Below are positions 1-64,000 of a stretch of 64,000 nucleotides of DNA, piece after piece. How positions within the stretch are numbered: the first letter of the stretch is position 1; the number at the start of each line of letters is the position of its first letter. The notes beneath the pieces are model-generated. The model ran no database searches and was not told the DNA's origin. It saw only the letters and a list, made by a program, of their open reading frames with translations. The position numbers and the translations under genes were made by a program. Origin of the DNA: Agromyces soli (GTDB lineage Bacteria > Actinomycetota > Actinomycetes > Actinomycetales > Microbacteriaceae); the NCBI RefSeq assembly GCF_022811605.1, contig NZ_CP094533.1:3100001-3164000 (forward strand), given 5' to 3'.

Positions 1-1
1 C

Positions 2-382
2 GAGGAGGCGGCCGAGCTGCTCGGCATCTCCCCCGGCGAGATCGTCAAATCCCTCGTCGTCAAGCGCAGCGACGGCAGCTACCTCTTCGCCCTCGTGCCC
101 GGCGGCCGCAAGATCAGCTGGCCGAAGCTGCGGGCGCTCGTCGGCGTCAACAAGCTGCAGCTGCCCGACGCCTCGCTCGCGCTCGCCGCGACCGGCTACG
201 AGCGCGGCACGATCACCCCGCTCGGCTCGACCACCGCCTGGCCGGTGTACGCCGACGAGACGATCGCCGGCCGGCGCGTCTCGATGGGGGCCGGCGAGCA
301 CGGCCGCAGCCTCTTCGTCGACGCCGACGCGCTCATCGCGGCGTACGGCGCGACCGTCGCGGACCTCAGCGACCCGGAGTAG
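2..382 (+). CDS. YbaK/EbsC-type aminoacyl-tRNA deacylase, 5' truncated by window edge
   Basis: The frame is open from base 2, so the start lies outside the window; 126 C-terminal residues are visible. The visible part contains a conserved-looking VKSLVVK segment, a KLRALVG region, and a late stretch (TPLGSTTAWPVYAD) that resembles the C-terminal half of the YbaK/prolyl-tRNA editing fold. Family members hydrolyse mischarged Cys-tRNA(Pro) or related aminoacyl-tRNAs in the cytoplasm. The match is by overall pattern, and the N-terminal half needed to assign the exact subfamily is missing. It ends 67 bases before the next gene on the same strand, so cotranscription is possible but not shown. Confidence 0.75.
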   Translation, partial: EEAAELLGISPGEIVKSLVVKRSDGSYLFALVPGGRKISWPKLRALVGVNKLQLPDASLALAATGYERGTITPLGSTTAWPVYADETIAGRRVSMGAGEHGRSLFVDADALIAAYGATVADLSDPE

Positions 383-449
383 CGCTCGCCGAGAAGGACC
401 GTCCGCGGCGAACGGGAATGCCGCGCGCGGTCCGTGCGTTCGCATCGAT

Positions 450-1115
450 GTGAGCACTCCCATCAAGATCGACATCTGGTCCGACATCGCCTGCCCCTGG
501 TGCTACATCGGCAAGCGCCACTTCGAAGCGGGCGTCGCCGCCCTGGGCGATGACGCCCCCGAGATCGAGGTGGAGTACCACTCCTTCGAACTCGCCCCCG
601 ACACGCCCGTCGACTTCGAGGGCAGCGAGATCGACTTCCTCGCGAAGCACAAGGGCATGCCGGCCGAGCGGGTGCAGCAGATGCTGCAGCACGTCACCGG
701 CGTCGCCGCGAACGCGGGCCTCGACTACGACTTCGACGCCCTCCAGCACACCAAGACGCTCAAGGCGCACGAGCTGCTGCACTTCGCGAAGTCCGAGGGC
801 CGCCAGCTCGAGCTCGCGGAGCGCCTGTTCCGCGCCTACTTCACCGAGGGTCGGCATGTCGGCCGCGTCGACGAGCTCGTCGCGCTCGCCGCCGATGCGG
901 GCCTCGACGCCGACGCCGCGCGCGAGGCCCTCGAGTCCGGTCGTTTCGCCGCGGCCGTCCAGGCCGACATCGCCCAGGCGGGCGCGTACGGCATCAACGG
1001 CGTGCCCTTCTTCGTCATCGACGGCAAGTACGGCGTCTCCGGCGCCCAGCCCGCCGAGGTCTTCGGCCAGGTGCTCACCCAGGTGGCCGGCGAGCGGGAC
1101 GGGGCGGTCGCGTGA
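450..1115 (+). CDS. frnE: DsbA-family oxidoreductase, FrnE type
   Basis: A 221-residue cytoplasmic thioredoxin-fold protein with an inserted helical domain. The active-site CPWC is at residues 15-18 and the cis-proline loop (GVPFF) is near residue 186. FrnE-type proteins act as disulfide oxidoreductases or isomerases and have been linked to oxidative-stress tolerance in Deinococcus. No signal peptide is present. The start is GTG at 450. From memory of the family, FrnE proteins carry an extra CX4C pair at the C-terminus; this frame stops at TGA 1113-1115 without it. The CX4C pair is found instead in the overlapping small frame that starts at 1112, see that entry. Confidence 0.88.
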   Translation: MSTPIKIDIWSDIACPWCYIGKRHFEAGVAALGDDAPEIEVEYHSFELAPDTPVDFEGSEIDFLAKHKGMPAERVQQMLQHVTGVAANAGLDYDFDALQHTKTLKAHELLHFAKSEGRQLELAERLFRAYFTEGRHVGRVDELVALAADAGLDADAAREALESGRFAAAVQADIAQAGAYGINGVPFFVIDGKYGVSGAQPAEVFGQVLTQVAGERDGAVA

Positions 1116-1279
1116 CCGCGGCCGACGCTTCGACCGCGGTGGCCGCGACGGATGCCTCGGCCGGCGCGCCCGCCGAGGCATCCGCCTCGCCGTTCACGAT
1201 GGTGACCGGCGCCCCCGGCGCCATGGTCTGCGAGGGCGACGTCTGCTTCGTGCCCGGTGCTGACGCCGCCACCGAGTAG
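1112..1279 (+). CDS. Small protein carrying a CX4C motif, probable detached FrnE tail
   Basis: A 55-codon frame starts with GTG at 1112, inside the frnE stop (GTGA overlap), in the -1 frame relative to frnE. The product is an Ala/Ser/Thr-rich linker followed by CEGDVC at residues 40-45, then FVPG. A CX4C pair is the feature expected at the C-terminus of FrnE proteins. Three readings remain: a translationally coupled separate peptide, a ribosomal -1 frameshift product, or a sequence error or recent indel that split one gene (one extra G in the GGGG run at 1101-1104 would fuse the frames). I cannot choose between them from the sequence. It is too short and too biased in composition for an independent assignment. 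Confidence 0.5.
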   Translation: MTAADASTAVAATDASAGAPAEASASPFTMVTGAPGAMVCEGDVCFVPGADAATE

Positions 1280-1303
1280 GCGGCCCCTTCCCTCCCCGCG
1301 CCG

Positions 1304-1327
1304 AACGATATATCGTTGAGTATCGTT
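1304..1327. promoter_or_regulatory. Probable PadR operator
   Basis: A perfect 14-bp palindrome, AACGATATATCGTT, occupies 1304-1317. It is followed by a second TATCGTT at 1321-1327, exactly 10 bp after the first TATCGTT (1311). ATATATC-containing dyads are typical PadR targets. The site is 24-47 bases upstream of the padR start, so autoregulation is the likely role. Confidence 0.65.
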
Positions 1328-1350
1328 CGTAGCTCAGCATGGAGGTCACC

Positions 1351-1914
1351 ATGAACGGACAGCGCCCGAGCGGCGGTTTCAGCGGCACCGGGTTCCCCGG
1401 CGACGGCCCCGGCCAGATGCTCTGGGAGGCGATGTCGCAGTTGCGCTCCTCCCTCGACCCGCGCGGCGGCGGCTCCCGCATGGCGCGCGGCGACGTGCGC
1501 CAGGCCGTGCTCGTCCTGCTCGCCGAGGAGCCGATGCACGGCTACCAGATCATCCGCGAGATCGAGGAGCGCAGCGGCGGCAGCTGGAAGCCCAGCGCCG
1601 GCTCGGTCTACCCGACCTTGCAGCTGCTCGCCGACGAGGGGCTGATCACGGCCGAGGAGCTCCGCGGCCGCAAGACCTACTCCCTCACGGAGGCCGGCCG
1701 CGCCGAAGCCGATGCGGGCGCCGATCGACCCGCACCCTGGGAGTCGGGCACCCGCGGCGCCGCCCCGCACGCGGCGCTGTCCAAGGCCGGCATCGAGCTC
1801 GCCTCGGCGGCCGCGCAGCTCGGCCGCACCGGCACGCCGGAGCAGCTCGAGCAGGCGGTGCGCGAGCTCGACGACACTCGCCGGCGGCTCTACTCGATCC
1901 TCGCCCAGGACTGA
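1351..1914 (+). CDS. PadR family transcriptional regulator
   Basis: A 187-residue DNA-binding repressor. The winged helix is at about residues 45-115, with the family's RGDVRQAVLVLL helix, the HGYQI turn, and the wing motif around SVYPTLQLLADEGLI. The C-terminal part is a helical dimerisation arm. An in-frame ATG lies 12 bases upstream (1339), but GGAGGT at 1341-1346 sits correctly for the ATG at 1351 and overlaps the earlier codon, so 1351 was chosen. An AT-rich palindrome just upstream is the probable autoregulatory operator. The UbiB-like gene begins 4 bases after the stop, so the two form one unit and the kinase is the likely regulated target. The ligand is unknown. Confidence 0.9.
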   Translation: MNGQRPSGGFSGTGFPGDGPGQMLWEAMSQLRSSLDPRGGGSRMARGDVRQAVLVLLAEEPMHGYQIIREIEERSGGSWKPSAGSVYPTLQLLADEGLITAEELRGRKTYSLTEAGRAEADAGADRPAPWESGTRGAAPHAALSKAGIELASAAAQLGRTGTPEQLEQAVRELDDTRRRLYSILAQD

Positions 1915-1918
1915 CCGG

Positions 1919-3673
1919 GTGACGCCGCGCGACGCCGGCGGCCCCACGCCGCCCGCCGCGGACGACGAGCGCGCCCGGCGCGCCCGCTCGCGCCGCATCC
2001 TGCGCTTCGCCGCCCGGCAGCTCGTGCAGCTCTGGTGGTTCGAACTCGCGCTGCCGAAGCTCGGACTCGCCGGCATCGCCGAGCGCACCCGCGCCGCACG
2101 GATGCAGCGGCTCGCCTCTCGCTTCCGCGGTCTCGCGGTCGAGCTCGGCGGTCTGATGATCAAGGTCGGCCAGTTCCTCTCCTCCCGGCTCGACGTGCTG
2201 CCGCCCGAGATCACCTCCGAGCTGGAGGGCCTGCAGGACGAAGTGCCCGCGGTCGCGTTCCCCGAGATCCGGGCGCTCGCCGAGCAGGAGCTCGGCGCGC
2301 CGCTCGGCTCGGTCTACGCCGCCTTCGACGAAACCCCGGTCGCCGCGGCCTCGCTCGGCCAGGCGCACCGCGCCCGGCTCGCCGCGCCCGACGCCGAGGA
2401 CGCCGGCTTCGCCGAGGTCGTCGTGAAGGTGCAGCGCCCCGGCATCGACCGCATCGTCGCCGTCGACCTCGCGGCGCTCCGCCGCATCGCGGGCTGGCTG
2501 CGCCGAGTGCGGATCGTCGCGGACCGAGTGGATGCCCCGGCGCTCGTCGAGGAGTTCGCGCAGACGAGCCTCGAGGAGATCGACTACCTGCACGAGGCGG
2601 CCAACGCCGAACGCTTCGCCGAATCGTTCGCAGAGGAGCCGCGCGTCGACGCCCCCGCCGTCGTCTGGGCGCGCACCACCCGCCGGGTGCTGACGCTCCA
2701 GGACGTCACCGCGATCAAGATCAACGACACGGCGGCACTGCGCGCGGCCGGCATCGACCCCTCGGAGGTCGCGCACGTCTTCGCCGAGGTCATGTTCGAC
2801 CAGGTGTTCACGCACGGCTTCGTGCACGCCGATCCGCACCCCGGCAACCTCTTCGTCACGCCCAGCGTCGCCATTGATCCGTCGGCCTCTGCGGGCGACG
2901 CGGCGACGCCCGCCTGGCGGCTCACGTTCGTGGACTTCGGCATGATGGCCGAGGTGCCCGCCGAGCTCCGCAGCGGGCTGCGCACCCTCGTGATCGCCGT
3001 CGCCGCACGCGACGGGCGCGGCATGATCGAGGCCGCACGGGAGATCGGCGTGCTCCTGCCGAGCGCGGACACCGGCGAGCTGGAACGCGCGCTCTCGCAG
3101 CTGTTCGAGCGCTTCGGCGGCATGGGCTTCGCCCAGCTGAAGGACGTGGACCCGAAGGAGTTCCGCGAGTTCGGCGAGGAGTTCGGCGATGTCGTGCGCT
3201 CCCTCCCCCTGCAGTTGCCCGAGCATCTGCTGCTCCTCATCCGGGCGATGGCGCTCACCTCCGGCATGTGCAGCGGGCTCGACCCCGAGTTCAACGTCTG
3301 GGACGCGGTCGAGCCGTACGCGACGCAGCTGCTCCGCGAGGAGGGCGGCGGGATGGCCCGCGGCTTGCTCGACCAGGCGATGTCGAGCGCCGGCATTCTC
3401 TGGGGGATGCCGCAGCGGCTCGACTCCGTCGTCACGAAGGTCGAGCAGGGCCGGCTCTCCTTCGACACCTCGCGCCTCGAGCGGCGCCTCGACCGGCTCG
3501 AGGGCGTCGCCCGTCGGGTGGTCTCGGCCGTGCTGTTCGCCGCCCTCCTCATCGGCGGCGCGGTCATCGTCGCGCCGAACCCGGCGCTCGGCTGGACCCT
3601 CGTCGCGCTCTCCGTGCTACCGCTGCTGCACGCCCTCCTCGCCGGGCTGTTCTCCCGGCGCGGCCCGCGGTAG
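1919..3673 (+). CDS. ABC1/UbiB family atypical kinase
   Basis: A 584-residue UbiB/ADCK-type protein. Family hallmarks are KVGQ at 82-85 (the KxGQ helix), the Ala-rich nucleotide loop ASLGQAH, the VVKVQRPG lysine strand, HADPHPGNLF near 302-311 (catalytic loop), and VDFGMM near 336 (metal-binding DFG). Two hydrophobic segments at about 537-580 form a C-terminal membrane anchor, as in many bacterial members. In quinone-making bacteria these ATPases assist isoprenoid-quinone or lipid metabolism; actinobacteria make menaquinone, so the client here is unclear. GTG at 1919 was chosen because it lies just after the padR stop; longer versions would overlap padR. Coupling to a PadR repressor suggests conditional expression. 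Confidence 0.9.
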   Translation: MTPRDAGGPTPPAADDERARRARSRRILRFAARQLVQLWWFELALPKLGLAGIAERTRAARMQRLASRFRGLAVELGGLMIKVGQFLSSRLDVLPPEITSELEGLQDEVPAVAFPEIRALAEQELGAPLGSVYAAFDETPVAAASLGQAHRARLAAPDAEDAGFAEVVVKVQRPGIDRIVAVDLAALRRIAGWLRRVRIVADRVDAPALVEEFAQTSLEEIDYLHEAANAERFAESFAEEPRVDAPAVVWARTTRRVLTLQDVTAIKINDTAALRAAGIDPSEVAHVFAEVMFDQVFTHGFVHADPHPGNLFVTPSVAIDPSASAGDAATPAWRLTFVDFGMMAEVPAELRSGLRTLVIAVAARDGRGMIEAAREIGVLLPSADTGELERALSQLFERFGGMGFAQLKDVDPKEFREFGEEFGDVVRSLPLQLPEHLLLLIRAMALTSGMCSGLDPEFNVWDAVEPYATQLLREEGGGMARGLLDQAMSSAGILWGMPQRLDSVVTKVEQGRLSFDTSRLERRLDRLEGVARRVVSAVLFAALLIGGAVIVAPNPALGWTLVALSVLPLLHALLAGLFSRRGPR

Positions 3674-3681
3674 CGCTCGGC

Positions 3682-3687
3682 TAGGCT
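3682..3687 (+). promoter_or_regulatory. -10 element of a probable leaderless promoter
   Basis: TAGGCT ends 6 bases before the ATG at 3694, the spacing expected if transcription starts at the A of the start codon. No Shine-Dalgarno precedes the gene, which supports a leaderless mRNA and its own promoter after the UbiB-like gene. Confidence 0.45.
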
Positions 3688-3693
3688 GCCTGC

Positions 3694-5034
3694 ATGGGGC
3701 ATCGCGGATTCGCGTCGGCGTCGGCGGCGACCGCGAACGGACTCACCCTCGCGCTTGCCCCGGGCCTCGCGCCGAGCGGTCCCGATCCGCGACCGAGCTT
3801 CTTCCACGGCTTCGCCACCGAGCCGCAGCTCGTCGCCCGCGGACTGCTGACCCTCGCCGACCTCACCGCCACGCGGTACTTCAAGTACACGCCGACGACC
3901 CAGCGCGACCCGGTGCTGACCGCCCACGGCGACCGCCTCCGCGCCGAGGTCTTCTCGGCATGCAACAGCGTCTACGCCCGGCTCGACCTGCTCGCGAGCG
4001 GGCTCGACGGCGGCGAGGTGTCGCACGGCACGACGAACGTCGACCTCGGCCTCGCGACGAGGCAGGCCCTCATCGCGGTCGGGCGCTCCGAACTGTTCCA
4101 CCTCGACGTCGGCGCCGACGGGCTCGCGCTCTCCACCCCGCAGACGACCGCCGTCGAACGCCCGGTCGAGATGCCGGCCCGCTGGATCCCGGCCTTCGGC
4201 AACGTGGCCGAGCTGCACCGCCGCCTGCGCCCCGCGTTCGAGCTGGACCGTGCGGGCGCCCGGGCGCTGCTCGGCTCGCTCCCGGCGACGACGGCCTCGG
4301 GTGCGAGCGGCTGGCTGACCCCGACCCCGAGCGGAGCCAGGCTCGCTCCGCGCCGAACCGGCAGCGCGGTGCACGTGCAGGGCCTGCACCGGCTCGCCGC
4401 GCTGAAACGGCTGCTCCCCCACGTGCAGGGGCTCGCCGTGTACGGAGCGGCGGACGGCGAGCCGGGGCCCACCGCCGTCGAGGTCTCGCTCCCGCACGCG
4501 CGTCTGCTCCTCGGGCTCACCGTCGAATCGTGGCGAGGCTTCTCCGGCGAAGGATCGCTCGTGAGCGCCCTCGCGCCCGACGACGTCGCCGAGCACGCTG
4601 CGCTGCTCTCGGCCCTGCTGGCCTTCGAGCCGGTGATCGACGTGGAGCGGCTGCAGCGGGAGTCCGGCCTCGGCCGCGCCCAGACCGAGTCCGGCATCGC
4701 CGTGCTCGCCGCCTCCGGCCGCGTCGGCTGGGACGTGCGGAGCGGCGCGTACTTCCATCGCGAGCTGCCCGACGATCCCGAGCGCGTCACGCGCGACCAC
4801 CCGCGGGTGCGGACCGCCCGCCGCCTCGCCGCCGAACGGCACGTCTCGCCCGCCGAGGCCCCGGGCGAATGGCACGTCGAGGGCGGGAGCGCCACCGAGC
4901 CGGTGCGGTACCTGGTGCGGATCGGCGACGACGGCGGCCGATGCAGCTGCACCTGGCAACTCGGCGGCAGCCGCGACCGAGGACCCTGCGCGCACGTGCT
5001 CGCCGTGCGCATCCTGATGGAGGAGACCGCATGA
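3694..5034 (+). CDS. SWIM zinc-finger protein
   Basis: A 446-residue protein ending in a SWIM finger: CSC at about residues 417-419 and CAH about 13 residues later (CxC...CxH), within a segment resembling other bacterial SWIM proteins. The first 400 residues have no enzyme motif that I recognise. SWIM fingers bind nucleic acid or protein partners and occur in bacterial gene clusters with large helical-repeat proteins. Here the stop overlaps the start of the 1094-residue downstream gene (ATGA at 5031-5034), so the two are translated together and probably act together. The promoter appears leaderless. The function is unknown. Confidence 0.8.
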   Translation: MGHRGFASASAATANGLTLALAPGLAPSGPDPRPSFFHGFATEPQLVARGLLTLADLTATRYFKYTPTTQRDPVLTAHGDRLRAEVFSACNSVYARLDLLASGLDGGEVSHGTTNVDLGLATRQALIAVGRSELFHLDVGADGLALSTPQTTAVERPVEMPARWIPAFGNVAELHRRLRPAFELDRAGARALLGSLPATTASGASGWLTPTPSGARLAPRRTGSAVHVQGLHRLAALKRLLPHVQGLAVYGAADGEPGPTAVEVSLPHARLLLGLTVESWRGFSGEGSLVSALAPDDVAEHAALLSALLAFEPVIDVERLQRESGLGRAQTESGIAVLAASGRVGWDVRSGAYFHRELPDDPERVTRDHPRVRTARRLAAERHVSPAEAPGEWHVEGGSATEPVRYLVRIGDDGGRCSCTWQLGGSRDRGPCAHVLAVRILMEETA

Positions 5035-8000
5035 CCGACGCCCTCGCCCGCTCGCTCGAACTGTTCCGCGAGCTCGGCTGGGACGGCGCCCCGCTCCCCG
5101 ACGCACCCGCGCTGCCGATCGGCACCGAGGCGCAGCAGCGCGAGGCGCGGGCCGGGCTCCGCCGCGGCGACTGGACCGAGTGGTCCGAGCACGACGGCGG
5201 CTTCGTCCGGGCCTCGCTCGTCGGCGAGACCGACCACGGGATGCTCGCCCTCTTCGCGATCCGCACCGGCGTCGACGCCAGGCGGGCCGAGGACCTGCTC
5301 GGCGGGGCCGGCACGGTGCCCGACGAGCTGGCGGCCGAGGTGCTCGCGACCCGCGGGCCCGAGTTCGCGACGGCGTTCGTCGCCCGCGCCTGCCGCTCGA
5401 ACCGCCGCGCCTGGGAGCACTCCACGTCGGTGCACGCGGGACGCGCGGTGCGGCTCGTGCACCATCACGGTCTCCCGGTGCCCGAGAGCGTGGAGTATCT
5501 GAAGGACTGGTCCGTCTACGCGGCGCTCGCCCTCGGCGAGGAGGCGGAGCTCTTCCCGCAGGACCGCGGCGCGATCGACGCCGAGCTCCTCCGCTCACGC
5601 TTCACCGAGCACATCCGCGTCGGAATCGCCGTCGGGGCCCCGGCGACCGGGCCGTTCGGCCGCGCGGTCGCGGCCGGGGTCGCGGCAGGCTGGATCCGGC
5701 GGGACGAGGCGGTCGCGCTCGTGCTCCTCGCGCTGGACGCGGCCCAGCGCCCGGGAGACCGGAAGGCCTGGGCCGGCACGCTCGTCGGAGCACTCGCTCT
5801 GAGCGACACCGAACTCGTCGCGCACGCCGGCTCCCTGCTGGGCGCGCTGAGCCACGCCGAGGCGCCGGTCGTCGTGGCGCTCGCGCCGGCGCTCATCGAG
5901 CACGGCGACGCGGACGACGCGGCCGAGGCGGTGTCGCTCGCCCTCGCGACGAAGCCCAAGGCCGCTCGACGTGCGGTCCTCGACGCCGCCGAACGGCGCC
6001 CCCGGCCGCTCGCCGGCGCGGCGGGCGAGACCGCGCGACCTGCCCTCGCCGCCGTGGCGGCCGGGCGGGACGCGGGCCTCGCGAAGTCCGCGACGGCCCT
6101 GCTCGCACGCTGGGGCCTCACCGCCGAGGCGGTGGCGGAGCATCCCGTCGACGCGCCGCCCATCGCCTGGAGTGCCACGCCGCCGCTCTGGGAGGTGCCG
6201 AGGTTCGCCCAGGCGCCGGCGACGATCGAGGCGCTGTCCACCGCCGCCGAGCGTCTCGCCTCCCGCCCGGAGAACGCCATGGACCTCGAGGTGGATCGCT
6301 TCCTCGACCTCGCGAACGCCGTCGCCCGCAGCGATCCCGATCGTGCGCGCCTCGCCCTGCGGGGATTGAAGCCGAGCTGGCGGGCCGGCGTCGGAGCCGT
6401 GGCCGACTGGGTCGCCGAGGCGCCGATCCGCTCGCTCGACCGCCTCGTCGGCCCCGGCGGCGAGGACTGGCGCCACGACGTGCACTACCCACCGGCGACC
6501 GCTCGCGAGGCCGCCGTCGCGCAGCGCCTCGGCGAGGTGCCGATGCTGCTGTCGACCCCGAGCTGGGACGACCTTCGGATCGATCCAGAGGAGCTGCTCG
6601 CCCGGCTGCGCGCCCACCGCGACGCCGACGCCGCCGCGAGCGAGGCGGACCTGCTGCTCGCCCTGCTCCGGGTCGAGCTCTCGCTCGTCACGCCGGCGCA
6701 GCTCGACGAGCTCGCCACGCTCGAGGTGCCGGTGCTGCTGCAGTCCGGCGAGCGCATGGCGACGGGCGCGGGCCCCGCCGCTCGCGCCTACCTGCTCGAC
6801 CCGCTCCGCGAGCCGGCCCTCGTGCAGGACGAGGACGGCGACTGGTCCCGCGCCGAGACGGCCCTCCCGGCCTCGCTCAGCGGATTCCCGCCGCGGCTCG
6901 ACCCGAGCCGCTACGGCTGGGGCTCCCCGGTGGAGCTGCCGGGATGGGGCGACGGCACGCACTCGGGCGATTGGCTCGAAGCGGCGAGCGGCTACACCTG
7001 GCGGCAGCTCGCCCGCCGCGCCCGACCGTTCGGACCGCGCCAGGCCGCAGCGCTGATCGGCGGGCTCCGCTCGCCGCACGAGCAGGCCGCCGGCGCCATG
7101 TTCGAGGCCGTGCTCGAAGCCTGGGAGCGCGGCCTCCTCATCCCGGGCGTGGCCGAGCTCCGGCTCGTCGACCGCGGCGGCCCGAGCGGCGCGGCGCAGC
7201 TCGCCCGCGTGGCCGGAGAGCTCGCCGAGGCCGGACTGGGATCGCTCGTCTGGCCGCTTCTCGACCGCACCGTCGAGGCATCCCTCGCCGGCGTCCGGAT
7301 GGTGCCGGGGACGGCGGAGCTCGTCGAAGCGATCGACGCCCTCCTGCCGTCCGCCCTGGCTGCCGTCGGCGCCGGCATCGCCGAGGCATCCGTGCTCGAG
7401 CTGCCGGGCGTCCGCGCGCTCGCCGCGCGGAGCGGCTCCTCGCGCGCCGTCGCCGCCGCCCGCGCGGTCGTCGCCCGCCTCCCCGAGGCGAGCGCGCCGG
7501 CCGCTCCCCCGGCCCCCGAGGCCGAGCCCGGGATCGATCTCGACGACGTCTGGCCGGCAGGCGACGGCGAGGGCGTGGTGATCGACGACGGCGTCGAACC
7601 GACCGCGACGGTGCTCACTCGCGGCTCGAAGCGCTTCGTGCCGCTCGAGTTCGCGCTCGCCGACGCCCCGGAGGTGCGCTACCGCGCCCTGATGGCGTGG
7701 GCCTACGCCCTCGACCGGGAAGGGCAGCTCGACGCCGAGACGGTCGACGGCGACGAGCGCCGCTGGATCGAATGGGACGACGCCGCGGGCCGGCTCTCGG
7801 TCTCCGAGTTCCGTGACCGAAGCACCGGCGGGGCCGGCCCGCGCAGCGACGGCCTCGAACCGCCGCTCACCTCGCTCATGGTCGCGGTCGTGCTCGCCTC
7901 GCTCTGCTCGGACGTCGAGTCGCGCTACAGCGTCGATGCGATGGTGGCAGCGCGAAAGTTCTCCGCGGCCTCGGTGCGGCTCGCCGCGCGACGGCTCCTG

Positions 8001-8315
8001 CCGCTGCCCGAGCTGACGCCCGCGCGCATGATGGGCTCGATCGAGCGAGAGCTGCGGGCGCTACCCGTGCTCTGGCCGCTGCTCACCGAGTCGGTGCGCT
8101 TCGCGGCGGCGCAGCCGAAGCCGCCGGCGTGGCTGAACCGGGTGCTCGATGTCGCGCTGCTGCGTGCCCCGGTGCTGCGGGCCGCGGCATCCGCCGGCCG
8201 GATCCCCGCCGAGGATGCGGCGTGGCCCGGTCTCGCGGAGCTCGCCGCACGGAAGGGCTCGTCCGCCGCGCTCGTCAAGGCGCGGGCGCTCCTCGCGGCG
8301 CTCGGACTCGGCTGA
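5031..8315 (+). CDS. Very large DUF6493-like helical protein, partner of the SWIM protein
   Basis: A 1094-residue protein starting at the ATG that overlaps the SWIM gene's stop. It is dominated by Ala/Leu/Glu-rich helices in a repeating pattern that suggests HEAT-like or other alpha-solenoid repeats. There is no signal peptide, membrane segment, Walker motif or nuclease motif that I can see. A low-complexity Pro/Ala linker (around residues 820-835) separates a C-terminal region of about 250 residues. From memory, DUF6493 proteins are encoded beside SWIM-finger genes in actinobacteria; the family label rests on context and size and was not searched. A scaffold or regulator binding partners together with the SWIM protein is a reasonable guess; no function is established. 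The stop is 9 bases from the convergent uppS. Confidence 0.7.
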   Translation: MTDALARSLELFRELGWDGAPLPDAPALPIGTEAQQREARAGLRRGDWTEWSEHDGGFVRASLVGETDHGMLALFAIRTGVDARRAEDLLGGAGTVPDELAAEVLATRGPEFATAFVARACRSNRRAWEHSTSVHAGRAVRLVHHHGLPVPESVEYLKDWSVYAALALGEEAELFPQDRGAIDAELLRSRFTEHIRVGIAVGAPATGPFGRAVAAGVAAGWIRRDEAVALVLLALDAAQRPGDRKAWAGTLVGALALSDTELVAHAGSLLGALSHAEAPVVVALAPALIEHGDADDAAEAVSLALATKPKAARRAVLDAAERRPRPLAGAAGETARPALAAVAAGRDAGLAKSATALLARWGLTAEAVAEHPVDAPPIAWSATPPLWEVPRFAQAPATIEALSTAAERLASRPENAMDLEVDRFLDLANAVARSDPDRARLALRGLKPSWRAGVGAVADWVAEAPIRSLDRLVGPGGEDWRHDVHYPPATAREAAVAQRLGEVPMLLSTPSWDDLRIDPEELLARLRAHRDADAAASEADLLLALLRVELSLVTPAQLDELATLEVPVLLQSGERMATGAGPAARAYLLDPLREPALVQDEDGDWSRAETALPASLSGFPPRLDPSRYGWGSPVELPGWGDGTHSGDWLEAASGYTWRQLARRARPFGPRQAAALIGGLRSPHEQAAGAMFEAVLEAWERGLLIPGVAELRLVDRGGPSGAAQLARVAGELAEAGLGSLVWPLLDRTVEASLAGVRMVPGTAELVEAIDALLPSALAAVGAGIAEASVLELPGVRALAARSGSSRAVAAARAVVARLPEASAPAAPPAPEAEPGIDLDDVWPAGDGEGVVIDDGVEPTATVLTRGSKRFVPLEFALADAPEVRYRALMAWAYALDREGQLDAETVDGDERRWIEWDDAAGRLSVSEFRDRSTGGAGPRSDGLEPPLTSLMVAVVLASLCSDVESRYSVDAMVAARKFSAASVRLAARRLLPLPELTPARMMGSIERELRALPVLWPLLTESVRFAAAQPKPPAWLNRVLDVALLRAPVLRAAASAGRIPAEDAAWPGLAELAARKGSSAALVKARALLAALGLG

Positions 8316-8324
8316 GGCGGCGGA

Positions 8325-9131
8325 CTACTCGGCGCTGGGGGCGTCGACCGCGCCACCGAAGCGGCGGGTGCGCCGCGCGTACAGCTCGACCGCGCGCCAG
8401 AGATCGACGCGGGAGAAGTCAGGCCAGAGGGTGTCGAGGAACACCATCTCCGCATAGGCCGACTGCCAGAGCAGGAAGTTCGAGGTGCGCTGCTCGCCGG
8501 AGCTGCGCACGAAGAGATCGACGTCCGGCATGTCGGGCTGGTACAGCCGCTTCGCGATCTGCTTCTCGCTCACGGCGGAGGGCCGGAGGCGCCCGGCCGC
8601 GACGTCGTCGGCGATGGCCCGGACCGCGTCGGTGATCTCGTTGCGCCCGCCGTAGTTCACGCACATCGTCAGGGTCAGCACATCGTTGCCCGCGGTCAGC
8701 CGCTCGGCGAACTGCAGCTCCTCGATGACCGACTTCCAGAGCCGGGGCTTGCGCCCCGCCCAGCGGATGCGCACGCCCCACTCGTTCAGCTGGTCGCGCC
8801 GGCGGTGCAGCACGTCGCGGTTGTAGCCCATCAGGAAACGCACCTCGTCGGGGCTGCGCTTCCAGTTCTCGGTCGAGAAGGCGTAGACCGAGAGGTGCTT
8901 CACGCCGATCTGCACGGCACCGGCGACGACGTCGAGGAGCGCCGCCTCGCCGGCCTTGTGGCCTTCGATCCGGGTGAGGCCCTGGCGGTTCGCCCAGCGG
9001 CCGTTGCCGTCCATGACGACCGCGACGTGTTCGGGCACGGCCCCGCGAGGCAGCTCCGGCGGGTAGAGGCCGGTCCAGTCGATGGGGCGGTACGGCACCG
9101 CGTCGCGGTGCGTGTAGGGCTTCGGGGTCAC
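8325..9131 (-). CDS. uppS: Isoprenyl transferase (undecaprenyl/decaprenyl diphosphate synthase)
   Basis: A 268-residue cis-prenyltransferase that condenses isopentenyl diphosphate onto an allylic primer to build the lipid carrier for peptidoglycan and cell-wall glycans. The hallmark [10 protein letters not shown] is at residues 38-47, with the catalytic Asp41. The later conserved region ([17 protein letters not shown]) is intact and full length. GTG at 9131 was chosen: it overlaps the recO stop (GTGA), and AGGA lies upstream at a suitable distance; a longer frame upstream runs through recO. recO-uppS pairing is common in actinobacteria. The product chain length cannot be read from sequence alone. 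Confidence 0.95.
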
Positions 9132-9940
9132 GGAGTTCCTGTCTGGGCTGGCGCGCCGGGGGCCGGGCGCTCGGGCGCTGTGCGGGCCGCCGCCGGTCGG
9201 TCGGTCGGCTCGTCGGCGTCGCGGCTGACGTGCGGCAAGGAGCGGAGGCCCCGCTCGAGGTGCCACTGCGCGTAGGCGGCGACGATGCCGGAGGCCTGGT
9301 TGCGGTCGCGCTCGGGCGCTGCCTGGGCGCGCGCCCAGTCCCCGGTCAGCAGCGCCCCGAGGAGCGCGATCGTCGAGCGCTCGATGCGCGGCGAGCCGGG
9401 CGGCGCGCACTCGTCGCAGACGATGCCGCCGAGCTGCACCACGACCGCGCGGTGCTCGCCGGGCCTCGCGCAGCGAGAGCAGTCCTCGAAGCTCGGCGCC
9501 CAGCCGGCGAGGGCGAGCGCGCGGAGCAGATAGGAGTCGAGGGTCAGGCCCGGACCGTGCTCGCGCCGGGCGAGCGAGCGCAGCGCCCCGACGAGCAGCA
9601 GGTACTGCTGCAGCGAGCCCTCGGCCTCGGTGACGCGGTCGGCGGTCTCGACCATGGCGTTCGCGGCCGTGTACGCCGCGTAGTCCTGCGAGATCTCGGC
9701 GCCGTAGGAGCCGAGCGACTCCGCCTGGGTGATCACGTCGAGCGTGCGGCCCTCGTAGAGCTGCAGATCGGCGACCATGAACGGCTCGAGCCTCGCCCCG
9801 AACTTCGACGCCGTGCGGCGCACGCCCTTCGCCACCGCACGGATCTTGCCGTGCCGCCGCGAGAGCAGCGTGACGATGCGATCGGCTTCACCCAGCTTGT
9901 GGGTGCGCAGCACGACGGCTTCATCTCGATACACGGGCAC
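9128..9940 (-). CDS. recO: DNA repair protein RecO
   Basis: A 270-residue mediator that helps load RecA onto SSB-coated single strands in the RecFOR pathway and anneals complementary strands. The N-terminal OB fold begins [19 protein letters not shown], and the zinc module is at about residues 152-177 (CSRC ... CDEC). GTG at 9940 is preceded by GGGAGA and gives the canonical N-terminus; an extra 20 residues upstream lack family character. It overlaps uppS by four bases and is likely transcribed with it. The upstream gene is divergent (TRIC-like), so the recO promoter should lie in 9941-10020. Confidence 0.94.
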
Positions 9941-10020
9941 CAGACGATTCTCCCACCTCGGGCCGGGCGAACCGCCGGAACACGGGACCATCGGCGGCAT
10001 CCGCTTGCGAGAATGGGCGG

Positions 10021-10707
10021 GTGGAGACCTCGCAGTTCATGATCCCGCTCTGGCTGGACCTCACCGCCGTCGGCCTCGGCGGCGTGCAGGGCGCGCTATT
10101 CGCGTCCGGCTTCCGCGGCGAACGCCGGCTCGATCTGCTCGGCGTCGCGATCGTCGGCATCGTCATGGGCTTCGGCGGCGGCGTCATCCGCGACCTGCTG
10201 CTGAATCAGCCGATCGGCGCGCTGCAGAGCAACTGGTACCTCGTGACGGCGGTCGTCGCCTCGCTCGTCGGCATGCTGCTCGCCGGCCCGCTCTCCCGGC
10301 TGAACGGCCTCATCGTCGGACTCGATGCCGTCGTCATCGGCATGTTCGGCGCGTTCGGCACCTCGAAGGCGCTCGGCCTCGGCCTGCCGATCCTGCCCGC
10401 GGTGTTCGTCGGCGTCGCAGCGGCCGTCGGCGGCGGCATCCTCCGCGACATGCTGATGAGTCTTCCGGTCGCGATCATGCACGTCGGCTCGCTCTACGCG
10501 GTCGCTGCGGCGGCCGGATGCCTCGTGCTCGTCGTGCTCGATCTCTTCCACGTGCCGATCTTCATCGCCGGCATCGCCTGTGTCGTGGTGACGAGCATCA
10601 TCCGCTGGCTCGCCGTGATCTTCGACCTCTCGCTCCCGGAGCAGCGCATGCTCAACCGCCGCAAGGTCGCCACCGAGACCGGCGTGCTCCCCGTCATCCG
10701 CCGCTGA
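10021..10707 (+). CDS. TRIC-type (UPF0126) cation channel family membrane protein
   Basis: A 228-residue protein with about seven membrane helices and an internal duplication. Each half carries the family's glycine-rich kink followed by an Arg-Asp pair: GGGVIRD near residues 51-57 and GGGILRD near 139-145. Bacterial TRIC homologues form trimeric channels permeable to monovalent cations; some annotations link them to glycine transport, which is not supported here. The start is GTG at 10021. It is oriented against the surrounding recO and leuA and looks like an insertion in an otherwise conserved block. A 50-bp tandem palindrome repeat follows the stop. Confidence 0.88.
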
Positions 10708-10737
10708 CCGCCCGAACCCCGACTCACCAAACCCGAC

Positions 10738-10765
10738 TTGCCCGACTTTCATCAAAGTCGGGCAA
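10738..10765. terminator. Perfect hairpin, copy 1, candidate bidirectional terminator
   Basis: 12-bp arms (TTGCCCGACTTT and its complement) enclose the loop CATC. The A/T ends of the arms provide only a short T tract on either strand. It lies between convergent genes, so termination in both directions fits, but a plain repeat element is not excluded. Confidence 0.5.
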
Positions 10766-10787
10766 CTCTGAACTCACCAAACCCGAC

Positions 10788-10815
10788 TTGCCCGACTTTC
10801 ATCAAAGTCGGGCAA
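10788..10815. terminator. Perfect hairpin, copy 2, candidate bidirectional terminator
   Basis: An exact second copy of the 12-bp-arm hairpin at 10738-10765, offset by 50 bp as part of the tandem duplication. It is nearest to the leuA stop at 10888. Confidence 0.5.
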
Positions 10816-10887
10816 CTCTGGAAATGGCGAGTCGCCCGGGTCCGGGTGGACGCGGACGACTCGTGGACCGACGGCTCGGCGAGCGGC

Positions 10888-14277
<3,390 letters not shown>

Positions 14278-14278
<1 letters not shown>

Positions 14279-15039
14279 CAGGCCGCGGTTTCCATGGAGA
14301 GCATGAAGGAGGCGATCTCCTCCGGCGTCGAGCGGCCGGCGTCGCGGACGATCCGCCCGTCGGCGAGGTAGAGGATCCGGTCGGCATGGCTCGCGGCGAT
14401 CGGGTCGTGGGTCACCATCGCGATCGACTGCCCGTAGCCGGCGCTCGCCCCGGCGAGCAGCCCCAGCACCTCGCGCCCGGTGCGGGAGTCGAGGTTGCCG
14501 GTCGGCTCGTCGGCGAAGACGAGGTCGGGCCGGGTGGCGAGCGCGCGGGCGATCGCGACGCGCTGCTGCTGGCCGCCGGAGAGCTCGTGCGGCCGGTGGC
14601 CGAGGCGGCTCTTCAGGCCGAGCACCTCGTACAGCTCCTCGATCCACATGCGCTCGTCGAGGCTGGGCTTGCGCCCGTCGAGCTCGAACGGCAGCAGCAC
14701 GTTGCCGCGCACGTCGAGGGTCGGCACGAGGTTGAAGGACTGGAAGATGAAGCCGACGCGGCGGCGGCGCAGCACGGTCAGGGCGCTGTCGGGCAGCGAG
14801 GTGATCTCGGTGTCGCCGAGCCACACCTGGCCCGAGCTCGGGGTGTCGAGGCCGGCCATGATGTGCATCAGCGTCGACTTGCCCGAGCCCGACGGGCCCA
14901 TGATCGCGGTGAACTCGCCACGGCGCAGCCCGAGGGAGACGTCGTCGAGCGCGGTGACCTGGCCGGAGCCGCTGCCGTAGCGCTTGCCGAGGGTGGCGAC
15001 GCGGGCGATGAGGCCGAGGTCTGAGGGTTGGATCTGCAT
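14278..15039 (-). CDS. ABC transporter ATP-binding protein (MacB/LolD-like)
   Basis: A 253-residue ATPase with Walker [10 protein letters not shown] at 48-56, a Q-loop, the signature [15 protein letters not shown], Walker B VFADEP, and the family's GNLDS D-loop, which is diagnostic of the FtsE/LolD/MacB group. It energises the permease that overlaps its 3' end. A perfect 18-bp palindrome lies 59-76 bases upstream of the start, in the 100-bp gap after the response-regulator gene, and is a good candidate for response-regulator binding. Confidence 0.93.
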
Positions 15040-15097
15040 GTCTTCGACGCTACGGACCGGCCCCCGCCCCGGTCATCCGGCCGGCGGATGGTCCGCC

Positions 15098-15115
15098 GTC
15101 ATCCTGCAGGATGAC
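15098..15115. promoter_or_regulatory. Candidate response-regulator binding palindrome
   Basis: GTCATCCTGCAGGATGAC is a perfect 18-bp dyad upstream of the ABC ATPase gene. A further half-site, GCAGGATGAC, is at 15128-15137, and a related GTCATCC is at 15072-15078. An 11-base match, TCATCCTGCAG, lies upstream of the kinase gene at 17041. Repeated occurrence at both promoters of one signalling cassette supports an operator role. Confidence 0.6.
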
Positions 15116-15139
15116 CGGTGGCCGGCGGCAGGATGACGC

Positions 15140-15799
15140 TCAGAGCTCGTGCTCGTACGCGAAGACGACGAGCTGCACCCGGTCGCGCAGCCCGAGCTTC
15201 GCGAGGATGCGGCTGACGTGCGTCTTCACCGTCGCCTCGCTCAGGAACTCGCCCGCGGCGATCTCGGAGTTCGAGAGCCCCTTGGCGGCGAGGGCGAAGA
15301 TCTCCCGCTCGCGCGGCGTCAACTCGTCCCAGGCGGGCGGCGCCGGGCTGCGCTCGCTCCCCCGGCCGGCGTGCGCGATGAGGTTCCGCGTCGCGTTGGC
15401 CGCGATCACGGCGTTGCCCTGGTGCACCGTGCGGATGGCGGCGAGGAGGAACTCCGGGTCGGCGTCCTTCAGTACGAAGCCGCTCGCCCCGGCGCGGATC
15501 GCGCGTGCGGCGTTCTCATCGAGGTCGAAGGTGGTGAGCACCAGCACGCGCGGGGCGGGATAGCCGCCGCGGTCGGCGTCGGCGAGGATGCGCTCCGTGG
15601 CGGCGATCCCGTCGAGCACCGGCATCCGCACGTCCATGAGGACGACGTCTGGACGCGCCCGGTTCGCGAGTGCCGCGCCCGCAGCGCCGTCGGCGGCCTC
15701 GCCGGCGAAGGAGAGGTCGGGCTGCGACTCGATGAGCATGCGGATGCCGGCGCGGAACAGCGCCTGGTCGTCCACAAGGCAGACGCGGATCTCGGTCAT
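15140..15799 (-). CDS. NarL/LuxR-type response regulator
   Basis: A 219-residue regulator. The receiver domain (residues 1-120) has the acidic pair DD at 10-11, phospho-acceptor Asp56 in VVLMDVRMP, a Thr/Ser switch in VLTTF, and Lys in FVLKDA. The C-terminal LuxR helix-turn-helix (about 155-212) contains LTPREREIFALAAKGLSNSEIA. It overlaps its partner kinase gene by four bases (ATGA) and precedes an ABC exporter, so it probably controls that transporter through the palindromes around 15098. Confidence 0.94.
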   Translation of the reverse strand: MTEIRVCLVDDQALFRAGIRMLIESQPDLSFAGEAADGAAGAALANRARPDVVLMDVRMPVLDGIAATERILADADRGGYPAPRVLVLTTFDLDENAARAIRAGASGFVLKDADPEFLLAAIRTVHQGNAVIAANATRNLIAHAGRGSERSPAPPAWDELTPREREIFALAAKGLSNSEIAAGEFLSEATVKTHVSRILAKLGLRDRVQLVVFAYEHEL

Positions 15800-16989
15800 C
15801 TGGTGCTCCCCTGCTGGGCCGGGATCCGGGCGATCACCCGGAATCGGTCGTCATCGGTCTCGATCGTGAGCTGCCCCCCGGTCAGCTGGGCGCGCTCGCG
15901 CATGCCCGGGATGCCGTGCCTGGCGCCGCGGGCGCCGACGGGCTCGGCGTCGGGCCGCACGTGGTTCGTGACGGTGGCGACGACGCCGGCCTGCTCCCAG
16001 TCGAGCACGACGTCGACGGGCCGGTCGGCGTCGCCGTGCCTGAGCGCGTTCGTCAACGCCTCCTGCACGATGCGGTAGACGGCGATCTGGTGGCCGGTGC
16101 CGAGCTCGATCCGCGGGCCGCGTTCGACGAGCTCGACCTCGAGCCCGGCCGCGCGCAGCTGGGCGAGCAGTTCCTCGAGGTCGTCGAGGACGGGCTGCGG
16201 GGTGTCCGTCTCGGCGTGGCGCAGTTCGGCGAGGAGCATCCGCACGTCGCCGAGCGCGCCGCGGGCGACGCCCGCGATGGTGCCGAGCGCCTCGACGGCC
16301 GTCTCGGGCCGGGTGCGGGCGGCGAAGCGGGCGCCGTCGGCCTGCGCGATCACGACGGCGAGCGAGTGCGCCACCACGTCGTGCATGTCGCGGGCGATGC
16401 GGTTGCGCTCCTGCTCAACCACGTAGCGGTACTCGGCCAGCTCGCGCTCGCGGAGCGCGACCTCCTCGCGGCGGCGGATCTCCCGCGAGTCGCGCACCGC
16501 GCGCACGAGCAGGCCGGCCGTCCAGCTCAGCACGAGCACGGAGATCGCCGCGATGAAGGTCACGCCGAGCCAGAGCGTCAGCGCGACCGCGTTGTCCGGC
16601 GCGAACAGGAACTCGCTCTGCCCGAGCGCCGGTTTCAGCAGCCCGAGGTAGAGCGTCGCGACGACCGAGCCGACGCCGGCGGAGACGAGTCCCAGCCACT
16701 TCACGATCGAGGCGCCATGCGCGGCGGTCGAGTACAGCACGCCGAGCACGGCGATGTCGTAGAGCTGCAGCTCGCGCAGCGTGCCCATCTGCACGAGCGC
16801 GGCGAGCCAGGCGACGCCGAGCGACCAGCCCGGGGAGAGCCGGCGCACCGCGAGCGCCGCCGTGAAGCCGGCGAGGGCGACGAGGTCGAAGACGTTGCCG
16901 AGCAGCGCCAGCGGCAGCGAGACGAGCGCGAAGACGGCGGCGAGCACGAGATCGGTCGTCAGGCGACCGCGGCTCAGAGTCGTGCGCAT
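15796..16989 (-). CDS. Sensor histidine kinase, NarL-partner type
   Basis: A 397-residue membrane kinase. The N-terminal 165 residues hold five or six hydrophobic helices with almost no extracellular loop, typical of intramembrane-sensing kinases. A short coiled segment leads to the HisKA_3 helix RNRIARDMHDVVAHSL, with phospho-acceptor His203. The HATPase domain follows, with the N-box region (ALTNALRHG) and a terminal GIPGMRERAQLTGG motif. It phosphorylates the regulator encoded immediately downstream. Together with the ABC transporter this resembles envelope-stress or antibiotic-sensing modules; the inducer cannot be inferred. Confidence 0.93.
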   Translation of the reverse strand: MRTTLSRGRLTTDLVLAAVFALVSLPLALLGNVFDLVALAGFTAALAVRRLSPGWSLGVAWLAALVQMGTLRELQLYDIAVLGVLYSTAAHGASIVKWLGLVSAGVGSVVATLYLGLLKPALGQSEFLFAPDNAVALTLWLGVTFIAAISVLVLSWTAGLLVRAVRDSREIRRREEVALRERELAEYRYVVEQERNRIARDMHDVVAHSLAVVIAQADGARFAARTRPETAVEALGTIAGVARGALGDVRMLLAELRHAETDTPQPVLDDLEELLAQLRAAGLEVELVERGPRIELGTGHQIAVYRIVQEALTNALRHGDADRPVDVVLDWEQAGVVATVTNHVRPDAEPVGARGARHGIPGMRERAQLTGGQLTIETDDDRFRVIARIPAQQGSTR

Positions 16990-17040
16990 CGAACCACCGT
17001 ACGCCCAGCTCCCCCGGCGATCACGCCGATCCGGCCGGAA

Positions 17041-17051
17041 TCATCCTGCAG
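17041..17051. promoter_or_regulatory. Half-site matching the ABC-transporter palindrome
   Basis: TCATCCTGCAG lies 52-62 bases upstream of the kinase gene and matches 11 consecutive bases of the 15098-15115 dyad, at a similar distance from the start. The second arm is degenerate. Autoregulation of the kinase/regulator operon is inferred. Confidence 0.4.
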
Positions 17052-17094
17052 ACGGACGGCCGAGGCAGCCGCCGGCCGCTGACCGGGCGCGAGC

Positions 17095-17988
17095 TCAGAA
17101 CCCGAGCCGGCCGAGCTGCTTGGGGTCGCGCTGCCAGTCCTTCGCGACCTTGACGTGCAGGGCGAGGTAGACCTTGCGGCCGAGCAGCCGCTCGATCTCG
17201 ACGCGGGCCGCCGCCCCGACTTCCTTCAGCCGGGCGCCGCCCTTGCCGATGATGATGCCCTTCTGGCTGTCGCGCTCGACGACGACGTTCGCGTAGATCT
17301 CGACGAGGTCCTTGTCGTCCCGCTCGATGAGGTCGTCGACGGTCACCGCGATCGAGTGCGGCAGCTCGTCGGAGACGCCCTCGAGCGCCGCTTCGCGCAC
17401 GAACTCGGCGATGCGCTCGGTCACGTCCTCGTCGGTCGTCGTCTCCTCGGGGTAGAGCGGGTGGCTCGACGCCGGCATGAGCGTCAGCAGCTCGTCGACG
17501 AGCACCTCCAGCTGCTCGCCGCGCGGGGCGGACACCGGCACGATCGCGTCCCACTCCCGCAGTCCGGAGACGGCGAGCAGCTGCTCGGCCACCTTCGCCT
17601 TCGAGGCGGCGTCGGTCTTCGTGACGATCGCCACCTTCTTCGCGCGCGGGTACTGCTCCAGCTGCTCGTTGATGAAGCGGTCGCCGGGGCCGATCGGCTC
17701 GTTCGCCGGCACGCAGAACGCGATCACGTCGACGTCGCCGAGCGTGGTCTGCACGAGCGCGTTCAGCCGTTCGCCGAGCAGGGTGCGCGGGCGGTGCAGG
17801 CCCGGCGTGTCGACGAGGATCAGCTGCCCGTGCGGCCGGTGCACGATGCCGCGGATGGCCCGGCGCGTCGTCTGCGGCTTCGAGCTCGTGATGGCGACCT
17901 TCTCGCCGACGAGCGCGTTCGTGAGCGTCGACTTGCCGACGTTCGGGCGGCCGACGAAGGAGACGAATCCTGCACGGTACTCAGTCAC
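17095..17988 (-). CDS. era: GTPase Era
   Basis: A 297-residue GTPase that binds the 3' end of 16S rRNA and aids 30S maturation. G1 GRPNVGKST is at 13-21; DTPG (G3) and TKTD (G4) are present. The C-terminal KH domain carries IIIGKGGARLKEVG. GTG at 17988 was chosen because AGGAG lies 8 bases upstream and the resulting N-terminus matches the family; the longer open frame runs back into the CNNM gene. It overlaps the CNNM stop by eight bases, so it is the last gene of the hrcA-to-era run on this strand. Confidence 0.96.
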   Translation of the reverse strand: MTEYRAGFVSFVGRPNVGKSTLTNALVGEKVAITSSKPQTTRRAIRGIVHRPHGQLILVDTPGLHRPRTLLGERLNALVQTTLGDVDVIAFCVPANEPIGPGDRFINEQLEQYPRAKKVAIVTKTDAASKAKVAEQLLAVSGLREWDAIVPVSAPRGEQLEVLVDELLTLMPASSHPLYPEETTTDEDVTERIAEFVREAALEGVSDELPHSIAVTVDDLIERDDKDLVEIYANVVVERDSQKGIIIGKGGARLKEVGAAARVEIERLLGRKVYLALHVKVAKDWQRDPKQLGRLGF

Positions 17989-19294
17989 GGTGGTGCTCCT
18001 GTTCTGCCTCGCCGAGGAAGGCGGCCCTGGCGTCGATGAGGGCCGCGTCGGCCGAGACCAGCACAGTCGAGATGCGCCGTCGCCGGCCCTCGGTGCGCTC
18101 GGCCTCGAGCTCGAGGCCGCTCGTCGAAGCGCGGTCGCCGCGTTGCGGGAGCCGGCCCAGCGCCTTCGCGAGCAGACCGCCGACGGTGTCGACGTCGTCG
18201 TCGTCGAGCTCCAGGCCGAACAGCTCCCCGAGCTCGTCGACGGCGAGCCGCGCACTCACCCGGTATCGGCCGTCGCCGAGCGCCTCGACCTCTGGCGTCT
18301 CGCGGTCGTACTCGTCGGAGATGTCGCCGACGAGCTCCTCGATCAGGTCTTCCATGGTGGCGAGCCCGGCGATGCCGCCGTACTCGTCGACGACCATGGC
18401 GAGGTGGTTCGAGGTGGTCTGCATCTGCCGGAGCAGGGCGTCGGCCTTCATCGAGTCCGGCACGAACTCGGCCGGCCGGGCGAGCTGCCCGACGGTGAGG
18501 CTCTCGGCGTCGAGCGGCCGTTCGAAGCCGAGCTTCGCGAGATCGCGCAGGTAGAGGATGCCGGTGACGTCGTCGGAGTCGAGCCCGATCACCGGGATGC
18601 GGGAGTAGCCCGCGCTCAGGAAGACGCTCATCGCCTGCTGCAGGTGCGCCGTCGCGTCGATCGTGATCATGTCGGTGCGCGGCACCATGACCTCGCGCAC
18701 GACGGTGTCGTTGAACTCGAAGATCGAATGGATGAGCTCGCGGTCGCCCTCCTCGAGCACGTCGAGCTCGGTCGCCTCGTCGACCATGCTGAGCAGTTGC
18801 TCCTCGCTCGAGACGCCGGCGAAGCGGATCCGGCCCGGCGTGACCCGGTTGCCGAGCTGCACGAGGGCGCCCGCGAGCGGGCCGAGCAGCACCCGGAGGA
18901 AGTGCACGAGCGGCGCGGTGAGCCGCAGCACCGTCGCAGCGTGCACGCGCCCGACGCTGCGCGGGCTCGCCCCGACGAGCACGAACGAGACCGCCGTCAT
19001 GATGAGCGCCGACCAGAGCAGCACGAGCCACGGGTTGTCGAGGAAGCTCGCGAAGGCGAGGGTCACGAGCACCGCCGCCGTGGTCTCGGCGAGGATGCGC
19101 ATGAAGTTCACCGCGTTGACGTGCGCGCCGGTGTCCTCGGCGATGGCGGTGAGCGATCGCTTCGCGCGGGAGCCCTCGGCGAGCTCCGCGATGTCGGCGC
19201 GCGAGCTCGAGGCGATCGCGGAGTCGACCGCGGCCATCAGGCCGCCGAAGGCCACCAGCACGAAGGCGGCGACGAGGAAGTACCAGGGTTCCAT
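17981..19294 (-). CDS. CNNM/CorC-type hemolysin-family membrane protein
   Basis: A 437-residue protein with an N-terminal DUF21 (CNNM) membrane domain (about residues 5-130), two CBS domains (REVMVPRTDMITID ... and the following repeat), and a C-terminal CorC_HlyC domain with the conserved VDEYGGIAGLATMEDLIEELVG stretch. Family members act in Mg2+ or Co2+ efflux or homeostasis; the old 'hemolysin' name is misleading. It starts 2 bases after ybeY and overlaps era, a conserved actinobacterial order. Confidence 0.9.
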   Translation of the reverse strand: MEPWYFLVAAFVLVAFGGLMAAVDSAIASSSRADIAELAEGSRAKRSLTAIAEDTGAHVNAVNFMRILAETTAAVLVTLAFASFLDNPWLVLLWSALIMTAVSFVLVGASPRSVGRVHAATVLRLTAPLVHFLRVLLGPLAGALVQLGNRVTPGRIRFAGVSSEEQLLSMVDEATELDVLEEGDRELIHSIFEFNDTVVREVMVPRTDMITIDATAHLQQAMSVFLSAGYSRIPVIGLDSDDVTGILYLRDLAKLGFERPLDAESLTVGQLARPAEFVPDSMKADALLRQMQTTSNHLAMVVDEYGGIAGLATMEDLIEELVGDISDEYDRETPEVEALGDGRYRVSARLAVDELGELFGLELDDDDVDTVGGLLAKALGRLPQRGDRASTSGLELEAERTEGRRRRISTVLVSADAALIDARAAFLGEAEQEHHRD

Positions 19295-19296
19295 CG

Positions 19297-19758
19297 TCAG
19301 CGACGTCGCTCCTGCATGGCGAAGCCGACGAGGATGTCGCGCTGGATGCCGAACATCTCCTTCTCCTCGGCGGGCTCGGCGTGGTCGAAGCCGAGCAGGT
19401 GCAGGATGCCGTGCGCGGTGAGCAGCAGCAGCTCGTCGGTCAGCGTGTGGCCGGCCGTCTTCGCCTGCGCCTCGGCGACCTGCGGGCAGAGCACGATATC
19501 GCCGAGCAGCCCCGGCGGGGTCGGCTGGTCCTCGGTGCCCGGGCGCAGCTCGTCCATCGGGAAGCTCAGCACGTCGGTCGGGCCGGGCTCGTCCATCCAC
19601 TGCACGTGCAGCTGCTCCATGGCGCCCTCGTCGACGAGCACGATCGCGAGCTCCGCGTCGACGTGCACGTGCATCGCGTCGAGCGCGTAGACGGCGAGCC
19701 GCTGGATCGCGGCCTCGTCGACCTCGATCGCCGACTCGTTGTTGATCTCGATGCTCAT
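19297..19758 (-). CDS. ybeY: rRNA maturation endoribonuclease YbeY
   Basis: A 153-residue zinc-dependent endoribonuclease involved in 16S rRNA 3'-end maturation and ribosome quality control. The zinc motif [11 protein letters not shown] places ligands at His116, His120 and His126. The TDVLSFP strand is also conserved. It lies 7 bases after phoH and 2 bases before the CNNM gene, the usual phoH-ybeY-CNNM-era order. Confidence 0.96.
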
Positions 19759-19765
19759 GCCTCGC

Positions 19766-20860
19766 TCACTTCGCCTTTCTCGGCAGGTGGTCTCTGGGGC
19801 CGCCGCTCGCGCCGCGTCCGCGGCGCTCGGCGCGGTTGGCGAATTCGCGGGCCTCGGCCCGCTCGTAGCGCTGCGCCTGCTGGCGCTGGTCGAACTCGGT
19901 GTACGCGTCGACGATGCGGCCCACGAGGGTGTGCCGCACGACGTCGTCGCTCGTCAGGCGCGCGAAGGCGATGTCGTCGATGCCGTCGAGGATGCGCGTG
20001 ACGATGCGCAGCCCTGACGCCCCGCCCGGCAGGTCGATCTGGGTGATGTCGCCCGTGACGACCATCTTGGAGCCGAAGCCGAGTCGGGTGAGGAACATCT
20101 TCATCTGCTCGGGCGTCGTGTTCTGCGCCTCGTCGAGCACGACGAAGGAGTCGTTGAGGGTGCGGCCGCGCATGTAGGCGAGCGGCGCGACCTCGACGGT
20201 GCCCGAGGCGAGCAGCTTCGGCACGAGCTCTGGGTCCATCATCTCGTTGAGCGCGTCGTAGAGCGGTCGCAGGTAGGGGTCGATCTTGTCGGTCAGCGTG
20301 CCGGGCAGGAAGCCGAGCCGCTCGCCGGCCTCGACCGCCGGCCTCGTGAGGATGATGCGGCTGACCTCCTTGCGCTGCAGCGCCTGCACGGCCTTCGCCA
20401 TCGCGAGGTAGGTCTTGCCGGTGCCCGCCGGGCCGATGCCGAACACGATGGTGTGCTCGTCGATCGCGTCGACGTAGGCGCGCTGGCCCTCCGTCTTCGG
20501 CCGGATCTGCTTGCCCCGGCTCGACACGATCACCTGCCCGAGCAGCTCCGAGGGGCGCGCCCCCGGGTCCTGCTCGAGGATGCGGGCCGAGCTCGTCACC
20601 TCGGTGGTCGTGGGGTCCTGGTTCTGCCGGACGAGCGCCAGCAGCTCCTCGATGAGGCGCCGGGCGCGGAGCCGCTCGGCCTCCTCGCCTCGCAGTGAGA
20701 TCTGGTTGCCGCGGACGTGCACGGTGACGCCCGGGTACTCGCGCTGGATCTGCGCGAGCAGGCGGTCCTGCGGACCGAGCAGGCGCACCATCTCGATGCC
20801 GTCGATGTGCAGCAGTTCTTCGTCGGGGCGGGGGCGCGCGTCGGCGCCCTGGTCATTCAT
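19766..20860 (-). CDS. phoH: PhoH family ATPase
   Basis: A 364-residue P-loop protein. Walker A GPAGTGKT is at 143-150, Walker [10 protein letters not shown] follows, and the sensor region [11 protein letters not shown] is intact. The N-terminal part has a KH-like region (about 35-75). PhoH proteins are ATPases tied to RNA metabolism and phosphate-stress annotation; the partnership with YbeY is conserved. ATG at 20860 was chosen, just downstream of the HIT gene's stop; a TTG at 20875 would overlap HIT and has no better ribosome-binding site. Confidence 0.93.
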
Positions 20861-20864
20861 CGGC

Positions 20865-21224
20865 TCAGCCGGCAAGCGTGCGCTCCTCGAGGCCCCCGGC
20901 GAGGACGTGCGCGTGCACGTGGAACACGGTCTGGCCCGCGCCCGCGCCGGTGTTGAAAATCAGTCGGAACTGGCCGTCGGCCAGCTCGTCGGCGACGCCA
21001 CGGGCGACCTCGACGAGCTCCGCGAGGAGCCCGGGGTCGCCGGCGGCGAGCTCGACGACGTCGCGGTAGCGCCCCTGCTTCGGGGTGACGACGACGTGGA
21101 CGGGCGCCTGCGGCGCGATGTCCCGGAACGCGATGACCCGTTCGGTCTCGGCGACGATCGTCGCGGGGATCTCACGCGCGGCGATGCGCTCGAAGACGGT
21201 GGGGTCGGCGGCCTGGGCGGTCAT
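20865..21224 (-). CDS. HIT family nucleotide-binding protein
   Basis: A 119-residue histidine-triad protein with HVHAHV at 102-107, the catalytic His-x-His-x-His motif, and the upstream APVHVVVTPK strand. HIT hydrolases cleave adenosine phosphoramidates or related nucleotides; the natural substrate is usually unknown. It sits 24 bases after rsmE and 4 bases before phoH in the same transcription unit. Confidence 0.93.
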   Translation of the reverse strand: MTAQAADPTVFERIAAREIPATIVAETERVIAFRDIAPQAPVHVVVTPKQGRYRDVVELAAGDPGLLAELVEVARGVADELADGQFRLIFNTGAGAGQTVFHVHAHVLAGGLEERTLAG

Positions 21225-21248
21225 GGGTCCATCGTAGCGACGGATGCC

Positions 21249-21983
21249 TCACCACCGCCCGAGCCGGGCGCTGAGCAGCGCGATCGCGGCGGGCCCGGCG
21301 GTCGAGGTACGCAGCACGGTCGGGCCGAGGCGGACGGGCTCGGCGCCGGCCGCCGCCAGCCGGGCCAGCTCCTCGGGGGCGACGCCGCCCTCGGGTCCGA
21401 CGAGCAGGGCGAGCGGCCGCTCGTCGAGCTCGAGCTGCGCGAGGCCGTGCTCGGCGGTCGGCTCGAGCACGAGCAGTCGGGCGCCGGCGAGCAGTTCCGG
21501 CAGCCGGGCCGTCGGCGTCGCCGCCGTGACCTCCGGCACCCAGGCGCGGATCGACTGCTTGCTCGCCTCGCGGGCGATCGTCGCCCAGCGCTGCCGCCCC
21601 TTCTCGGCCTTCGCACCCTCCCAGCGCGAGACGGAGCGGGCCGCGGCCCACGGCACGATGCGGTCGACCCCGAGCTCGGTGGCGGCCTGGACGGCGAGCT
21701 CGTCGCGATCGCCTTTGGCGAGGGCCTGCACGAGCACGAGCGCGGGCGCGGCCGGCTGCTCGCGGCGGACCTCGTCGACCTCGATCACGAGCTCGCCCTG
21801 GCCGCTCTCGAGCACCGGGCCGGACACGACCGTGCCACGCCCGTCGCCGATCGCGATCCGCTCGCCGAGGCGCACCCTGGCGACCTGGACGGCGTGGCGC
21901 GCCTCCTGACCGCCGAGCCGCACGATGTCGCCGGCGGCGACCGCCGCCAGTTCCGCGCCTTCGTCGAGGTAGAGGCTCGCCAT
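21249..21983 (-). CDS. rsmE: 16S rRNA (uracil1498-N3)-methyltransferase
   Basis: A 244-residue SPOUT methyltransferase that methylates U1498 of 16S rRNA. The N-terminal PUA-like domain includes RLGGQEARHAVQVARVRLGE; the C-terminal knot has LLVGPEGGVAPEE and VRLGPTVLRTSTAGPAAI, which form the SAM pocket. Its ATG is one base after the dnaJ stop, so it is translationally linked to the heat-shock operon. Confidence 0.95.
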   Translation of the reverse strand: MASLYLDEGAELAAVAAGDIVRLGGQEARHAVQVARVRLGERIAIGDGRGTVVSGPVLESGQGELVIEVDEVRREQPAAPALVLVQALAKGDRDELAVQAATELGVDRIVPWAAARSVSRWEGAKAEKGRQRWATIAREASKQSIRAWVPEVTAATPTARLPELLAGARLLVLEPTAEHGLAQLELDERPLALLVGPEGGVAPEELARLAAAGAEPVRLGPTVLRTSTAGPAAIALLSARLGRW

Positions 21984-21984
21984 C

Positions 21985-23085
21985 TCAGCCCAGGAACCGG
22001 TCGCGGAGCTTCGCGAAGAGCCCCTGCTGGAAGTGCGCGAGCTCGGGCGCCTTCTGCTTGCGCGCGGCGGCGAGCTTCTCGACGAGTTCGCGCTCCTTGC
22101 CGGAGAGCTTCGTCGGGGTGAGCACGTGCACGCCGATCCGGAGGTCGCCTCGACCGTTGCCCCGGAGCCGCGTGACGCCGCGGTCCTTGACGGTCAGCAC
22201 CTCGCCCGACTGCAGTCCCGGCTTCAGCTCGAGCTCGACGTCGCCGTCGAGGGCGTGCACCGTGGTGCTGGTGCCGAGCACGGCATCGGTCATCGCGACC
22301 TCGAGCGTGCAGAGCAGGTCATCGCCGTCGCGGCTGAAGACCTCGTGCGTCTTCACCTTCATCTCGAGATAGAGGTCGCCGTTCGGGCCGCCCGCGGGAC
22401 CGGCCTCGCCGGACCCCGGCATCTGCAGCCGGAGGCCCGTGTCGACGCCGGCGGGGATGTCGACCGGCACGGTGCGACGAGCGCGGACCCGACCCTGCCC
22501 CTGGCAGGTGACGCACGGCGTGGCGATGATCGTGCCGTAGCCGCGGCAGGAGCCGCAGGGGCTCGCCGTGACGACGTTGCCGAGCAGCGAGCGCACGGTG
22601 CGCTGGATCTGCCCGGTGCCGTGGCAGATGTCGCAGGTGACGGGCGAGGTGCCGGGGGCGCAGCAGCTGCCGTGGCACGTCTCGCAGACGACCGCCGTGT
22701 CGACCTCGAGCTCGCGGTGGGTGCCGAAGATGACCTCCTCGAGGCCGAGCTCGACGCGGATGAGCGCATCCTGCCCGCGTTCGCGCCGCGAGCGGGGGCC
22801 TCGGCTCTGCTGGCCGCCGCCGAAGAAGGTCTCGAAGATGTCGCCGAAGCCCCCGAAGCCGGCCTGGCCGCCGAAGCCGCCCTGCCCGCCGAGGTCGTAC
22901 TGCTGGCGCTGCTTCGGGTCGGAGAGCACGTCGTAGGCGTGCGTCACCTCCTTGAAGCGCTCGGACGCCTCGGCGCCCGGGTTGACGTCGGGGTGCAGCT
23001 CGCGGGCGAGCCGGCGGTAGGCCTTCTTGATCTCGTCAGGGGTGGCGTCGCGGGAGACGCCGAGGACCTCGTAGTGGTCTGCCAC
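21985..23085 (-). CDS. dnaJ: Chaperone protein DnaJ
   Basis: A 366-residue class A J-protein, co-chaperone of DnaK. The J domain has HPD at 31-33, followed by a Gly/Phe-rich region and four cysteine repeats: CETCHGSC (degenerate last position), [16 protein letters not shown] and CVTCQGQG. The substrate-binding C-terminal domains follow. GTG at 23085 gives the canonical ADHYEVLGV start; an upstream open frame is an artefact running out of frame through hrcA. It is not adjacent to dnaK here, so this is the HrcA-linked DnaJ of actinobacteria, controlled with hrcA by CIRCE. Confidence 0.96.
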
Positions 23086-23141
23086 GGAGGGCGGTTCCTT
23101 TCGATGGGTGCCGGGTGCGGCTGGTCGATGACGGCTGCTGG

Positions 23142-24164
23142 TCAGTGCTCGCCGAGCGTGCGGGAGAGATAGCGCGCGACCGCGCGGACCGCCGCCATGC
23201 TCGTGGTGTAGTCCATGCGGGTCGGCCCGACGACGCCGAGCCGTGAGACGTCGCGGCCGGCCACCGCGAACGAGCTCGCGATGACCGAGGTCTCGGCGAG
23301 GCCGAACGGGGCGTTCTCGCGGCCGATGCTGACGGCGACGCCGTGCTGATCGGAGGCCATCTCGCCGAAGAGCTTCAGCAGCACGACCTGTTCTTCGATG
23401 GCCTCGATCACGCCGAGGATGGAGCCCGCGAAGTCCTGTTCGGTGCGCACCAGGTTCGCGGCGCCGGCGACCACGAGGCGGTCGCCGCGCTGGACGCGGG
23501 CCTGCTCGGCGAGGGTGGTCGCGAGCGTGTGCAGCACCTGCGCGTGCCGCGGGTCGACCGCGGGCACCTCGCCCGAGAGCGCCTGCGCGGCCTCGGCGAG
23601 GGTCCGCCCGGCGGCGAGCTCGTTGAAGCGGGCCCGGAGCGAGGCGAGCGTCTGCTCGTCGACCGGCGAGCCGAGCTCGGCGACGCGCTGCTCGACCTGA
23701 CCGGAATCGGTGATGAGGATGCAGAGCACTCGATCGGGCGCGAGCGCCACGAGTTCGACGTGGCGCACGCGCGAGCTCGCGAAGCTCGGGTACTGCACGA
23801 CGGCGAGCTGATTGGTGAGCTGCGCGATCAGCCGCACGGTGCGCGCCAGCAGCTCGTCGAGGTCGCTCGACTCGCCGAGGAAGGTCTCGATCGCGTGCCG
23901 CTGCGCCTGGCTGAGCGGCCGCAGCTCGCTCAGCTGGTCGACGAAGACGCGGTACCCCTTGTCGGTGGGGATGCGCCCCGACGAGGTGTGCGGCGCCGCG
24001 ATCAGCTCCTCCTCCTCGAGCAGGGCCATGTCGTTGCGGATCGTCGCGGCCGAGACGCCGAAGGCGTGCCGCTCGACGATCGTCTTCGAGCCGACCGGCT
24101 CGCGGGAGGCGACGTAGTCCTGCACGATCGCGCGGAGCACGGCCAGCCCTCGATCGGAGACCAT
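23142..24164 (-). CDS. hrcA: Heat-inducible transcription repressor HrcA
   Basis: A 340-residue repressor that binds CIRCE operators and is released when chaperones are titrated. The N-terminal winged helix (about 5-75) contains [18 protein letters not shown] and [11 protein letters not shown], both family hallmarks. The C-terminal domain ends [13 protein letters not shown] at 24164 has GGAGG upstream. The CIRCE box lies 19-45 bases upstream, so the hrcA-dnaJ operon is autorepressed. Confidence 0.97.
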
Positions 24165-24182
24165 CGCCCCACCTCCCGTCCG

Positions 24183-24209
24183 TTGGCACTCGTCTTCTTC
24201 GAGTGCCAA
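24183..24209. promoter_or_regulatory. CIRCE operator
   Basis: TTGGCACTC-N9-GAGTGCCAA is a perfect match to the consensus inverted repeat bound by HrcA. It lies directly upstream of hrcA. Confidence 0.97.
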
Positions 24210-24238
24210 TCCTATCGCGACATCCTGCGCCGCGGGCG

Positions 24239-24267
24239 TTGCGACGCCCCACGGGCGGCGCTACGGT
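24239..24267 (+). promoter_or_regulatory. Sigma-70-type promoter for the first DUF4870 gene
   Basis: TTGCGA (24239-24244), a 17-base spacer and TACGGT (24262-24267) are correctly arranged about 77 bases before the DUF4870 start at 24345. CIRCE lies just upstream, so heat-linked effects on this divergent promoter are possible. Confidence 0.45.
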
Positions 24268-24344
24268 GATCCCGAGTCCGCGAGCCGTCCCCCGAACGGG
24301 TCAGCACGAGCCGCGGCCGATCCCCAGCCCCGAAAGGCATCGCC

Positions 24345-24752
24345 ATGACCGACCCCAACGCACAGACGCCCGACCCGAACGTGCCGCCCCAGCAGCCCGT
24401 GCCCCCGCAGCCGGCCGCCGCAGCCGGGCCGCTCCCCCAGGACCAGGACATCCAGTGGGCCTCCTTCGCCCACCTGGGCGGCATCCTCGGCTTCCTGCCC
24501 TCGCTCATCATCTGGCTCGTCTTCAAGGACCGCGGCCAGTTCACCAACGTCGAGGCGAAGGAGGCCCTGAACTTCCAGATCACGATGCTCATCGGCTACG
24601 TCATCGGCGCCGTGCTCTCGATCATCCTCATCGGCGGCCTCATCTCGCTCGCCGTCTGGGTGATCTCGATCGTGTTCTCGATCATCGCGTTCCTGCGCGT
24701 CAAGGACGGGCAGCACTACCGCTACCCCTTCGCGCTCCGACTCATCAAGTAG
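24345..24752 (+). CDS. DUF4870 domain membrane protein (first copy)
   Basis: A 135-residue protein. A Pro/Gln-rich cytoplasmic N-terminus (about 40 residues) precedes three hydrophobic segments, with the family pattern WASFAHLGGILGFLPSLI ... EAKEALNFQITMLI. The function of DUF4870 proteins is unknown. A paralogue follows at 24889. A strong intrinsic terminator (24789-24829) separates the two, so they are likely independent transcripts. Confidence 0.85.
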   Translation: MTDPNAQTPDPNVPPQQPVPPQPAAAAGPLPQDQDIQWASFAHLGGILGFLPSLIIWLVFKDRGQFTNVEAKEALNFQITMLIGYVIGAVLSIILIGGLISLAVWVISIVFSIIAFLRVKDGQHYRYPFALRLIK

Positions 24753-24788
24753 TCGACTCCGGCCGCCCCGCGGTCGCAGCGGCACCGG

Positions 24789-24829
24789 CGGCGCGCCGGA
24801 CGGGCCCTTCCGTCCGGCGCGCCGTTTCT
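24789..24829 (+). terminator. Intrinsic terminator after the first DUF4870 gene
   Basis: A 15-bp perfect GC stem (24789-24803 with 24810-24824) has a six-base loop and is followed by TTTCT. This is the clearest intrinsic terminator in the window. Confidence 0.85.
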
Positions 24830-24888
24830 GCCACCATGGAGGCGTCCGACCATCCCACCGCGCAGGCGGTGCAGCCAGGAGGCCTTCC

Positions 24889-25308
24889 ATGACCGACGTG
24901 CCCACCCCACCGACCCCGCCGACGCCGCCGCCTCCCGGCCCGCCGGCCCCGCCGCCCGGCAATCCCTACCAGCAGACGCAGCCGCTGAATCCGGCCGACG
25001 AGAAGCTCTGGGCGACGCTCGTGCACATCGGCGGCATCTTCTTCAGCTTCATCCCGGCGCTGCTCGGCTACCTGCTGCTGAAGGACAAGGGCCCGTTCGT
25101 GCGCGCGCACACCGCGACGGCGCTGAACTTCCAGCTCACCATGCTCATCGCGAGCGTCGTCGGCGGCATCCTGACCATCGTCATCATCGGCATCTTCATC
25201 CTCGCCGCGGTCGGCGTGCTGGTCATCGTGTTCAGCATCATCGCCGCCATCAAGGCGAACCAGGGCCAGCCCTACACCTACCCGATGTCGATCAAGTTCG
25301 TCAGCTGA
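24889..25308 (+). CDS. DUF4870 domain membrane protein (second copy)
   Basis: A 139-residue paralogue of the preceding gene, with a longer Pro-rich N-terminus, then LWATLVHIGGIFFSFIPALLGYLLL and a central TALNFQLTMLIASV motif, and three membrane segments in all. AGGAGG lies close upstream of the ATG. The pair appears to have arisen by duplication. The function is unknown. Confidence 0.85.
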   Translation: MTDVPTPPTPPTPPPPGPPAPPPGNPYQQTQPLNPADEKLWATLVHIGGIFFSFIPALLGYLLLKDKGPFVRAHTATALNFQLTMLIASVVGGILTIVIIGIFILAAVGVLVIVFSIIAAIKANQGQPYTYPMSIKFVS

Positions 25309-25322
25309 TCGAGCATCCTCGG

Positions 25323-25353
25323 ATCGCCCGTCTCCCCCGCGGAGGCGGGCGAT
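25323..25353. terminator. Bidirectional terminator between DUF4870 and hemW
   Basis: A 13-bp stem with one G-T pair (25323-25335 with 25341-25353) and a five-base loop lies between convergent stops. T-rich bases are limited, so efficiency on each strand is uncertain. Confidence 0.6.
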
Positions 25354-25384
25354 TCGACGTTCCGGCCCGAGCAGCGCCCCGGAC

Positions 25385-26608
25385 TCAGGCGAGCAGCCGC
25401 CGGACGACCGCGTCCGCGAGCAGCCGACCGCGGCGGGTGAGGGTCAGCCGGCCGGCGAGCGCCGCGCGCGGCTCGACGAGCTCCTCGGCGATGAGACCGG
25501 CGATCGCCGCGCGCCCCGGTTCGGGGAGCGAGGCGATCTCGAGCCCCTCGCGGATCCGGATGCCGAGCAGCACCCGCTCGGTCTCCCGGGCCGCGGCGTC
25601 GAGCGTCTCCCGGCCGACTGCCGGGGAGACGCCGGCGGCGATGCGGTCGGCGTAGGCGGCCGGGTGCTTCGCGTTCCACCAGCGCACGCCGCCGACGTGG
25701 CTGTGCGCGCCGGGTCCGACGCCCCACCAGTCGTCGCCGCGCCAGTAGCCGAGGTTGTGCCGCGAGCGGTGCTCGTCGCCGCGCGCCCAGTTGCTGACCT
25801 CGTACCAGGCGAATCCCGCCTCGGCGAGCAGCTCGTCGGCGAGTTCGTACATGTCGGCCGCGAGGTCGTCGTCGGGCGCGGCGAGCTCACCGCGGCGCAC
25901 CTGGCGGGCGAGCTTCGTGCCGTCCTCCACGATGAGCGAATAGGCGCTCAGATGATCGGGGGCGGCGACGATCGCCGCCTCGAGGCTCGTGCGCCAGTCC
26001 GCGAGCCGCTCCCCCGGCGTCGAGTAGATCAGATCGAGGCTCACGTCGAGCCCCGCTTCGCGCGCCCAGGCGACGACGAGCGGCACCCGCTCGGGGTCGT
26101 GCGTACGGTCGAGCGTCGCGAGCACGCTCGGCACCGCCGACTGCATGCCGAACGACACTCGGGTGAAGCCGCCGTCGCGCAGCTCGGCGAGGTACGCGGC
26201 GTCCACCGAGTCCGGGTTCGCCTCCGTCGTCACCTCGGCGCCGGGCCGGATGCCGAACTCGCGGCGGGCGGCCGCGAGCATCTCGACGAGCTGAGCGGCG
26301 GGCAGCAGCGTCGGGGTGCCGCCGCCGAAGAACACGGTGCCGAGCTCGCGCGGGGGCAGACCGGATGCCTCGAGCGCCGCCGCGCCGAAGCGCAGCTCGC
26401 CGATCGCCTGCGCTGCGTAGTCGGCCTGGGTGGCGCCGCGCAGCTCGGTCGCCGTATACGTGTTGAAGTCGCAGTACCCGCAGCGCACGCGGCAGAACGG
26501 CACGTGCACGTAGAGCCCGAGCGCGCGCTCGGCGGCGCCGTCGACGGCCTGCGCGGGCAGCAGCCCGTCCGCCGGCGCAGGATCGCCGATCGGAAGCGGT
26601 CCGGCCAC
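25385..26608 (-). CDS. hemW: Radical SAM heme chaperone HemW
   Basis: A 407-residue HemN-like radical SAM protein. The cluster motif CRVRCGYC gives CX3CX2C at Cys39, Cys43 and Cys46; GGGTPTLL and the ANPDS motif follow, and a C-terminal HemN domain is present. HemW proteins insert heme into target enzymes and lack coproporphyrinogen oxidase activity; older annotation as HemN is common. The start is GTG at 26608. It lies 3 bases after the DUF1990 gene, downstream of lepA, a typical arrangement. Confidence 0.92.
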   Translation of the reverse strand: MAGPLPIGDPAPADGLLPAQAVDGAAERALGLYVHVPFCRVRCGYCDFNTYTATELRGATQADYAAQAIGELRFGAAALEASGLPPRELGTVFFGGGTPTLLPAAQLVEMLAAARREFGIRPGAEVTTEANPDSVDAAYLAELRDGGFTRVSFGMQSAVPSVLATLDRTHDPERVPLVVAWAREAGLDVSLDLIYSTPGERLADWRTSLEAAIVAAPDHLSAYSLIVEDGTKLARQVRRGELAAPDDDLAADMYELADELLAEAGFAWYEVSNWARGDEHRSRHNLGYWRGDDWWGVGPGAHSHVGGVRWWNAKHPAAYADRIAAGVSPAVGRETLDAAARETERVLLGIRIREGLEIASLPEPGRAAIAGLIAEELVEPRAALAGRLTLTRRGRLLADAVVRRLLA

Positions 26609-26611
26609 GGC

Positions 26612-27256
26612 TCAGACGAACGCGGGGTGCAGCGCGCGCAGCTCCCGCTGGGTGAGCTCGCGGCGGCGGCGGCGCACGGCCGGGGCGACGACGGCGCGCG
26701 CACCGCCCGCCGTCTGCAGCACCGAGCGGATCGTCAGCCAGACGCTGTCGTCCTCGCGGCGTTCGAGCACGAACGACTCCTCGCCGCTCTCCTCCCCGTC
26801 GGCGGTGGTGCCGTAGGCGAAGCCGATGCGGTCCGGCTCGTCGATGACGTAGACGACGAGGACGTGCGTGTCGTGATGCCCGAAGCGGCGCTGCGAGCGG
26901 AGCGTCGCCGTCATCCCTGCGGCGAGGTACGGCGTGCCGTCGGCGGCGAAGCGCTGCTCGGTGTGCGGCTGGGCGCCGGCGGCGGGCGCGCCCTCGACGT
27001 CGTAGGCGATGCCCGTGTACTGCGTGCCGGTGCCGGCCGTTACGTCGAGCACCTCGAACCCGGCGCCGCGCTGGACGCCCCAGGTCATCAGTTCTTCCGC
27101 GGCCTTGTCGAAGCGCTCACGCCCCGAGCCGATCTTCACGCTGTCCTCCGCCGGGCGGTAGCCCTCCGGCGGGTAGCGGAGGAGATCGGGGGCCTGCGTG
27201 GCCCCGATCGCCCCGTACGTCACCGACTGGTCGGTGAACGAGCTCCGTCGCTTCAT
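26612..27256 (-). CDS. DUF1990 family protein
   Basis: A 214-residue soluble protein resembling the DUF1990 family: it has an early YPPEGYRP region, then FDKAAEELMTWGVQRGAGFEV and a central VVYVIDEPDRIGFAYGT stretch. DUF1990 proteins are uncharacterised and have a compact beta-rich fold. It sits 10 bases after lepA and 3 bases before hemW on the same strand. The function is unknown. Confidence 0.82.
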   Translation of the reverse strand: MKRRSSFTDQSVTYGAIGATQAPDLLRYPPEGYRPAEDSVKIGSGRERFDKAAEELMTWGVQRGAGFEVLDVTAGTGTQYTGIAYDVEGAPAAGAQPHTEQRFAADGTPYLAAGMTATLRSQRRFGHHDTHVLVVYVIDEPDRIGFAYGTTADGEESGEESFVLERREDDSVWLTIRSVLQTAGGARAVVAPAVRRRRRELTQRELRALHPAFV

Positions 27257-27266
27257 GACGCGCTCC

Positions 27267-29141
27267 CTACTTCTTCTTGGAGTCCTTGGACTCGGTGTCG
27301 CCCGAGAGCGCGGCGATGAACGCCTCCTGAGGGACCTCGACGCGGCCGACCATCTTCATGCGCTTCTTGCCCTCCTTCTGCTTCTCGAGGAGCTTGCGCT
27401 TGCGGCTGATGTCGCCGCCGTAGCACTTCGCCAGCACGTCCTTGCGCATGGCCCGGATGGACTCGCGCGCGATGATCCGGGCCCCGATCGCCGCCTGGAT
27501 CGGCACCTCGAACTGCTGGCGCGGAATGAGCTCGCGAAGCCGGCCGGTCATCAGCACGCCGTACGCGTACGCCTTGTCGCGGTGCACGATCGCGCTGAAC
27601 GCGTCGACCTGCTCGCCCTGCAGCAGGATGTCGACCTTCACCAGGTCGGCGGCCTGATCGCCGGAGGGCTCGTAGTCGAGCGAGGCGTAGCCGGCGGTCT
27701 TCGACTTCAGGTGGTCGAAGAAGTCGAAGACGATCTCGCCGAGCGGCATGTCGTAGCGGATCTCGACGCGGTCCTCGCCGAGGTACTCCATGCCGAGCAG
27801 GGTGCCGCGACGCGACTGGCAGAGCTCCATGATCGTGCCGACGTAGTCCTTCGGCGCGAGGATCGCGGCCTTCACCATCGGCTCGCGGACCTCGGCGATC
27901 TTCGCCCCGGTCGGGAACTCGCTCGGGTTCGTGACGGTGACGGTCTTCTTGTCCTCCGTGGTGACCTCGTAGACCACCGAGGGCGCGGTCGCGATGATGT
28001 CGAGACCGAACTCGCGGCGGAGCCGCTCGGTGACGATTTCGAGGTGCAGGAGCCCCAGGAAGCCGGCGCGGAAGCCGAAGCCGAGGGCGACCGAGGTCTC
28101 GGGCTCGTAGACGAGCGCGGCATCCGAGAGCTTCAGCTTGTCGAGGGCCTCGCGCAGCTCGGGGTAGTCGCTGCCGTCGATCGGGTACAGGCCCGAGAAC
28201 ACCATCGGCAGCGGCTCGGTGTAGCCGTCGAGCGCATCGGCCGCGGGCTTCACCGCGGTCGTGACCGTGTCGCCCACCTTGGACTGGCGGACGTCCTTCA
28301 CGCCGGTGATCAAGTAGCCGACCTCGCCGACGCCGAGGCCCTTGCTGGGGGTGGGCTCGGGCGCGCTCACGCCGATCTCGAGGATCTCGTGCGTCGCCTT
28401 CGTCGACATCATCTGGATGCGCTCGCGCGGATTCAGCTGCCCGTCGACCATTCGCACGTAGGTGACGACGCCGCGGTAGCTGTCGTAGACGGAGTCGAAG
28501 ATCATCGCGCGCGGCGGCGCGTCGGCGTCGCCGACCGGGGCGGGGATGCGCTGCACGACGCGGTCGAGGAGCGCTTCGACCCCGAGGCCCGTCTTGCCCG
28601 AGACCTTCATCACGTCGTCGGGCGAGCCGCCGATGAGGTCGGCGAGCTCGCGCGCGTACTTCTCCGGCTCCGCGGCGGGCAGGTCGATCTTGTTCAGCAC
28701 CGGGATGATCTCGAGGTCGTTCTCGAGCGCCAGGTACAGGTTCGCGAGGGTCTGCGCCTCGATGCCCTGCGCGGCGTCGACGAGCAGGATGGCCCCCTCG
28801 CAGGCCGCGAGGGAGCGGGAGACCTCGTAGCTGAAGTCGACGTGTCCGGGGGTGTCGATCATGTTGAGCGCGTACGCGACGTCGCGCCCGCTCTCGTCGG
28901 CGACGGCCCACGGCATGCGCACCGCCTGGCTCTTGATGGTGATGCCGCGCTCGCGCTCGATGTCCATGCGGTCGAGGTACTGGGCCCGCATGTCCCGGTC
29001 GGAGACGATCCCCGTGATCTGCAGCATGCGGTCGGCGAGGGTCGACTTGCCGTGGTCGATGTGCGCGATGATGCAGAAATTGCGGATCAGCGCAGGGTCG
29101 GTGGCAGCAGGCACCGGCGGGTTCACAGCTCTCGGAGACAT
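27267..29141 (-). CDS. lepA: Elongation factor 4 (LepA)
   Basis: A 624-residue translational GTPase associated with back-translocation and 30S assembly. G1 AHIDHGKST is at 26-34; [13 protein letters not shown] (G3) and NKID (G4) follow. The C-terminal LepA-specific domain ends with the basic [17 protein letters not shown] region. ATG at 29141 has GGGAG about 10 bases upstream. It leads the lepA-DUF1990-hemW unit and is divergent from a sensor kinase gene. Confidence 0.97.
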
Positions 29142-29221
29142 CGATCGATTCTCCCATGACTTCGGGTGCGACTTTCGACGGATGCCCCGGTCAGGCCCCC
29201 GGGGCTACGCTGAGGCCCATC

Positions 29222-30436
29222 ATGGCCGTGCTCGAAGCCCCCGTCGACGAGCGGGTGCAGCCCTCCGCGCTGCGCCCGGTCTTCATCGCGCTCCGCGCGG
29301 GACTCCACGTGCTCGTCGTCGGACTGGCGCTCTTCGTCGTCGTCCGGGCGCTCGTCGCAGACGACGGGCTGGAGGTGCCCGTCACGGTCCTCGCGATCGT
29401 GTTCCTCGCCTGGTACGGGGCGGGCGTCGCCGCCGCGCACCGGCACCTCCCGGTGTGGGCGCGCGTGCTCTGGCTCATCGGCCTGCTCGCGCTGTGGGCC
29501 GCGCTCAGCGTGCTCACGCCCGACGCGGCGTTCCTCGCGTTCCCGCTCTTCTTCCTCGAGCTGCACGTGCTCGCCGCCTCGATCGCCGTGCCGCTCGTGA
29601 TCGTCACGTTCGCGATCTCCGTCGCCAGTACGACGATGCACCTCGGCTTCGAGCCCGGCAGCATCCTCGGTCCGTTCATCAGCGCCGGCGTCGCGATCGT
29701 CATCGGACTCGGCTACCGGGCCATGGCGCAGGAGACGAGGGAGCGTCAGGCGCTCATCCTCGATCTCATGGCCACCCGTGAGGAGCTCGCCGCCGCCAGC
29801 CGGGAGGCCGGCACCAAGGCCGAGCGCGAGCGGCTCGCCCGCGAGATCCACGACACCGTCGCGCAGGGCCTGTCGAGCATCCAGATGCTGCTGCACGCGG
29901 CCGAGCGAGACGTGCAGGACGACCGCACCCGGGAGCGCCTCGAGCTCGCCCGCGAGACGGCGGCGGAGAACCTCCAGGAGACGCGGCGCTTCATCCGCGA
30001 GCTCACCCCGGCCCCGCTCGACGGCCGCGGGCTGCCCGCCGCGCTGCAGCGCCTCGTCGACTCGGCGAACGCGCAGGCCGAGCAATCGGGCGCGACGGTG
30101 CGCGCGAGCTTCTCGACGAGCGGGGAGCCGGCCCCGCTGCCCATGGCGGTCGAGGCGACGCTCCTCCGCATCGCCCAGGGCTCACTGGCGAACGTCGTCG
30201 GCCACGCCAGGGCGACGCACGCCGAGCTCACGCTGAGCTTCCTCGGCGACGAGGTCGCGCTCGACGTCGTCGACGACGGCGTCGGCTTCGACCCGCGAAA
30301 GGCCGAGGCGGGCGACGGATTCGGGCTGCCCGCCATCCGGCGCCGCGCGGAGCGGCTCGGCGGCACCGCCGACGTCGAGTCCGCACCCGGCGAGGGCACC
30401 GCGGTCGTCGTGCGCATCCCGGTGGTGCCGTCGTGA
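29222..30436 (+). CDS. Sensor histidine kinase, NarL-partner type (second system)
   Basis: A 404-residue kinase. Five to six hydrophobic helices fill residues 25-165, followed by a coiled linker and the HisKA_3 helix ERERLAREIHDTVAQGLSSIQ with His210, then a HATPase domain ending GFGLPAIRRRAERLGG. The input domain consists almost entirely of membrane helices. ATG at 29222 was chosen; an upstream in-frame ATG at 29156 lies in the lepA promoter region and adds residues without family character. It overlaps its response regulator (GTGA at 30433). Confidence 0.92.
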   Translation: MAVLEAPVDERVQPSALRPVFIALRAGLHVLVVGLALFVVVRALVADDGLEVPVTVLAIVFLAWYGAGVAAAHRHLPVWARVLWLIGLLALWAALSVLTPDAAFLAFPLFFLELHVLAASIAVPLVIVTFAISVASTTMHLGFEPGSILGPFISAGVAIVIGLGYRAMAQETRERQALILDLMATREELAAASREAGTKAERERLAREIHDTVAQGLSSIQMLLHAAERDVQDDRTRERLELARETAAENLQETRRFIRELTPAPLDGRGLPAALQRLVDSANAQAEQSGATVRASFSTSGEPAPLPMAVEATLLRIAQGSLANVVGHARATHAELTLSFLGDEVALDVVDDGVGFDPRKAEAGDGFGLPAIRRRAERLGGTADVESAPGEGTAVVVRIPVVPS

Positions 30437-31065
30437 TCCGCCTCATGCTCGCCGACGACCATCCCGTCGTCCGCGCCGGCATCCGGGCGATGCTCGAGGC
30501 CGACCCGGAGCTCGTCGTCGTGGCGGAGGCGGGAACCGCGGCGGAGGCGATCCGCCTCGCCGGCGAGAGCGGCGACGGGGGCATCGACCTCGTGCTGATG
30601 GACCTGCAGTTCCCCGGCGAGCTGCAGGGCGCCGAGGCCACCCGGCGCATCCGCGCCCTCCCTCGCCCGCCGCGGGTGCTCGTGCTCACGAATTACGACA
30701 CCGACGCCGACATCCTCGGCGCGATCGAGGCGGGAGCCAGCGGCTACCTGCTGAAGGACGCCCCGCCCGAGGAACTCCTCGCGGCGGTGCGCCTCGCCGC
30801 GGCCGGCGAGACCGCCCTCGCCCCGGCGGTCTCCTCTCGACTCGCCGCCGCGGACGGCGCCGAGCAGCGGCTCACCGCCCGCGAAGCGGAGGTGCTCACG
30901 CTCGTCGCCGAGGGACGGTCGAACCGCGAGATCGGCCGCGCCCTCTTCCTCAGCGAGGCCACGGTGAAGAGCCACCTCGTGCACATCTTCACGAAGCTCG
31001 ACGTCGGTTCGCGCACGGCCGCGGTGGCGCGGGCTCGCGAGCTCGGCGCGATCCGCGCGGGCTGA
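30433..31065 (+). CDS. NarL/LuxR-type response regulator (second system)
   Basis: A 210-residue regulator. The receiver has DD at 8-9, phospho-acceptor Asp57 in LVLMDLQFP, and Lys in YLLKDA. The LuxR helix-turn-helix (about 148-205) has LTAREAEVLTLVAEGRSNREIG and SEATVKSHLVHIFTKL. The start GTG overlaps the kinase stop. A hydrolase gene begins 2 bases after its stop and is likely cotranscribed. Confidence 0.94.
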   Translation: MIRLMLADDHPVVRAGIRAMLEADPELVVVAEAGTAAEAIRLAGESGDGGIDLVLMDLQFPGELQGAEATRRIRALPRPPRVLVLTNYDTDADILGAIEAGASGYLLKDAPPEELLAAVRLAAAGETALAPAVSSRLAAADGAEQRLTAREAEVLTLVAEGRSNREIGRALFLSEATVKSHLVHIFTKLDVGSRTAAVARARELGAIRAG

Positions 31066-31067
31066 CC

Positions 31068-31901
31068 GTGGTCCGCGCGCGCGTCGTGCTCGTCCACGGC
31101 ATCCGCACCTCCGCCACGATGTGGCGCGCGCAGCTCGAGGCGCTCGCGCGCTACGACGTCGAGGCCGTGGCGATCGACCTGCCCGGGCACGGGCGCCGGA
31201 TCGGCGAACCGTTCACCCTGCACGGCGCAGTGGCTGCGATCGCGGACGCGCTCCGGGCCGAGGAGCACGCGGATGGCCCGCACGGCTCGGCTGGCTCGGC
31301 TGGCTCGGCTGGCTCGGCTGGCTCGGCGCAGCCGGAGCCCGTGCCGCGCCTGCTCGTCGGGCTGAGCCTTGGCGGCTACCTCGCGATCGAAACCGCGGCA
31401 AGGCATCCGGACCTGCTCGACGGCCTCGTCGCCGCCTCGTGCGGCACCCGCCCCCGCGGCGTCGGCCTCCACGGCTACCTCGCCCTCGCGGACGCGATCG
31501 GCCGACTGCCGGACCGCGGACGCTCGCTCAACGACGGCTTCATCCGCCTCATGCTCTCCCCCACCGCAGCGCACGACGTCGTCGCCGGCGGCGTGGCCCT
31601 CGACGTCATGCGGCCGACGCTCCGCGCCGTCGGCACGATCGACCTCGAGGCGGCGCTCGGCGCGGTGCGCTGCCCGGTCTGGCTCGTGAACGGGCAGCTC
31701 GATCACTTCCGGCTCGAGGAGCGCCGGCTCGCCCGTGCGATGCACGACGGCCGGCTCGTCGTCGTGCCCGGCGCCACCCACCTCGTGAGCCTGAGCCGCC
31801 CGGAGGCGTTCACCGCCGTGGTGCTCGATGCGGTGGCCGAGCTCCAACGCCGCGCGGCGGCCCGCGGCCGCGCCGGGCGGGCCCCCGCATCGACCGGGTG
31901 A
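31068..31901 (+). CDS. Alpha/beta hydrolase with a Gly-Ser-Ala repeat insert
   Basis: A 277-residue soluble hydrolase. The oxyanion region is [12 protein letters not shown], the nucleophile elbow GLSLGG has Ser100, and the late NGQLDHFRL (Asp) and [11 protein letters not shown] (His) complete a plausible catalytic triad. Residues 73-87 are five GSA units encoded by a 9-bp tandem repeat, in the loop before the nucleophile strand; copy number may vary without disturbing the frame. The substrate is unknown. It sits 2 bases after a response-regulator gene. Confidence 0.85.
31284..31327 (+). repeat. 9-bp in-frame minisatellite
   Basis: GGCTCGGCT is repeated four times perfectly (31284-31319), followed by a fifth partial unit to 31327. 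It encodes Gly-Ser-Ala repeats in the alpha/beta hydrolase. Confidence 0.95.
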
Positions 31902-31916
31902 GACGCACCGCTCGCT

Positions 31917-31946
31917 TTGGTGCCGTCCGCTGAGAACTGGTATCGT
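31917..31946 (+). promoter_or_regulatory. Probable rpsT promoter
   Basis: TTGGTG (31917-31922), an 18-base spacer and TATCGT (31941-31946), the latter preceded by TGG like an extended -10. The site lies about 100 bases before the rpsT start. Confidence 0.5.
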
Positions 31947-32049
31947 TGCCTGTTGGCTTGCGTGTGGGTCCCACCCCGCACGAAACGTCGCGGCGGCCCC
32001 TCTACCGCTCGCGGCACATCCCGTACCGCACGACAACGAAAGAATCCAC

Positions 32050-32310
32050 GTGGCAAACATCAAGTCGCAGATCAAGCGCATCCGCACCAACCGCAAGGCC
32101 GAGGAGCGCAACAAGGCCGTCAAGAGCGAGCTCAAGACCGTCGTCCGCGCCGCGCGCGAGGCGATCGCCGGTGGCGACAAGGACAAGGCGACCGCCGCCG
32201 TTCGCGTTGCGAACCGCAAGCTCGACAAGGCTGTCTCGAAGGGCGTCATCCACAAGAACCAGGCCGCGAACCGCAAGTCGGCGATCGCGAAGCAGGCCGC
32301 CGCGCTCTGA
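32050..32310 (+). CDS. rpsT: 30S ribosomal protein S20
   Basis: An 86-residue, Lys/Arg/Ala-rich helical protein that binds 16S rRNA. The N-terminus [25 protein letters not shown] and C-terminus [13 protein letters not shown] are characteristic and full length. The start is GTG at 32050. It is a monocistronic gene with its own promoter and a strong terminator. The leader of about 100 bases could hold autoregulatory structure; none was identified with confidence. Confidence 0.97.
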
Positions 32311-32327
32311 GGCGCAGCAGCATCCAC

Positions 32328-32353
32328 GAAGGCCCCGCTCCGGCGGGGCCTTC
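32328..32353 (+). terminator. rpsT terminator
   Basis: An 11-bp perfect stem, GAAGGCCCCGC with its complement, and loop TCCG begin 18 bases after the rpsT stop. The arm ends in TTC and GTCGTTC follows. Confidence 0.85.
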
Positions 32354-32418
32354 GTCGTTCCCGCGCGGCTGCTGCTTCGCCCCGGCACCGGCACCGGTGC
32401 GGTAGCGGCTGGCGAGTC

Positions 32419-32475
32419 GCACGACGAAACGCTCGCTGCGCCACTCCTGATGGCGCGTCGGGCGTTTCGTCGTGC
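32419..32475. repeat. Nested long inverted repeat
   Basis: The outer arms GCACGACGAAACGC (32419-32432) and its exact complement (32462-32475) enclose an inner perfect dyad GCGCCA/TGGCGC (32438-32443, 32451-32456). It could form a two-tier cruciform or hairpin. It lies between convergent genes and may act as a second terminator or belong to a dispersed palindrome family. Confidence 0.85.
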
Positions 32476-32628
32476 AGCTCGCGGATGCCGACGCAGGCGG
32501 CGGCCGCGCGAGGCTGGGGCGCGGACGGGACGGGTGGAGCTCGGCGCGGGGGGAACGGGGTCAGGCGCGGCGGCGTGGGGCCCGGGCGCGGGTGGGCCGC
32601 GTGAGGCTCGGGCGCGGATGGACCGAGG

Positions 32629-33657
32629 TCAGTCGCGGCCGCGGGAGGCGATGACGCCGATCAGACGTTCGAGGGCGAAGACGGGGTCGCGCTCGGCGCC
32701 CTTCACGGCGGCGTCGGTCGCCGCGAGCGCTTCGATGGTGCGCGCGAGGCCGGCATCGTCCCACCCGGCGAGGTCGCGGCGGGCGCGGTCGACCTGCCAC
32801 GGGGCCATCCCGAGCGACGACGCGAGCTGCGCTCCCCCGCCGCGCGCCCCGGACACCTTCGCCATCGTGCGCACCTTCATCGCGAACGCCGCGACGATCG
32901 GCACCGGGTCGGCGCCGCTGTCGAGTGCGTGCCGGAGGGCGATGAGCGCTTCGCCATGCCGTCCGGCGATCGCGGCGTCGGCGACGGTGAACGCCGTGGT
33001 CTCGACCCGGCCCCCGTAGTACTTGGCGACGAGCTTCTCGTCGATGTCGCCCGGGGCGTCGGCCATGAGCTGCCGGCATGCGGCCGAGAGCTCGGCGAGG
33101 TCGTCGCTGAACGCGCCGACGAGGGCGCGCAGCGCGCCGGGGCTCACCTTCCGTCCGGCGCTGCGGAACTCGGTCGCGGCGAAGTCCTGTTTCTCGGAAT
33201 CCTTCTTGAGCTCGGCGCAGACGATCTCGATGCCGCCGCCCGAGCCGGCCCGGATCGCGTCGAGCAGCTTCCTGCCACGCTGACCGTTGCGGTGCCGGAG
33301 CACGAGCGTGGTCGACTCGGCCGTCTGCTCGAGATAGTCGAGCGCGTCGAGCAGGAAGTCGTCGCTCGCCTTCTCGACGCCGGAGACGCGGATGAGTCGC
33401 GGTTCGCCGAAGAGGGAGGGGCTCGCGAGCGTCAGCAGCTCGCCTCGGCGGTAGGCGTCGGCTTCGAGGTCGCTCACCTCGAGCGCGGGATCCTCGGTGC
33501 GGAGGAAGTCGCGGAGCATGCCGATCGCCCGCTCGGCGAGCACGTCTTCGGGACCGGCGACGAGCACCACCGGCGCCGGACGGACCGCGTTCCACGCGAG
33601 CTGCGGGATGGCCGCCTTCGCCTTCGGTGCGGCGCGTGCCGCGGTGCGTGCCGCCAC
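32629..33657 (-). CDS. holA: DNA polymerase III subunit delta
   Basis: A 342-residue clamp-loader subunit that opens the beta clamp. The sequence has the family layout: AAA+-like N-terminal module (VLVAGPEDVLAERAI, LFGEPRLIRV), central LRHRNGQRGRKLLDAI, and the C-terminal collar region with FAMKVRTMAKV. GTG at 33657 was chosen because AGGAGG lies 6 bases upstream. The comEC frame enters this gene out of frame without a stop. comEA-comEC-holA order is conserved. Confidence 0.94.
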   Translation of the reverse strand: MAARTAARAAPKAKAAIPQLAWNAVRPAPVVLVAGPEDVLAERAIGMLRDFLRTEDPALEVSDLEADAYRRGELLTLASPSLFGEPRLIRVSGVEKASDDFLLDALDYLEQTAESTTLVLRHRNGQRGRKLLDAIRAGSGGGIEIVCAELKKDSEKQDFAATEFRSAGRKVSPGALRALVGAFSDDLAELSAACRQLMADAPGDIDEKLVAKYYGGRVETTAFTVADAAIAGRHGEALIALRHALDSGADPVPIVAAFAMKVRTMAKVSGARGGGAQLASSLGMAPWQVDRARRDLAGWDDAGLARTIEALAATDAAVKGAERDPVFALERLIGVIASRGRD

Positions 33658-33729
33658 TGTCTCCTCCTGCCCGGCGGAATGCGCCGGCTCGACCTCCAAG
33701 TCTACGGCGGAGTCTACGGGCGGCCGCTG

Positions 33730-36163
33730 TCATCGCGGGCTGCTCGACGGCCGACGGCCCCCCGGGCCCGGGTGGCGGCTCCGCCGCGCCGCGCTCGCTC
33801 CACAGCCGCAGCCCCTCGCCGTCGTCGCCGACGAACACGGTGCCCATCCGATCGGTGCGCATCGCGTGCACGCGGTGGCGTTCGAGCAGTTCGAGCAGCG
33901 CGGCCGTCGGATGCCCGTAGCCGTTGTCGGCGCCGACGCCGATCAGACCCAGCACGGCTCCCAGGCGCGCGTAGAGCGCCTCGTGCTGGTCGGCCGAGCC
34001 GTGGTGGGCCACCTTCACGAGGTCGAACTCACCGGTCCGGGCGGCGTCCAGCCGCTTCAGGAGCCCGATCTGCGCCGTCTCGCCGAGGTCGCCCAGCAGG
34101 AGCACGCTCGCCTGCGGTCCGTCGACGGCGAGCACGACGCTCGCGTCGTTGCCCGGTCGCGCCCCGGCATCGGGCCACAGCACCCGCCAGCGCAGTCCGC
34201 CGAGCTCGCCGTTCCTGCCGACCTCGGCCTCGACCGCGGGGACACCGCGCTCGACGAGCGGGGCGAGCGCCCGGCGCGAACGAGTCCCGTCGGGCGGGCC
34301 GTGCAGCACGGCGTCGACCCGATCGGCCACGGCCGGCACTCCGCCGACGTGATCCAGATCCCAGTGCGTGAGCACCAGCACTCCGATGCGATCGACCCCG
34401 GCGAGCTCGAGGCAGCGCCCGAGCGCCGCCGGTTCCGGGCCGGTGTCGACCAGCATGGTGCGTCCGCCGGCCCTGAGCAGCACGGCATCGCCCTGTCCCA
34501 CGTCGCAGGCCACAACGAACCAGTCGGCGGGACGCAGCATCCCGGGCAGCACCCGAGTGCCGAGAGCCCCTCCGACGGTGCCGGCGGCCACGAGGAGCAC
34601 CAGGGCCAGCGAGAGCGCCGCCAGCGGGCGCCGCTGGTGGCGGCCGAGCACGAGGCGCAATGCGGCCGCGGTGGTGACGAGCAGCAGTGCAGCGCCCGGC
34701 GCTCCAGGCGGCCAGGGCAACTGGGCGAGCGGCATGTTCGAGGCGGCGTGCGCGAGTGCAGCGATCCAGCTGGCGGGGAGCCAGGCGAGCTGCGCGAGAG
34801 CGAAACCGACCGAGGGCACGATCGGGAGGACGAGACAGGCGAGCAGGCCCAGGACGGTGCCGAGCGGTGCCGCCGGCGCGGCCAGCAGGTTCGCCGCGAC
34901 CCCCGAGAGCGGGATCGTCGGTTCGAGGAGCACGAGGATCGGCTGGCAGGCGAGTTGCGCTGCGATCGGAACCCCCAGCACGACCGCGAGCGGCGCCGGC
35001 ATCACGCGGGCGAGGCGCGCGGCGAGCGGCGGGGCGAGCAGGATCAGGCCACCGGTCGCCGCCACCGAGAGCGCGAAGCCGTAGTCGCCCGCATACCAGG
35101 GGTCGGCCACGAGGAGCACGATCACCGCCGTCGCGAGCGCGGGCGCGCCACCGCCCCGCCGTCCGCGGGCGAGCGCCACGAGCAGCACGATCGCCATGGC
35201 CGCAGCGCGGACGACGCTCGCCTGCGGCGTCACGAGCACCACGAAGCCGAGCAGCGCGCCGATCGCAACCGCCACCCGAGCCCAGCGCGGCGCGCGGCAT
35301 CGAGCCGCGATCCAGAACGCGGCGGCCGTGATGATCGCGCAGTTCGCCCCGGACACCGCGGTGAGGTGGGTGAGCGAACTCGCCTTCATCGCGGCGTCGA
35401 GCTCCTCGCCGACGGCGCGCTCGTCGCCGACTGCCAGCCCGGGCACGAGCGCGCCGCCATCGCCGCCGAGTTCGGTGGCGGCATCCACGAGTCCGGCGCG
35501 CAGCGGGAGCGCCCATGCGGCCCACCAGGGGGGCGGCGCGATGCGGTCCACCGCGCCGCCGCGCAGCCGGAGCGCTGCACGCTCGGAGGGCGGCTGCGGC
35601 GCAGCCCGAGCGTCGAAGGCGAGCCGCGAGCCGAGCCCGATCCTGCCGGGGTCGGCTTCGAACTCCGCGACCACCGGCACCGGGCGCACCGCTTCGCCCT
35701 CGACCTCGAGCAGTCGCGCCGGCACCCGCAGCCGCTGGGACGCCGGCGCGCCCGGATCGGACTCGGATTCGGCGTCGAACCCCGTCGCCGCCGAGGCGAA
35801 CGAGGCGTCGCGCGGAGTGCCGACGAGTTCGACGACCACGGCCGCCGAGGCCCGTCGCTCCCCCGCGAACGGTCCGCGGTCGCGGTCCGCCAGCGCGACG
35901 CCAGCACTCGTCGCGACGACCGCGCCGGCCGCGGCGGCGACGAGCGCCAGCGTTGCCGCAGGCCGCCGCCGGCGCAGCACGGCGAGCAGGGCGCCGCACG
36001 CCGTCGCCCAGCACACCACCGGGGCGACCCAGGTTCCGATCCCGAGCTCTGGCAGCCGCACCGCCACCCAGGCGACGGCCCAGGCCACGAGCGCCGGCAG
36101 GACGAGCCGCAGATCGCGCACCGGAGCGGCCGTGCCGAGCGGCGGTGCGGGCGGGCTGCTCAC
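33730..36163 (-). CDS. comEC: ComEC/Rec2-type DNA uptake channel, 3' end uncertain
   Basis: About 810 residues of recognisable ComEC: N-terminal membrane helices, a DUF4131-like region, the Competence membrane domain (about residues 240-520, including HLTAVSGANCAI), and a C-terminal metallo-beta-lactamase-like domain with DVGQGDAVLL near 553, THWDLDHVGG near 598 and VAHHGS. It is the inner-membrane channel of DNA uptake, though many actinobacteria with it are not known to be competent. GTG at 36163 overlaps the comEA stop. The frame does not stop where the family ends: it runs through holA to 32561. The coordinate 33730 assumes a one-base shift at the six-C run 33758-33763, after which TGA (33730-33732) follows; this is an inference. 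Confidence 0.75.
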
Positions 36164-36876
36164 AGGGCGACCCGGTCGACGAGCCCGGCGAACACGGCGT
36201 CGCCGATGCCCGCGACCTCGAGCAGCTGCTCGACGCTCGTGAAACCGCCGTTCGCCGCTCGCCAGTCGAGGATCCGTTGCGCGAGCGCCGGCCCGATGCG
36301 CGGCAGCGTGTCGAGCTCGGCGAGGCCCGCCGTGTTCAGCTGCACCACGCCGGCGGCGCCGGCAGCCCCCGGCTCGCCGCCTGCTCCGCTCGCACCGCCG
36401 ACCGCCCCGGGCTGCGGCGGCGGCACCTCGCCCGGTCGCGGGACGAGGAGCTGCTCGCCGTCGGTGACCGGGCGGGCGAGGTTCACCCCGCCGGCGTCGG
36501 CCTCGGCCGTGAGGCCGCCCGCGGCGGCGATGGCGTCGACGACGCGCGCCCCGGGTTCGAGCTCGACGAGGCCGGGCCGGGCGACGGCGCCGAGGACGTG
36601 CACGAGCAGCACCGGTGAGGCCGGCGCCCCGGTCAGCGCAGCCCCGGGCGCCGCCTCGTCGCCCATCGCCGTCTCGTCGCCGAACTCGAGCGAACCGGCA
36701 TCCCCACCGCCCGAACCGGAGAACGAGAGCAGCGCGGCCACCGCGAGCGCCACGAGGAACACGACGACCGCCGCGCCGACGGCGATGCGGGTGCGCGCAC
36801 CCGCTCGGCGAGCCGACGGCGCGAGGAGCGCCAGCGCGTCGTCATCGGGCTCGGCGCCGCTCGGGAGTCCAGGCAT
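36160..36876 (-). CDS. comEA: ComEA-type helix-hairpin-helix DNA-binding protein
   Basis: A 238-residue membrane-anchored DNA receptor. A single membrane helix lies near residues 32-52, followed by a Gly/Asp-rich linker, a SLBB-type domain (VHVLGAVARPGLVELEPGARVVDAIAAAGG), a low-complexity Gly/Ala/Pro linker, and a C-terminal helix-hairpin-helix (LNTAGLAELDTLPRIGPALAQRIL). It captures double-stranded DNA for ComEC. It overlaps comEC by four bases. Confidence 0.93.
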   Translation of the reverse strand: MPGLPSGAEPDDDALALLAPSARRAGARTRIAVGAAVVVFLVALAVAALLSFSGSGGGDAGSLEFGDETAMGDEAAPGAALTGAPASPVLLVHVLGAVARPGLVELEPGARVVDAIAAAGGLTAEADAGGVNLARPVTDGEQLLVPRPGEVPPPQPGAVGGASGAGGEPGAAGAAGVVQLNTAGLAELDTLPRIGPALAQRILDWRAANGGFTSVEQLLEVAGIGDAVFAGLVDRVAL

Positions 36877-36976
36877 GCCACGACGCTACGGTCGACCGAA
36901 CCGCGTGGGACGCACTGAGGCGGACCCGGTGAGCGCCGCGAGATCCGCCCCGCATGTGGAGGAGGGCCGGAGTGCC

Positions 36977-39553
36977 CTACCCCCGCGTCGCGATGTTGAC
37001 GAGCTTCGGCGCGCGCACGATGACGTTCACGATCTCACGCTCGCCGATCGCCCGGGCGACCGCGGCCGAGTCGCGCGCGAGGCGCTCGAGCTCCTCGCCG
37101 GACACCTTCGGCGAGACCTCGAGCCGGTCGCGCACCTTGCCGTCGACCTGGACGATCGCGGTGACCTGGTCCTCGACGAGCAGCGCCGGGTCGGCCTTGC
37201 GCCACGGCACGAGCGCCACGGAGGGCTCGTAGCCGAGCCGCTGCCACATGTCCTCCGCAGTGAACGGCGCGAACAGGTCGAGGACCATCGCCGTCACCTC
37301 GGCCGCCTCACGGACGGCCGCGTCGGCCGGGCCGGGGCCCTGGTCGATCGCCTTGCGGGTCAGGTTCACGAGCTCCATCAGGCGCGCGACGATGACGTTG
37401 AACTTGTACGACTCGGCCAGCCCCGGGGCATCCGCCAGCAGACGGTGCGAGGCGCGCCGGAGCGCGCGATCGCCCGTCGACCAATCGACCTCGGGGGCGC
37501 TCGTCACGTCGTGCGCGATGCGCCAGGCACGGGCGAGGAACTTCGCGGAGCCGACCGGCGACACGTCGGCCCAGTCGATGTCGTCCTCCGGCGGCCCGGC
37601 GAACGCGAGCGTCACGCGGAGGGCGTCGGTGCCGTGCGCGGCGAGCTCGGAGGCGAACTCGACGAGGTTGCCCTTGGACTTCGACATCTTCGAGCCGTCC
37701 ATGAGCACCATGCCCTGGTTCAGCAGGGAGGTGAACGGCTCGGTGAACCGCAGGTAGCCGAGGTCGAACAGCACCTTCGTGATGAAGCGCGAGTACAGCA
37801 GGTGCAGGATCGCGTGCTCGACGCCGCCGACGTACTGGTCGACGGGCGCCCACTTCTCGGCCTCGGCCGGGTCGAAGGCGCGCGTGTCGTCGTTCGCGTT
37901 CAGGTAGCGCAGGTAGTACCAGGAGCTGTCGACGAAGGTGTCCATCGTGTCGGAGTCGCGCTTGGCCGCGCCTCCGCAGTTCGGGCAGGTGACGTTCACC
38001 CAGGCCTCGGCCGCGCCCAGCGGGCTCGTGCCCTTCGGCTTCAGGTCGAGGCCCGCCGCGTCGGGCAGCCGCACGGGCAGCTCCGACTCGGGCACCGGCA
38101 CCTCGCCGCAGTCGGCGCAGTGGATGATCGGGATCGGCGTGCCCCAGAAGCGCTGGCGGGAGATCAGCCAGTCCCGCAGCCGGAAGTTCTTCGCGGCGCG
38201 GCCGGTGCCGCGCTCGTCGAGGATCTCGATGGCCCGGCGGATGGCGTTCGACTTCGACAGCCCGTCGAGGGGGCCGGAGTTGATCAGCCGACCCTCGCCC
38301 GTGAGCGCGACGCCGGTCGACGCCGGGTCGAGCGGGGGCAGGTCGTCGGGCTCGATCGCGTTGCCGTCGGCATCGGTCGGGATGACCGGGATGACGCCCG
38401 TGACCGGTGCGTTCGTGTCGACGACGACGCGCACCGGCAGCTCGAAGGCGCGGGCGAAGTCGAGGTCGCGCTGATCGTGCGCGGGCACGGCCATGATCGC
38501 GCCGTGACCGTAGTCGGCCAGCACGTAGTCGCTCGCCCAGATCGGCAGGCGCTCGCCGTTCAGCGGGTTCACCGCGTAGCGCTCGAGGAAGACGCCGGTC
38601 TTCGGCCGGTCGGTCGCGAGCCGGTCGATGTCGCTCTCGGCGCGCACGGAGTCGAGGTAGCCCTCGAAGTTGCGCTGCACCTCGGTGGAGGCGCCGGCCG
38701 CGAGCTCGGCGGCGAGCGGGGAGTCGACGGCGACGACCATGAAGGTCGCGCCGTACAGCGTGTCGGGGCGGGTCGTGAACACGGTCACGCGCTCGTCGCG
38801 GCCCTCGATCTCGAACTCGACGTCGGCGCCCGAGGAGCGGCCGATCCAGTTGCGCTGCATCGAGACGACCTTCGACGGCCACGTGCCCTCGAGCTGGTTG
38901 AGGTCGTCGAGCAGCCGGTCGGCGTAGTCGGTGACCCGGAAGTACCACTGCGTCAGGGCCTTCTTCGTCACCACCGCGCCGCAGCGCTCGCAGTGCCCGT
39001 CGACGACCTGCTCGTTCGCGAGCACGGTCTGGTCGTTCGGGCACCAGTTGACCTGGCCGGCCTTGCGATACGCGATGCCCTGTTCGTAGAGCTTCAGGAA
39101 CAGCCACTGGTTCCACTTGTAGTACTCGGGGTCGCTCGTGTGCAGCTCGCGCGACCAGTCGAAGCTCGGCGCGTACTGGCGGAACGAGCGCTTCTGCTGC
39201 GCGATGTTCGAGTAGGTCCACTCGCGGGGATCGGCGCCGCGCTTGATGGCGGCGTTCTCGGCCGGGAGGCCGAACGAGTCCCAGCCGATCGGGTGCAGCA
39301 CGTCGAAGCCCTGGTGGCGCCAGTAGCGGGCGGAGATGTCGCCGAAGCCGAACGCCTCGGCGTGCCCCATGTGCAGGTCGCCGGAGGGGTACGGGAACAT
39401 GTCGAGCACGTACTTGCGGGGGCGGGTGTCGCCCTCGCGGCCCGCGCGGAAAAGCTCGAGCTCCTCCCACACCGGAAGCCACTTCTCCTGGATGGCGGCG
39501 AAGTCGTAGGCGTCGGCGTCGGGGCGCGGCACGGATTCCTGCTCGTTGACCAC
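36977..39553 (-). CDS. leuS: Leucyl-tRNA synthetase
   Basis: An 858-residue class I synthetase. HMGH is at 61-64 after [13 protein letters not shown] is at 622-626; an editing (CP1) domain lies between them; cysteine pairs (CERCG, CADCG, CPNCGG) suggest zinc modules. It charges tRNA-Leu, the signal sensed by the leuA leader elsewhere in this window. GTG at 39553 gives the expected N-terminus. No T-box or leader is visible in the short upstream gap. Confidence 0.97.
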
Positions 39554-39629
39554 GTGACTCTCAATCGTGCGTATCTGCGGGGGTGGGATCGCGGGCGCGA
39601 CGGAAGCGCGCTCGATGCGAGCTTCCAGC

Positions 39630-41012
39630 CTATTCGATCGCGGCGTCGGGGGCGGCGCCGAGGGCGTCGAGCAGCGCGCGGGCCTTCACCCGGGTCTCCT
39701 CCACCTCCTCCTCCGGCACGGAGAGCGCGGTGATGCCGCCGCCGGTCCCGATCGAAGCACCGGTCGGGGTCACGACGATCGAGCGGATCACCATCGCGAG
39801 GTCGGCGCCGCCATCGACCGAGACGGTGCCGAAGGCGCCCGCATAGATGCCGCGCTCCCCCGCTTCGAGCCCGTGCAGGATGCGCATGGCGCTCTCCTTC
39901 GGTGCGCCCGTCATCGAGCCGGCGGGGAACGCCGCGGCCATCGCGTCGACGGCGCCGAGCCCGGGCCGGAGCCGCGCGGAGACGGTGGAGACGAGCTGGT
40001 GCACCTGCGGGTACTCCTCGACCGTGTGCAAGCCGCTCACGCGCACGCTGCCGAGTTCGGCGACGCGCGAGAGGTCGTTGCGCATCAGGTCGACGATCAT
40101 GAGATTCTCGGCCCGTTCCTTCGCGCTCGCGAGCAGTTCGCCCCGGAGGGCGGCGTCGCGCTCCGGGTCGGGATGCCGCGGGCGCGTGCCCTTCATCGGC
40201 TTCGTCGAGACGAGCCCGCTGGGCTCGACGAGCAGGAACTGCTCGGGCGAGGCGCTGACCAGGGCGGTGTCGTCGAAGCGGAGCAGTCCGCCGTGGTGGC
40301 TCCGGCTCGTGCGGCGGAGCCGCCGGTACAGCTCGACGGGGTCGAAACGGCCGTCGACGTCGATCCGGTTGGTGAGGCAGAGCTGGTAGGCGTCGCCCCG
40401 GGCGATCGCCTCCTGACAGGCGAGGATGCGTCGGCGGTACGCCTCCGCCGAGTGCCGCCAGCGGGGCGCGGCGACGGCGGGCACGGCGGGCACGGGATCG
40501 AGGCCGGCCGCCGCCTCGGGCAGTGCGGCGATGGCGGCTGCGGTGCGCTCGAGCCAGGATGCCTGGGCTGCGGCGAAGGCGGGGTCCGCATCGTCCTCGA
40601 GCCACTCGAGACGCATCGTCCGGGCGGCGTGGTCGAAGACCACGGCGCGCTCGGCGAAGAAGAAGGCCGCCGCCGGTGTGCGCGTCGGCGCGGCGGGCAG
40701 GCCGAGCGCGCGAGCGCCGAACTCGTAGCCGAACCAGCCGATCCAGCCGAGCGGCGTCGCGCCCGCCGAGGCGTCGACGGAATCGCCGAGCTCGGTGCGG
40801 AGCGCTTCGAAGACGTCCGCCGGCGGAGTGTCGTCGCCCGCGACGAGGACCTTGGCGCCATCGCGCGGCACCGCGACGACGCTCGAGCCGGAGCTCGCGT
40901 CGATGCCGGAGTCGAGCCACGCGGACACCGGGGCGCCGCCGGCGAGCTCGAGGTGGACGAGCTCCGGGTCGCGCCACCCGGGCAGCGGTCGTCGACGGAG
41001 GCGTCGGGGCAT
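39630..41012 (-). CDS. pabB: Aminodeoxychorismate synthase component I
   Basis: A 460-residue chorismate-binding enzyme. The motif PMKGT at 272-276 carries the active-site Lys typical of PabB (anthranilate synthase has Ala there), which favours 4-amino-4-deoxychorismate for folate. [29 protein letters not shown]-type and [12 protein letters not shown] motifs are intact. No PabA or PabC gene is adjacent. Anthranilate synthase is the main alternative but less likely given the Lys. Confidence 0.88.
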
Positions 41013-41100
41013 CCCCTCAGCCTACGGCGCGCGCGGCCCATGCCGCGCCGCGCCATCCCCCCGTGCCCGCGCCAGCCCCCGCCCCCCGCGCCCACGCGAG

Positions 41101-41160
41101 GGGGTCGCTTTCCGACATCCGCCGCGGTGGTCACGAGGGCGGATGCCGGAAAACGACCCC
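41101..41160. repeat. Long inverted repeat after the cyd operon
   Basis: 23-bp arms (41101-41123 and 41138-41160) match at 21 positions around a 14-base loop; GGGGTCG and CGACCCC form the ends. It lies 9 bases after the cydC stop and upstream of pabB. It may terminate the cyd transcript, although no T run follows, or be a dispersed palindromic repeat. Confidence 0.85.
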
Positions 41161-41168
41161 TTCGCCGC

Positions 41169-42839
41169 TCAGCCGAGCACGAGCTCGCGGTCGACGAGTC
41201 CCGCCGCGACGGGCGTGTGCGAGATGAGCACGACGGAGCGGCCGGATGCCGCGTCGAGCAGCTCCGCGAGCAGGGCGTCCGCCCGCGCGCGATCGACGCT
41301 CGCGGTCGGTTCGTCGAGCACGAGCACGTCGAAGTCCGCGAGCATCGCCCTGGCCAGCGCGATCCGGTGGGCCTGGCCGCCCGATACGAGCGCGCCTCGC
41401 TCCCCGACGGGCGCGTCGAGTCCGCCGCGCTCGCGCATCCACTCGCCGAGGCCGACGCGTTCGACCACCGCCTCGAGCTCGGCGTCGCTCGCCGTGTCCC
41501 GGGCGAAGATGAGGTTCTGCCGGATCGACTCGTCGAAGAGCCAGGGCCGCTGCTCGACGAGCCCGATGCGGTCGCGCAGCCGATGGGCATCGAGCTCGCG
41601 CGCCTCGATGCCGTCGACGCGGTAGGAGCCGCCGTACTCGAGGAATCGGACGAGTACGTGGGCGAGCGTGGTCTTGCCGCTGCCGCTCGGGCCTCGCACG
41701 AGCACGCGCTCTCCCGGGTCGAGCACGAGATCGACGGGCCGGAGGGCGCTCGGCCGCTCGATCCCGTCCGACCCCGGCCAGTCGGCGTGCACGCCGTGCA
41801 GTTCGAGCCTGGGTGCGGTTCCGTCGGCCGGCAGCGCCCGGGGCGCGACCGCGGGGACGGGCAGCTCCGGCGGCACGTCGGCGGGCACCGCACGGGCGAC
41901 GCGCTCCGCCGCCGAGCGCGCGACGCGCCACGCCGCCGCCGCGGGCGGGATCGCCGCCGCGACCTCGGCGACGGCGAGCGGCACGAGGGCGAGGATCGCG
42001 AGCGTCGGGCCGTCGATGCCGCCGTTCGAGAGGACGGGGGCGGCGAGCCAGAGCGCGACGGCTGCGCCGATGCCACCCATGGCCGCGACGGCCGCGGCGA
42101 CCGCCCCGGCGGCGACCGCCCGCGCCCGCGAGACGCGTCCGAGTCGCCGGGCGAGGCCGTCGATGCGGTCGAGGTCGGCGTCGGTGGCGCCGTACGCGAC
42201 CAGCAGCTCCCTCGTGCGGAGGTGTTCGACGACCGCCTGCTGGAGCCGACCGCGCAGCGGGGCGAGCTCGCGGTCGGCCCGCGCGCCCGCGCGATGCTGG
42301 GCGAACAGCGCGAGGCCGATGCCGGCCACGAGCACGAGCGCGAGCCCGGCCGCCGCGCCGGGCGCGAGGAACGCGATGCCCGTCACCGCGGCGACGAGCA
42401 CGACGAGCGCGCTCACGACGGGCTGCACCACGCGGAGCGCGAGGTTCTGAAGCTCGTCGACGTCGCCCACGAAGCGGGCGAGCAGCTCGCCGCCCCGGGT
42501 CGCCGGCACGCCGTCGGGCGCGACCGGGAGCATCCGCTCGTACACGCCGGCACGGACAGCCGCGAGCTGCCGGAACGCCGCATCGTGCCCCGCGAGTCGT
42601 TCGAGGTAGCGGAACACCGCGCGCGACAGCGCGAACGCCCGCACGCCGACGATGCCGAGCGAGAGAAAGAGGATCGGCGGCTGCTCGGCCGCCCGGGTGA
42701 TCAGCCAGGCGCTCGCGGCGAGCAGCGCGACGGCCGATCCGCCGGAGGCGATGCCCGCGAGCACCGCCGGCAGGAGCCGCCGGAGGGGCGGCATCGCCTC
42801 GCGCAGTACGCGACGTGCGGCGGGGTCAGTTCGCGACAC
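41169..42839 (-). CDS. cydC: ABC exporter subunit CydC
   Basis: A 556-residue half-transporter. Six membrane helices fill the first 300 residues; the ATPase domain has RGPSGSGKTTLAH (Walker A), the signature LVSGGQAHRIALARAM, and Walker B VLVLDEPTAS. With CydD it moves thiols or heme needed to assemble cytochrome bd. GTG at 42839 was chosen because GGGAGG lies 6 bases upstream; it overlaps cydD by 14 bases. An ATG at 42794 is the alternative start. Confidence 0.9.
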   Translation of the reverse strand: MSRTDPAARRVLREAMPPLRRLLPAVLAGIASGGSAVALLAASAWLITRAAEQPPILFLSLGIVGVRAFALSRAVFRYLERLAGHDAAFRQLAAVRAGVYERMLPVAPDGVPATRGGELLARFVGDVDELQNLALRVVQPVVSALVVLVAAVTGIAFLAPGAAAGLALVLVAGIGLALFAQHRAGARADRELAPLRGRLQQAVVEHLRTRELLVAYGATDADLDRIDGLARRLGRVSRARAVAAGAVAAAVAAMGGIGAAVALWLAAPVLSNGGIDGPTLAILALVPLAVAEVAAAIPPAAAAWRVARSAAERVARAVPADVPPELPVPAVAPRALPADGTAPRLELHGVHADWPGSDGIERPSALRPVDLVLDPGERVLVRGPSGSGKTTLAHVLVRFLEYGGSYRVDGIEARELDAHRLRDRIGLVEQRPWLFDESIRQNLIFARDTASDAELEAVVERVGLGEWMRERGGLDAPVGERGALVSGGQAHRIALARAMLADFDVLVLDEPTASVDRARADALLAELLDAASGRSVVLISHTPVAAGLVDRELVLG

Positions 42840-44472
42840 GGACGGCCTCCCGGAGTTCGACGACGCGATCGGCCGCCTCGACGAGGGCGGGGCGGTGGCT
42901 CGCGACGAGCACCGCGGTGCCGTTCTCTGCGAGCCGGCGCACGGCGGTGGCGAGCCGGGCCTCGTGTCCGGCGTCGAGCGCCGAGCTCGGCTCGTCGAGG
43001 ATGAGCAGTCGCACTCCCTCGGCGCGGGCGCGGTGCCAGGCGCGGGCCACCGCGATCCGCTGCTGCTGCCCGCCGGAGAGCCCGGCACCGTCGGCCCCGA
43101 CCGGGTGCCCGGCCTCGAGCCCCACGGCGAGCTCGGCGAGCGCCTCCTCGAGCAGCGCCTCGGGCGCCTGCTCGCTGCCGAGCCGGACGTTCGACGCGAC
43201 GGTGCCCGCGCGCAGCAGCGGCTGCTGGCCGGCCCAGGCCACGCGCGGCCGGGCAGCGGGCCCCGCGGGCGCGCCGTCGACCCAGGCCTCGCCGTCGGCC
43301 TCGGCGAAGCCGAGCAGCGCGGCGATGAGACTCGACTTGCCCGCACCGCTCGGTCCGACGAGGGCGACGACCTCGCCGGGTGACAGTTCGAGGTCGACGG
43401 GAGCGGCGACGGCACGGCCGTCGCGCAGCGCCGCGAACCGTTCGAGCCGGAGCACCGCGCCCGCGTCCGCCCCGGACCGTGCCGAGGCCGGCGTCGTCGC
43501 GGCGCGCACGGCCGAGGCATCCGCCCGCTCCCCCGCCTCGATGCGGTCGAGCGCCTCGCCGGAGGCTTCGAGCCCCTCGGTCGAGGCGTGGAAGGCGGCA
43601 CCCACGTTCCGCAGCGGCAGGAACACCTCCGGCGCGAGCACGAGCACGAAGAGGCCGGCCAGCAGGCCCATCTCCCCCGAGACGAGGCGCAGGCCGATCG
43701 ACACCGCGACGAGCGCGATCGACAGGCTCGCCCCGAACTCGAGGACGAAGCCGGAGAGGAAGGTCACCCGCAGCACGCGCATCGTCTTGCCGCGGTACGC
43801 GTCGGTCGCCCGCCGGATGCGGCCCAGCTGGCGCTCCGCGCGGTTGAAGACCACGAGCGTGGACAGGCCGCCGACGATCTCGAGGAAGGCGGTCGAGAGC
43901 TGCTGCAGCCCCTCCCACTGCCGCTGCTGCACCTGCTTGGTGGCCAGGCCGATGAGCGCCATGAAGATCGGCAGCAGTGGCAGCACGATGACGAGGATGA
44001 GCCCGGAGAGCGGATCGGCGAGCCAGACCGCGACGAGCAGGATCGGCATCGCGATCACCGTGAGCACGAGCTGCGGGAGGTAGCGCCCGAAGTAGTCGTC
44101 GAGCGCGTCGAGCCCGGGTCCGAGCAGGGTCGCGAGCCTGCCCGTGCCGCCGGGCGCTCCGGCGCCGCGATCGACCGACTCGAGCACCGCCCGGCGGAGC
44201 TCGGCCTTCACTCGCACCGCCCCTGCGGCGCCGGACCACTCCCACACCCACGCCGCGAGTGCGCGCACGAGGACGCAGCCGACGAGCAGCAGCATCGCCC
44301 AGCCGAGCTCCGCCAGCGGGACGCCCGCGACGAGATCGGTCACGAGTCTGGCGAGCGCGTACGCGAAGCCGATGACGGCGACGGCCTGGACGAGCGCCAC
44401 CGCGCCGCCCGCGGCGAGGAAGCCGCGGGCGGCGCCGGAGCGCCGGATGAGGCGAGGGTCGAGCGGTTTCAC
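42826..44472 (-). CDS. cydD: ABC exporter subunit CydD
   Basis: A 548-residue half-transporter with six N-terminal membrane helices, Walker A LVGPSGAGKSSL, the signature [18 protein letters not shown], and Walker B LLILDEPSSALD. It pairs with CydC. The start GTG at 44472 follows the cydB stop by one base. The order cydA-cydB-cydD-cydC and the tight spacing show a single operon. Confidence 0.93.
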   Translation of the reverse strand: MKPLDPRLIRRSGAARGFLAAGGAVALVQAVAVIGFAYALARLVTDLVAGVPLAELGWAMLLLVGCVLVRALAAWVWEWSGAAGAVRVKAELRRAVLESVDRGAGAPGGTGRLATLLGPGLDALDDYFGRYLPQLVLTVIAMPILLVAVWLADPLSGLILVIVLPLLPIFMALIGLATKQVQQRQWEGLQQLSTAFLEIVGGLSTLVVFNRAERQLGRIRRATDAYRGKTMRVLRVTFLSGFVLEFGASLSIALVAVSIGLRLVSGEMGLLAGLFVLVLAPEVFLPLRNVGAAFHASTEGLEASGEALDRIEAGERADASAVRAATTPASARSGADAGAVLRLERFAALRDGRAVAAPVDLELSPGEVVALVGPSGAGKSSLIAALLGFAEADGEAWVDGAPAGPAARPRVAWAGQQPLLRAGTVASNVRLGSEQAPEALLEEALAELAVGLEAGHPVGADGAGLSGGQQQRIAVARAWHRARAEGVRLLILDEPSSALDAGHEARLATAVRRLAENGTAVLVASHRPALVEAADRVVELREAVRVAN

Positions 44473-44473
44473 G

Positions 44474-45478
44474 TCAGTGCGCGGCCGCCTCGATGGTCTG
44501 CCTGGTGACGCGCTTGCGGAAGATCCAGTAGGTCCACGCCTGGTACGCGAGCACGAGCGGCAGGAAGATCAGCGCGGTCCAGCTCATGAACGTGAGCGTA
44601 TACGGCGTGCTGGAGGCGTTCGCGATCGTGAGGCTGTTCGCCGGGTCGTTGGATGCGGGCATCACCTCGGGGAAGAGCGCGGCGAAGAGCCCGATCACGG
44701 CGGCCGCGATCGTGAGCGCCATGAGCCCGAAGGCCACGCCCTCCTTCCCGCGCACGTTCGCGAGCACTCCGCCGATGAGGGCGACGGCCGCCACGGCCGC
44801 CGGCGCCCAGAACCACGCGGAGCCCTGCGCGACGCCCGTCCACAGCAGGAACGCTGCGGCGACGACGATCGTGATGACGCCAGCCTTCGTCGCGAGGCGC
44901 TTGGCCCGGGCCCGCAGCTCGCCCTCGGTCTTCAGCGCGATGAACACGGCGCCGTGCGTGAAGAACAGCAGCAGCGTCGTGGCGCCGCCGAGCAGGGCGT
45001 ACGGGTTCAGCAGGTCGAAGAGCGTGCCGATGTAGTTGTGGTCGGCGTCGAGCGGCACACCCTGCACGATGTTCGCGAAGGCGACGCCCCAGAGCAGCGC
45101 CGGCACGGCCGAGCCGACGATGATCATGCGGTCGAACCAGGCCTTCCACTGCGACTCCGGCCGCTGGTGCCGGTATTCGAAGGACACGCCGCGGGCGATG
45201 AGCGCGAGCAGGATGAGCAGCAGCGCGAGGTAGAAGCCGGAGAACAGCGTCGCGTACCACTCGGGGAAGGCCGCGAACAGCGCGGCGCCGGCGACGATCA
45301 CCCACGTCTCGTTGAGATCCCAGACGGGGCCGATCGTGTTGATCATGACCCGGCGGTCGGTGTCGTCCTTCGCGAGGAAGGGCATGGTCATGCCGACGCC
45401 GAAGTCGAAGCCGTCGAGCACGAAGTAGCCGACGAAGAAGAAGGCGACGATCCAGAACCAGAGCACGGCGAGATCCAT
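44474..45478 (-). CDS. cydB: Cytochrome bd oxidase subunit II
   Basis: A 334-residue membrane protein with about eight helices and family motifs such as FFVGYFVLDGFDFGVGM near the start and GPVWDLNETWVIVAGAALFAAFPE. It forms the heterodimer with CydA. It is 12 bases downstream of cydA. Confidence 0.95.
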   Translation of the reverse strand: MDLAVLWFWIVAFFFVGYFVLDGFDFGVGMTMPFLAKDDTDRRVMINTIGPVWDLNETWVIVAGAALFAAFPEWYATLFSGFYLALLLILLALIARGVSFEYRHQRPESQWKAWFDRMIIVGSAVPALLWGVAFANIVQGVPLDADHNYIGTLFDLLNPYALLGGATTLLLFFTHGAVFIALKTEGELRARAKRLATKAGVITIVVAAAFLLWTGVAQGSAWFWAPAAVAAVALIGGVLANVRGKEGVAFGLMALTIAAAVIGLFAALFPEVMPASNDPANSLTIANASSTPYTLTFMSWTALIFLPLVLAYQAWTYWIFRKRVTRQTIEAAAH

Positions 45479-45490
45479 GGCGAACTCCTT

Positions 45491-46903
45491 CTAGTAGACC
45501 GTCGAGGGCTGCTCGACGCGTCCGGTCTCGGGGTCGGGGGCGCCGATCTCGGGCGGCCCCTTCCTGACGGCGCGGATGATGAGGCGCACTTCCACGACGG
45601 CGAGGATGCCGTAGATCAGCGTGAAGGCGGTGAGCGAGATGAGCACGTCGAGGCCCGTGACGTTGGGCGACACTGCCGACTCCGTGAACATCTGGCTGAA
45701 CACGATCCAGGGCTGCCGGCCCATCTCCGTGAACACCCAGCCGACGATCATGGCGCCGAGCGAGAGCGGGAAGCTCCAGATGGCGACCTTCCACACCCAC
45801 TTCTGCTTCGGCATCCGGCCCTTGCGGGTGAGCCAGAGGCCGACGACGGCGACGAGGACGTGGGCCATGCCGAGCCCGATCATCCAGCGGAACGCCCAGT
45901 AGGTGACCCAGATGATCGGCGTGTAGTCGCCAGGGCCCCAGAGCTCGGTGTACTGGGCCTGCAGGTCGTTGATGCCTTCGACGCAGCCGTCGAGACTGTG
46001 CGTGGACAGCAGCGACAGGAGGTACGGGACGCGGATGGAGAAGAGTTCGTTCGTGCCGTCCGGTGTGCCGAGCGTGAAGATCGAGAAGGAGGCGTCCGCC
46101 CCGCACACGGTGTCGTAGGTGGCTTCGGCCGCGGCCATCTTCATGGGCTGCGTCGCGACCATGGCGAGGCTCAGCTGGTCGCCGAAGAAGGTGGTCAGCG
46201 CGCCGGAGACCACCATCGCCCAGAGCCCGAACTTCAGGGCCGGACGCATCGTGTCGAGGTGCTGGTTGCGCGAGAGGTGCCACGCGGCCGCCGTGATGAT
46301 GAGACCGGACGACACCATGAACGCCGCGGCGATGGTGTGCGGGAAGGCCGCGAGGGCGACGGGGTTCGTCAGCACCGCCCAGATGTCCACCAGCTCCGCC
46401 CGGCCGCGCTCGGCGTTCAGCTCGAATCCGACCGGGTTCTGCATCCACGCATTCGCCGCGATGATGAAGTACGCCGACACGATCGAGCCGACCGCGGTCA
46501 CCCAGATGGTGGCGAGGTGCAGCTTCTGCGGCAGGCGGTTCCAGCCGAAGATCCAGAGGCCGATGAACGTCGCCTCCAGGAAGAAGGCGAGCAGTCCCTC
46601 GAGCGCGAGCGGCGCGCCGAAGATGTCGCCGACGAAGCGGGAGTACTCGGACCAGTTCATGCCGAACTGGAACTCCTGCACGATGCCGGTCACGACACCC
46701 ATGGCGAAGTTGATGAGGAAGATCGAGCCGAAGAACCGGGTGATGCGCAGGTACTCGACCTTCGCCGTGCGCACCCAGGCGGTCTGGAAGATCGCCGTCG
46801 TCGTGGCGAGACCGATCGTGAGCGGCACGAACAGGAAGTGGTAGACGGTCGTCAGACCGAACTGCCACCTGGCCAGCAAGAGCGGATCGAGCAGATCATT
46901 CAC
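45491..46903 (-). CDS. cydA: Cytochrome bd oxidase subunit I
   Basis: A 470-residue quinol oxidase subunit carrying heme b558, b595 and d. ARWQFGLTTVYHFLFVPLTIGL at the N-terminus has the conserved His; GMNWSEYSRFVGDIFGAPLALEGLLAFFLEA and AFRWMIGLGM are typical. The Q-loop appears short. It oxidises menaquinol and reduces oxygen with high affinity, supporting low-oxygen or stress respiration. GTG at 46903 was chosen over an upstream in-frame start at 46972 that would overlap the operator. Two BlaI-type dyads lie upstream. Confidence 0.95.
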   Translation of the reverse strand: MNDLLDPLLLARWQFGLTTVYHFLFVPLTIGLATTTAIFQTAWVRTAKVEYLRITRFFGSIFLINFAMGVVTGIVQEFQFGMNWSEYSRFVGDIFGAPLALEGLLAFFLEATFIGLWIFGWNRLPQKLHLATIWVTAVGSIVSAYFIIAANAWMQNPVGFELNAERGRAELVDIWAVLTNPVALAAFPHTIAAAFMVSSGLIITAAAWHLSRNQHLDTMRPALKFGLWAMVVSGALTTFFGDQLSLAMVATQPMKMAAAEATYDTVCGADASFSIFTLGTPDGTNELFSIRVPYLLSLLSTHSLDGCVEGINDLQAQYTELWGPGDYTPIIWVTYWAFRWMIGLGMAHVLVAVVGLWLTRKGRMPKQKWVWKVAIWSFPLSLGAMIVGWVFTEMGRQPWIVFSQMFTESAVSPNVTGLDVLISLTAFTLIYGILAVVEVRLIIRAVRKGPPEIGAPDPETGRVEQPSTVY

Positions 46904-46943
46904 AGGGTGCCCCCTTCGCGGCCGTCCGGGCCCGAGCGGATGA

Positions 46944-46962
46944 CTTCTACACCTCGTAGAAG
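46944..46962. promoter_or_regulatory. BlaI-type operator 1, cydA-proximal
   Basis: CTTCTAC-ACCTC-GTAGAAG is a perfect 7-bp-arm dyad. It lies 41-59 bases upstream of cydA. TAC-N5-GTA cores are typical of BlaI/MecI targets. Confidence 0.8.
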
Positions 46963-46977
46963 CCTGCGGCACCCATT

Positions 46978-46996
46978 CTTCTACTCGATGTAGAAG
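46978..46996. promoter_or_regulatory. BlaI-type operator 2, blaI-proximal
   Basis: CTTCTAC-TCGAT-GTAGAAG has the same arms as operator 1, extended to 9 bp each side. Centres are 34 bp apart, about three helical turns. It overlaps the expected -35 region of blaI. Confidence 0.8.
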
Positions 46997-47013
46997 AAGC
47001 GCAAGTCACGCAG

Positions 47014-47019
47014 TACGAT
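47014..47019 (+). promoter_or_regulatory. -10 element of a leaderless blaI promoter
   Basis: TACGAT is followed by six bases and then the blaI ATG at 47026, so transcription would start at the start codon. No Shine-Dalgarno is present. Confidence 0.5.
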
Positions 47020-47025
47020 GAAGCA

Positions 47026-47403
47026 ATGGCAGGTCTTGGCGAGCTCGAACGAGCGGTGATGGAAGAGCTCTGGACGAGCGACGCCGCACTCACGGCCAAC
47101 GAGGTGCGCGACCGGCTCGTGCTCACCGATTCCGACCGCGGCCGCTCCCCCGCGACGACCACGGTGCTCACCGTGCTGTCCCGGCTCGAGCGCAAGGGAT
47201 TCGTCTCCCGCTCGCGCGACCAGCGACCGCACCGCTACCGCGCCCTGCTCAGCCGGGCCGAGCACACCGCGGAGCTCATGCACGAGGTGCTGGACTCCTC
47301 GCACGACCGCGACGGCGCCCTCGCGCGCTTCGTCGGCACCGTCACCGCCGGCGAGGCGCAGACCCTCCGCCGCCTCCTCGACGAGCTCAGCGCCCGGCGC
47401 TGA
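47026..47403 (+). CDS. BlaI/MecI/CopY family repressor
   Basis: A 125-residue winged-helix repressor: GELERAVMEELWTSDAALTANEVRDRL, then TTTVLTVLSRLERKGFVSRSRDQRPHRY, typical of the family. These dimers are inactivated by proteolysis triggered by a membrane metalloprotease, encoded here 2 bases downstream. It is divergent from cydABDC with two matching operators between, so the cytochrome bd operon and itself are the likely targets. Confidence 0.93.
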   Translation: MAGLGELERAVMEELWTSDAALTANEVRDRLVLTDSDRGRSPATTTVLTVLSRLERKGFVSRSRDQRPHRYRALLSRAEHTAELMHEVLDSSHDRDGALARFVGTVTAGEAQTLRRLLDELSARR

Positions 47404-47405
47404 CC

Positions 47406-48332
47406 ATGCTCGTCGTCGCGGCTGTGCTCGCCGCCCTCGCGATCACCCTCGCGTGGCCGGCCCCGCTCGCGCTCGCGAGCGCCGCCTGGCCGGCCAGAGC
47501 GCCCGCCCTCGCCCTCGCCCTCTGGCAGGCGATCGCCCTCTCGGGCGGCCTCGCCATGATCGGCAGCCTGCTCGCCTTCGGCGCCTCGGCCTCGGGATCC
47601 CTCCTCGCCGGACTCCGGGACCTCCTCCCCCATCTCGTCGACGGGCCGATCCCCGAGCACTACGGCGTGTTCGAGATCGCCGCCCTCACGCTCGCCGCCG
47701 GACTCGCGGTGCACCTCGCCCTGAACCTCGCGCTCACCGCGGTCTCGGCGGAGCGCGAGCGACGTCGCCAGCACCAGCTCATCGATCTGCTGAGCGAGCC
47801 GCTGCCCGGCCAGCCGGGCACCCGGGTGCTCGCCCACCCGGTACCGCTCGCGTACTGCGTGCCAGGCCTGCGCACGGCGACGGTGCTCACCGACGGCCTC
47901 ATCGGTGCGCTCGAGGACGACGAGCTCGCGGCGGTCGTCGCGCACGAGCGCACTCACCTCGAGCAACTGCACCACGTCGTGCTGCTCTCCTTCCGCGCGT
48001 GGCACAGCGCACTGCCCTGGTTCCCGATCGCGAATCGCGCAGAGCGGGCCGTGTCCACGCTGACGGAGATGCTCGCCGACGACGGCGCCCGACGCACCAC
48101 GGGGGCCGAACCGCTGCGGCGGGCGGCCGAACGCCTCGGCGCCGACGCCGAGCCCTTCGCCTACGCGGACGCCGGTGGTGTCCGGCCCGACCCCGACCTG
48201 CTCGAAGCGCGGCTCCGTCGCCTCGATGACCCGATCCAGCCGCTGCCGCTCGTCGAGCGCGTCGGCATCGTTGCGACCGCGTTCATCCTCGTCGCGACGC
48301 CCATCGTCTCGATGCTCGCGATCCTCGGCTGA
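47406..48332 (+). CDS. M56-family membrane metallopeptidase
   Basis: A 308-residue integral membrane protein with N-terminal helices and the zinc motif HERTH at 180-184 (HExxH), then a C-terminal membrane segment. M56 (BlaR/MecR-like) proteases cleave or trigger cleavage of BlaI repressors. There is no C-terminal penicillin-binding sensor domain, so any signal is not beta-lactam sensing by the classic route. It lies directly after blaI. Confidence 0.9.
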   Translation: MLVVAAVLAALAITLAWPAPLALASAAWPARAPALALALWQAIALSGGLAMIGSLLAFGASASGSLLAGLRDLLPHLVDGPIPEHYGVFEIAALTLAAGLAVHLALNLALTAVSAERERRRQHQLIDLLSEPLPGQPGTRVLAHPVPLAYCVPGLRTATVLTDGLIGALEDDELAAVVAHERTHLEQLHHVVLLSFRAWHSALPWFPIANRAERAVSTLTEMLADDGARRTTGAEPLRRAAERLGADAEPFAYADAGGVRPDPDLLEARLRRLDDPIQPLPLVERVGIVATAFILVATPIVSMLAILG

Positions 48333-48440
48333 GGCCGGCAGGTTCCGCCGCGATGTCACTCCGCGGTACGGGGCGCACCCCCGCGTGATCACTCCCTGGT
48401 CGGATGCCCTCCCCAGCCACGGCCCGTAGGCTCGGTCACG

Positions 48441-49202
48441 ATGAACGAGCTGCTCGATTGGATCCTCGACACCGTCCAGAGCGTGGACCCGGTGCTGCGC
48501 ACCGTGCTGGCGGGGATCGGCATCATGCTCGAGACCTCCGTGCTCATCGGCCTCATCGTGCCCGGGGACACGGTCGTCATCGTCGCCTCGACGGCGATCG
48601 AGAACGGCACGCAGTACGTGGCGATGCTCGTGACCGTCATCTTCGGCGCGCTCCTCGGCGAGACGGTCGGCTTCGTGCTCGGCCGCTGGTTCGGCCCGCG
48701 CATCCAGCACTCGCGGCTCGGCCGGCGCATCGGCGAGGCGAACTGGCAGCGCGCTCAGCGCTACCTCGACCGGCGCGGCGGGCCCGCGGTGTTCATCTCG
48801 CGCTTCCTGCCGGTGCTGCACTCGCTCGTTCCGCTCACCGTCGGCATGAGCACGATGAGCTATCGCCGCTTCCTCGCCTGGACCGCGCCCGCCTGCGCGA
48901 TCTGGGCCGCGGCGTACACGACCGTCGGCTGGGTCGCGGCGGGCAGCTACCGAGAGCTCAGCCGCGAACTGCACTGGGCGGGCTACGTCTTCGTCGCCGT
49001 CATCGCGGTGTTCCTCGTCGTCGTCTGGATCGCGAAGAAGCTGATCCTGCGCTCCGAGGCCCGCCACCTCGAGGCCGACGCGGCGCTGGGCGACGCGGTC
49101 GCGGGCGACGCGACGCCGGTCGACGAGCTCGCGAACGAGACCGCCGTGAGCGAGGGCGAGGCGAGCCCGTGCACGACGGAGGGGCCGGAGTCCCGGGCGT
49201 GA
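48441..49202 (+). CDS. DedA family membrane protein
   Basis: A 253-residue protein of the DedA/VTT superfamily (lipid scramblase-related flippases). Family features are LIGLIVPGDTVVIVAS, the E...G...G...R region (GALLGETVGFVLGRWFG), and RFLPVLHSLVPLTVGMSTMSYRRF. Some members flip undecaprenyl phosphate or phosphatidylethanolamine. The C-terminus is acidic and soluble. TAGGCT lies 8 bases before the ATG and may be the -10. A terminator overlaps the 3' end. Confidence 0.9.
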   Translation: MNELLDWILDTVQSVDPVLRTVLAGIGIMLETSVLIGLIVPGDTVVIVASTAIENGTQYVAMLVTVIFGALLGETVGFVLGRWFGPRIQHSRLGRRIGEANWQRAQRYLDRRGGPAVFISRFLPVLHSLVPLTVGMSTMSYRRFLAWTAPACAIWAAAYTTVGWVAAGSYRELSRELHWAGYVFVAVIAVFLVVVWIAKKLILRSEARHLEADAALGDAVAGDATPVDELANETAVSEGEASPCTTEGPESRA

Positions 49203-49221
49203 CCCGGGATTCCGACCCCTC
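49179..49221. terminator. Terminator between dedA and the Opu operon
   Basis: A 19-bp stem with one mismatch and one G-T pair (49179-49197 with 49203-49221) and a five-base loop. The left arm lies inside the end of the DedA gene. It is placed to stop transcripts from both convergent units. Confidence 0.7.
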
Positions 49222-49229
49222 TGCGAGGC

Positions 49230-50159
49230 TCAGAACAGCGACTTCTCGGCCAGCCAGTCCTTCGCGATCTGCGCGGCCGACTGCTGCTCGTTGACGCTCA
49301 GCGAGTTCAGCGCGACGAGGTCCTCGGGGGTGAGCGCAGCGCTCACCGTGTTGATGACCTTCGCCATGTCGTCGGTGACCTTCTCGCTCACCACGGGCAC
49401 GACGTTCGAGGCGAGGAAGAGCCCCTCGGGGTCCTCCAGCGTCACGAGGTCGTTCGCGGCGATGTTCGGGTCGGCGCTGAAGATGTTCACCATCTGCACC
49501 TGGTCGTCGACGAGCGCCTTCAGGGTCAGCGGGCCGCCGTTGTCCTCGATCGGGGTGAAGGCCACGTCGACGCCGTACACCGACTTCAGGCCCTCCGGCC
49601 CGTAGGGGCGGGTCGCCAGCTCGGAGTTGCCGCCGAGCGTGATCTTCGAGGTGACGTTCTTGAGGTCGGCGAGGCTCTTCACGTTGTTCGCCTCGGAGAA
49701 CGCCTTGGTCACGTTGTACGAGTCCTGGTCGCTCGCGGTCGACTGGTCGAGCACGCGCAGCCCGTCGGGCAGCGCACCCTCGAGCGCGGTATAGACGTCG
49801 TCGCTCGTGGTCGCCGTCGTGTCGGGCTCGAAGAACTGCAGCAGGTTGCCGGTGTACTCGGGGAAGACGTCGATCGAGCCGTCCTCGATCTCGGGCATGT
49901 AGACCTCGCGCTGCCCGATGCGGAACTGGCGGTCGACCGTGAAGCCGTTCTCCTCCAGTGCCTGCGCGTAGAGCTCGGCGATGATCTCGTTCGAGTAGTA
50001 GTCCTGCGAGCCGATGACGATGGTGTCGCCCCCCGAGCCGCCCGGCGAGGACGACTCGTCGAGCGGGTCGCCGCCGGAGGCGCAGCCTGCGAGGGCCGTC
50101 ATCGCGCCGACGGCGACGGCCGCCAGGGCGATGCGGAGGGTCGTGCGTGCCGTGTTCAT
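49230..50159 (-). CDS. Glycine betaine/choline-type ABC transporter substrate-binding lipoprotein
   Basis: A 309-residue OpuAC/OpuCC-like protein. The signal peptide ends in lipobox LAGC with lipidated Cys26. The mature part begins IVIGSQDYYSNEIIAELYAQALEENGF and includes DVFPEYTGNLL, typical of quaternary-amine binding proteins. It overlaps its permease (ATGA). Substrates of this family are betaine, choline, carnitine or proline betaine; the aromatic cage was not mapped. It completes an osmoprotection system. Confidence 0.9.
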   Translation of the reverse strand: MNTARTTLRIALAAVAVGAMTALAGCASGGDPLDESSSPGGSGGDTIVIGSQDYYSNEIIAELYAQALEENGFTVDRQFRIGQREVYMPEIEDGSIDVFPEYTGNLLQFFEPDTTATTSDDVYTALEGALPDGLRVLDQSTASDQDSYNVTKAFSEANNVKSLADLKNVTSKITLGGNSELATRPYGPEGLKSVYGVDVAFTPIEDNGGPLTLKALVDDQVQMVNIFSADPNIAANDLVTLEDPEGLFLASNVVPVVSEKVTDDMAKVINTVSAALTPEDLVALNSLSVNEQQSAAQIAKDWLAEKSLF

Positions 50160-50899
50160 ACTGGATTCCCTTCGGTGATGGTGCGTCGGGCAGGGGTGCG
50201 CTTGCGCGCCGGCTCGGTGCCCGTGCGGGCGGAGCGGGCGAGACGCACCCCGGTCGGAGTGACGAGGCGCTGCAGCAGGGCGAACGCGCCGTCGACGACG
50301 AGGGCGAGCAGGATGACGAGGAGCGAGGCGCCGAGCATCTGCGCGTAGTCGCGCGTCTTCAGCCCCTCGAAGATGAAGCGGCCGAGACCGACGTCGGCGA
50401 GGTAGGCGGCGAGCATCGCGGTGGCGATGACCTGCAGCGCCGCCGAACGGATGCCGCCGACCACGATGGGCAGGCCGATGGGCAGCTCGACCTTGCCGAC
50501 GATCTGCGTCTCGCGCATGCCCATCGCGCGGGCCGCATCGACCGTGCGTCGGTCGACCGACTCGAACCCCGCGTAGGCGCCGGCGAGCAGCGGCGGGATG
50601 GCGAGGATGACGAGTGCGAGCACGGGCGCACGCAGGCCGATGCCGAGCCACAGCCCGAAGAGCGTCAGCACGCCGAGCGTGGGCAGTGCGCGCAGGCCGC
50701 CCGACACCATCACGGCGAGCTGCTTGCCCCGACCGGTGTGCCCGATCAGCCCGCCGATCGGCAGGGCGATGACGGCGGCGATGACGAGCACGACCGCGGA
50801 TACCGCCAGATGCTGGAGCAGCCGCGCCGAGATGCCGCTCGGCCCGCCCCAGTTGGCCGGGTCGAGGAGCCAGGCGATCGCGTCGGCGAAGAGGTTCAT
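50156..50899 (-). CDS. Opu-type ABC transporter permease (second)
   Basis: A 247-residue permease with five to six helices and the EAA loop (VDAARAMGMRETQIVGKVELPIGLPIV). It overlaps the other permease gene at its start and the binding protein at its end. Its C-terminus is unusually long and basic (RLARSARTGTEPARKRTPARR). Confidence 0.9.
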   Translation of the reverse strand: MNLFADAIAWLLDPANWGGPSGISARLLQHLAVSAVVLVIAAVIALPIGGLIGHTGRGKQLAVMVSGGLRALPTLGVLTLFGLWLGIGLRAPVLALVILAIPPLLAGAYAGFESVDRRTVDAARAMGMRETQIVGKVELPIGLPIVVGGIRSAALQVIATAMLAAYLADVGLGRFIFEGLKTRDYAQMLGASLLVILLALVVDGAFALLQRLVTPTGVRLARSARTGTEPARKRTPARRTITEGNPV

Positions 50900-51588
50900 G
50901 CCGGCTCACCCGCCTCGATCGGGGCGGCCTGCGAGGAACTTCGCCGGCCGGGGGCGGCCCGCCTCGCCCAGGGCAGCAGCAGGCGCCCCGCGAGCACGCT
51001 CAGCGCGTCGAGCACGAGGGCGAGCACCATCGTCGCGACGATGCCCGTGACGATCTCCGCCACGATGCCACGCTGGAACCCGTCGGTGAACAGGCTGCCG
51101 AGGCTCTGCACCCCGATGACGGCGCCGACCGTGACGAGGCTCACGGTGCTGACGATCACGACGCGGAGCCCGGCGAGCAGCACGGGGCCGGCGAGCGGCA
51201 GCTCGACCGCCCAGAACCGGCCGGCGGCGGAGTAGCCCATGGCGGTGGCCGCGAGCCGGGTGTCGGGCGAGACCGCGTCGAAGGCGTCGGCGGCCGTGCG
51301 CACCATGACCGCGATGCCGTAGAGCGTCAGCGCGACGACGAGGTTCAGCGGCGAGCGGATGCCGAAGCCGGTGATCGCGGGCAGCGCGATGAACAGCGCG
51401 AGCGAGGGGATCGCGTAGAGCACGCCGCACAGCGTGAGCAGCACACCTCGGGCCCACCGTTGCCGGTGCGCCAGGTAGCCGATGGGTATCGCGATCACGA
51501 AGCTCAGTATGATCGCCGGCACCGACAATGCGAGGTGGACGAGCAGCAGCTCGCCGACGAGGCCGAGGTTCTGGACGAGCCAGTTCAC
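50896..51588 (-). CDS. Opu-type ABC transporter permease (first)
   Basis: A 230-residue permease with about six helices and the EAA loop region (LAATAMGYSAAGRFWAVELPLAGPVLLAGL). GTG at 51588 overlaps the ATPase stop (GTGA). Together the two permeases form the heteromeric channel of the solute importer. Confidence 0.9.
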   Translation of the reverse strand: MNWLVQNLGLVGELLLVHLALSVPAIILSFVIAIPIGYLAHRQRWARGVLLTLCGVLYAIPSLALFIALPAITGFGIRSPLNLVVALTLYGIAVMVRTAADAFDAVSPDTRLAATAMGYSAAGRFWAVELPLAGPVLLAGLRVVIVSTVSLVTVGAVIGVQSLGSLFTDGFQRGIVAEIVTGIVATMVLALVLDALSVLAGRLLLPWARRAAPGRRSSSQAAPIEAGEPA

Positions 51589-52397
51589 GGTTCGAGGACT
51601 CCCGCCGGTCGGCCGTCCTCGTCGACGACGACGCGGCGGCCGCCGACCTCCTCGAGCCGCAGGCGGCGCCGGCCGCGGTCGGCTCCCACGAAGCCGCTGA
51701 CGAAGTCGTCGGCCGGGCTCGCGAGGAACTCGGCCGGCTCGCCGGACTGCACGACCCTGCCGCCGGTGCGGAGCAGCACGACCTGGTCGCCGAGGAGGAA
51801 CGCCTCGTCGATGTCGTGCGTGACGAACACGACGGTCTTGCCGAGCTCGCGCTGCAGCCGGCGGAGCTCCTGCTGCAGTTCCTGGCGCACGAGCGGGTCG
51901 ACCGCGCCGAACGGCTCGTCCATCAGCAGGATGTTGGGGTCCGCCGCGAGGCCGCGCGCGACGCCGACGCGCTGCTGCTGCCCGCCCGAGAGCTGCGCGG
52001 GGTACTTCTGCGCGAGCGAGGCATCCAGTCCGACCGTCTCGAGCAGTTCCATGGCCCTCGCCCGAGCCGTCTGGCGGCGTGTGCCCTTCAGCAGCGGCAC
52101 CGTCATGACGTTGTCGAGCACGGTGCGGTGCGGCAGCAGGCCGGAGTTCTGCATGACGTAGCCGATCGAACGGCGCAGGCGCACCGGGTCGACGGTGGCG
52201 ACGTCGGTGCCGTCGATGAGCACGGCCCCGTCGGTCGGGTCGACCATCCGGTTGATCATGCGCAGCAGGGTGGTCTTGCCGGAACCGGAGGTGCCGACGA
52301 GCACCGTGGTCGTGCGGGGCGGGACGACGAGGTCCACACCGCCGACCGCGACTGTGCCGTCGGGATACTGCTTGGTGACGCCGCGGAACTCGATCAT
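51585..52397 (-). CDS. Opu-type ABC transporter ATP-binding protein
   Basis: A 270-residue ATPase: Walker A GTSGSGKTT at 35-43, signature [16 protein letters not shown], Walker B ILLMDEPFGAVDP, typical of quaternary-amine transporters. A short C-terminal extension may act as regulatory tail; no full CBS pair is present. ATG at 52397 has GGGAGAG upstream; a 54-base-longer version lacks family character. It is the first gene of the importer operon. Confidence 0.93.
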   Translation of the reverse strand: MIEFRGVTKQYPDGTVAVGGVDLVVPPRTTTVLVGTSGSGKTTLLRMINRMVDPTDGAVLIDGTDVATVDPVRLRRSIGYVMQNSGLLPHRTVLDNVMTVPLLKGTRRQTARARAMELLETVGLDASLAQKYPAQLSGGQQQRVGVARGLAADPNILLMDEPFGAVDPLVRQELQQELRRLQRELGKTVVFVTHDIDEAFLLGDQVVLLRTGGRVVQSGEPAEFLASPADDFVSGFVGADRGRRRLRLEEVGGRRVVVDEDGRPAGVLEP

Positions 52398-52494
52398 GTT
52401 TCGCTCTCCCCCGCCCGGTGGGTCCGAACGCGAGGACCAGCCAAACATCATTCCGGCCGGCGGGCAACGCCTCCATCGGCGCGGCGCGGGTGCA

Positions 52495-53157
52495 CTATGC
52501 TGCGGACTCGACCCTGCGACGTCCGTCGAGCGCGCCCTCGAGGTACTCGCGGACGACTCGCTTCGCCTCGCGGAGGTAGCGCTCGTCGCCTGCGGGATCG
52601 CGCATGAACGCCCGGTTCACGAGCGAGTCGACGAGCTCGATCGCGACGCCGAGCCGGAACCGCAGCTCCTCCCCGTCGCCCAGCTCGCCGAACTCGGCCT
52701 CGATGACGCTCGCGAGCCGGTCGGCGAACTCGGGCTCGATGCCGTCGTCGCTGAGCTCGCGCTCCGAGCCGTGGATCACGCTGAAGCCGGGCTCGTCGCG
52801 GTACAGGTCGATGCACGCGTCGACCGCCAGCTCGACCGCGTGCCACCAACCGTCGAACGCGGTTCCGTCGAACAGGTCGGCGACCCGCTCGCGGTAGCGC
52901 CGGACCGAGCGCTCGCGGAGCGAGTGCAGCACCGCGACGCGGTCGGGGAAGTAGCGGTACACCGTGCCGATGGAGGCGCCGGCTCGCTCGGCCACCATCT
53001 GCGTGGTGAGCCGCTCGAAGCCGATCTCGTCGACGATCTCAGCAGCGGCGTCGAGCAGCGCATCGAGGCGCTGCGAGCTGCGACGCTGGGTCGGTTCGGT
53101 ACGGACGGCACGCTTCCGAGCGTGGTCGGTACCGAGGATCAGGTCGACGTTCGACAC
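52495..53157 (-). CDS. TetR family transcriptional regulator
   Basis: A 220-residue regulator with an N-terminal helix-turn-helix (about 30-80: DALLDAAAEIVDEIGFERLTTQMVAERAGASIGTVYRYFPDRVAVL) and a C-terminal ligand domain. GTG at 53157 was chosen: AAGGAGG lies 4 bases upstream. It is 97 bases upstream of the Opu ATPase on the same strand, so it may control the importer, but no operator was identified. A possible -10 is TAAAGT at 53183-53188. Confidence 0.9.
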   Translation of the reverse strand: MSNVDLILGTDHARKRAVRTEPTQRRSSQRLDALLDAAAEIVDEIGFERLTTQMVAERAGASIGTVYRYFPDRVAVLHSLRERSVRRYRERVADLFDGTAFDGWWHAVELAVDACIDLYRDEPGFSVIHGSERELSDDGIEPEFADRLASVIEAEFGELGDGEELRFRLGVAIELVDSLVNRAFMRDPAGDERYLREAKRVVREYLEGALDGRRRVESAA

Positions 53158-53272
53158 GAAACCTCCTTGGACTTGCCTGGCTACTTTACCTGCCCGCCGG
53201 ACCCGCTCCGACCGCACGGGCGGCGCGCGCCGCGGTTCGACCCCGTCCGCACCGGCATGACAGACTGAGGGG

Positions 53273-54358
53273 ATGCCGGCGAGCCCCCCACCCCCGCCCG
53301 GACCCCCCGAGCGGACGGCCCGGCACGGCGCGGCACGCTTCGAGGACTGGGTGCACGAGGTCAGGGAGCGGTTCGCCAGGCGCCGCGGGCACATCCCGAC
53401 GGTCGTGCCGTACACGGGGTACGGCTCGACCGACTGGGTCCGCGTATTCTGCCGGGTGCTGCTCTCGAAGCCCCGCACCGGTGACGAGCCGAGCGGCCGC
53501 CGGCGCCGGCGCCCCGGTCAGGAGAGCATCCGCGGCTGGCGGAGCTTCACGAGCGTCCCCGTCGGCGACGTTCCGGTCGTCATCCGCATCGGCGAGGTCC
53601 GCATCGAGGTGCTCGCCGACCGCGGCGGCGTGGTCGACACGAAGATCCCCGTCGAGCTCGCGCCCGGCTGGCACCGCGCCGTGCTCTCGACCGAGGGCTC
53701 TGCGGAGGTCGAGGCGCCGATCCTCGTCGTCTCGCCCGACACCGACTTCGGCATCATCTCCGACGTGGACGACACCGTCATGGTGACCGCGCTCCCCCGC
53801 CCCCTCGTGGCGGCCTGGAACACCTTCGTGCTCGCCGAGCACGCCCGCATCCCGACGCCCGGCATGGCCGTGCTCTTCGAGCGGCTCGCCCGTTCGCACC
53901 CGGGCGCGCCCGTGATCTACCTGTCGACCGGAGCCTGGAACGTCGCGCCGACGCTCACGCGGTTCCTCTCGCGCAACCTCTTCCCCGCCGGGCCGCTGCT
54001 GCTCACCGACTGGGGTCCGACGCACGATCGCTGGTTCCGCAGCGGCCGCGCGCACAAGGAGCAGAACCTGCGCCGGCTCGCCGAGGAGTTCCCCGGCATC
54101 CGATGGCTGCTGATCGGGGACGACGGGCAGCACGACGAGGAGCTCTACGCGAGCTTCGCCGAGGATCACCCCGACCGCGTCGCCGCCGTGGCGATCCGGC
54201 GACTCTCCACGGGCGAGGCGGTGCTCGCCGGCGGTCGCACGAAGACGGGCGAGCACGACGACGGCATCCCGTGGGTCTCCGCGAGCGACGGGTCCTCCCT
54301 CGCCGACCGCCTGGCCGAGGCCGGCGTGCTCAGCGGGCGCGGGGGCGCCGACGCCTGA
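53273..54358 (+). CDS. App1-like (DUF2183) phosphatase-domain protein
   Basis: A 361-residue protein. The C-terminal half has a HAD-like App1 catalytic domain: SDVDDT with Asp164, Asp166 and Asp167 (DxDxT-type nucleophile site), YLSTGAWNVAPTLTRFLSRN, and LIGDDGQHDEELY. Yeast App1 is a phosphatidate phosphatase; bacterial roles are unknown. The N-terminal 130 residues resemble a beta-rich partner domain. There is no signal peptide. Confidence 0.85.
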   Translation: MPASPPPPPGPPERTARHGAARFEDWVHEVRERFARRRGHIPTVVPYTGYGSTDWVRVFCRVLLSKPRTGDEPSGRRRRRPGQESIRGWRSFTSVPVGDVPVVIRIGEVRIEVLADRGGVVDTKIPVELAPGWHRAVLSTEGSAEVEAPILVVSPDTDFGIISDVDDTVMVTALPRPLVAAWNTFVLAEHARIPTPGMAVLFERLARSHPGAPVIYLSTGAWNVAPTLTRFLSRNLFPAGPLLLTDWGPTHDRWFRSGRAHKEQNLRRLAEEFPGIRWLLIGDDGQHDEELYASFAEDHPDRVAAVAIRRLSTGEAVLAGGRTKTGEHDDGIPWVSASDGSSLADRLAEAGVLSGRGGADA

Positions 54359-54394
54359 GACGGATCGGCGCGCCGACGCGGCCCGGCGGCGGGC

Positions 54395-55453
54395 TCAGCG
54401 CGAACGCGACCCGGCCTGCTCGCGCGAGCGGCGGAACCGGAGCAGCCCGCGGTTCACCTGCCGGGCCCAGAACGGCCCCCGGTAGATGAACGCCGAGTAG
54501 CCCTGCACGAGCGTCGCACCGGCGTCGAGCCGGTCCTGCACGTCGGCTGCCGTCTCGACGCCGCCGACGGAGACGACGCAGAGCTCGGCGGGCACCTCGG
54601 CCCGGATGAGCCGGAGCACCTCGAGCGAACGGGCCGCGAGCGGGGCGCCCGAGAGGCCGCCCGCCCCCTTCGCCTCGACCTCGGCCGCCGGGGTCTTCAG
54701 TCCGTCACGGGAGATCGTCGTGTTCGTCGCGATGATGCCGTCGAGGCCGAGCCGCAGCACGAGCGCGCAGATGCGGCGCACTTCCTCGTCGGCGAGGTCC
54801 GGGGCGATCTTCACGAGCAGCGGGGTGCGCCCAGCGGCCGCGCGCACGGCCTCGAGCAGCGGTGCCAGGGCGTCGAGCTCCTGCAGGCCGCGCAGCCCCG
54901 GCGTGTTCGGCGAGCTGACGTTCACCACGAGGTAGTCGGCGAAGGGGGCGAGCACGCTCGCGCTGCGCTCGTAGTCGGCGACGGCGTCCTCGACCGCGGT
55001 CACCCGGCTCTTTCCGATGTTGACCCCGAGCACGGGTCGGTGCGGGCGGCGGGAGAGTCGCGAGAGGCGGCCCGCCGCGGCATCCGCACCGCCGTTGTTG
55101 AACCCCATCCGGTTGATCAGGGCCCGGTCGGCGACGAGGCGGAACAGCCGGGGTCGCTCATTGCCGGGCTGCGCGATCGCGGTGATCGTGCCGACCTCGA
55201 CGTGGCCGAAGCCGAGGTTGCCGAGCCCGCGCACGGCGAAGCCGTCCTTGTCGAAGCCCGCCGCGACGCCGAAGGGCGAGGGGAAGCGCAGCCCGAGCGT
55301 CTCGACCGCGAGCGCAGGGTCGGGGGCGGTGAAGCGCTCGACGACGCGTCCGACGCCCAGGGTCGGCAGCGCGCGGATCACGCGGAAGGCGAGGTGGTGC
55401 GCGTCTTCGGGGTCGAGCTTCGACAGGAAGAGCGAGAAGAGGAGTCCATACAT
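54395..55453 (-). CDS. pyrD: Dihydroorotate dehydrogenase (quinone), class 2
   Basis: A 352-residue FMN enzyme that oxidises dihydroorotate to orotate in pyrimidine synthesis, using the quinone pool. The N-terminal hydrophobic segment and the motif VNVSSPNTPGLRGLQ (catalytic Ser, class 2) support membrane association. IATNTTISRDGL and SVGGVETAADVQDRLDAGATLVQGYSAFIYRGP are typical. It is the last gene of the dnaE-side run in this window. Confidence 0.95.
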   Translation of the reverse strand: MYGLLFSLFLSKLDPEDAHHLAFRVIRALPTLGVGRVVERFTAPDPALAVETLGLRFPSPFGVAAGFDKDGFAVRGLGNLGFGHVEVGTITAIAQPGNERPRLFRLVADRALINRMGFNNGGADAAAGRLSRLSRRPHRPVLGVNIGKSRVTAVEDAVADYERSASVLAPFADYLVVNVSSPNTPGLRGLQELDALAPLLEAVRAAAGRTPLLVKIAPDLADEEVRRICALVLRLGLDGIIATNTTISRDGLKTPAAEVEAKGAGGLSGAPLAARSLEVLRLIRAEVPAELCVVSVGGVETAADVQDRLDAGATLVQGYSAFIYRGPFWARQVNRGLLRFRRSREQAGSRSR

Positions 55454-55499
55454 GCCGCAGCCAGGCTACCGGAGCCGACGTGCCGCTCCGCGCCGCGCG

Positions 55500-55973
55500 T
55501 CACTCCACGGGGCGTGCGGGCAGCCGGCCGTGCTCCTCGCGGAGCTGGGCGATGGCGGCGTCGAAGTCGTCGAGCGACTCGAACGCCTGGTAGACGCTCG
55601 CGAAGCGCAGGTACGCCACCTCGTCGAGCTCACGCAGCGGCGGCAGGATGGCGAGGCCGATGTCGTTCGCCTCGATCTGCGAGGCGCCCGTCGAGCGGAT
55701 GGTCTCCTCGACCTTCTGCGCCAGCACGGCGAGGTCGGAGTCGGTCACCGGGCGCCCCTGGCACGCCTTGCGCACACCGAGCACGACCTTCTCGCGACTG
55801 AACGGCTCGACGACTCCGGAGCGCTTGATGACCACGAGGCTCGCGGTCTCGGTGGTCGAGAAGCGGCGACCGCATTCCGGGCACTGCCGACGACGTCGGA
55901 TCGAGAGTCCGTCGTCGCTCGTGCGGGAGTCGATGACACGCGAATCTGGGTGGCGGCAGAACGGGCAGTACAT
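55500..55973 (-). CDS. nrdR: Transcriptional repressor NrdR
   Basis: A 157-residue repressor of ribonucleotide reductase genes. The zinc ribbon has Cys3/Cys6 and Cys31/Cys34 (CPFC, CPEC); an ATP-cone follows ([24 protein letters not shown]). It binds NrdR boxes elsewhere in the genome; none is obvious here. It is 35 bases downstream of hisD. Confidence 0.96.
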
Positions 55974-56008
55974 GGTGTGCCAAGCCTACCCCCGGCCCGG
56001 CGGCCGGC

Positions 56009-57319
56009 TCAGACCTCCGGGAACCGCGCCGTCACGGCCTCGCCGTGGGCGGGCAGGTCCTCCTCCGCGGACAGCGCGGCGATCACCGGCGCGACCTCAC
56101 GGAGCGCCCGCTCGTCGTACCTGACGATCTGCTGCGGCCGCAGGAACGTCGCCGCCGAGAGGCCGGCGGCGTGCCGCGCCTGGCCGCCCGTGGGCAGCAC
56201 GTGGTTGGAGCCGGCGGCGTAGTCGCCGAGGCTCACGGGCGAGTACGGGCCGAGGAAGATCGCCCCGGCGTTCTCGATTCCGGCGAGCACCGCGTCGGCG
56301 TCGCGCACCTGGATCTCGAGGTGCTCCGGCCCGAAGGCGTTCGCGAAGGCCGCGGCCTGTTCGAGGTCGTCGACGAGCACGAGGGCCGACTGCGCGCCGC
56401 CGAGCGCCGCGAGCACGCGCTCGCGGTGCTTCGTCGCCGCGGCCCGGACCGTGAGCCGCTCGAGCACCCGCGCGGCGAAAGCCTCGGAGTCGGTCACGAG
56501 CACCGAGGCGGCGAGTTCGTCGTGCTCGGCCTGGCTGATCAGGTCGGCGGCCACGAAGTCGGCGTCGGCCGCGTCGTCGGCGATGACCAGGATGTCGGTG
56601 GGCCCCGCCTCCGCGTCGATGCCCGTGACCGCGGCGACGACGCGCTTCGCAGCCGCCACGTAGACGTTGCCCGGGCCGGTGACGCGCTGGACCGGGTCGA
56701 GCCCGAGCTCGTCGACGCCGTACGCGAAGGCGCCGATCGCGCCCGCGCCGCCCATCGCGTAGACCTCGGTGATGCCGAGGAGCGCGGCGACGGCGGCGAC
56801 CGTCGGGTGGATGCGGCCGCCGTGGGCCGCCTGCGGCGGCGAGGCGAGCGCGATCGAGGCGACTCCGGCGGCCTGCGCCGGCACGACGTTCATCACGACG
56901 CTCGAGGGGTAGACGGCCTTGCCGCCGGGCACGTAGAGGCCGACCCGGGCGACCGGCTGCCAGCGCTGCTCCACGACGGCGCCGTCGGCGAGCACGGTGC
57001 GCTCCGGAGCGGGCACCTGCGCCGCGCTCGCCGCGCGGACGCGTTCGATGGTCGACTCGATGGCGCGGCGGATCCCGGGGTCGAGCGCGTCGAGCGCCTC
57101 GCGCAGCTCCGACTCGGGCACGCGGATGGCCGGCGGGCGCACCCGGTCCAGACGCTCCGCCTGGGCGAGCAGCGCCTGCTCGCCGTGCTCGCGGACCTCC
57201 TCGACGAGCGTGCGCGCGGTCTCGAGCGCCGCCGACACGTCGGTGGCGGCACGGGGCACGAGCGCGAGCAACTCGCGCTGGGTCGGACGGGTTCCGCGGA
57301 GATCGATCGTTCGCAGCAT
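56009..57319 (-). CDS. hisD: Histidinol dehydrogenase
   Basis: A 436-residue zinc enzyme performing the last two steps of histidine synthesis (histidinol to histidine, NAD+ dependent). Motifs include YVPGGKAVYPSSVVMNVVPA, GNVYVAAAKR, and SVGDYAAGSNHVLPT-like (SLGDYAAGSNHVLPTGGQAR). It lies downstream of dnaE after a pentamer repeat; other his genes are not in the window. Confidence 0.96.
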   Translation of the reverse strand: MLRTIDLRGTRPTQRELLALVPRAATDVSAALETARTLVEEVREHGEQALLAQAERLDRVRPPAIRVPESELREALDALDPGIRRAIESTIERVRAASAAQVPAPERTVLADGAVVEQRWQPVARVGLYVPGGKAVYPSSVVMNVVPAQAAGVASIALASPPQAAHGGRIHPTVAAVAALLGITEVYAMGGAGAIGAFAYGVDELGLDPVQRVTGPGNVYVAAAKRVVAAVTGIDAEAGPTDILVIADDAADADFVAADLISQAEHDELAASVLVTDSEAFAARVLERLTVRAAATKHRERVLAALGGAQSALVLVDDLEQAAAFANAFGPEHLEIQVRDADAVLAGIENAGAIFLGPYSPVSLGDYAAGSNHVLPTGGQARHAAGLSAATFLRPQQIVRYDERALREVAPVIAALSAEEDLPAHGEAVTARFPEV

Positions 57320-57366
57320 CAGGGCTCCAGCCTAGCGAGGCCGGGCGCCCCGGACCGCGCCGCTCA

Positions 57367-57421
57367 GGCTCGGCTCAGCTCTGCTCACCTCAGCTCGGCT
57401 CGACTCGGCTCGGCTCAGCTC
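57367..57421. repeat. Eleven-unit degenerate pentamer array
   Basis: Eleven consecutive units of the form NNCTC (GGCTC, AGCTC, TGCTC, ACCTC, GACTC) occupy 57367-57421. It spans the dnaE stop (57415-57417), so one end encodes the last codons. It resembles the GGCTC core of the 9-bp minisatellite at 31284. Confidence 0.85.
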
Positions 57422-60400
57422 AGACAGTTCGGGCCGAGCAGGCTCTTCAGCTCGCCGTAGAAGTCGGCCGTCACCCGCACGGGATGCGGCACCTCGAAGA
57501 CGCGCGCGGTGCCGCCCTTCACGAGCCGGAGCCGCACCTCGGTGTCGCCCCGGTGGCGGGCCAGCACCTCGCCGAGCGCCGTGATGGTGTCGGTCGTGGC
57601 ACGCACGTCCTGCAGGGAGATCATCACCGGCCCGCTCTCGTCGCCCTGCCCGAGGTCGGGGGTGAAGACGCTGAAGGCGTGCAGGTTCATGCCGTCGTCG
57701 CGCATGCTGACCCGGCCGCGGACGACCGCGATCGAGTCGGCCTGCAGCCCCGGCGCGAACTCCTGGTAGGCCTTGCCCATGAACATGACGGTGATCTCGC
57801 CCGAGAAGTCCTCGACCTGGATCATGCCGTACTGGTTGCCGGAGGACTTCGCGATGCGGTGCTGCACGCTCGTCACGAGGCCGGCGACGACCACGGTGTC
57901 GCCGTCCTGCGTGTGCTCCGAGCTCATGAGGTCGGCGATGCTCGTGGAGGCATGCTTCGCGAGCGGCACCTCGAGGCCGGCCAGCGGGTGGTCGGAGACG
58001 TAGAGCCCGAGCATCTCGCGCTCGAATGCGAGCTTCGTGCTCTTCGGCCACTCGGGGCGCGGCGGCACCTGCGAGGCGGCCTCGGAGCGCTCCCCCTCGT
58101 CGAAGAGGTCGTCGAAGTTGAATCCGGCCTGGCCGGTCGCCTCGACGCGCTTCGTGGCGACCGCGCCGTCGACGGCGGACTCGTGCGTCTCGACGAGCGC
58201 GCGGCGGGTGTCACCCAGCGAGTCGAAGGCGCCGGCCTTGATGAGCGACTCGACGGTGCGCTTGTTCGCGACCTGCAGCGGCGACTTCTTCAGGAAGTCG
58301 TGGAACGACTCGAAGCGCCCCTTCTCGTCGCGGGCGGCGCGGATCGCGTCGACGACGTTGAACCCGACGTTGCGCACGGCGCCGAGGCCGAATCGGATGT
58401 CGTCGCCGACGGCGGCGAAGAAGCCGATCGACTCGTTCACGTCGGGCGGCAGTACCTTGATGCCCATGCGGCGGCACTCGTTGAGGTAGAGCGCGAGCTT
58501 GTCGCGTGCGTCGCCGACGCTCGTGAGGAGCGCGGCCATGTACTCGGCCGGATAGTGCGCCTTGAGGTAGGCCGTCCAGTAGCTGAGCACCCCGTACGCG
58601 GCCGAGTGGGCCTTGTTGAACGCGTAGTCGGAGAACGGCAGCAGGATGTCCCAGAGCATCTTGATCGCGCCCTCGGAGTAGCCGTTGTCGATCATGCCCT
58701 GCGAGAAGCCCGCGTACTGCTTGTCGAGCTCGGACTTCTTCTTCTTGCCCATCGCGCGGCGGAGGATGTCGGCCTGACCGAGTGAGAAGCCGGCCACCCG
58801 CTGCGCGATCGCCATCACCTGCTCCTGGTAGATGATGAGGCCGTAGCTCGTCTCGAGGATGTCCTTCAGCGGCTCGGCGAGCTCGGGGTGGATCGGCGTG
58901 ATCTCCTGCAGCCCGTTCTTGCGCAGCGCGTAGTTCGTGTGCGAGTTCGCGCCCATGGGGCCGGGTCGGTACAGCGCGATGACGGCCGAGATGTCTTCGA
59001 AGTTGTCGGGCTTCATGAGCCGCAGCAGTGAGCGCATCGGGCCGCCGTCGAGCTGGAACACGCCGAGCGTGTCGCCGCGCGACAGCAGCTCGTACGCCGG
59101 CTGGTCGTCGAGCGCCAGGTCTTCGAGCACCGGGCGGAAGCCCCGGTTCGCCTCGATGTTGTCGAGCGCGTCGTCGATGATCGTGAGGTTGCGCAGCCCC
59201 AGGAAGTCCATCTTGATGAGGCCGAGGGATTCGCATGCCGGGTAGTCGAACTGCGTGACGATCTGGCCGTCCTGCTCGCGCTTCATGATCGGGATGATGT
59301 CGATCAGCGGGTCGCTCGACATGATCACGCCGGCCGCGTGCACGCCCCACTGGCGCTTCAGATTCTCGAGCCCGAGGGCGGTGTCGAACACCGTGCGGGC
59401 CTCGGGGTCGGTCTCGATGATCGCCCGGATGTCGCCCGCCTCCTTGAAGCGCGGGTGCTCCTTGTCGACGATGCCCGAGAGCGGGATGTCCTTGCCCATC
59501 ACGGCCGGCGGCATCGCCTTCGTGAGCTTCTCGCCCATCGAGAAGGGGAAGCCGAGCACGCGGCCCGAGTCCTTCAGCGCCTGCTTCGCCTTGATCGTGC
59601 CGTACGTGACGATCTGCGCGACGCGCTCCTCGCCGTACTTCTCGGTCACGTACTTGATGACCTCGCCGCGACGGCGCTCGTCGAAGTCGACGTCGAAGTC
59701 GGGCATCGAGACGCGGTCGGGGTTCAGGAAGCGCTCGAAGATGAGGCCGTGCTGCAGCGGGTCGAGGTCGGTGATCTTCATCGCGTAGGCCGCCATGGAG
59801 CCGGCGCCCGAACCGCGGCCCGGGCCCACCCGGATGCCGTTCTCCTTCGACCAGTTGATGAAGTCGGCGACGACGAGGAAGTAGCCGGGGAAGCCCATCT
59901 GGCTGATGACGCCGACCTCGTAGTCGGCCTGCTTGCGGACGTCGGCCGGGATGCCGTTCGGGTAGCGCAGGTGCAGCCCCTTCTCGACCTCCTTCACGAA
60001 CCAGCTCTCCTCGTTCTCGCCCTGGGGAACGGGGAAGCGCGGCATGTAGTTCGCGCTGGTGTTGAACTGCACGTCGCAGCGCTCGGCGATCGCGAGGGTG
60101 TTGTCGCACGCCTCGGGGTGGTCGCGGAAGAGGTGCCGCATCTCGGCGGCGGTCTTCAGGTAGAACTCGTCGGCGTCGAACTTGAAGCGGTTCGGGTCGT
60201 CGAGCGTCGAGCCGGACTGCACACACAGCAGCGCGGCGTGGCTCTTGGCGTCGTGGGCGTGCGTGTAGTGCAGATCGTTCGTCGCGACGAGCGGGAGCCC
60301 GAGGTCTTTCGCGAGCCGGAACAGGTCGTCCATGATGCGCTTCTCGATGCCGAGACCGTGGTCCATGATCTCGCAGAAGAAGTTCTCGCGACCGAAGATG

Positions 60401-60933
60401 TCGCGGAACTCGGCCGCCGCCTTCACCGCCTCGTCGTACTGGCCCAGGCGGAGCCGCGTCTGCACCTCGCCGGAGGGGCAGCCGGTCGTGGCGATGAGCC
60501 CCTTCGAGTAGGTCTGCAGCAGCTCGCGGTCCATGCGGGGCTTGAAGTAGTAGCCCTCGATCGAGGCCCGGCTCGAGAGCCGGAACAGGTTGTGCATGCC
60601 CTCGGTCGTCTCGGAGAGCAGCGTCATGTGCGTGTACGCACCGGAGCCGGAGACGTCGTCGCCGCCGCCGTCGCCCCAGCGCACACGGGTCTTGTCGCGC
60701 CGGTCGGTGCGCGGCGTGAGGTACGCCTCGGTGCCGATGATCGGCTTGATGCCGGCGTCGGTCGCCTGCTTCCAGAAGTCGTAGGCGCCGAACACGTTGC
60801 CGTGGTCGGTGACCGCGACGGCGGGCATCTCGTGCCCTTGGGCGGCCTTGATGAGCTCCCCGATTCTCGCGGCGCCGTCGAGCATGGAGTACTCGGAATG
60901 GACGTGCAGATGAACGAAGGAATCGGCGGCCAC
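57415..60933 (-). CDS. dnaE: DNA polymerase III alpha subunit
   Basis: A 1172-residue replicative polymerase. The N-terminal PHP domain begins FVHLHVHSEYSMLDG, the polymerase core has PDFDVDFDE near 410 (catalytic Asp residues), and the C-terminal part contains helix-hairpin-helix and OB regions, as in DnaE1. GTG at 60933 was chosen because AGGAG lies 5 bases upstream; an ATG at 60945 overlaps that site. The 3' end lies in a simple-sequence repeat. No intein is present. Confidence 0.97.
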   Translation of the reverse strand: MAADSFVHLHVHSEYSMLDGAARIGELIKAAQGHEMPAVAVTDHGNVFGAYDFWKQATDAGIKPIIGTEAYLTPRTDRRDKTRVRWGDGGGDDVSGSGAYTHMTLLSETTEGMHNLFRLSSRASIEGYYFKPRMDRELLQTYSKGLIATTGCPSGEVQTRLRLGQYDEAVKAAAEFRDIFGRENFFCEIMDHGLGIEKRIMDDLFRLAKDLGLPLVATNDLHYTHAHDAKSHAALLCVQSGSTLDDPNRFKFDADEFYLKTAAEMRHLFRDHPEACDNTLAIAERCDVQFNTSANYMPRFPVPQGENEESWFVKEVEKGLHLRYPNGIPADVRKQADYEVGVISQMGFPGYFLVVADFINWSKENGIRVGPGRGSGAGSMAAYAMKITDLDPLQHGLIFERFLNPDRVSMPDFDVDFDERRRGEVIKYVTEKYGEERVAQIVTYGTIKAKQALKDSGRVLGFPFSMGEKLTKAMPPAVMGKDIPLSGIVDKEHPRFKEAGDIRAIIETDPEARTVFDTALGLENLKRQWGVHAAGVIMSSDPLIDIIPIMKREQDGQIVTQFDYPACESLGLIKMDFLGLRNLTIIDDALDNIEANRGFRPVLEDLALDDQPAYELLSRGDTLGVFQLDGGPMRSLLRLMKPDNFEDISAVIALYRPGPMGANSHTNYALRKNGLQEITPIHPELAEPLKDILETSYGLIIYQEQVMAIAQRVAGFSLGQADILRRAMGKKKKSELDKQYAGFSQGMIDNGYSEGAIKMLWDILLPFSDYAFNKAHSAAYGVLSYWTAYLKAHYPAEYMAALLTSVGDARDKLALYLNECRRMGIKVLPPDVNESIGFFAAVGDDIRFGLGAVRNVGFNVVDAIRAARDEKGRFESFHDFLKKSPLQVANKRTVESLIKAGAFDSLGDTRRALVETHESAVDGAVATKRVEATGQAGFNFDDLFDEGERSEAASQVPPRPEWPKSTKLAFEREMLGLYVSDHPLAGLEVPLAKHASTSIADLMSSEHTQDGDTVVVAGLVTSVQHRIAKSSGNQYGMIQVEDFSGEITVMFMGKAYQEFAPGLQADSIAVVRGRVSMRDDGMNLHAFSVFTPDLGQGDESGPVMISLQDVRATTDTITALGEVLARHRGDTEVRLRLVKGGTARVFEVPHPVRVTADFYGELKSLLGPNCLS

Positions 60934-61020
60934 GGGGCTCCTCATCGGGTGGTGCTGCTGGTGGATCTGGGGTGTGCTGCGAGTCTACGGCGACCCGCCC
61001 ACACCGGGGGCGGCGACGGC

Positions 61021-61941
61021 TCAGTCGGCCCGCAGGAGTTCGAGCGCGCGGGCGAGATCGGCCGGATACTCGGATTCGTACGTCGTCCACTCCCCCGTGC
61101 CGGGGTGCGTGAAGGCGAGCTGCTTGGCGTGCAGCCACTGGCGCTCGAGCCCGAGCCGGGCCGAGATGGTGGGGTCGGCGCCGTACATCGCGTCCCCGAC
61201 GCACGGGTGGCGCTGCGCCGCCATGTGCACGCGGATCTGGTGCGTGCGCCCGGTCTCGAGGTGCACCTCGAGCAGGGACGCGGAGGGGAAGGCCTCGAGC
61301 GTCTCGTAGTGGGTCACCGCGTGCTTGCCGTCGGCGACGACCGCGAACTTCCACTCGGAGCGCGGATGACGGCCGACGGGCGCGTCGATCGTGCCGACGA
61401 ACGGGTCGGGATGGCCCTGCACCACCGTGTGGTAGATCTTCTCCACCTCGCGGTCGTGGAACGCGCGCTTCAGCGCCGTGTACGCCCGCTCGGACTTCGC
61501 GACCACCATGAGCCCGCTCGTGCCTGCGTCGAGGCGGTGCACGACGCCCTGCCGCTCCGGCGCACCGGAGGTCGAGATGCGGAAGCCCGCCGCGGCGAGG
61601 GCGCCGACGACCGTCGGCCCGGTCCAGCCGAGCGAGGGATGGGCCGCGACGCCGGCGGGCTTGTCGACGACGACGAGCTCGTCGTCGTCGTGGATGATGC
61701 CGAGCTCGGGCACCGCGATCGGCTCGACCTCGAGGGTGCGCGGCGGCTCCCAGCTCACCTCGAGCCAGGCGCCCGCGCGCAGGCGGTCGGACTTGCCGGC
61801 CACCGCGCCGTCGAGGAGCACACCACCCGCCGAGGCGACCTCGGCCGCCTGCGTGCGCGAGAAGCCGAGCAGCTTCGCGAGCCCCTGATCGACGCGCGCG
61901 CCCTCGAGCCCGTCCGGGACGGGCAGGGAGCGGTGCTCCAT
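61021..61941 (-). CDS. RluA family pseudouridine synthase
   Basis: A 306-residue rRNA/tRNA pseudouridine synthase. An N-terminal S4 domain (about 10-65) is followed by the catalytic domain with HRLDAGTSG and nucleophile Asp138, then [12 protein letters not shown]. It is most like RluD, but the target uridines cannot be read from sequence. The ATG at 61941 overlaps the lspA stop (ATGA). Confidence 0.93.
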
Positions 61942-62591
61942 CAGGACTCGCTCGGTCGGGGGGCCGGGAGGCTGGCCCGCGGCCCGGCCTCGGTCTCGCC
62001 CCCTGGCTCGGCATCCGTGTTCGCCTGCGGCTCGGCCGCGACGGACTCGCTCGCCTTGGCGCCCCTCGGCTGACGCTCCTCGCGCGAACCGTCGAGCCCG
62101 ATGCCGCGGATCGTGAGGATCATGAACAACGCCATGCTCGACACGATCGAGATGTCGGCGACGTTGTAGATCGCGGGGAGCATCCACGGCGTCGAGATGA
62201 AGTCGACGACGTGGCCGAGCCCGAAGCTCGGCTCACGGAACAGCCGGTCGGTCAGATTGCCGAGCACGCCGCCGAGCAGCAGCCCGAAGACCATGGCCCA
62301 GGCCACCGACTTGATGCGCCGGGCGAACCAGATGATGAAGGTGATGACGCCGGCCGCGAGGATCGTGAAGATCCAGGTCATCCCGCTCGCGAGCGAGAAC
62401 GCCGCACCCGGGTTCCGCACGAACTGGAACTCGAGCACCTGCCCGAGCACCTGGACCGTCTCACCCTCGGTGAGGTTCGAGACGACCAGGTACTTGCTCA
62501 GCTGGTCGAGGCCGTACGCCACCACGGCGGCGCCGGCCAGGACCAGGAGTGCGGTGGTGGTGCCGACCTTCGCGCTGCGCTCAGGCGCCAA
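61941..62591 (-). CDS. lspA: Lipoprotein signal peptidase
   Basis: A 216-residue aspartyl protease that cleaves prolipoproteins after lipidation. Four membrane helices and both catalytic aspartates are visible: NLTD with Asp115 and NVADISI with Asp146. The C-terminal 45 residues are a charged tail beyond the usual length. The only suitable start is TTG at 62591, which overlaps the wag31 stop by 11 bases, implying coupled translation. Confidence 0.92.
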
Positions 62592-63267
62592 AGCCCTGGA
62601 AGGTGGGCGCCGGCTGCTCGCCCTGCGCCGAGGCGCTCACGGGGGCCGAGAAGCCCTGGTTGCCCGAGACCTGCACCGGCGACGCGGTGTCGAGGTCGCG
62701 CAGCTGACCCTCGATGTAGCTCTTCAGCTTCTGGCGGTACTCGCGCTCGAAGACGCGCAGCTCGTCGACCCGCTTCTCGAGCGCGACGCGCTCCTGGTCG
62801 AGGATGCCGATCTGCTGCCGCTGCTTCGCCTCGGCCTCGGCGACGAGGCGGGCCGCGGTCGCGTGCCCCTCGGCGATGAGCGCATCGCGCTTCTCGACGC
62901 CCTCGCGCACGTGCTCCTCGTGGAGCCGGCGGGCGAGCTGGAGGAGGTTCGTCGTCGAGGTCTGCTCGTCGAGCTCCGACTGCGGGGTCGGCTGCTGCGT
63001 CGGCACGGCGACGGTGGCCGGCTGCGAGGCGGGCTCGGTGAACGCGGCGGGCGCGGGGGCCGCCGGCGCCGGCGCGGCCGGCTGGTCGGAGGAACGGGCC
63101 TCTGCGGCGGCGAGGCGCTGACGCAGCTCCTCGTTCTCCTGGTTCAGTCGACGCAGCTCGACGACCACCTCGTCGAGGAAATCGTCGACCTCGTCCTGGT
63201 CGTAGCCCTCACGGAACTTCGTCGCCTGGAAGCGCTTGTTGACCACATCTTCCGGAGTTAGCGCCAT
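62581..63267 (-). CDS. wag31: DivIVA/Wag31 polar growth protein
   Basis: A 228-residue coiled-coil protein. The DivIVA domain is the first 40 residues (MALTPEDVVNKRFQATKFREGYDQDEVDDFLDEV); a variable Pro/Ala/Gln-rich linker (about 55-95) precedes a second coiled coil (about 100-190). It marks cell poles and directs tip growth in actinobacteria. It is embedded in the sepF-yggT-wag31-lspA order typical of the phylum. Confidence 0.95.
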   Translation of the reverse strand: MALTPEDVVNKRFQATKFREGYDQDEVDDFLDEVVVELRRLNQENEELRQRLAAAEARSSDQPAAPAPAAPAPAAFTEPASQPATVAVPTQQPTPQSELDEQTSTTNLLQLARRLHEEHVREGVEKRDALIAEGHATAARLVAEAEAKQRQQIGILDQERVALEKRVDELRVFEREYRQKLKSYIEGQLRDLDTASPVQVSGNQGFSAPVSASAQGEQPAPTFQGFGA

Positions 63268-63391
63268 GGCTGCTCACCCTCAAATCTGTCGAAACTATCG
63301 AACTGTCGGATCACGTTCAGGTTACGGTACCACCCGCGTTCGGGCGACCGCAGGGCCGATCGTCTCGGCCCGCAATGCTCGCAGGAGATCG

Positions 63392-63709
63392 TCAGCCAGC
63401 GAGCGCGGTGACCTGCGAGAGCCAGGAGACCACGGTCATCGCCACGATGACGACGAGCATGGCCAGGCTCCACGCGAGGTCGAGCGCCACGGGACCGAGG
63501 CGCAGCGGCGGCACGAGCCGCCGGAAGAACTTGATGAGCGGATCGGTGATCGTGTACACGGCCTCGACCACGACCAGCCAACCGCCGCGCGGCCGCCAGC
63601 TGCGGTTGAAGGTGCGCACGAGGTCGAGCACGAACCGCCCCCACATCACGAAGAAGTAGATGAGCAGCAGCGTCGAGAGGATGCTCCAGACGACGGAGAG
63701 GGCGCCCAC
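63392..63709 (-). CDS. YggT family membrane protein
   Basis: A 105-residue protein with two hydrophobic segments and the YggT signature VYTITDPLIKFFRRLVPPLRLGPVALDLAWSLAML. YggT genes sit between sepF and divIVA in most actinobacteria and have been linked to membrane or osmotic functions. GTG start at 63709. Confidence 0.9.
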   Translation of the reverse strand: MGALSVVWSILSTLLLIYFFVMWGRFVLDLVRTFNRSWRPRGGWLVVVEAVYTITDPLIKFFRRLVPPLRLGPVALDLAWSLAMLVVIVAMTVVSWLSQVTALAG

Positions 63710-63715
63710 CGCCGG

Positions 63716-64000
63716 CTACGCGCGCGTGAAGAACGACGCATCCACGTCGTCGTCGGCCTCGCCGCTCTCGCCGGAGATCACGACGTGCGCCGGCGAGAGC
63801 AGGAACACCTTGCTCGTGACGCGCTCGATCTTGCCGGAGAGGCCCTGCGAGAGCCCGCTCGCGAAATCGATGAGGCGACGAGCGTCGTTGTCGGACATCT
63901 GCGACAGGTTGATGATCACCGGCACCCCCTCGCGGAAGGACTCGGCGATCACCTGGGCGTCGCGGTACTGGCGCGGATGCACCGTGAGAATCTCGTTCAT
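63716..64000 (-). CDS. sepF: Cell division protein SepF, 5' truncated by window edge
   Basis: The last 95 residues of SepF are visible: [44 protein letters not shown], the DUF552 core, and [12 protein letters not shown]. SepF tethers FtsZ to the membrane and is essential in actinobacteria that lack FtsA. The Met at the window edge is internal, so the N-terminal amphipathic helix lies outside. It is 6 bases upstream of yggT. Confidence 0.93.

Follow-up and report, generated by a model that had tools for sequence, protein, structure and literature searches.

In Staphylococcus aureus, the divergent blaZ and blaR1-blaI operons are separated by two dyads, Z and R1. The locus analysed here, in a window of 64,000 nucleotides (the whole stretch of DNA), shared with that system the divergent target and regulator operons, the two dyads between them, a BlaI-type repressor and an HExxH...E protease whose nearest fold was BlaR1. 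It differed in that the target was cydABDC and not a beta-lactamase, and in that the protease was without the penicillin-binding sensor that BlaR1 carries. The loop matching EL1 was also shorter in the 70 proteases aligned here (17-30 residues, mostly 28-29) than in BlaR1, where EL1 comprises residues 56-96 in the accessible part of PMC9834060.

The BlaI of Mycobacterium tuberculosis (Rv1846c), taken to be the closest solved relative of the BlaI in the window, would resemble it further in repressing an energy operon: according to the accessible parts of PMC12565901 and PMC5874750, the mycobacterial BlaI binds the promoter of Rv1303, a gene co-transcribed with atpBEFHAGDC, and lowers its expression. 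The targets named in the accessible parts of the mycobacterial literature were atp, blaC, sigC and ftsQ and not cyd, and no cyd-blaI divergon was described there. NsrR, an iron-sulfur regulator of Rrf2 type and thus of a family other than BlaI, controls hmp, and was comparable through the link of NO with hmp; an NsrR-like gene adjoined an operator-bearing hmp in one locus (L186). In Streptomyces coelicolor, NsrR is an NO-sensing regulator (PMC4432287). Literature searches, which fell short of most subscription journals, found no link of BlaI to cyd and no report of the sensor-less protease or of a distribution of the locus over several actinobacterial families. The parts of the locus are of known kinds, and BlaI acting on an energy operon has its nearest known precedent in mycobacteria; since these searches met neither with cyd as a target nor with such a protease or distribution, the locus is regarded as a new variation on the BlaI/BlaR1 divergon.

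All four cyd genes of the window were identified by profile searches, in the operon order cydABDC on the minus strand: cydA (cytochrome bd subunit I; 45491..46903; PF01654, 525 bits; assigned a GTG start at 46903), cydB (cytochrome bd subunit II; 44474..45478; TIGR00203, 336 bits; PF02322), and the ABC exporter subunits cydD (42826..44472; TIGR02857, 512 bits) and cydC (41169..42809; TIGR02868, 501 bits; start approximate). On the plus strand lay blaI (47026..47403), encoding a BlaI/MecI-type repressor of 125 aa, and the gene of a BlaR1-like (M56) membrane zinc protease of 308 aa (47406..48332). Gene calls and profile matches bore out the divergence of cydABDC and blaI-protease claimed in the earlier note. 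Next after the protease gene, and likewise on the plus strand, a DedA/VTT membrane protein was encoded (48441-49202).

Two perfect dyads of the form CTTCTAC-N5-GTAGAAG, neither assigned to a strand, separated the operons: a cyd-proximal putative BlaI operator at 46944..46962 (CTTCTACACCTCGTAGAAG) and a blaI-proximal one at 46978..46996 (CTTCTACTCGATGTAGAAG). Their arms were identical and their centres 34 bp apart, as noted earlier. With up to 3 mismatches, the pattern matched 5 times in the window (0.42 expected), and 5 or more matches occurred in 0 of 100 shuffles, an excess far above chance. A scan of the whole 3.81 Mb genome for the exact pattern, suggested in the earlier note as a check, returned the two cyd-blaI dyads as the sole copies. 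Arms of the form TAC...GTA are the general shape of BlaI/MecI operators; dyads of this type adjoined blaI and were conserved with it, and BlaI is predicted to bind them. A predicted -10 box, TACGAT, was placed at 47014..47019 on the plus strand, at an offset conserved in the genus (TAnnnT occupied -12 to -7 relative to the blaI start in 57/59 genus genomes, and in 28/58 in other genera). This position puts the blaI -35 region inside the blaI-proximal dyad, in agreement with the overlap of the second dyad with the blaI promoter region claimed earlier, and suggests that the blaI transcript may be leaderless, with its -35 region under the putative operator.

The window BlaI matched PF03965 over residues 4-120 of 125 (81.3 bits; cut-off 22.6), and its closest solved relative was 2g9w (E 1.7e-16), which we take to be M. 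tuberculosis BlaI, Rv1846c. The copper repressor CopY carries a C-terminal CxC metal-binding motif. The window BlaI was free of cysteine and therefore without CxC, and its score against TIGR02698 was far below the cut-off (27.7 against 121.95 bits). Cysteine was absent from 214/219 BlaI sequences and single in the other 5, which makes CopY-like metal or thiol sensing unlikely. Phe102 was kept in 217/219 BlaI sequences (2 gaps), and the P1 residue was Arg in 199/219, compared with Asn in S. aureus. The accessible part of PMC9834060 places the cut in S. aureus BlaI between N101 and F102, with Phe as P1'.

Within the genus, cydA was present in 59/60 genomes, and each of the same 59 held exactly one BlaI match (E <= 1e-4), beside cydA; here and below, the counts come from related genomes, which are not independent, and some genomes were represented by two loci. 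The 60th genome had neither cydA nor blaI. The two genes were divergent in 59/59 loci, the distance between their starts being 77-170 bp, and blaI was accompanied by a protease match in 59/59. In 59/59 genomes a site matching 10 or more of the 12 arm bases stood 46-48 bp upstream of the blaI start; the cyd-blaI region held at least one exact site in 51/59 and two or more sites in 36/59. Neighbouring sites (n = 36 pairs) were 21-23 bp apart in 31 pairs and 34 bp apart in 3, and the 34-bp spacing of the window was unusual.

Among 150 genomes of the family, cydA was found in 114 and a BlaI match in 88. A divergent blaI adjoined cydA in 60 of the 114 (3 of the genus, 57 others) and was absent from that position in 54. 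Outside the genus, 57 of 58 family BlaI loci were divergent from cydA, the remaining blaI (L156) being distant from its cydA, and a protease match stood beside blaI in 57/58; none of 34 weaker family BlaI matches adjoined a cydA match by coordinates. Sites that matched 10 or more of the 12 arm bases occurred in 56/57 cyd-blaI regions of the other family genera (exact in 52/57), and two or more sites in 50/57. The sole miss, L152, had three copies with a 6-base spacer (TTCTAC-N6-GTAGAA) in the last 120 bases before blaI, a change that hints at an altered spacing rule in that genome. Neighbouring sites (n = 71 pairs) were 21-25 bp apart in 49 pairs and 42-44 bp apart in 13, spacings of about two or four helical turns. 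Many family genomes matched the window CydA only over its first ~215 residues in a frame of at least 530 aa; these partial matches point to a second CydA type, and several such genomes also had a divergent blaI.

No exact site was found upstream of cydA in 20 regions taken from the 54 family genomes without adjacent blaI (0/20), and weaker sites were found in 4/20, of which two matched 11 of the 12 arm bases and the other two matched 10. The conservation together of pairing, divergence and sites gave strong comparative support to the earlier proposal that BlaI controls cyd through the dyads. From the observed sites, gene order and co-inheritance we infer binding and repression, and BlaI very probably represses cyd.

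Two exact sites 20-26 bp apart were sought in 84,980 species genomes, and at least 119 stretches were returned. Among the 119 stretches listed, cydA stood at the twin sites in 108, and blaI and cydA were divergent within 700 bp in 98; Arthrobacter, Pseudarthrobacter, Cryobacterium, Leifsonia, Geodermatophilus, Blastococcus and Nesterenkonia were among the genera. In L269 (Arthrobacter, 2718-6550) blaI and cydA were 3.8 kb apart, with a site at blaI and twin sites at cydA. In 9 further listed stretches cydA was without a blaI match in the locus. Three of these ended at the locus edge; the six away from the edge (L202, L219, L224, L254, L260 and L282) indicate that the pairing of cyd with blaI is not strict. 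With twin operators at cydA and no local blaI, as in L219, L224, L260 (Nesterenkonia) and L282, a repressor may act in trans.

The other 11 listed stretches were without cydA. A BlaI-like gene was recognised by reading the sequence in L198, L240, L279, L286 and L287, four of which also had a large M56-like gene in view; the BlaI genes of L209 and L249 were recognised otherwise. In L249 (Aurantimicrobium, 4975-7995) a BlaI-M56 pair with twin operators faced genes for a copper chaperone of the PCu(A)C type and for a DyP peroxidase, and not cyd. In L266 (Virgisporangium, 1750-3354) twin operators stood immediately upstream of qcrB (cytochrome bc1 subunit), with no BlaI match in that 8-kb locus. 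L214, L298 and L302 gave no BlaI or cyd match and may be chance matches.

The same loci bear on two other readings of the sites. In other actinobacteria cyd is under the control of Rex and Crp, and a regulator other than BlaI, for example one of these types, might bind the dyads, blaI-protease being a mere neighbour; loci that have twin sites at cydA but no blaI, as in Nesterenkonia, would agree with this. Such a regulator is nevertheless extremely improbable, because twin sites also preceded BlaI-like genes without cydA (L198, L209, L240, L249, L279, L286, L287), because exact sites were absent from the 20 cydA regions without adjacent blaI, and because the arms resemble BlaI/MecI operators. 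Alternatively, BlaI itself could be the sensor, through a ligand or its own turnover, and the protease could act elsewhere or on surplus BlaI only. Some BlaI-family repressors, such as CopY, do respond to metal directly, and L219, L224, L260 and L282 had twin-site cydA promoters with neither blaI nor protease in the locus, but the near-absence of cysteine from BlaI and the company of the protease in 59/59 genus and 57/58 family loci make this reading unlikely. Repression by dyad-bound BlaI, relieved through the protease, is preferred to both.

The protease was described in the earlier note as an M56 protein with HExxH and without a penicillin-binding sensor. Alignment, lengths and predicted helices confirmed both the motif and the lack of the sensor, and the M56 label held in part: BlaR1 came first by fold and M56 matched many of the relatives, but the window protein itself, with its HERTH motif, matched Pfam M48 (PF01435, 38 bits) and not M56. 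In 70 aligned proteases (the window protein and 69 of 98 proteases, chosen within 250-380 aa), M48 was matched in 70/70 and M56 also in 43/70 (E <= 0.01). H180, E181, H184, E221 and D225, the full gluzincin ligand set, were invariant in 70/70; the matching BlaR1 residues are His201, His205, Glu242 and Asp246 (PMC9834060, accessible part).

The structure model of the protease had a mean pLDDT of 94. Its first three Foldseek rows were BlaR1 (8exq, 8exp and 8exs; E 6e-3 to 1.5e-2, prob 1.00, TM 0.34-0.40), with no match at E 0.001 or better. Fold comparison gave Z 11.2 with BlaR1 8ext (213 residues aligned over residues 7-264, rmsd 5.1), and Z 10.7 and 10.1 with the M48 proteases 6ait and 4aw6, in which 138-163 residues were aligned from ~103 on and the first helices were unmatched. 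A profile of the protease sequence, searched against solved structures, found M48 proteins and no BlaR1. As modelled, the protease looks nearest in fold to S. aureus BlaR1, with M48 close behind. From the protein families and the predicted fold we infer cleavage of BlaI, a step supported by homology in the gluzincin ligands, the predicted BlaR1-like fold and Phe102; it is likely that the protease removes BlaI.

The C-terminal sensor domain was absent from the 308-aa window protein, whose last predicted helix spanned residues 282-307. The 70 aligned proteases ended 0-13 residues beyond the end of the window protein, and the 200 blaI-linked proteases were 166-362 aa long. These lengths leave no room for a penicillin-binding domain, and no beta-lactamase was noticed among the operator-bearing genes examined, of which family searches covered part of the ORFs. 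Both results argue against cell-wall or beta-lactam stress as the signal that relieves repression of cyd by dyad-bound BlaI, with cytochrome bd being made because such antibiotics disturb respiration. The homology to BlaI and BlaR1 favours such a signal, as does the tie of M. tuberculosis BlaI to blaC besides atp (PMC8265638 and PMC12565901, accessible parts); overall it is very unlikely.

The only conserved cysteine of the protease, C151, in the strand before HExxH, was kept in 69/70. The exception was L249, the BlaI-protease pair that faces other genes; four large M56 proteins at non-cyd loci had Gly at this position by eye, and L156, where the pair is not beside its cydA, kept an equivalent cysteine. 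Cys151 could bind zinc at rest and release it on nitrosylation or oxidation. It is a speculative proposal, and a doubtful one, that the sensor-less protease is an NO or redox sensor working by this cysteine switch, and that with BlaI it runs an actinobacterial respiratory-stress regulon of cyd, hmp, narK and, locally, atp and pta.

Among the matches listed, exact sites outside the cyd-blaI regions were few in the genus; seven such loci were taken up, five of them at hmp, one at narK and one without a clear target. In the other family genera, 28/57 cyd-BlaI genomes were taken in, and the sites reported are those listed, none of them from genome G007. The NO dioxygenase gene hmp was present as 13 genes in 12/60 genus genomes, with an exact upstream site in 8/13, namely the 8 at 61-100% identity to the query. 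In the other genera (40/57 family genomes with cyd-linked BlaI and 40/54 cydA genomes without adjacent blaI), an exact site preceded 5/7 hmp genes with cyd-linked BlaI and 0/9 without. Pooled, exact sites were found at 13/20 hmp genes with cyd-linked BlaI and at 0/9 without it (Fisher p 0.0012; relatives not independent). Of the 7/20 hmp genes without an exact site in cyd-BlaI genomes, two had 11 of 12 arm bases. In L323, hmp lay 100 bp downstream of an exact site.

Exact sites also preceded narK (L188, L335), the ATP synthase gene atpB (L332, L337) and the phosphate acetyltransferase gene pta (L331, L336, L013); atpB in L337 and pta in L336 and L013 were identified from sequence, not by HMM. 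The atpB and pta sites, and the narK site of L335, came from one related genus (g2). The g2 operators at atpB and pta echo the control of atp by BlaI in mycobacteria. As candidate targets, cyd, hmp and narK together point to oxygen lack or NO, and atpB and pta to a shortage of energy. The earlier note had proposed that an envelope or respiratory signal releases cyd expression through proteolysis. Its respiratory part is better founded because relatives also carry the putative operator upstream of hmp, narK, atpB and pta; for its envelope part, the only support noted was that the protease lies in the membrane.

In the genome of the window, no hmp was matched at E <= 1e-30 and no exact site was found beyond the cyd-blaI pair, so the switch looks dedicated to cyd there. 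With at most 1 mismatch, 9 sites were found in this genome, compared with 3 for a reversed control pattern. A one-mismatch site (L342) preceded a gene read as hemA, and a site with 11 of 12 arm bases was present at this position in 25 of the first 30 genus genomes. Genome G250, without blaI and cyd, keeps the hemA site, which is therefore probably promoter sequence, and hemA was rejected as a target. The one-mismatch sites L341, L343, L344, L346 and L347, within predicted ORFs, and L345, 241 bp before an ORF, were not taken as targets either. Genuine matches whose function was not evident were set aside (L185, L324, L325, L326, L329, L330, L333, L334, L338); their neighbours were a TetR-like gene, inorganic pyrophosphatase, DUF1254 proteins, an amidase-like ORF, a membrane protein and an ArsR-like regulator, and one was without a close start. 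In L330 (838-1983) and L333 (788-2002) the operator stood ~30 bp before a membrane protein, that of L330 having no Pfam or NCBIfam match and that of L333 being similar by reading.

In the proposed switch, BlaI dimers on both dyads would repress cydABDC and, by autoregulation, the blaI-protease operon. Hindrance of the main respiratory chain, by low oxygen, by NO or another block of the oxidase, or by falling membrane energisation, would activate the BlaR1-like, sensor-less membrane protease, which would cut or otherwise inactivate BlaI. Cytochrome bd, an oxidase tolerant of low oxygen and NO, would then be made along with the exporter CydDC. Taken as a whole, a BlaI/BlaR1-type divergon rewired to respiration is the probable explanation of the locus; that its signal is a respiratory block, NO included, has slightly less than an even chance.

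A switch of the antibiotic-resistance type thus appears to govern respiration, which would extend the BlaI/BlaR1 system into bioenergetics and agrees with the action of mycobacterial BlaI as a repressor of the ATP synthase operon, a role otherwise hard to place. In Mycobacterium abscessus, cydAB, cydDC and the ATP synthase genes are all raised by one redox-cycling drug (PMC8765290, accessible part). In these culturable soil genera the switch is compact and conserved, with one repressor, one protease and one 17-bp site, and the switching of cytochrome bd bears on the survival of actinobacteria when oxygen is low, when NO is present, or when drugs block the main respiratory branch or the ATP synthase.
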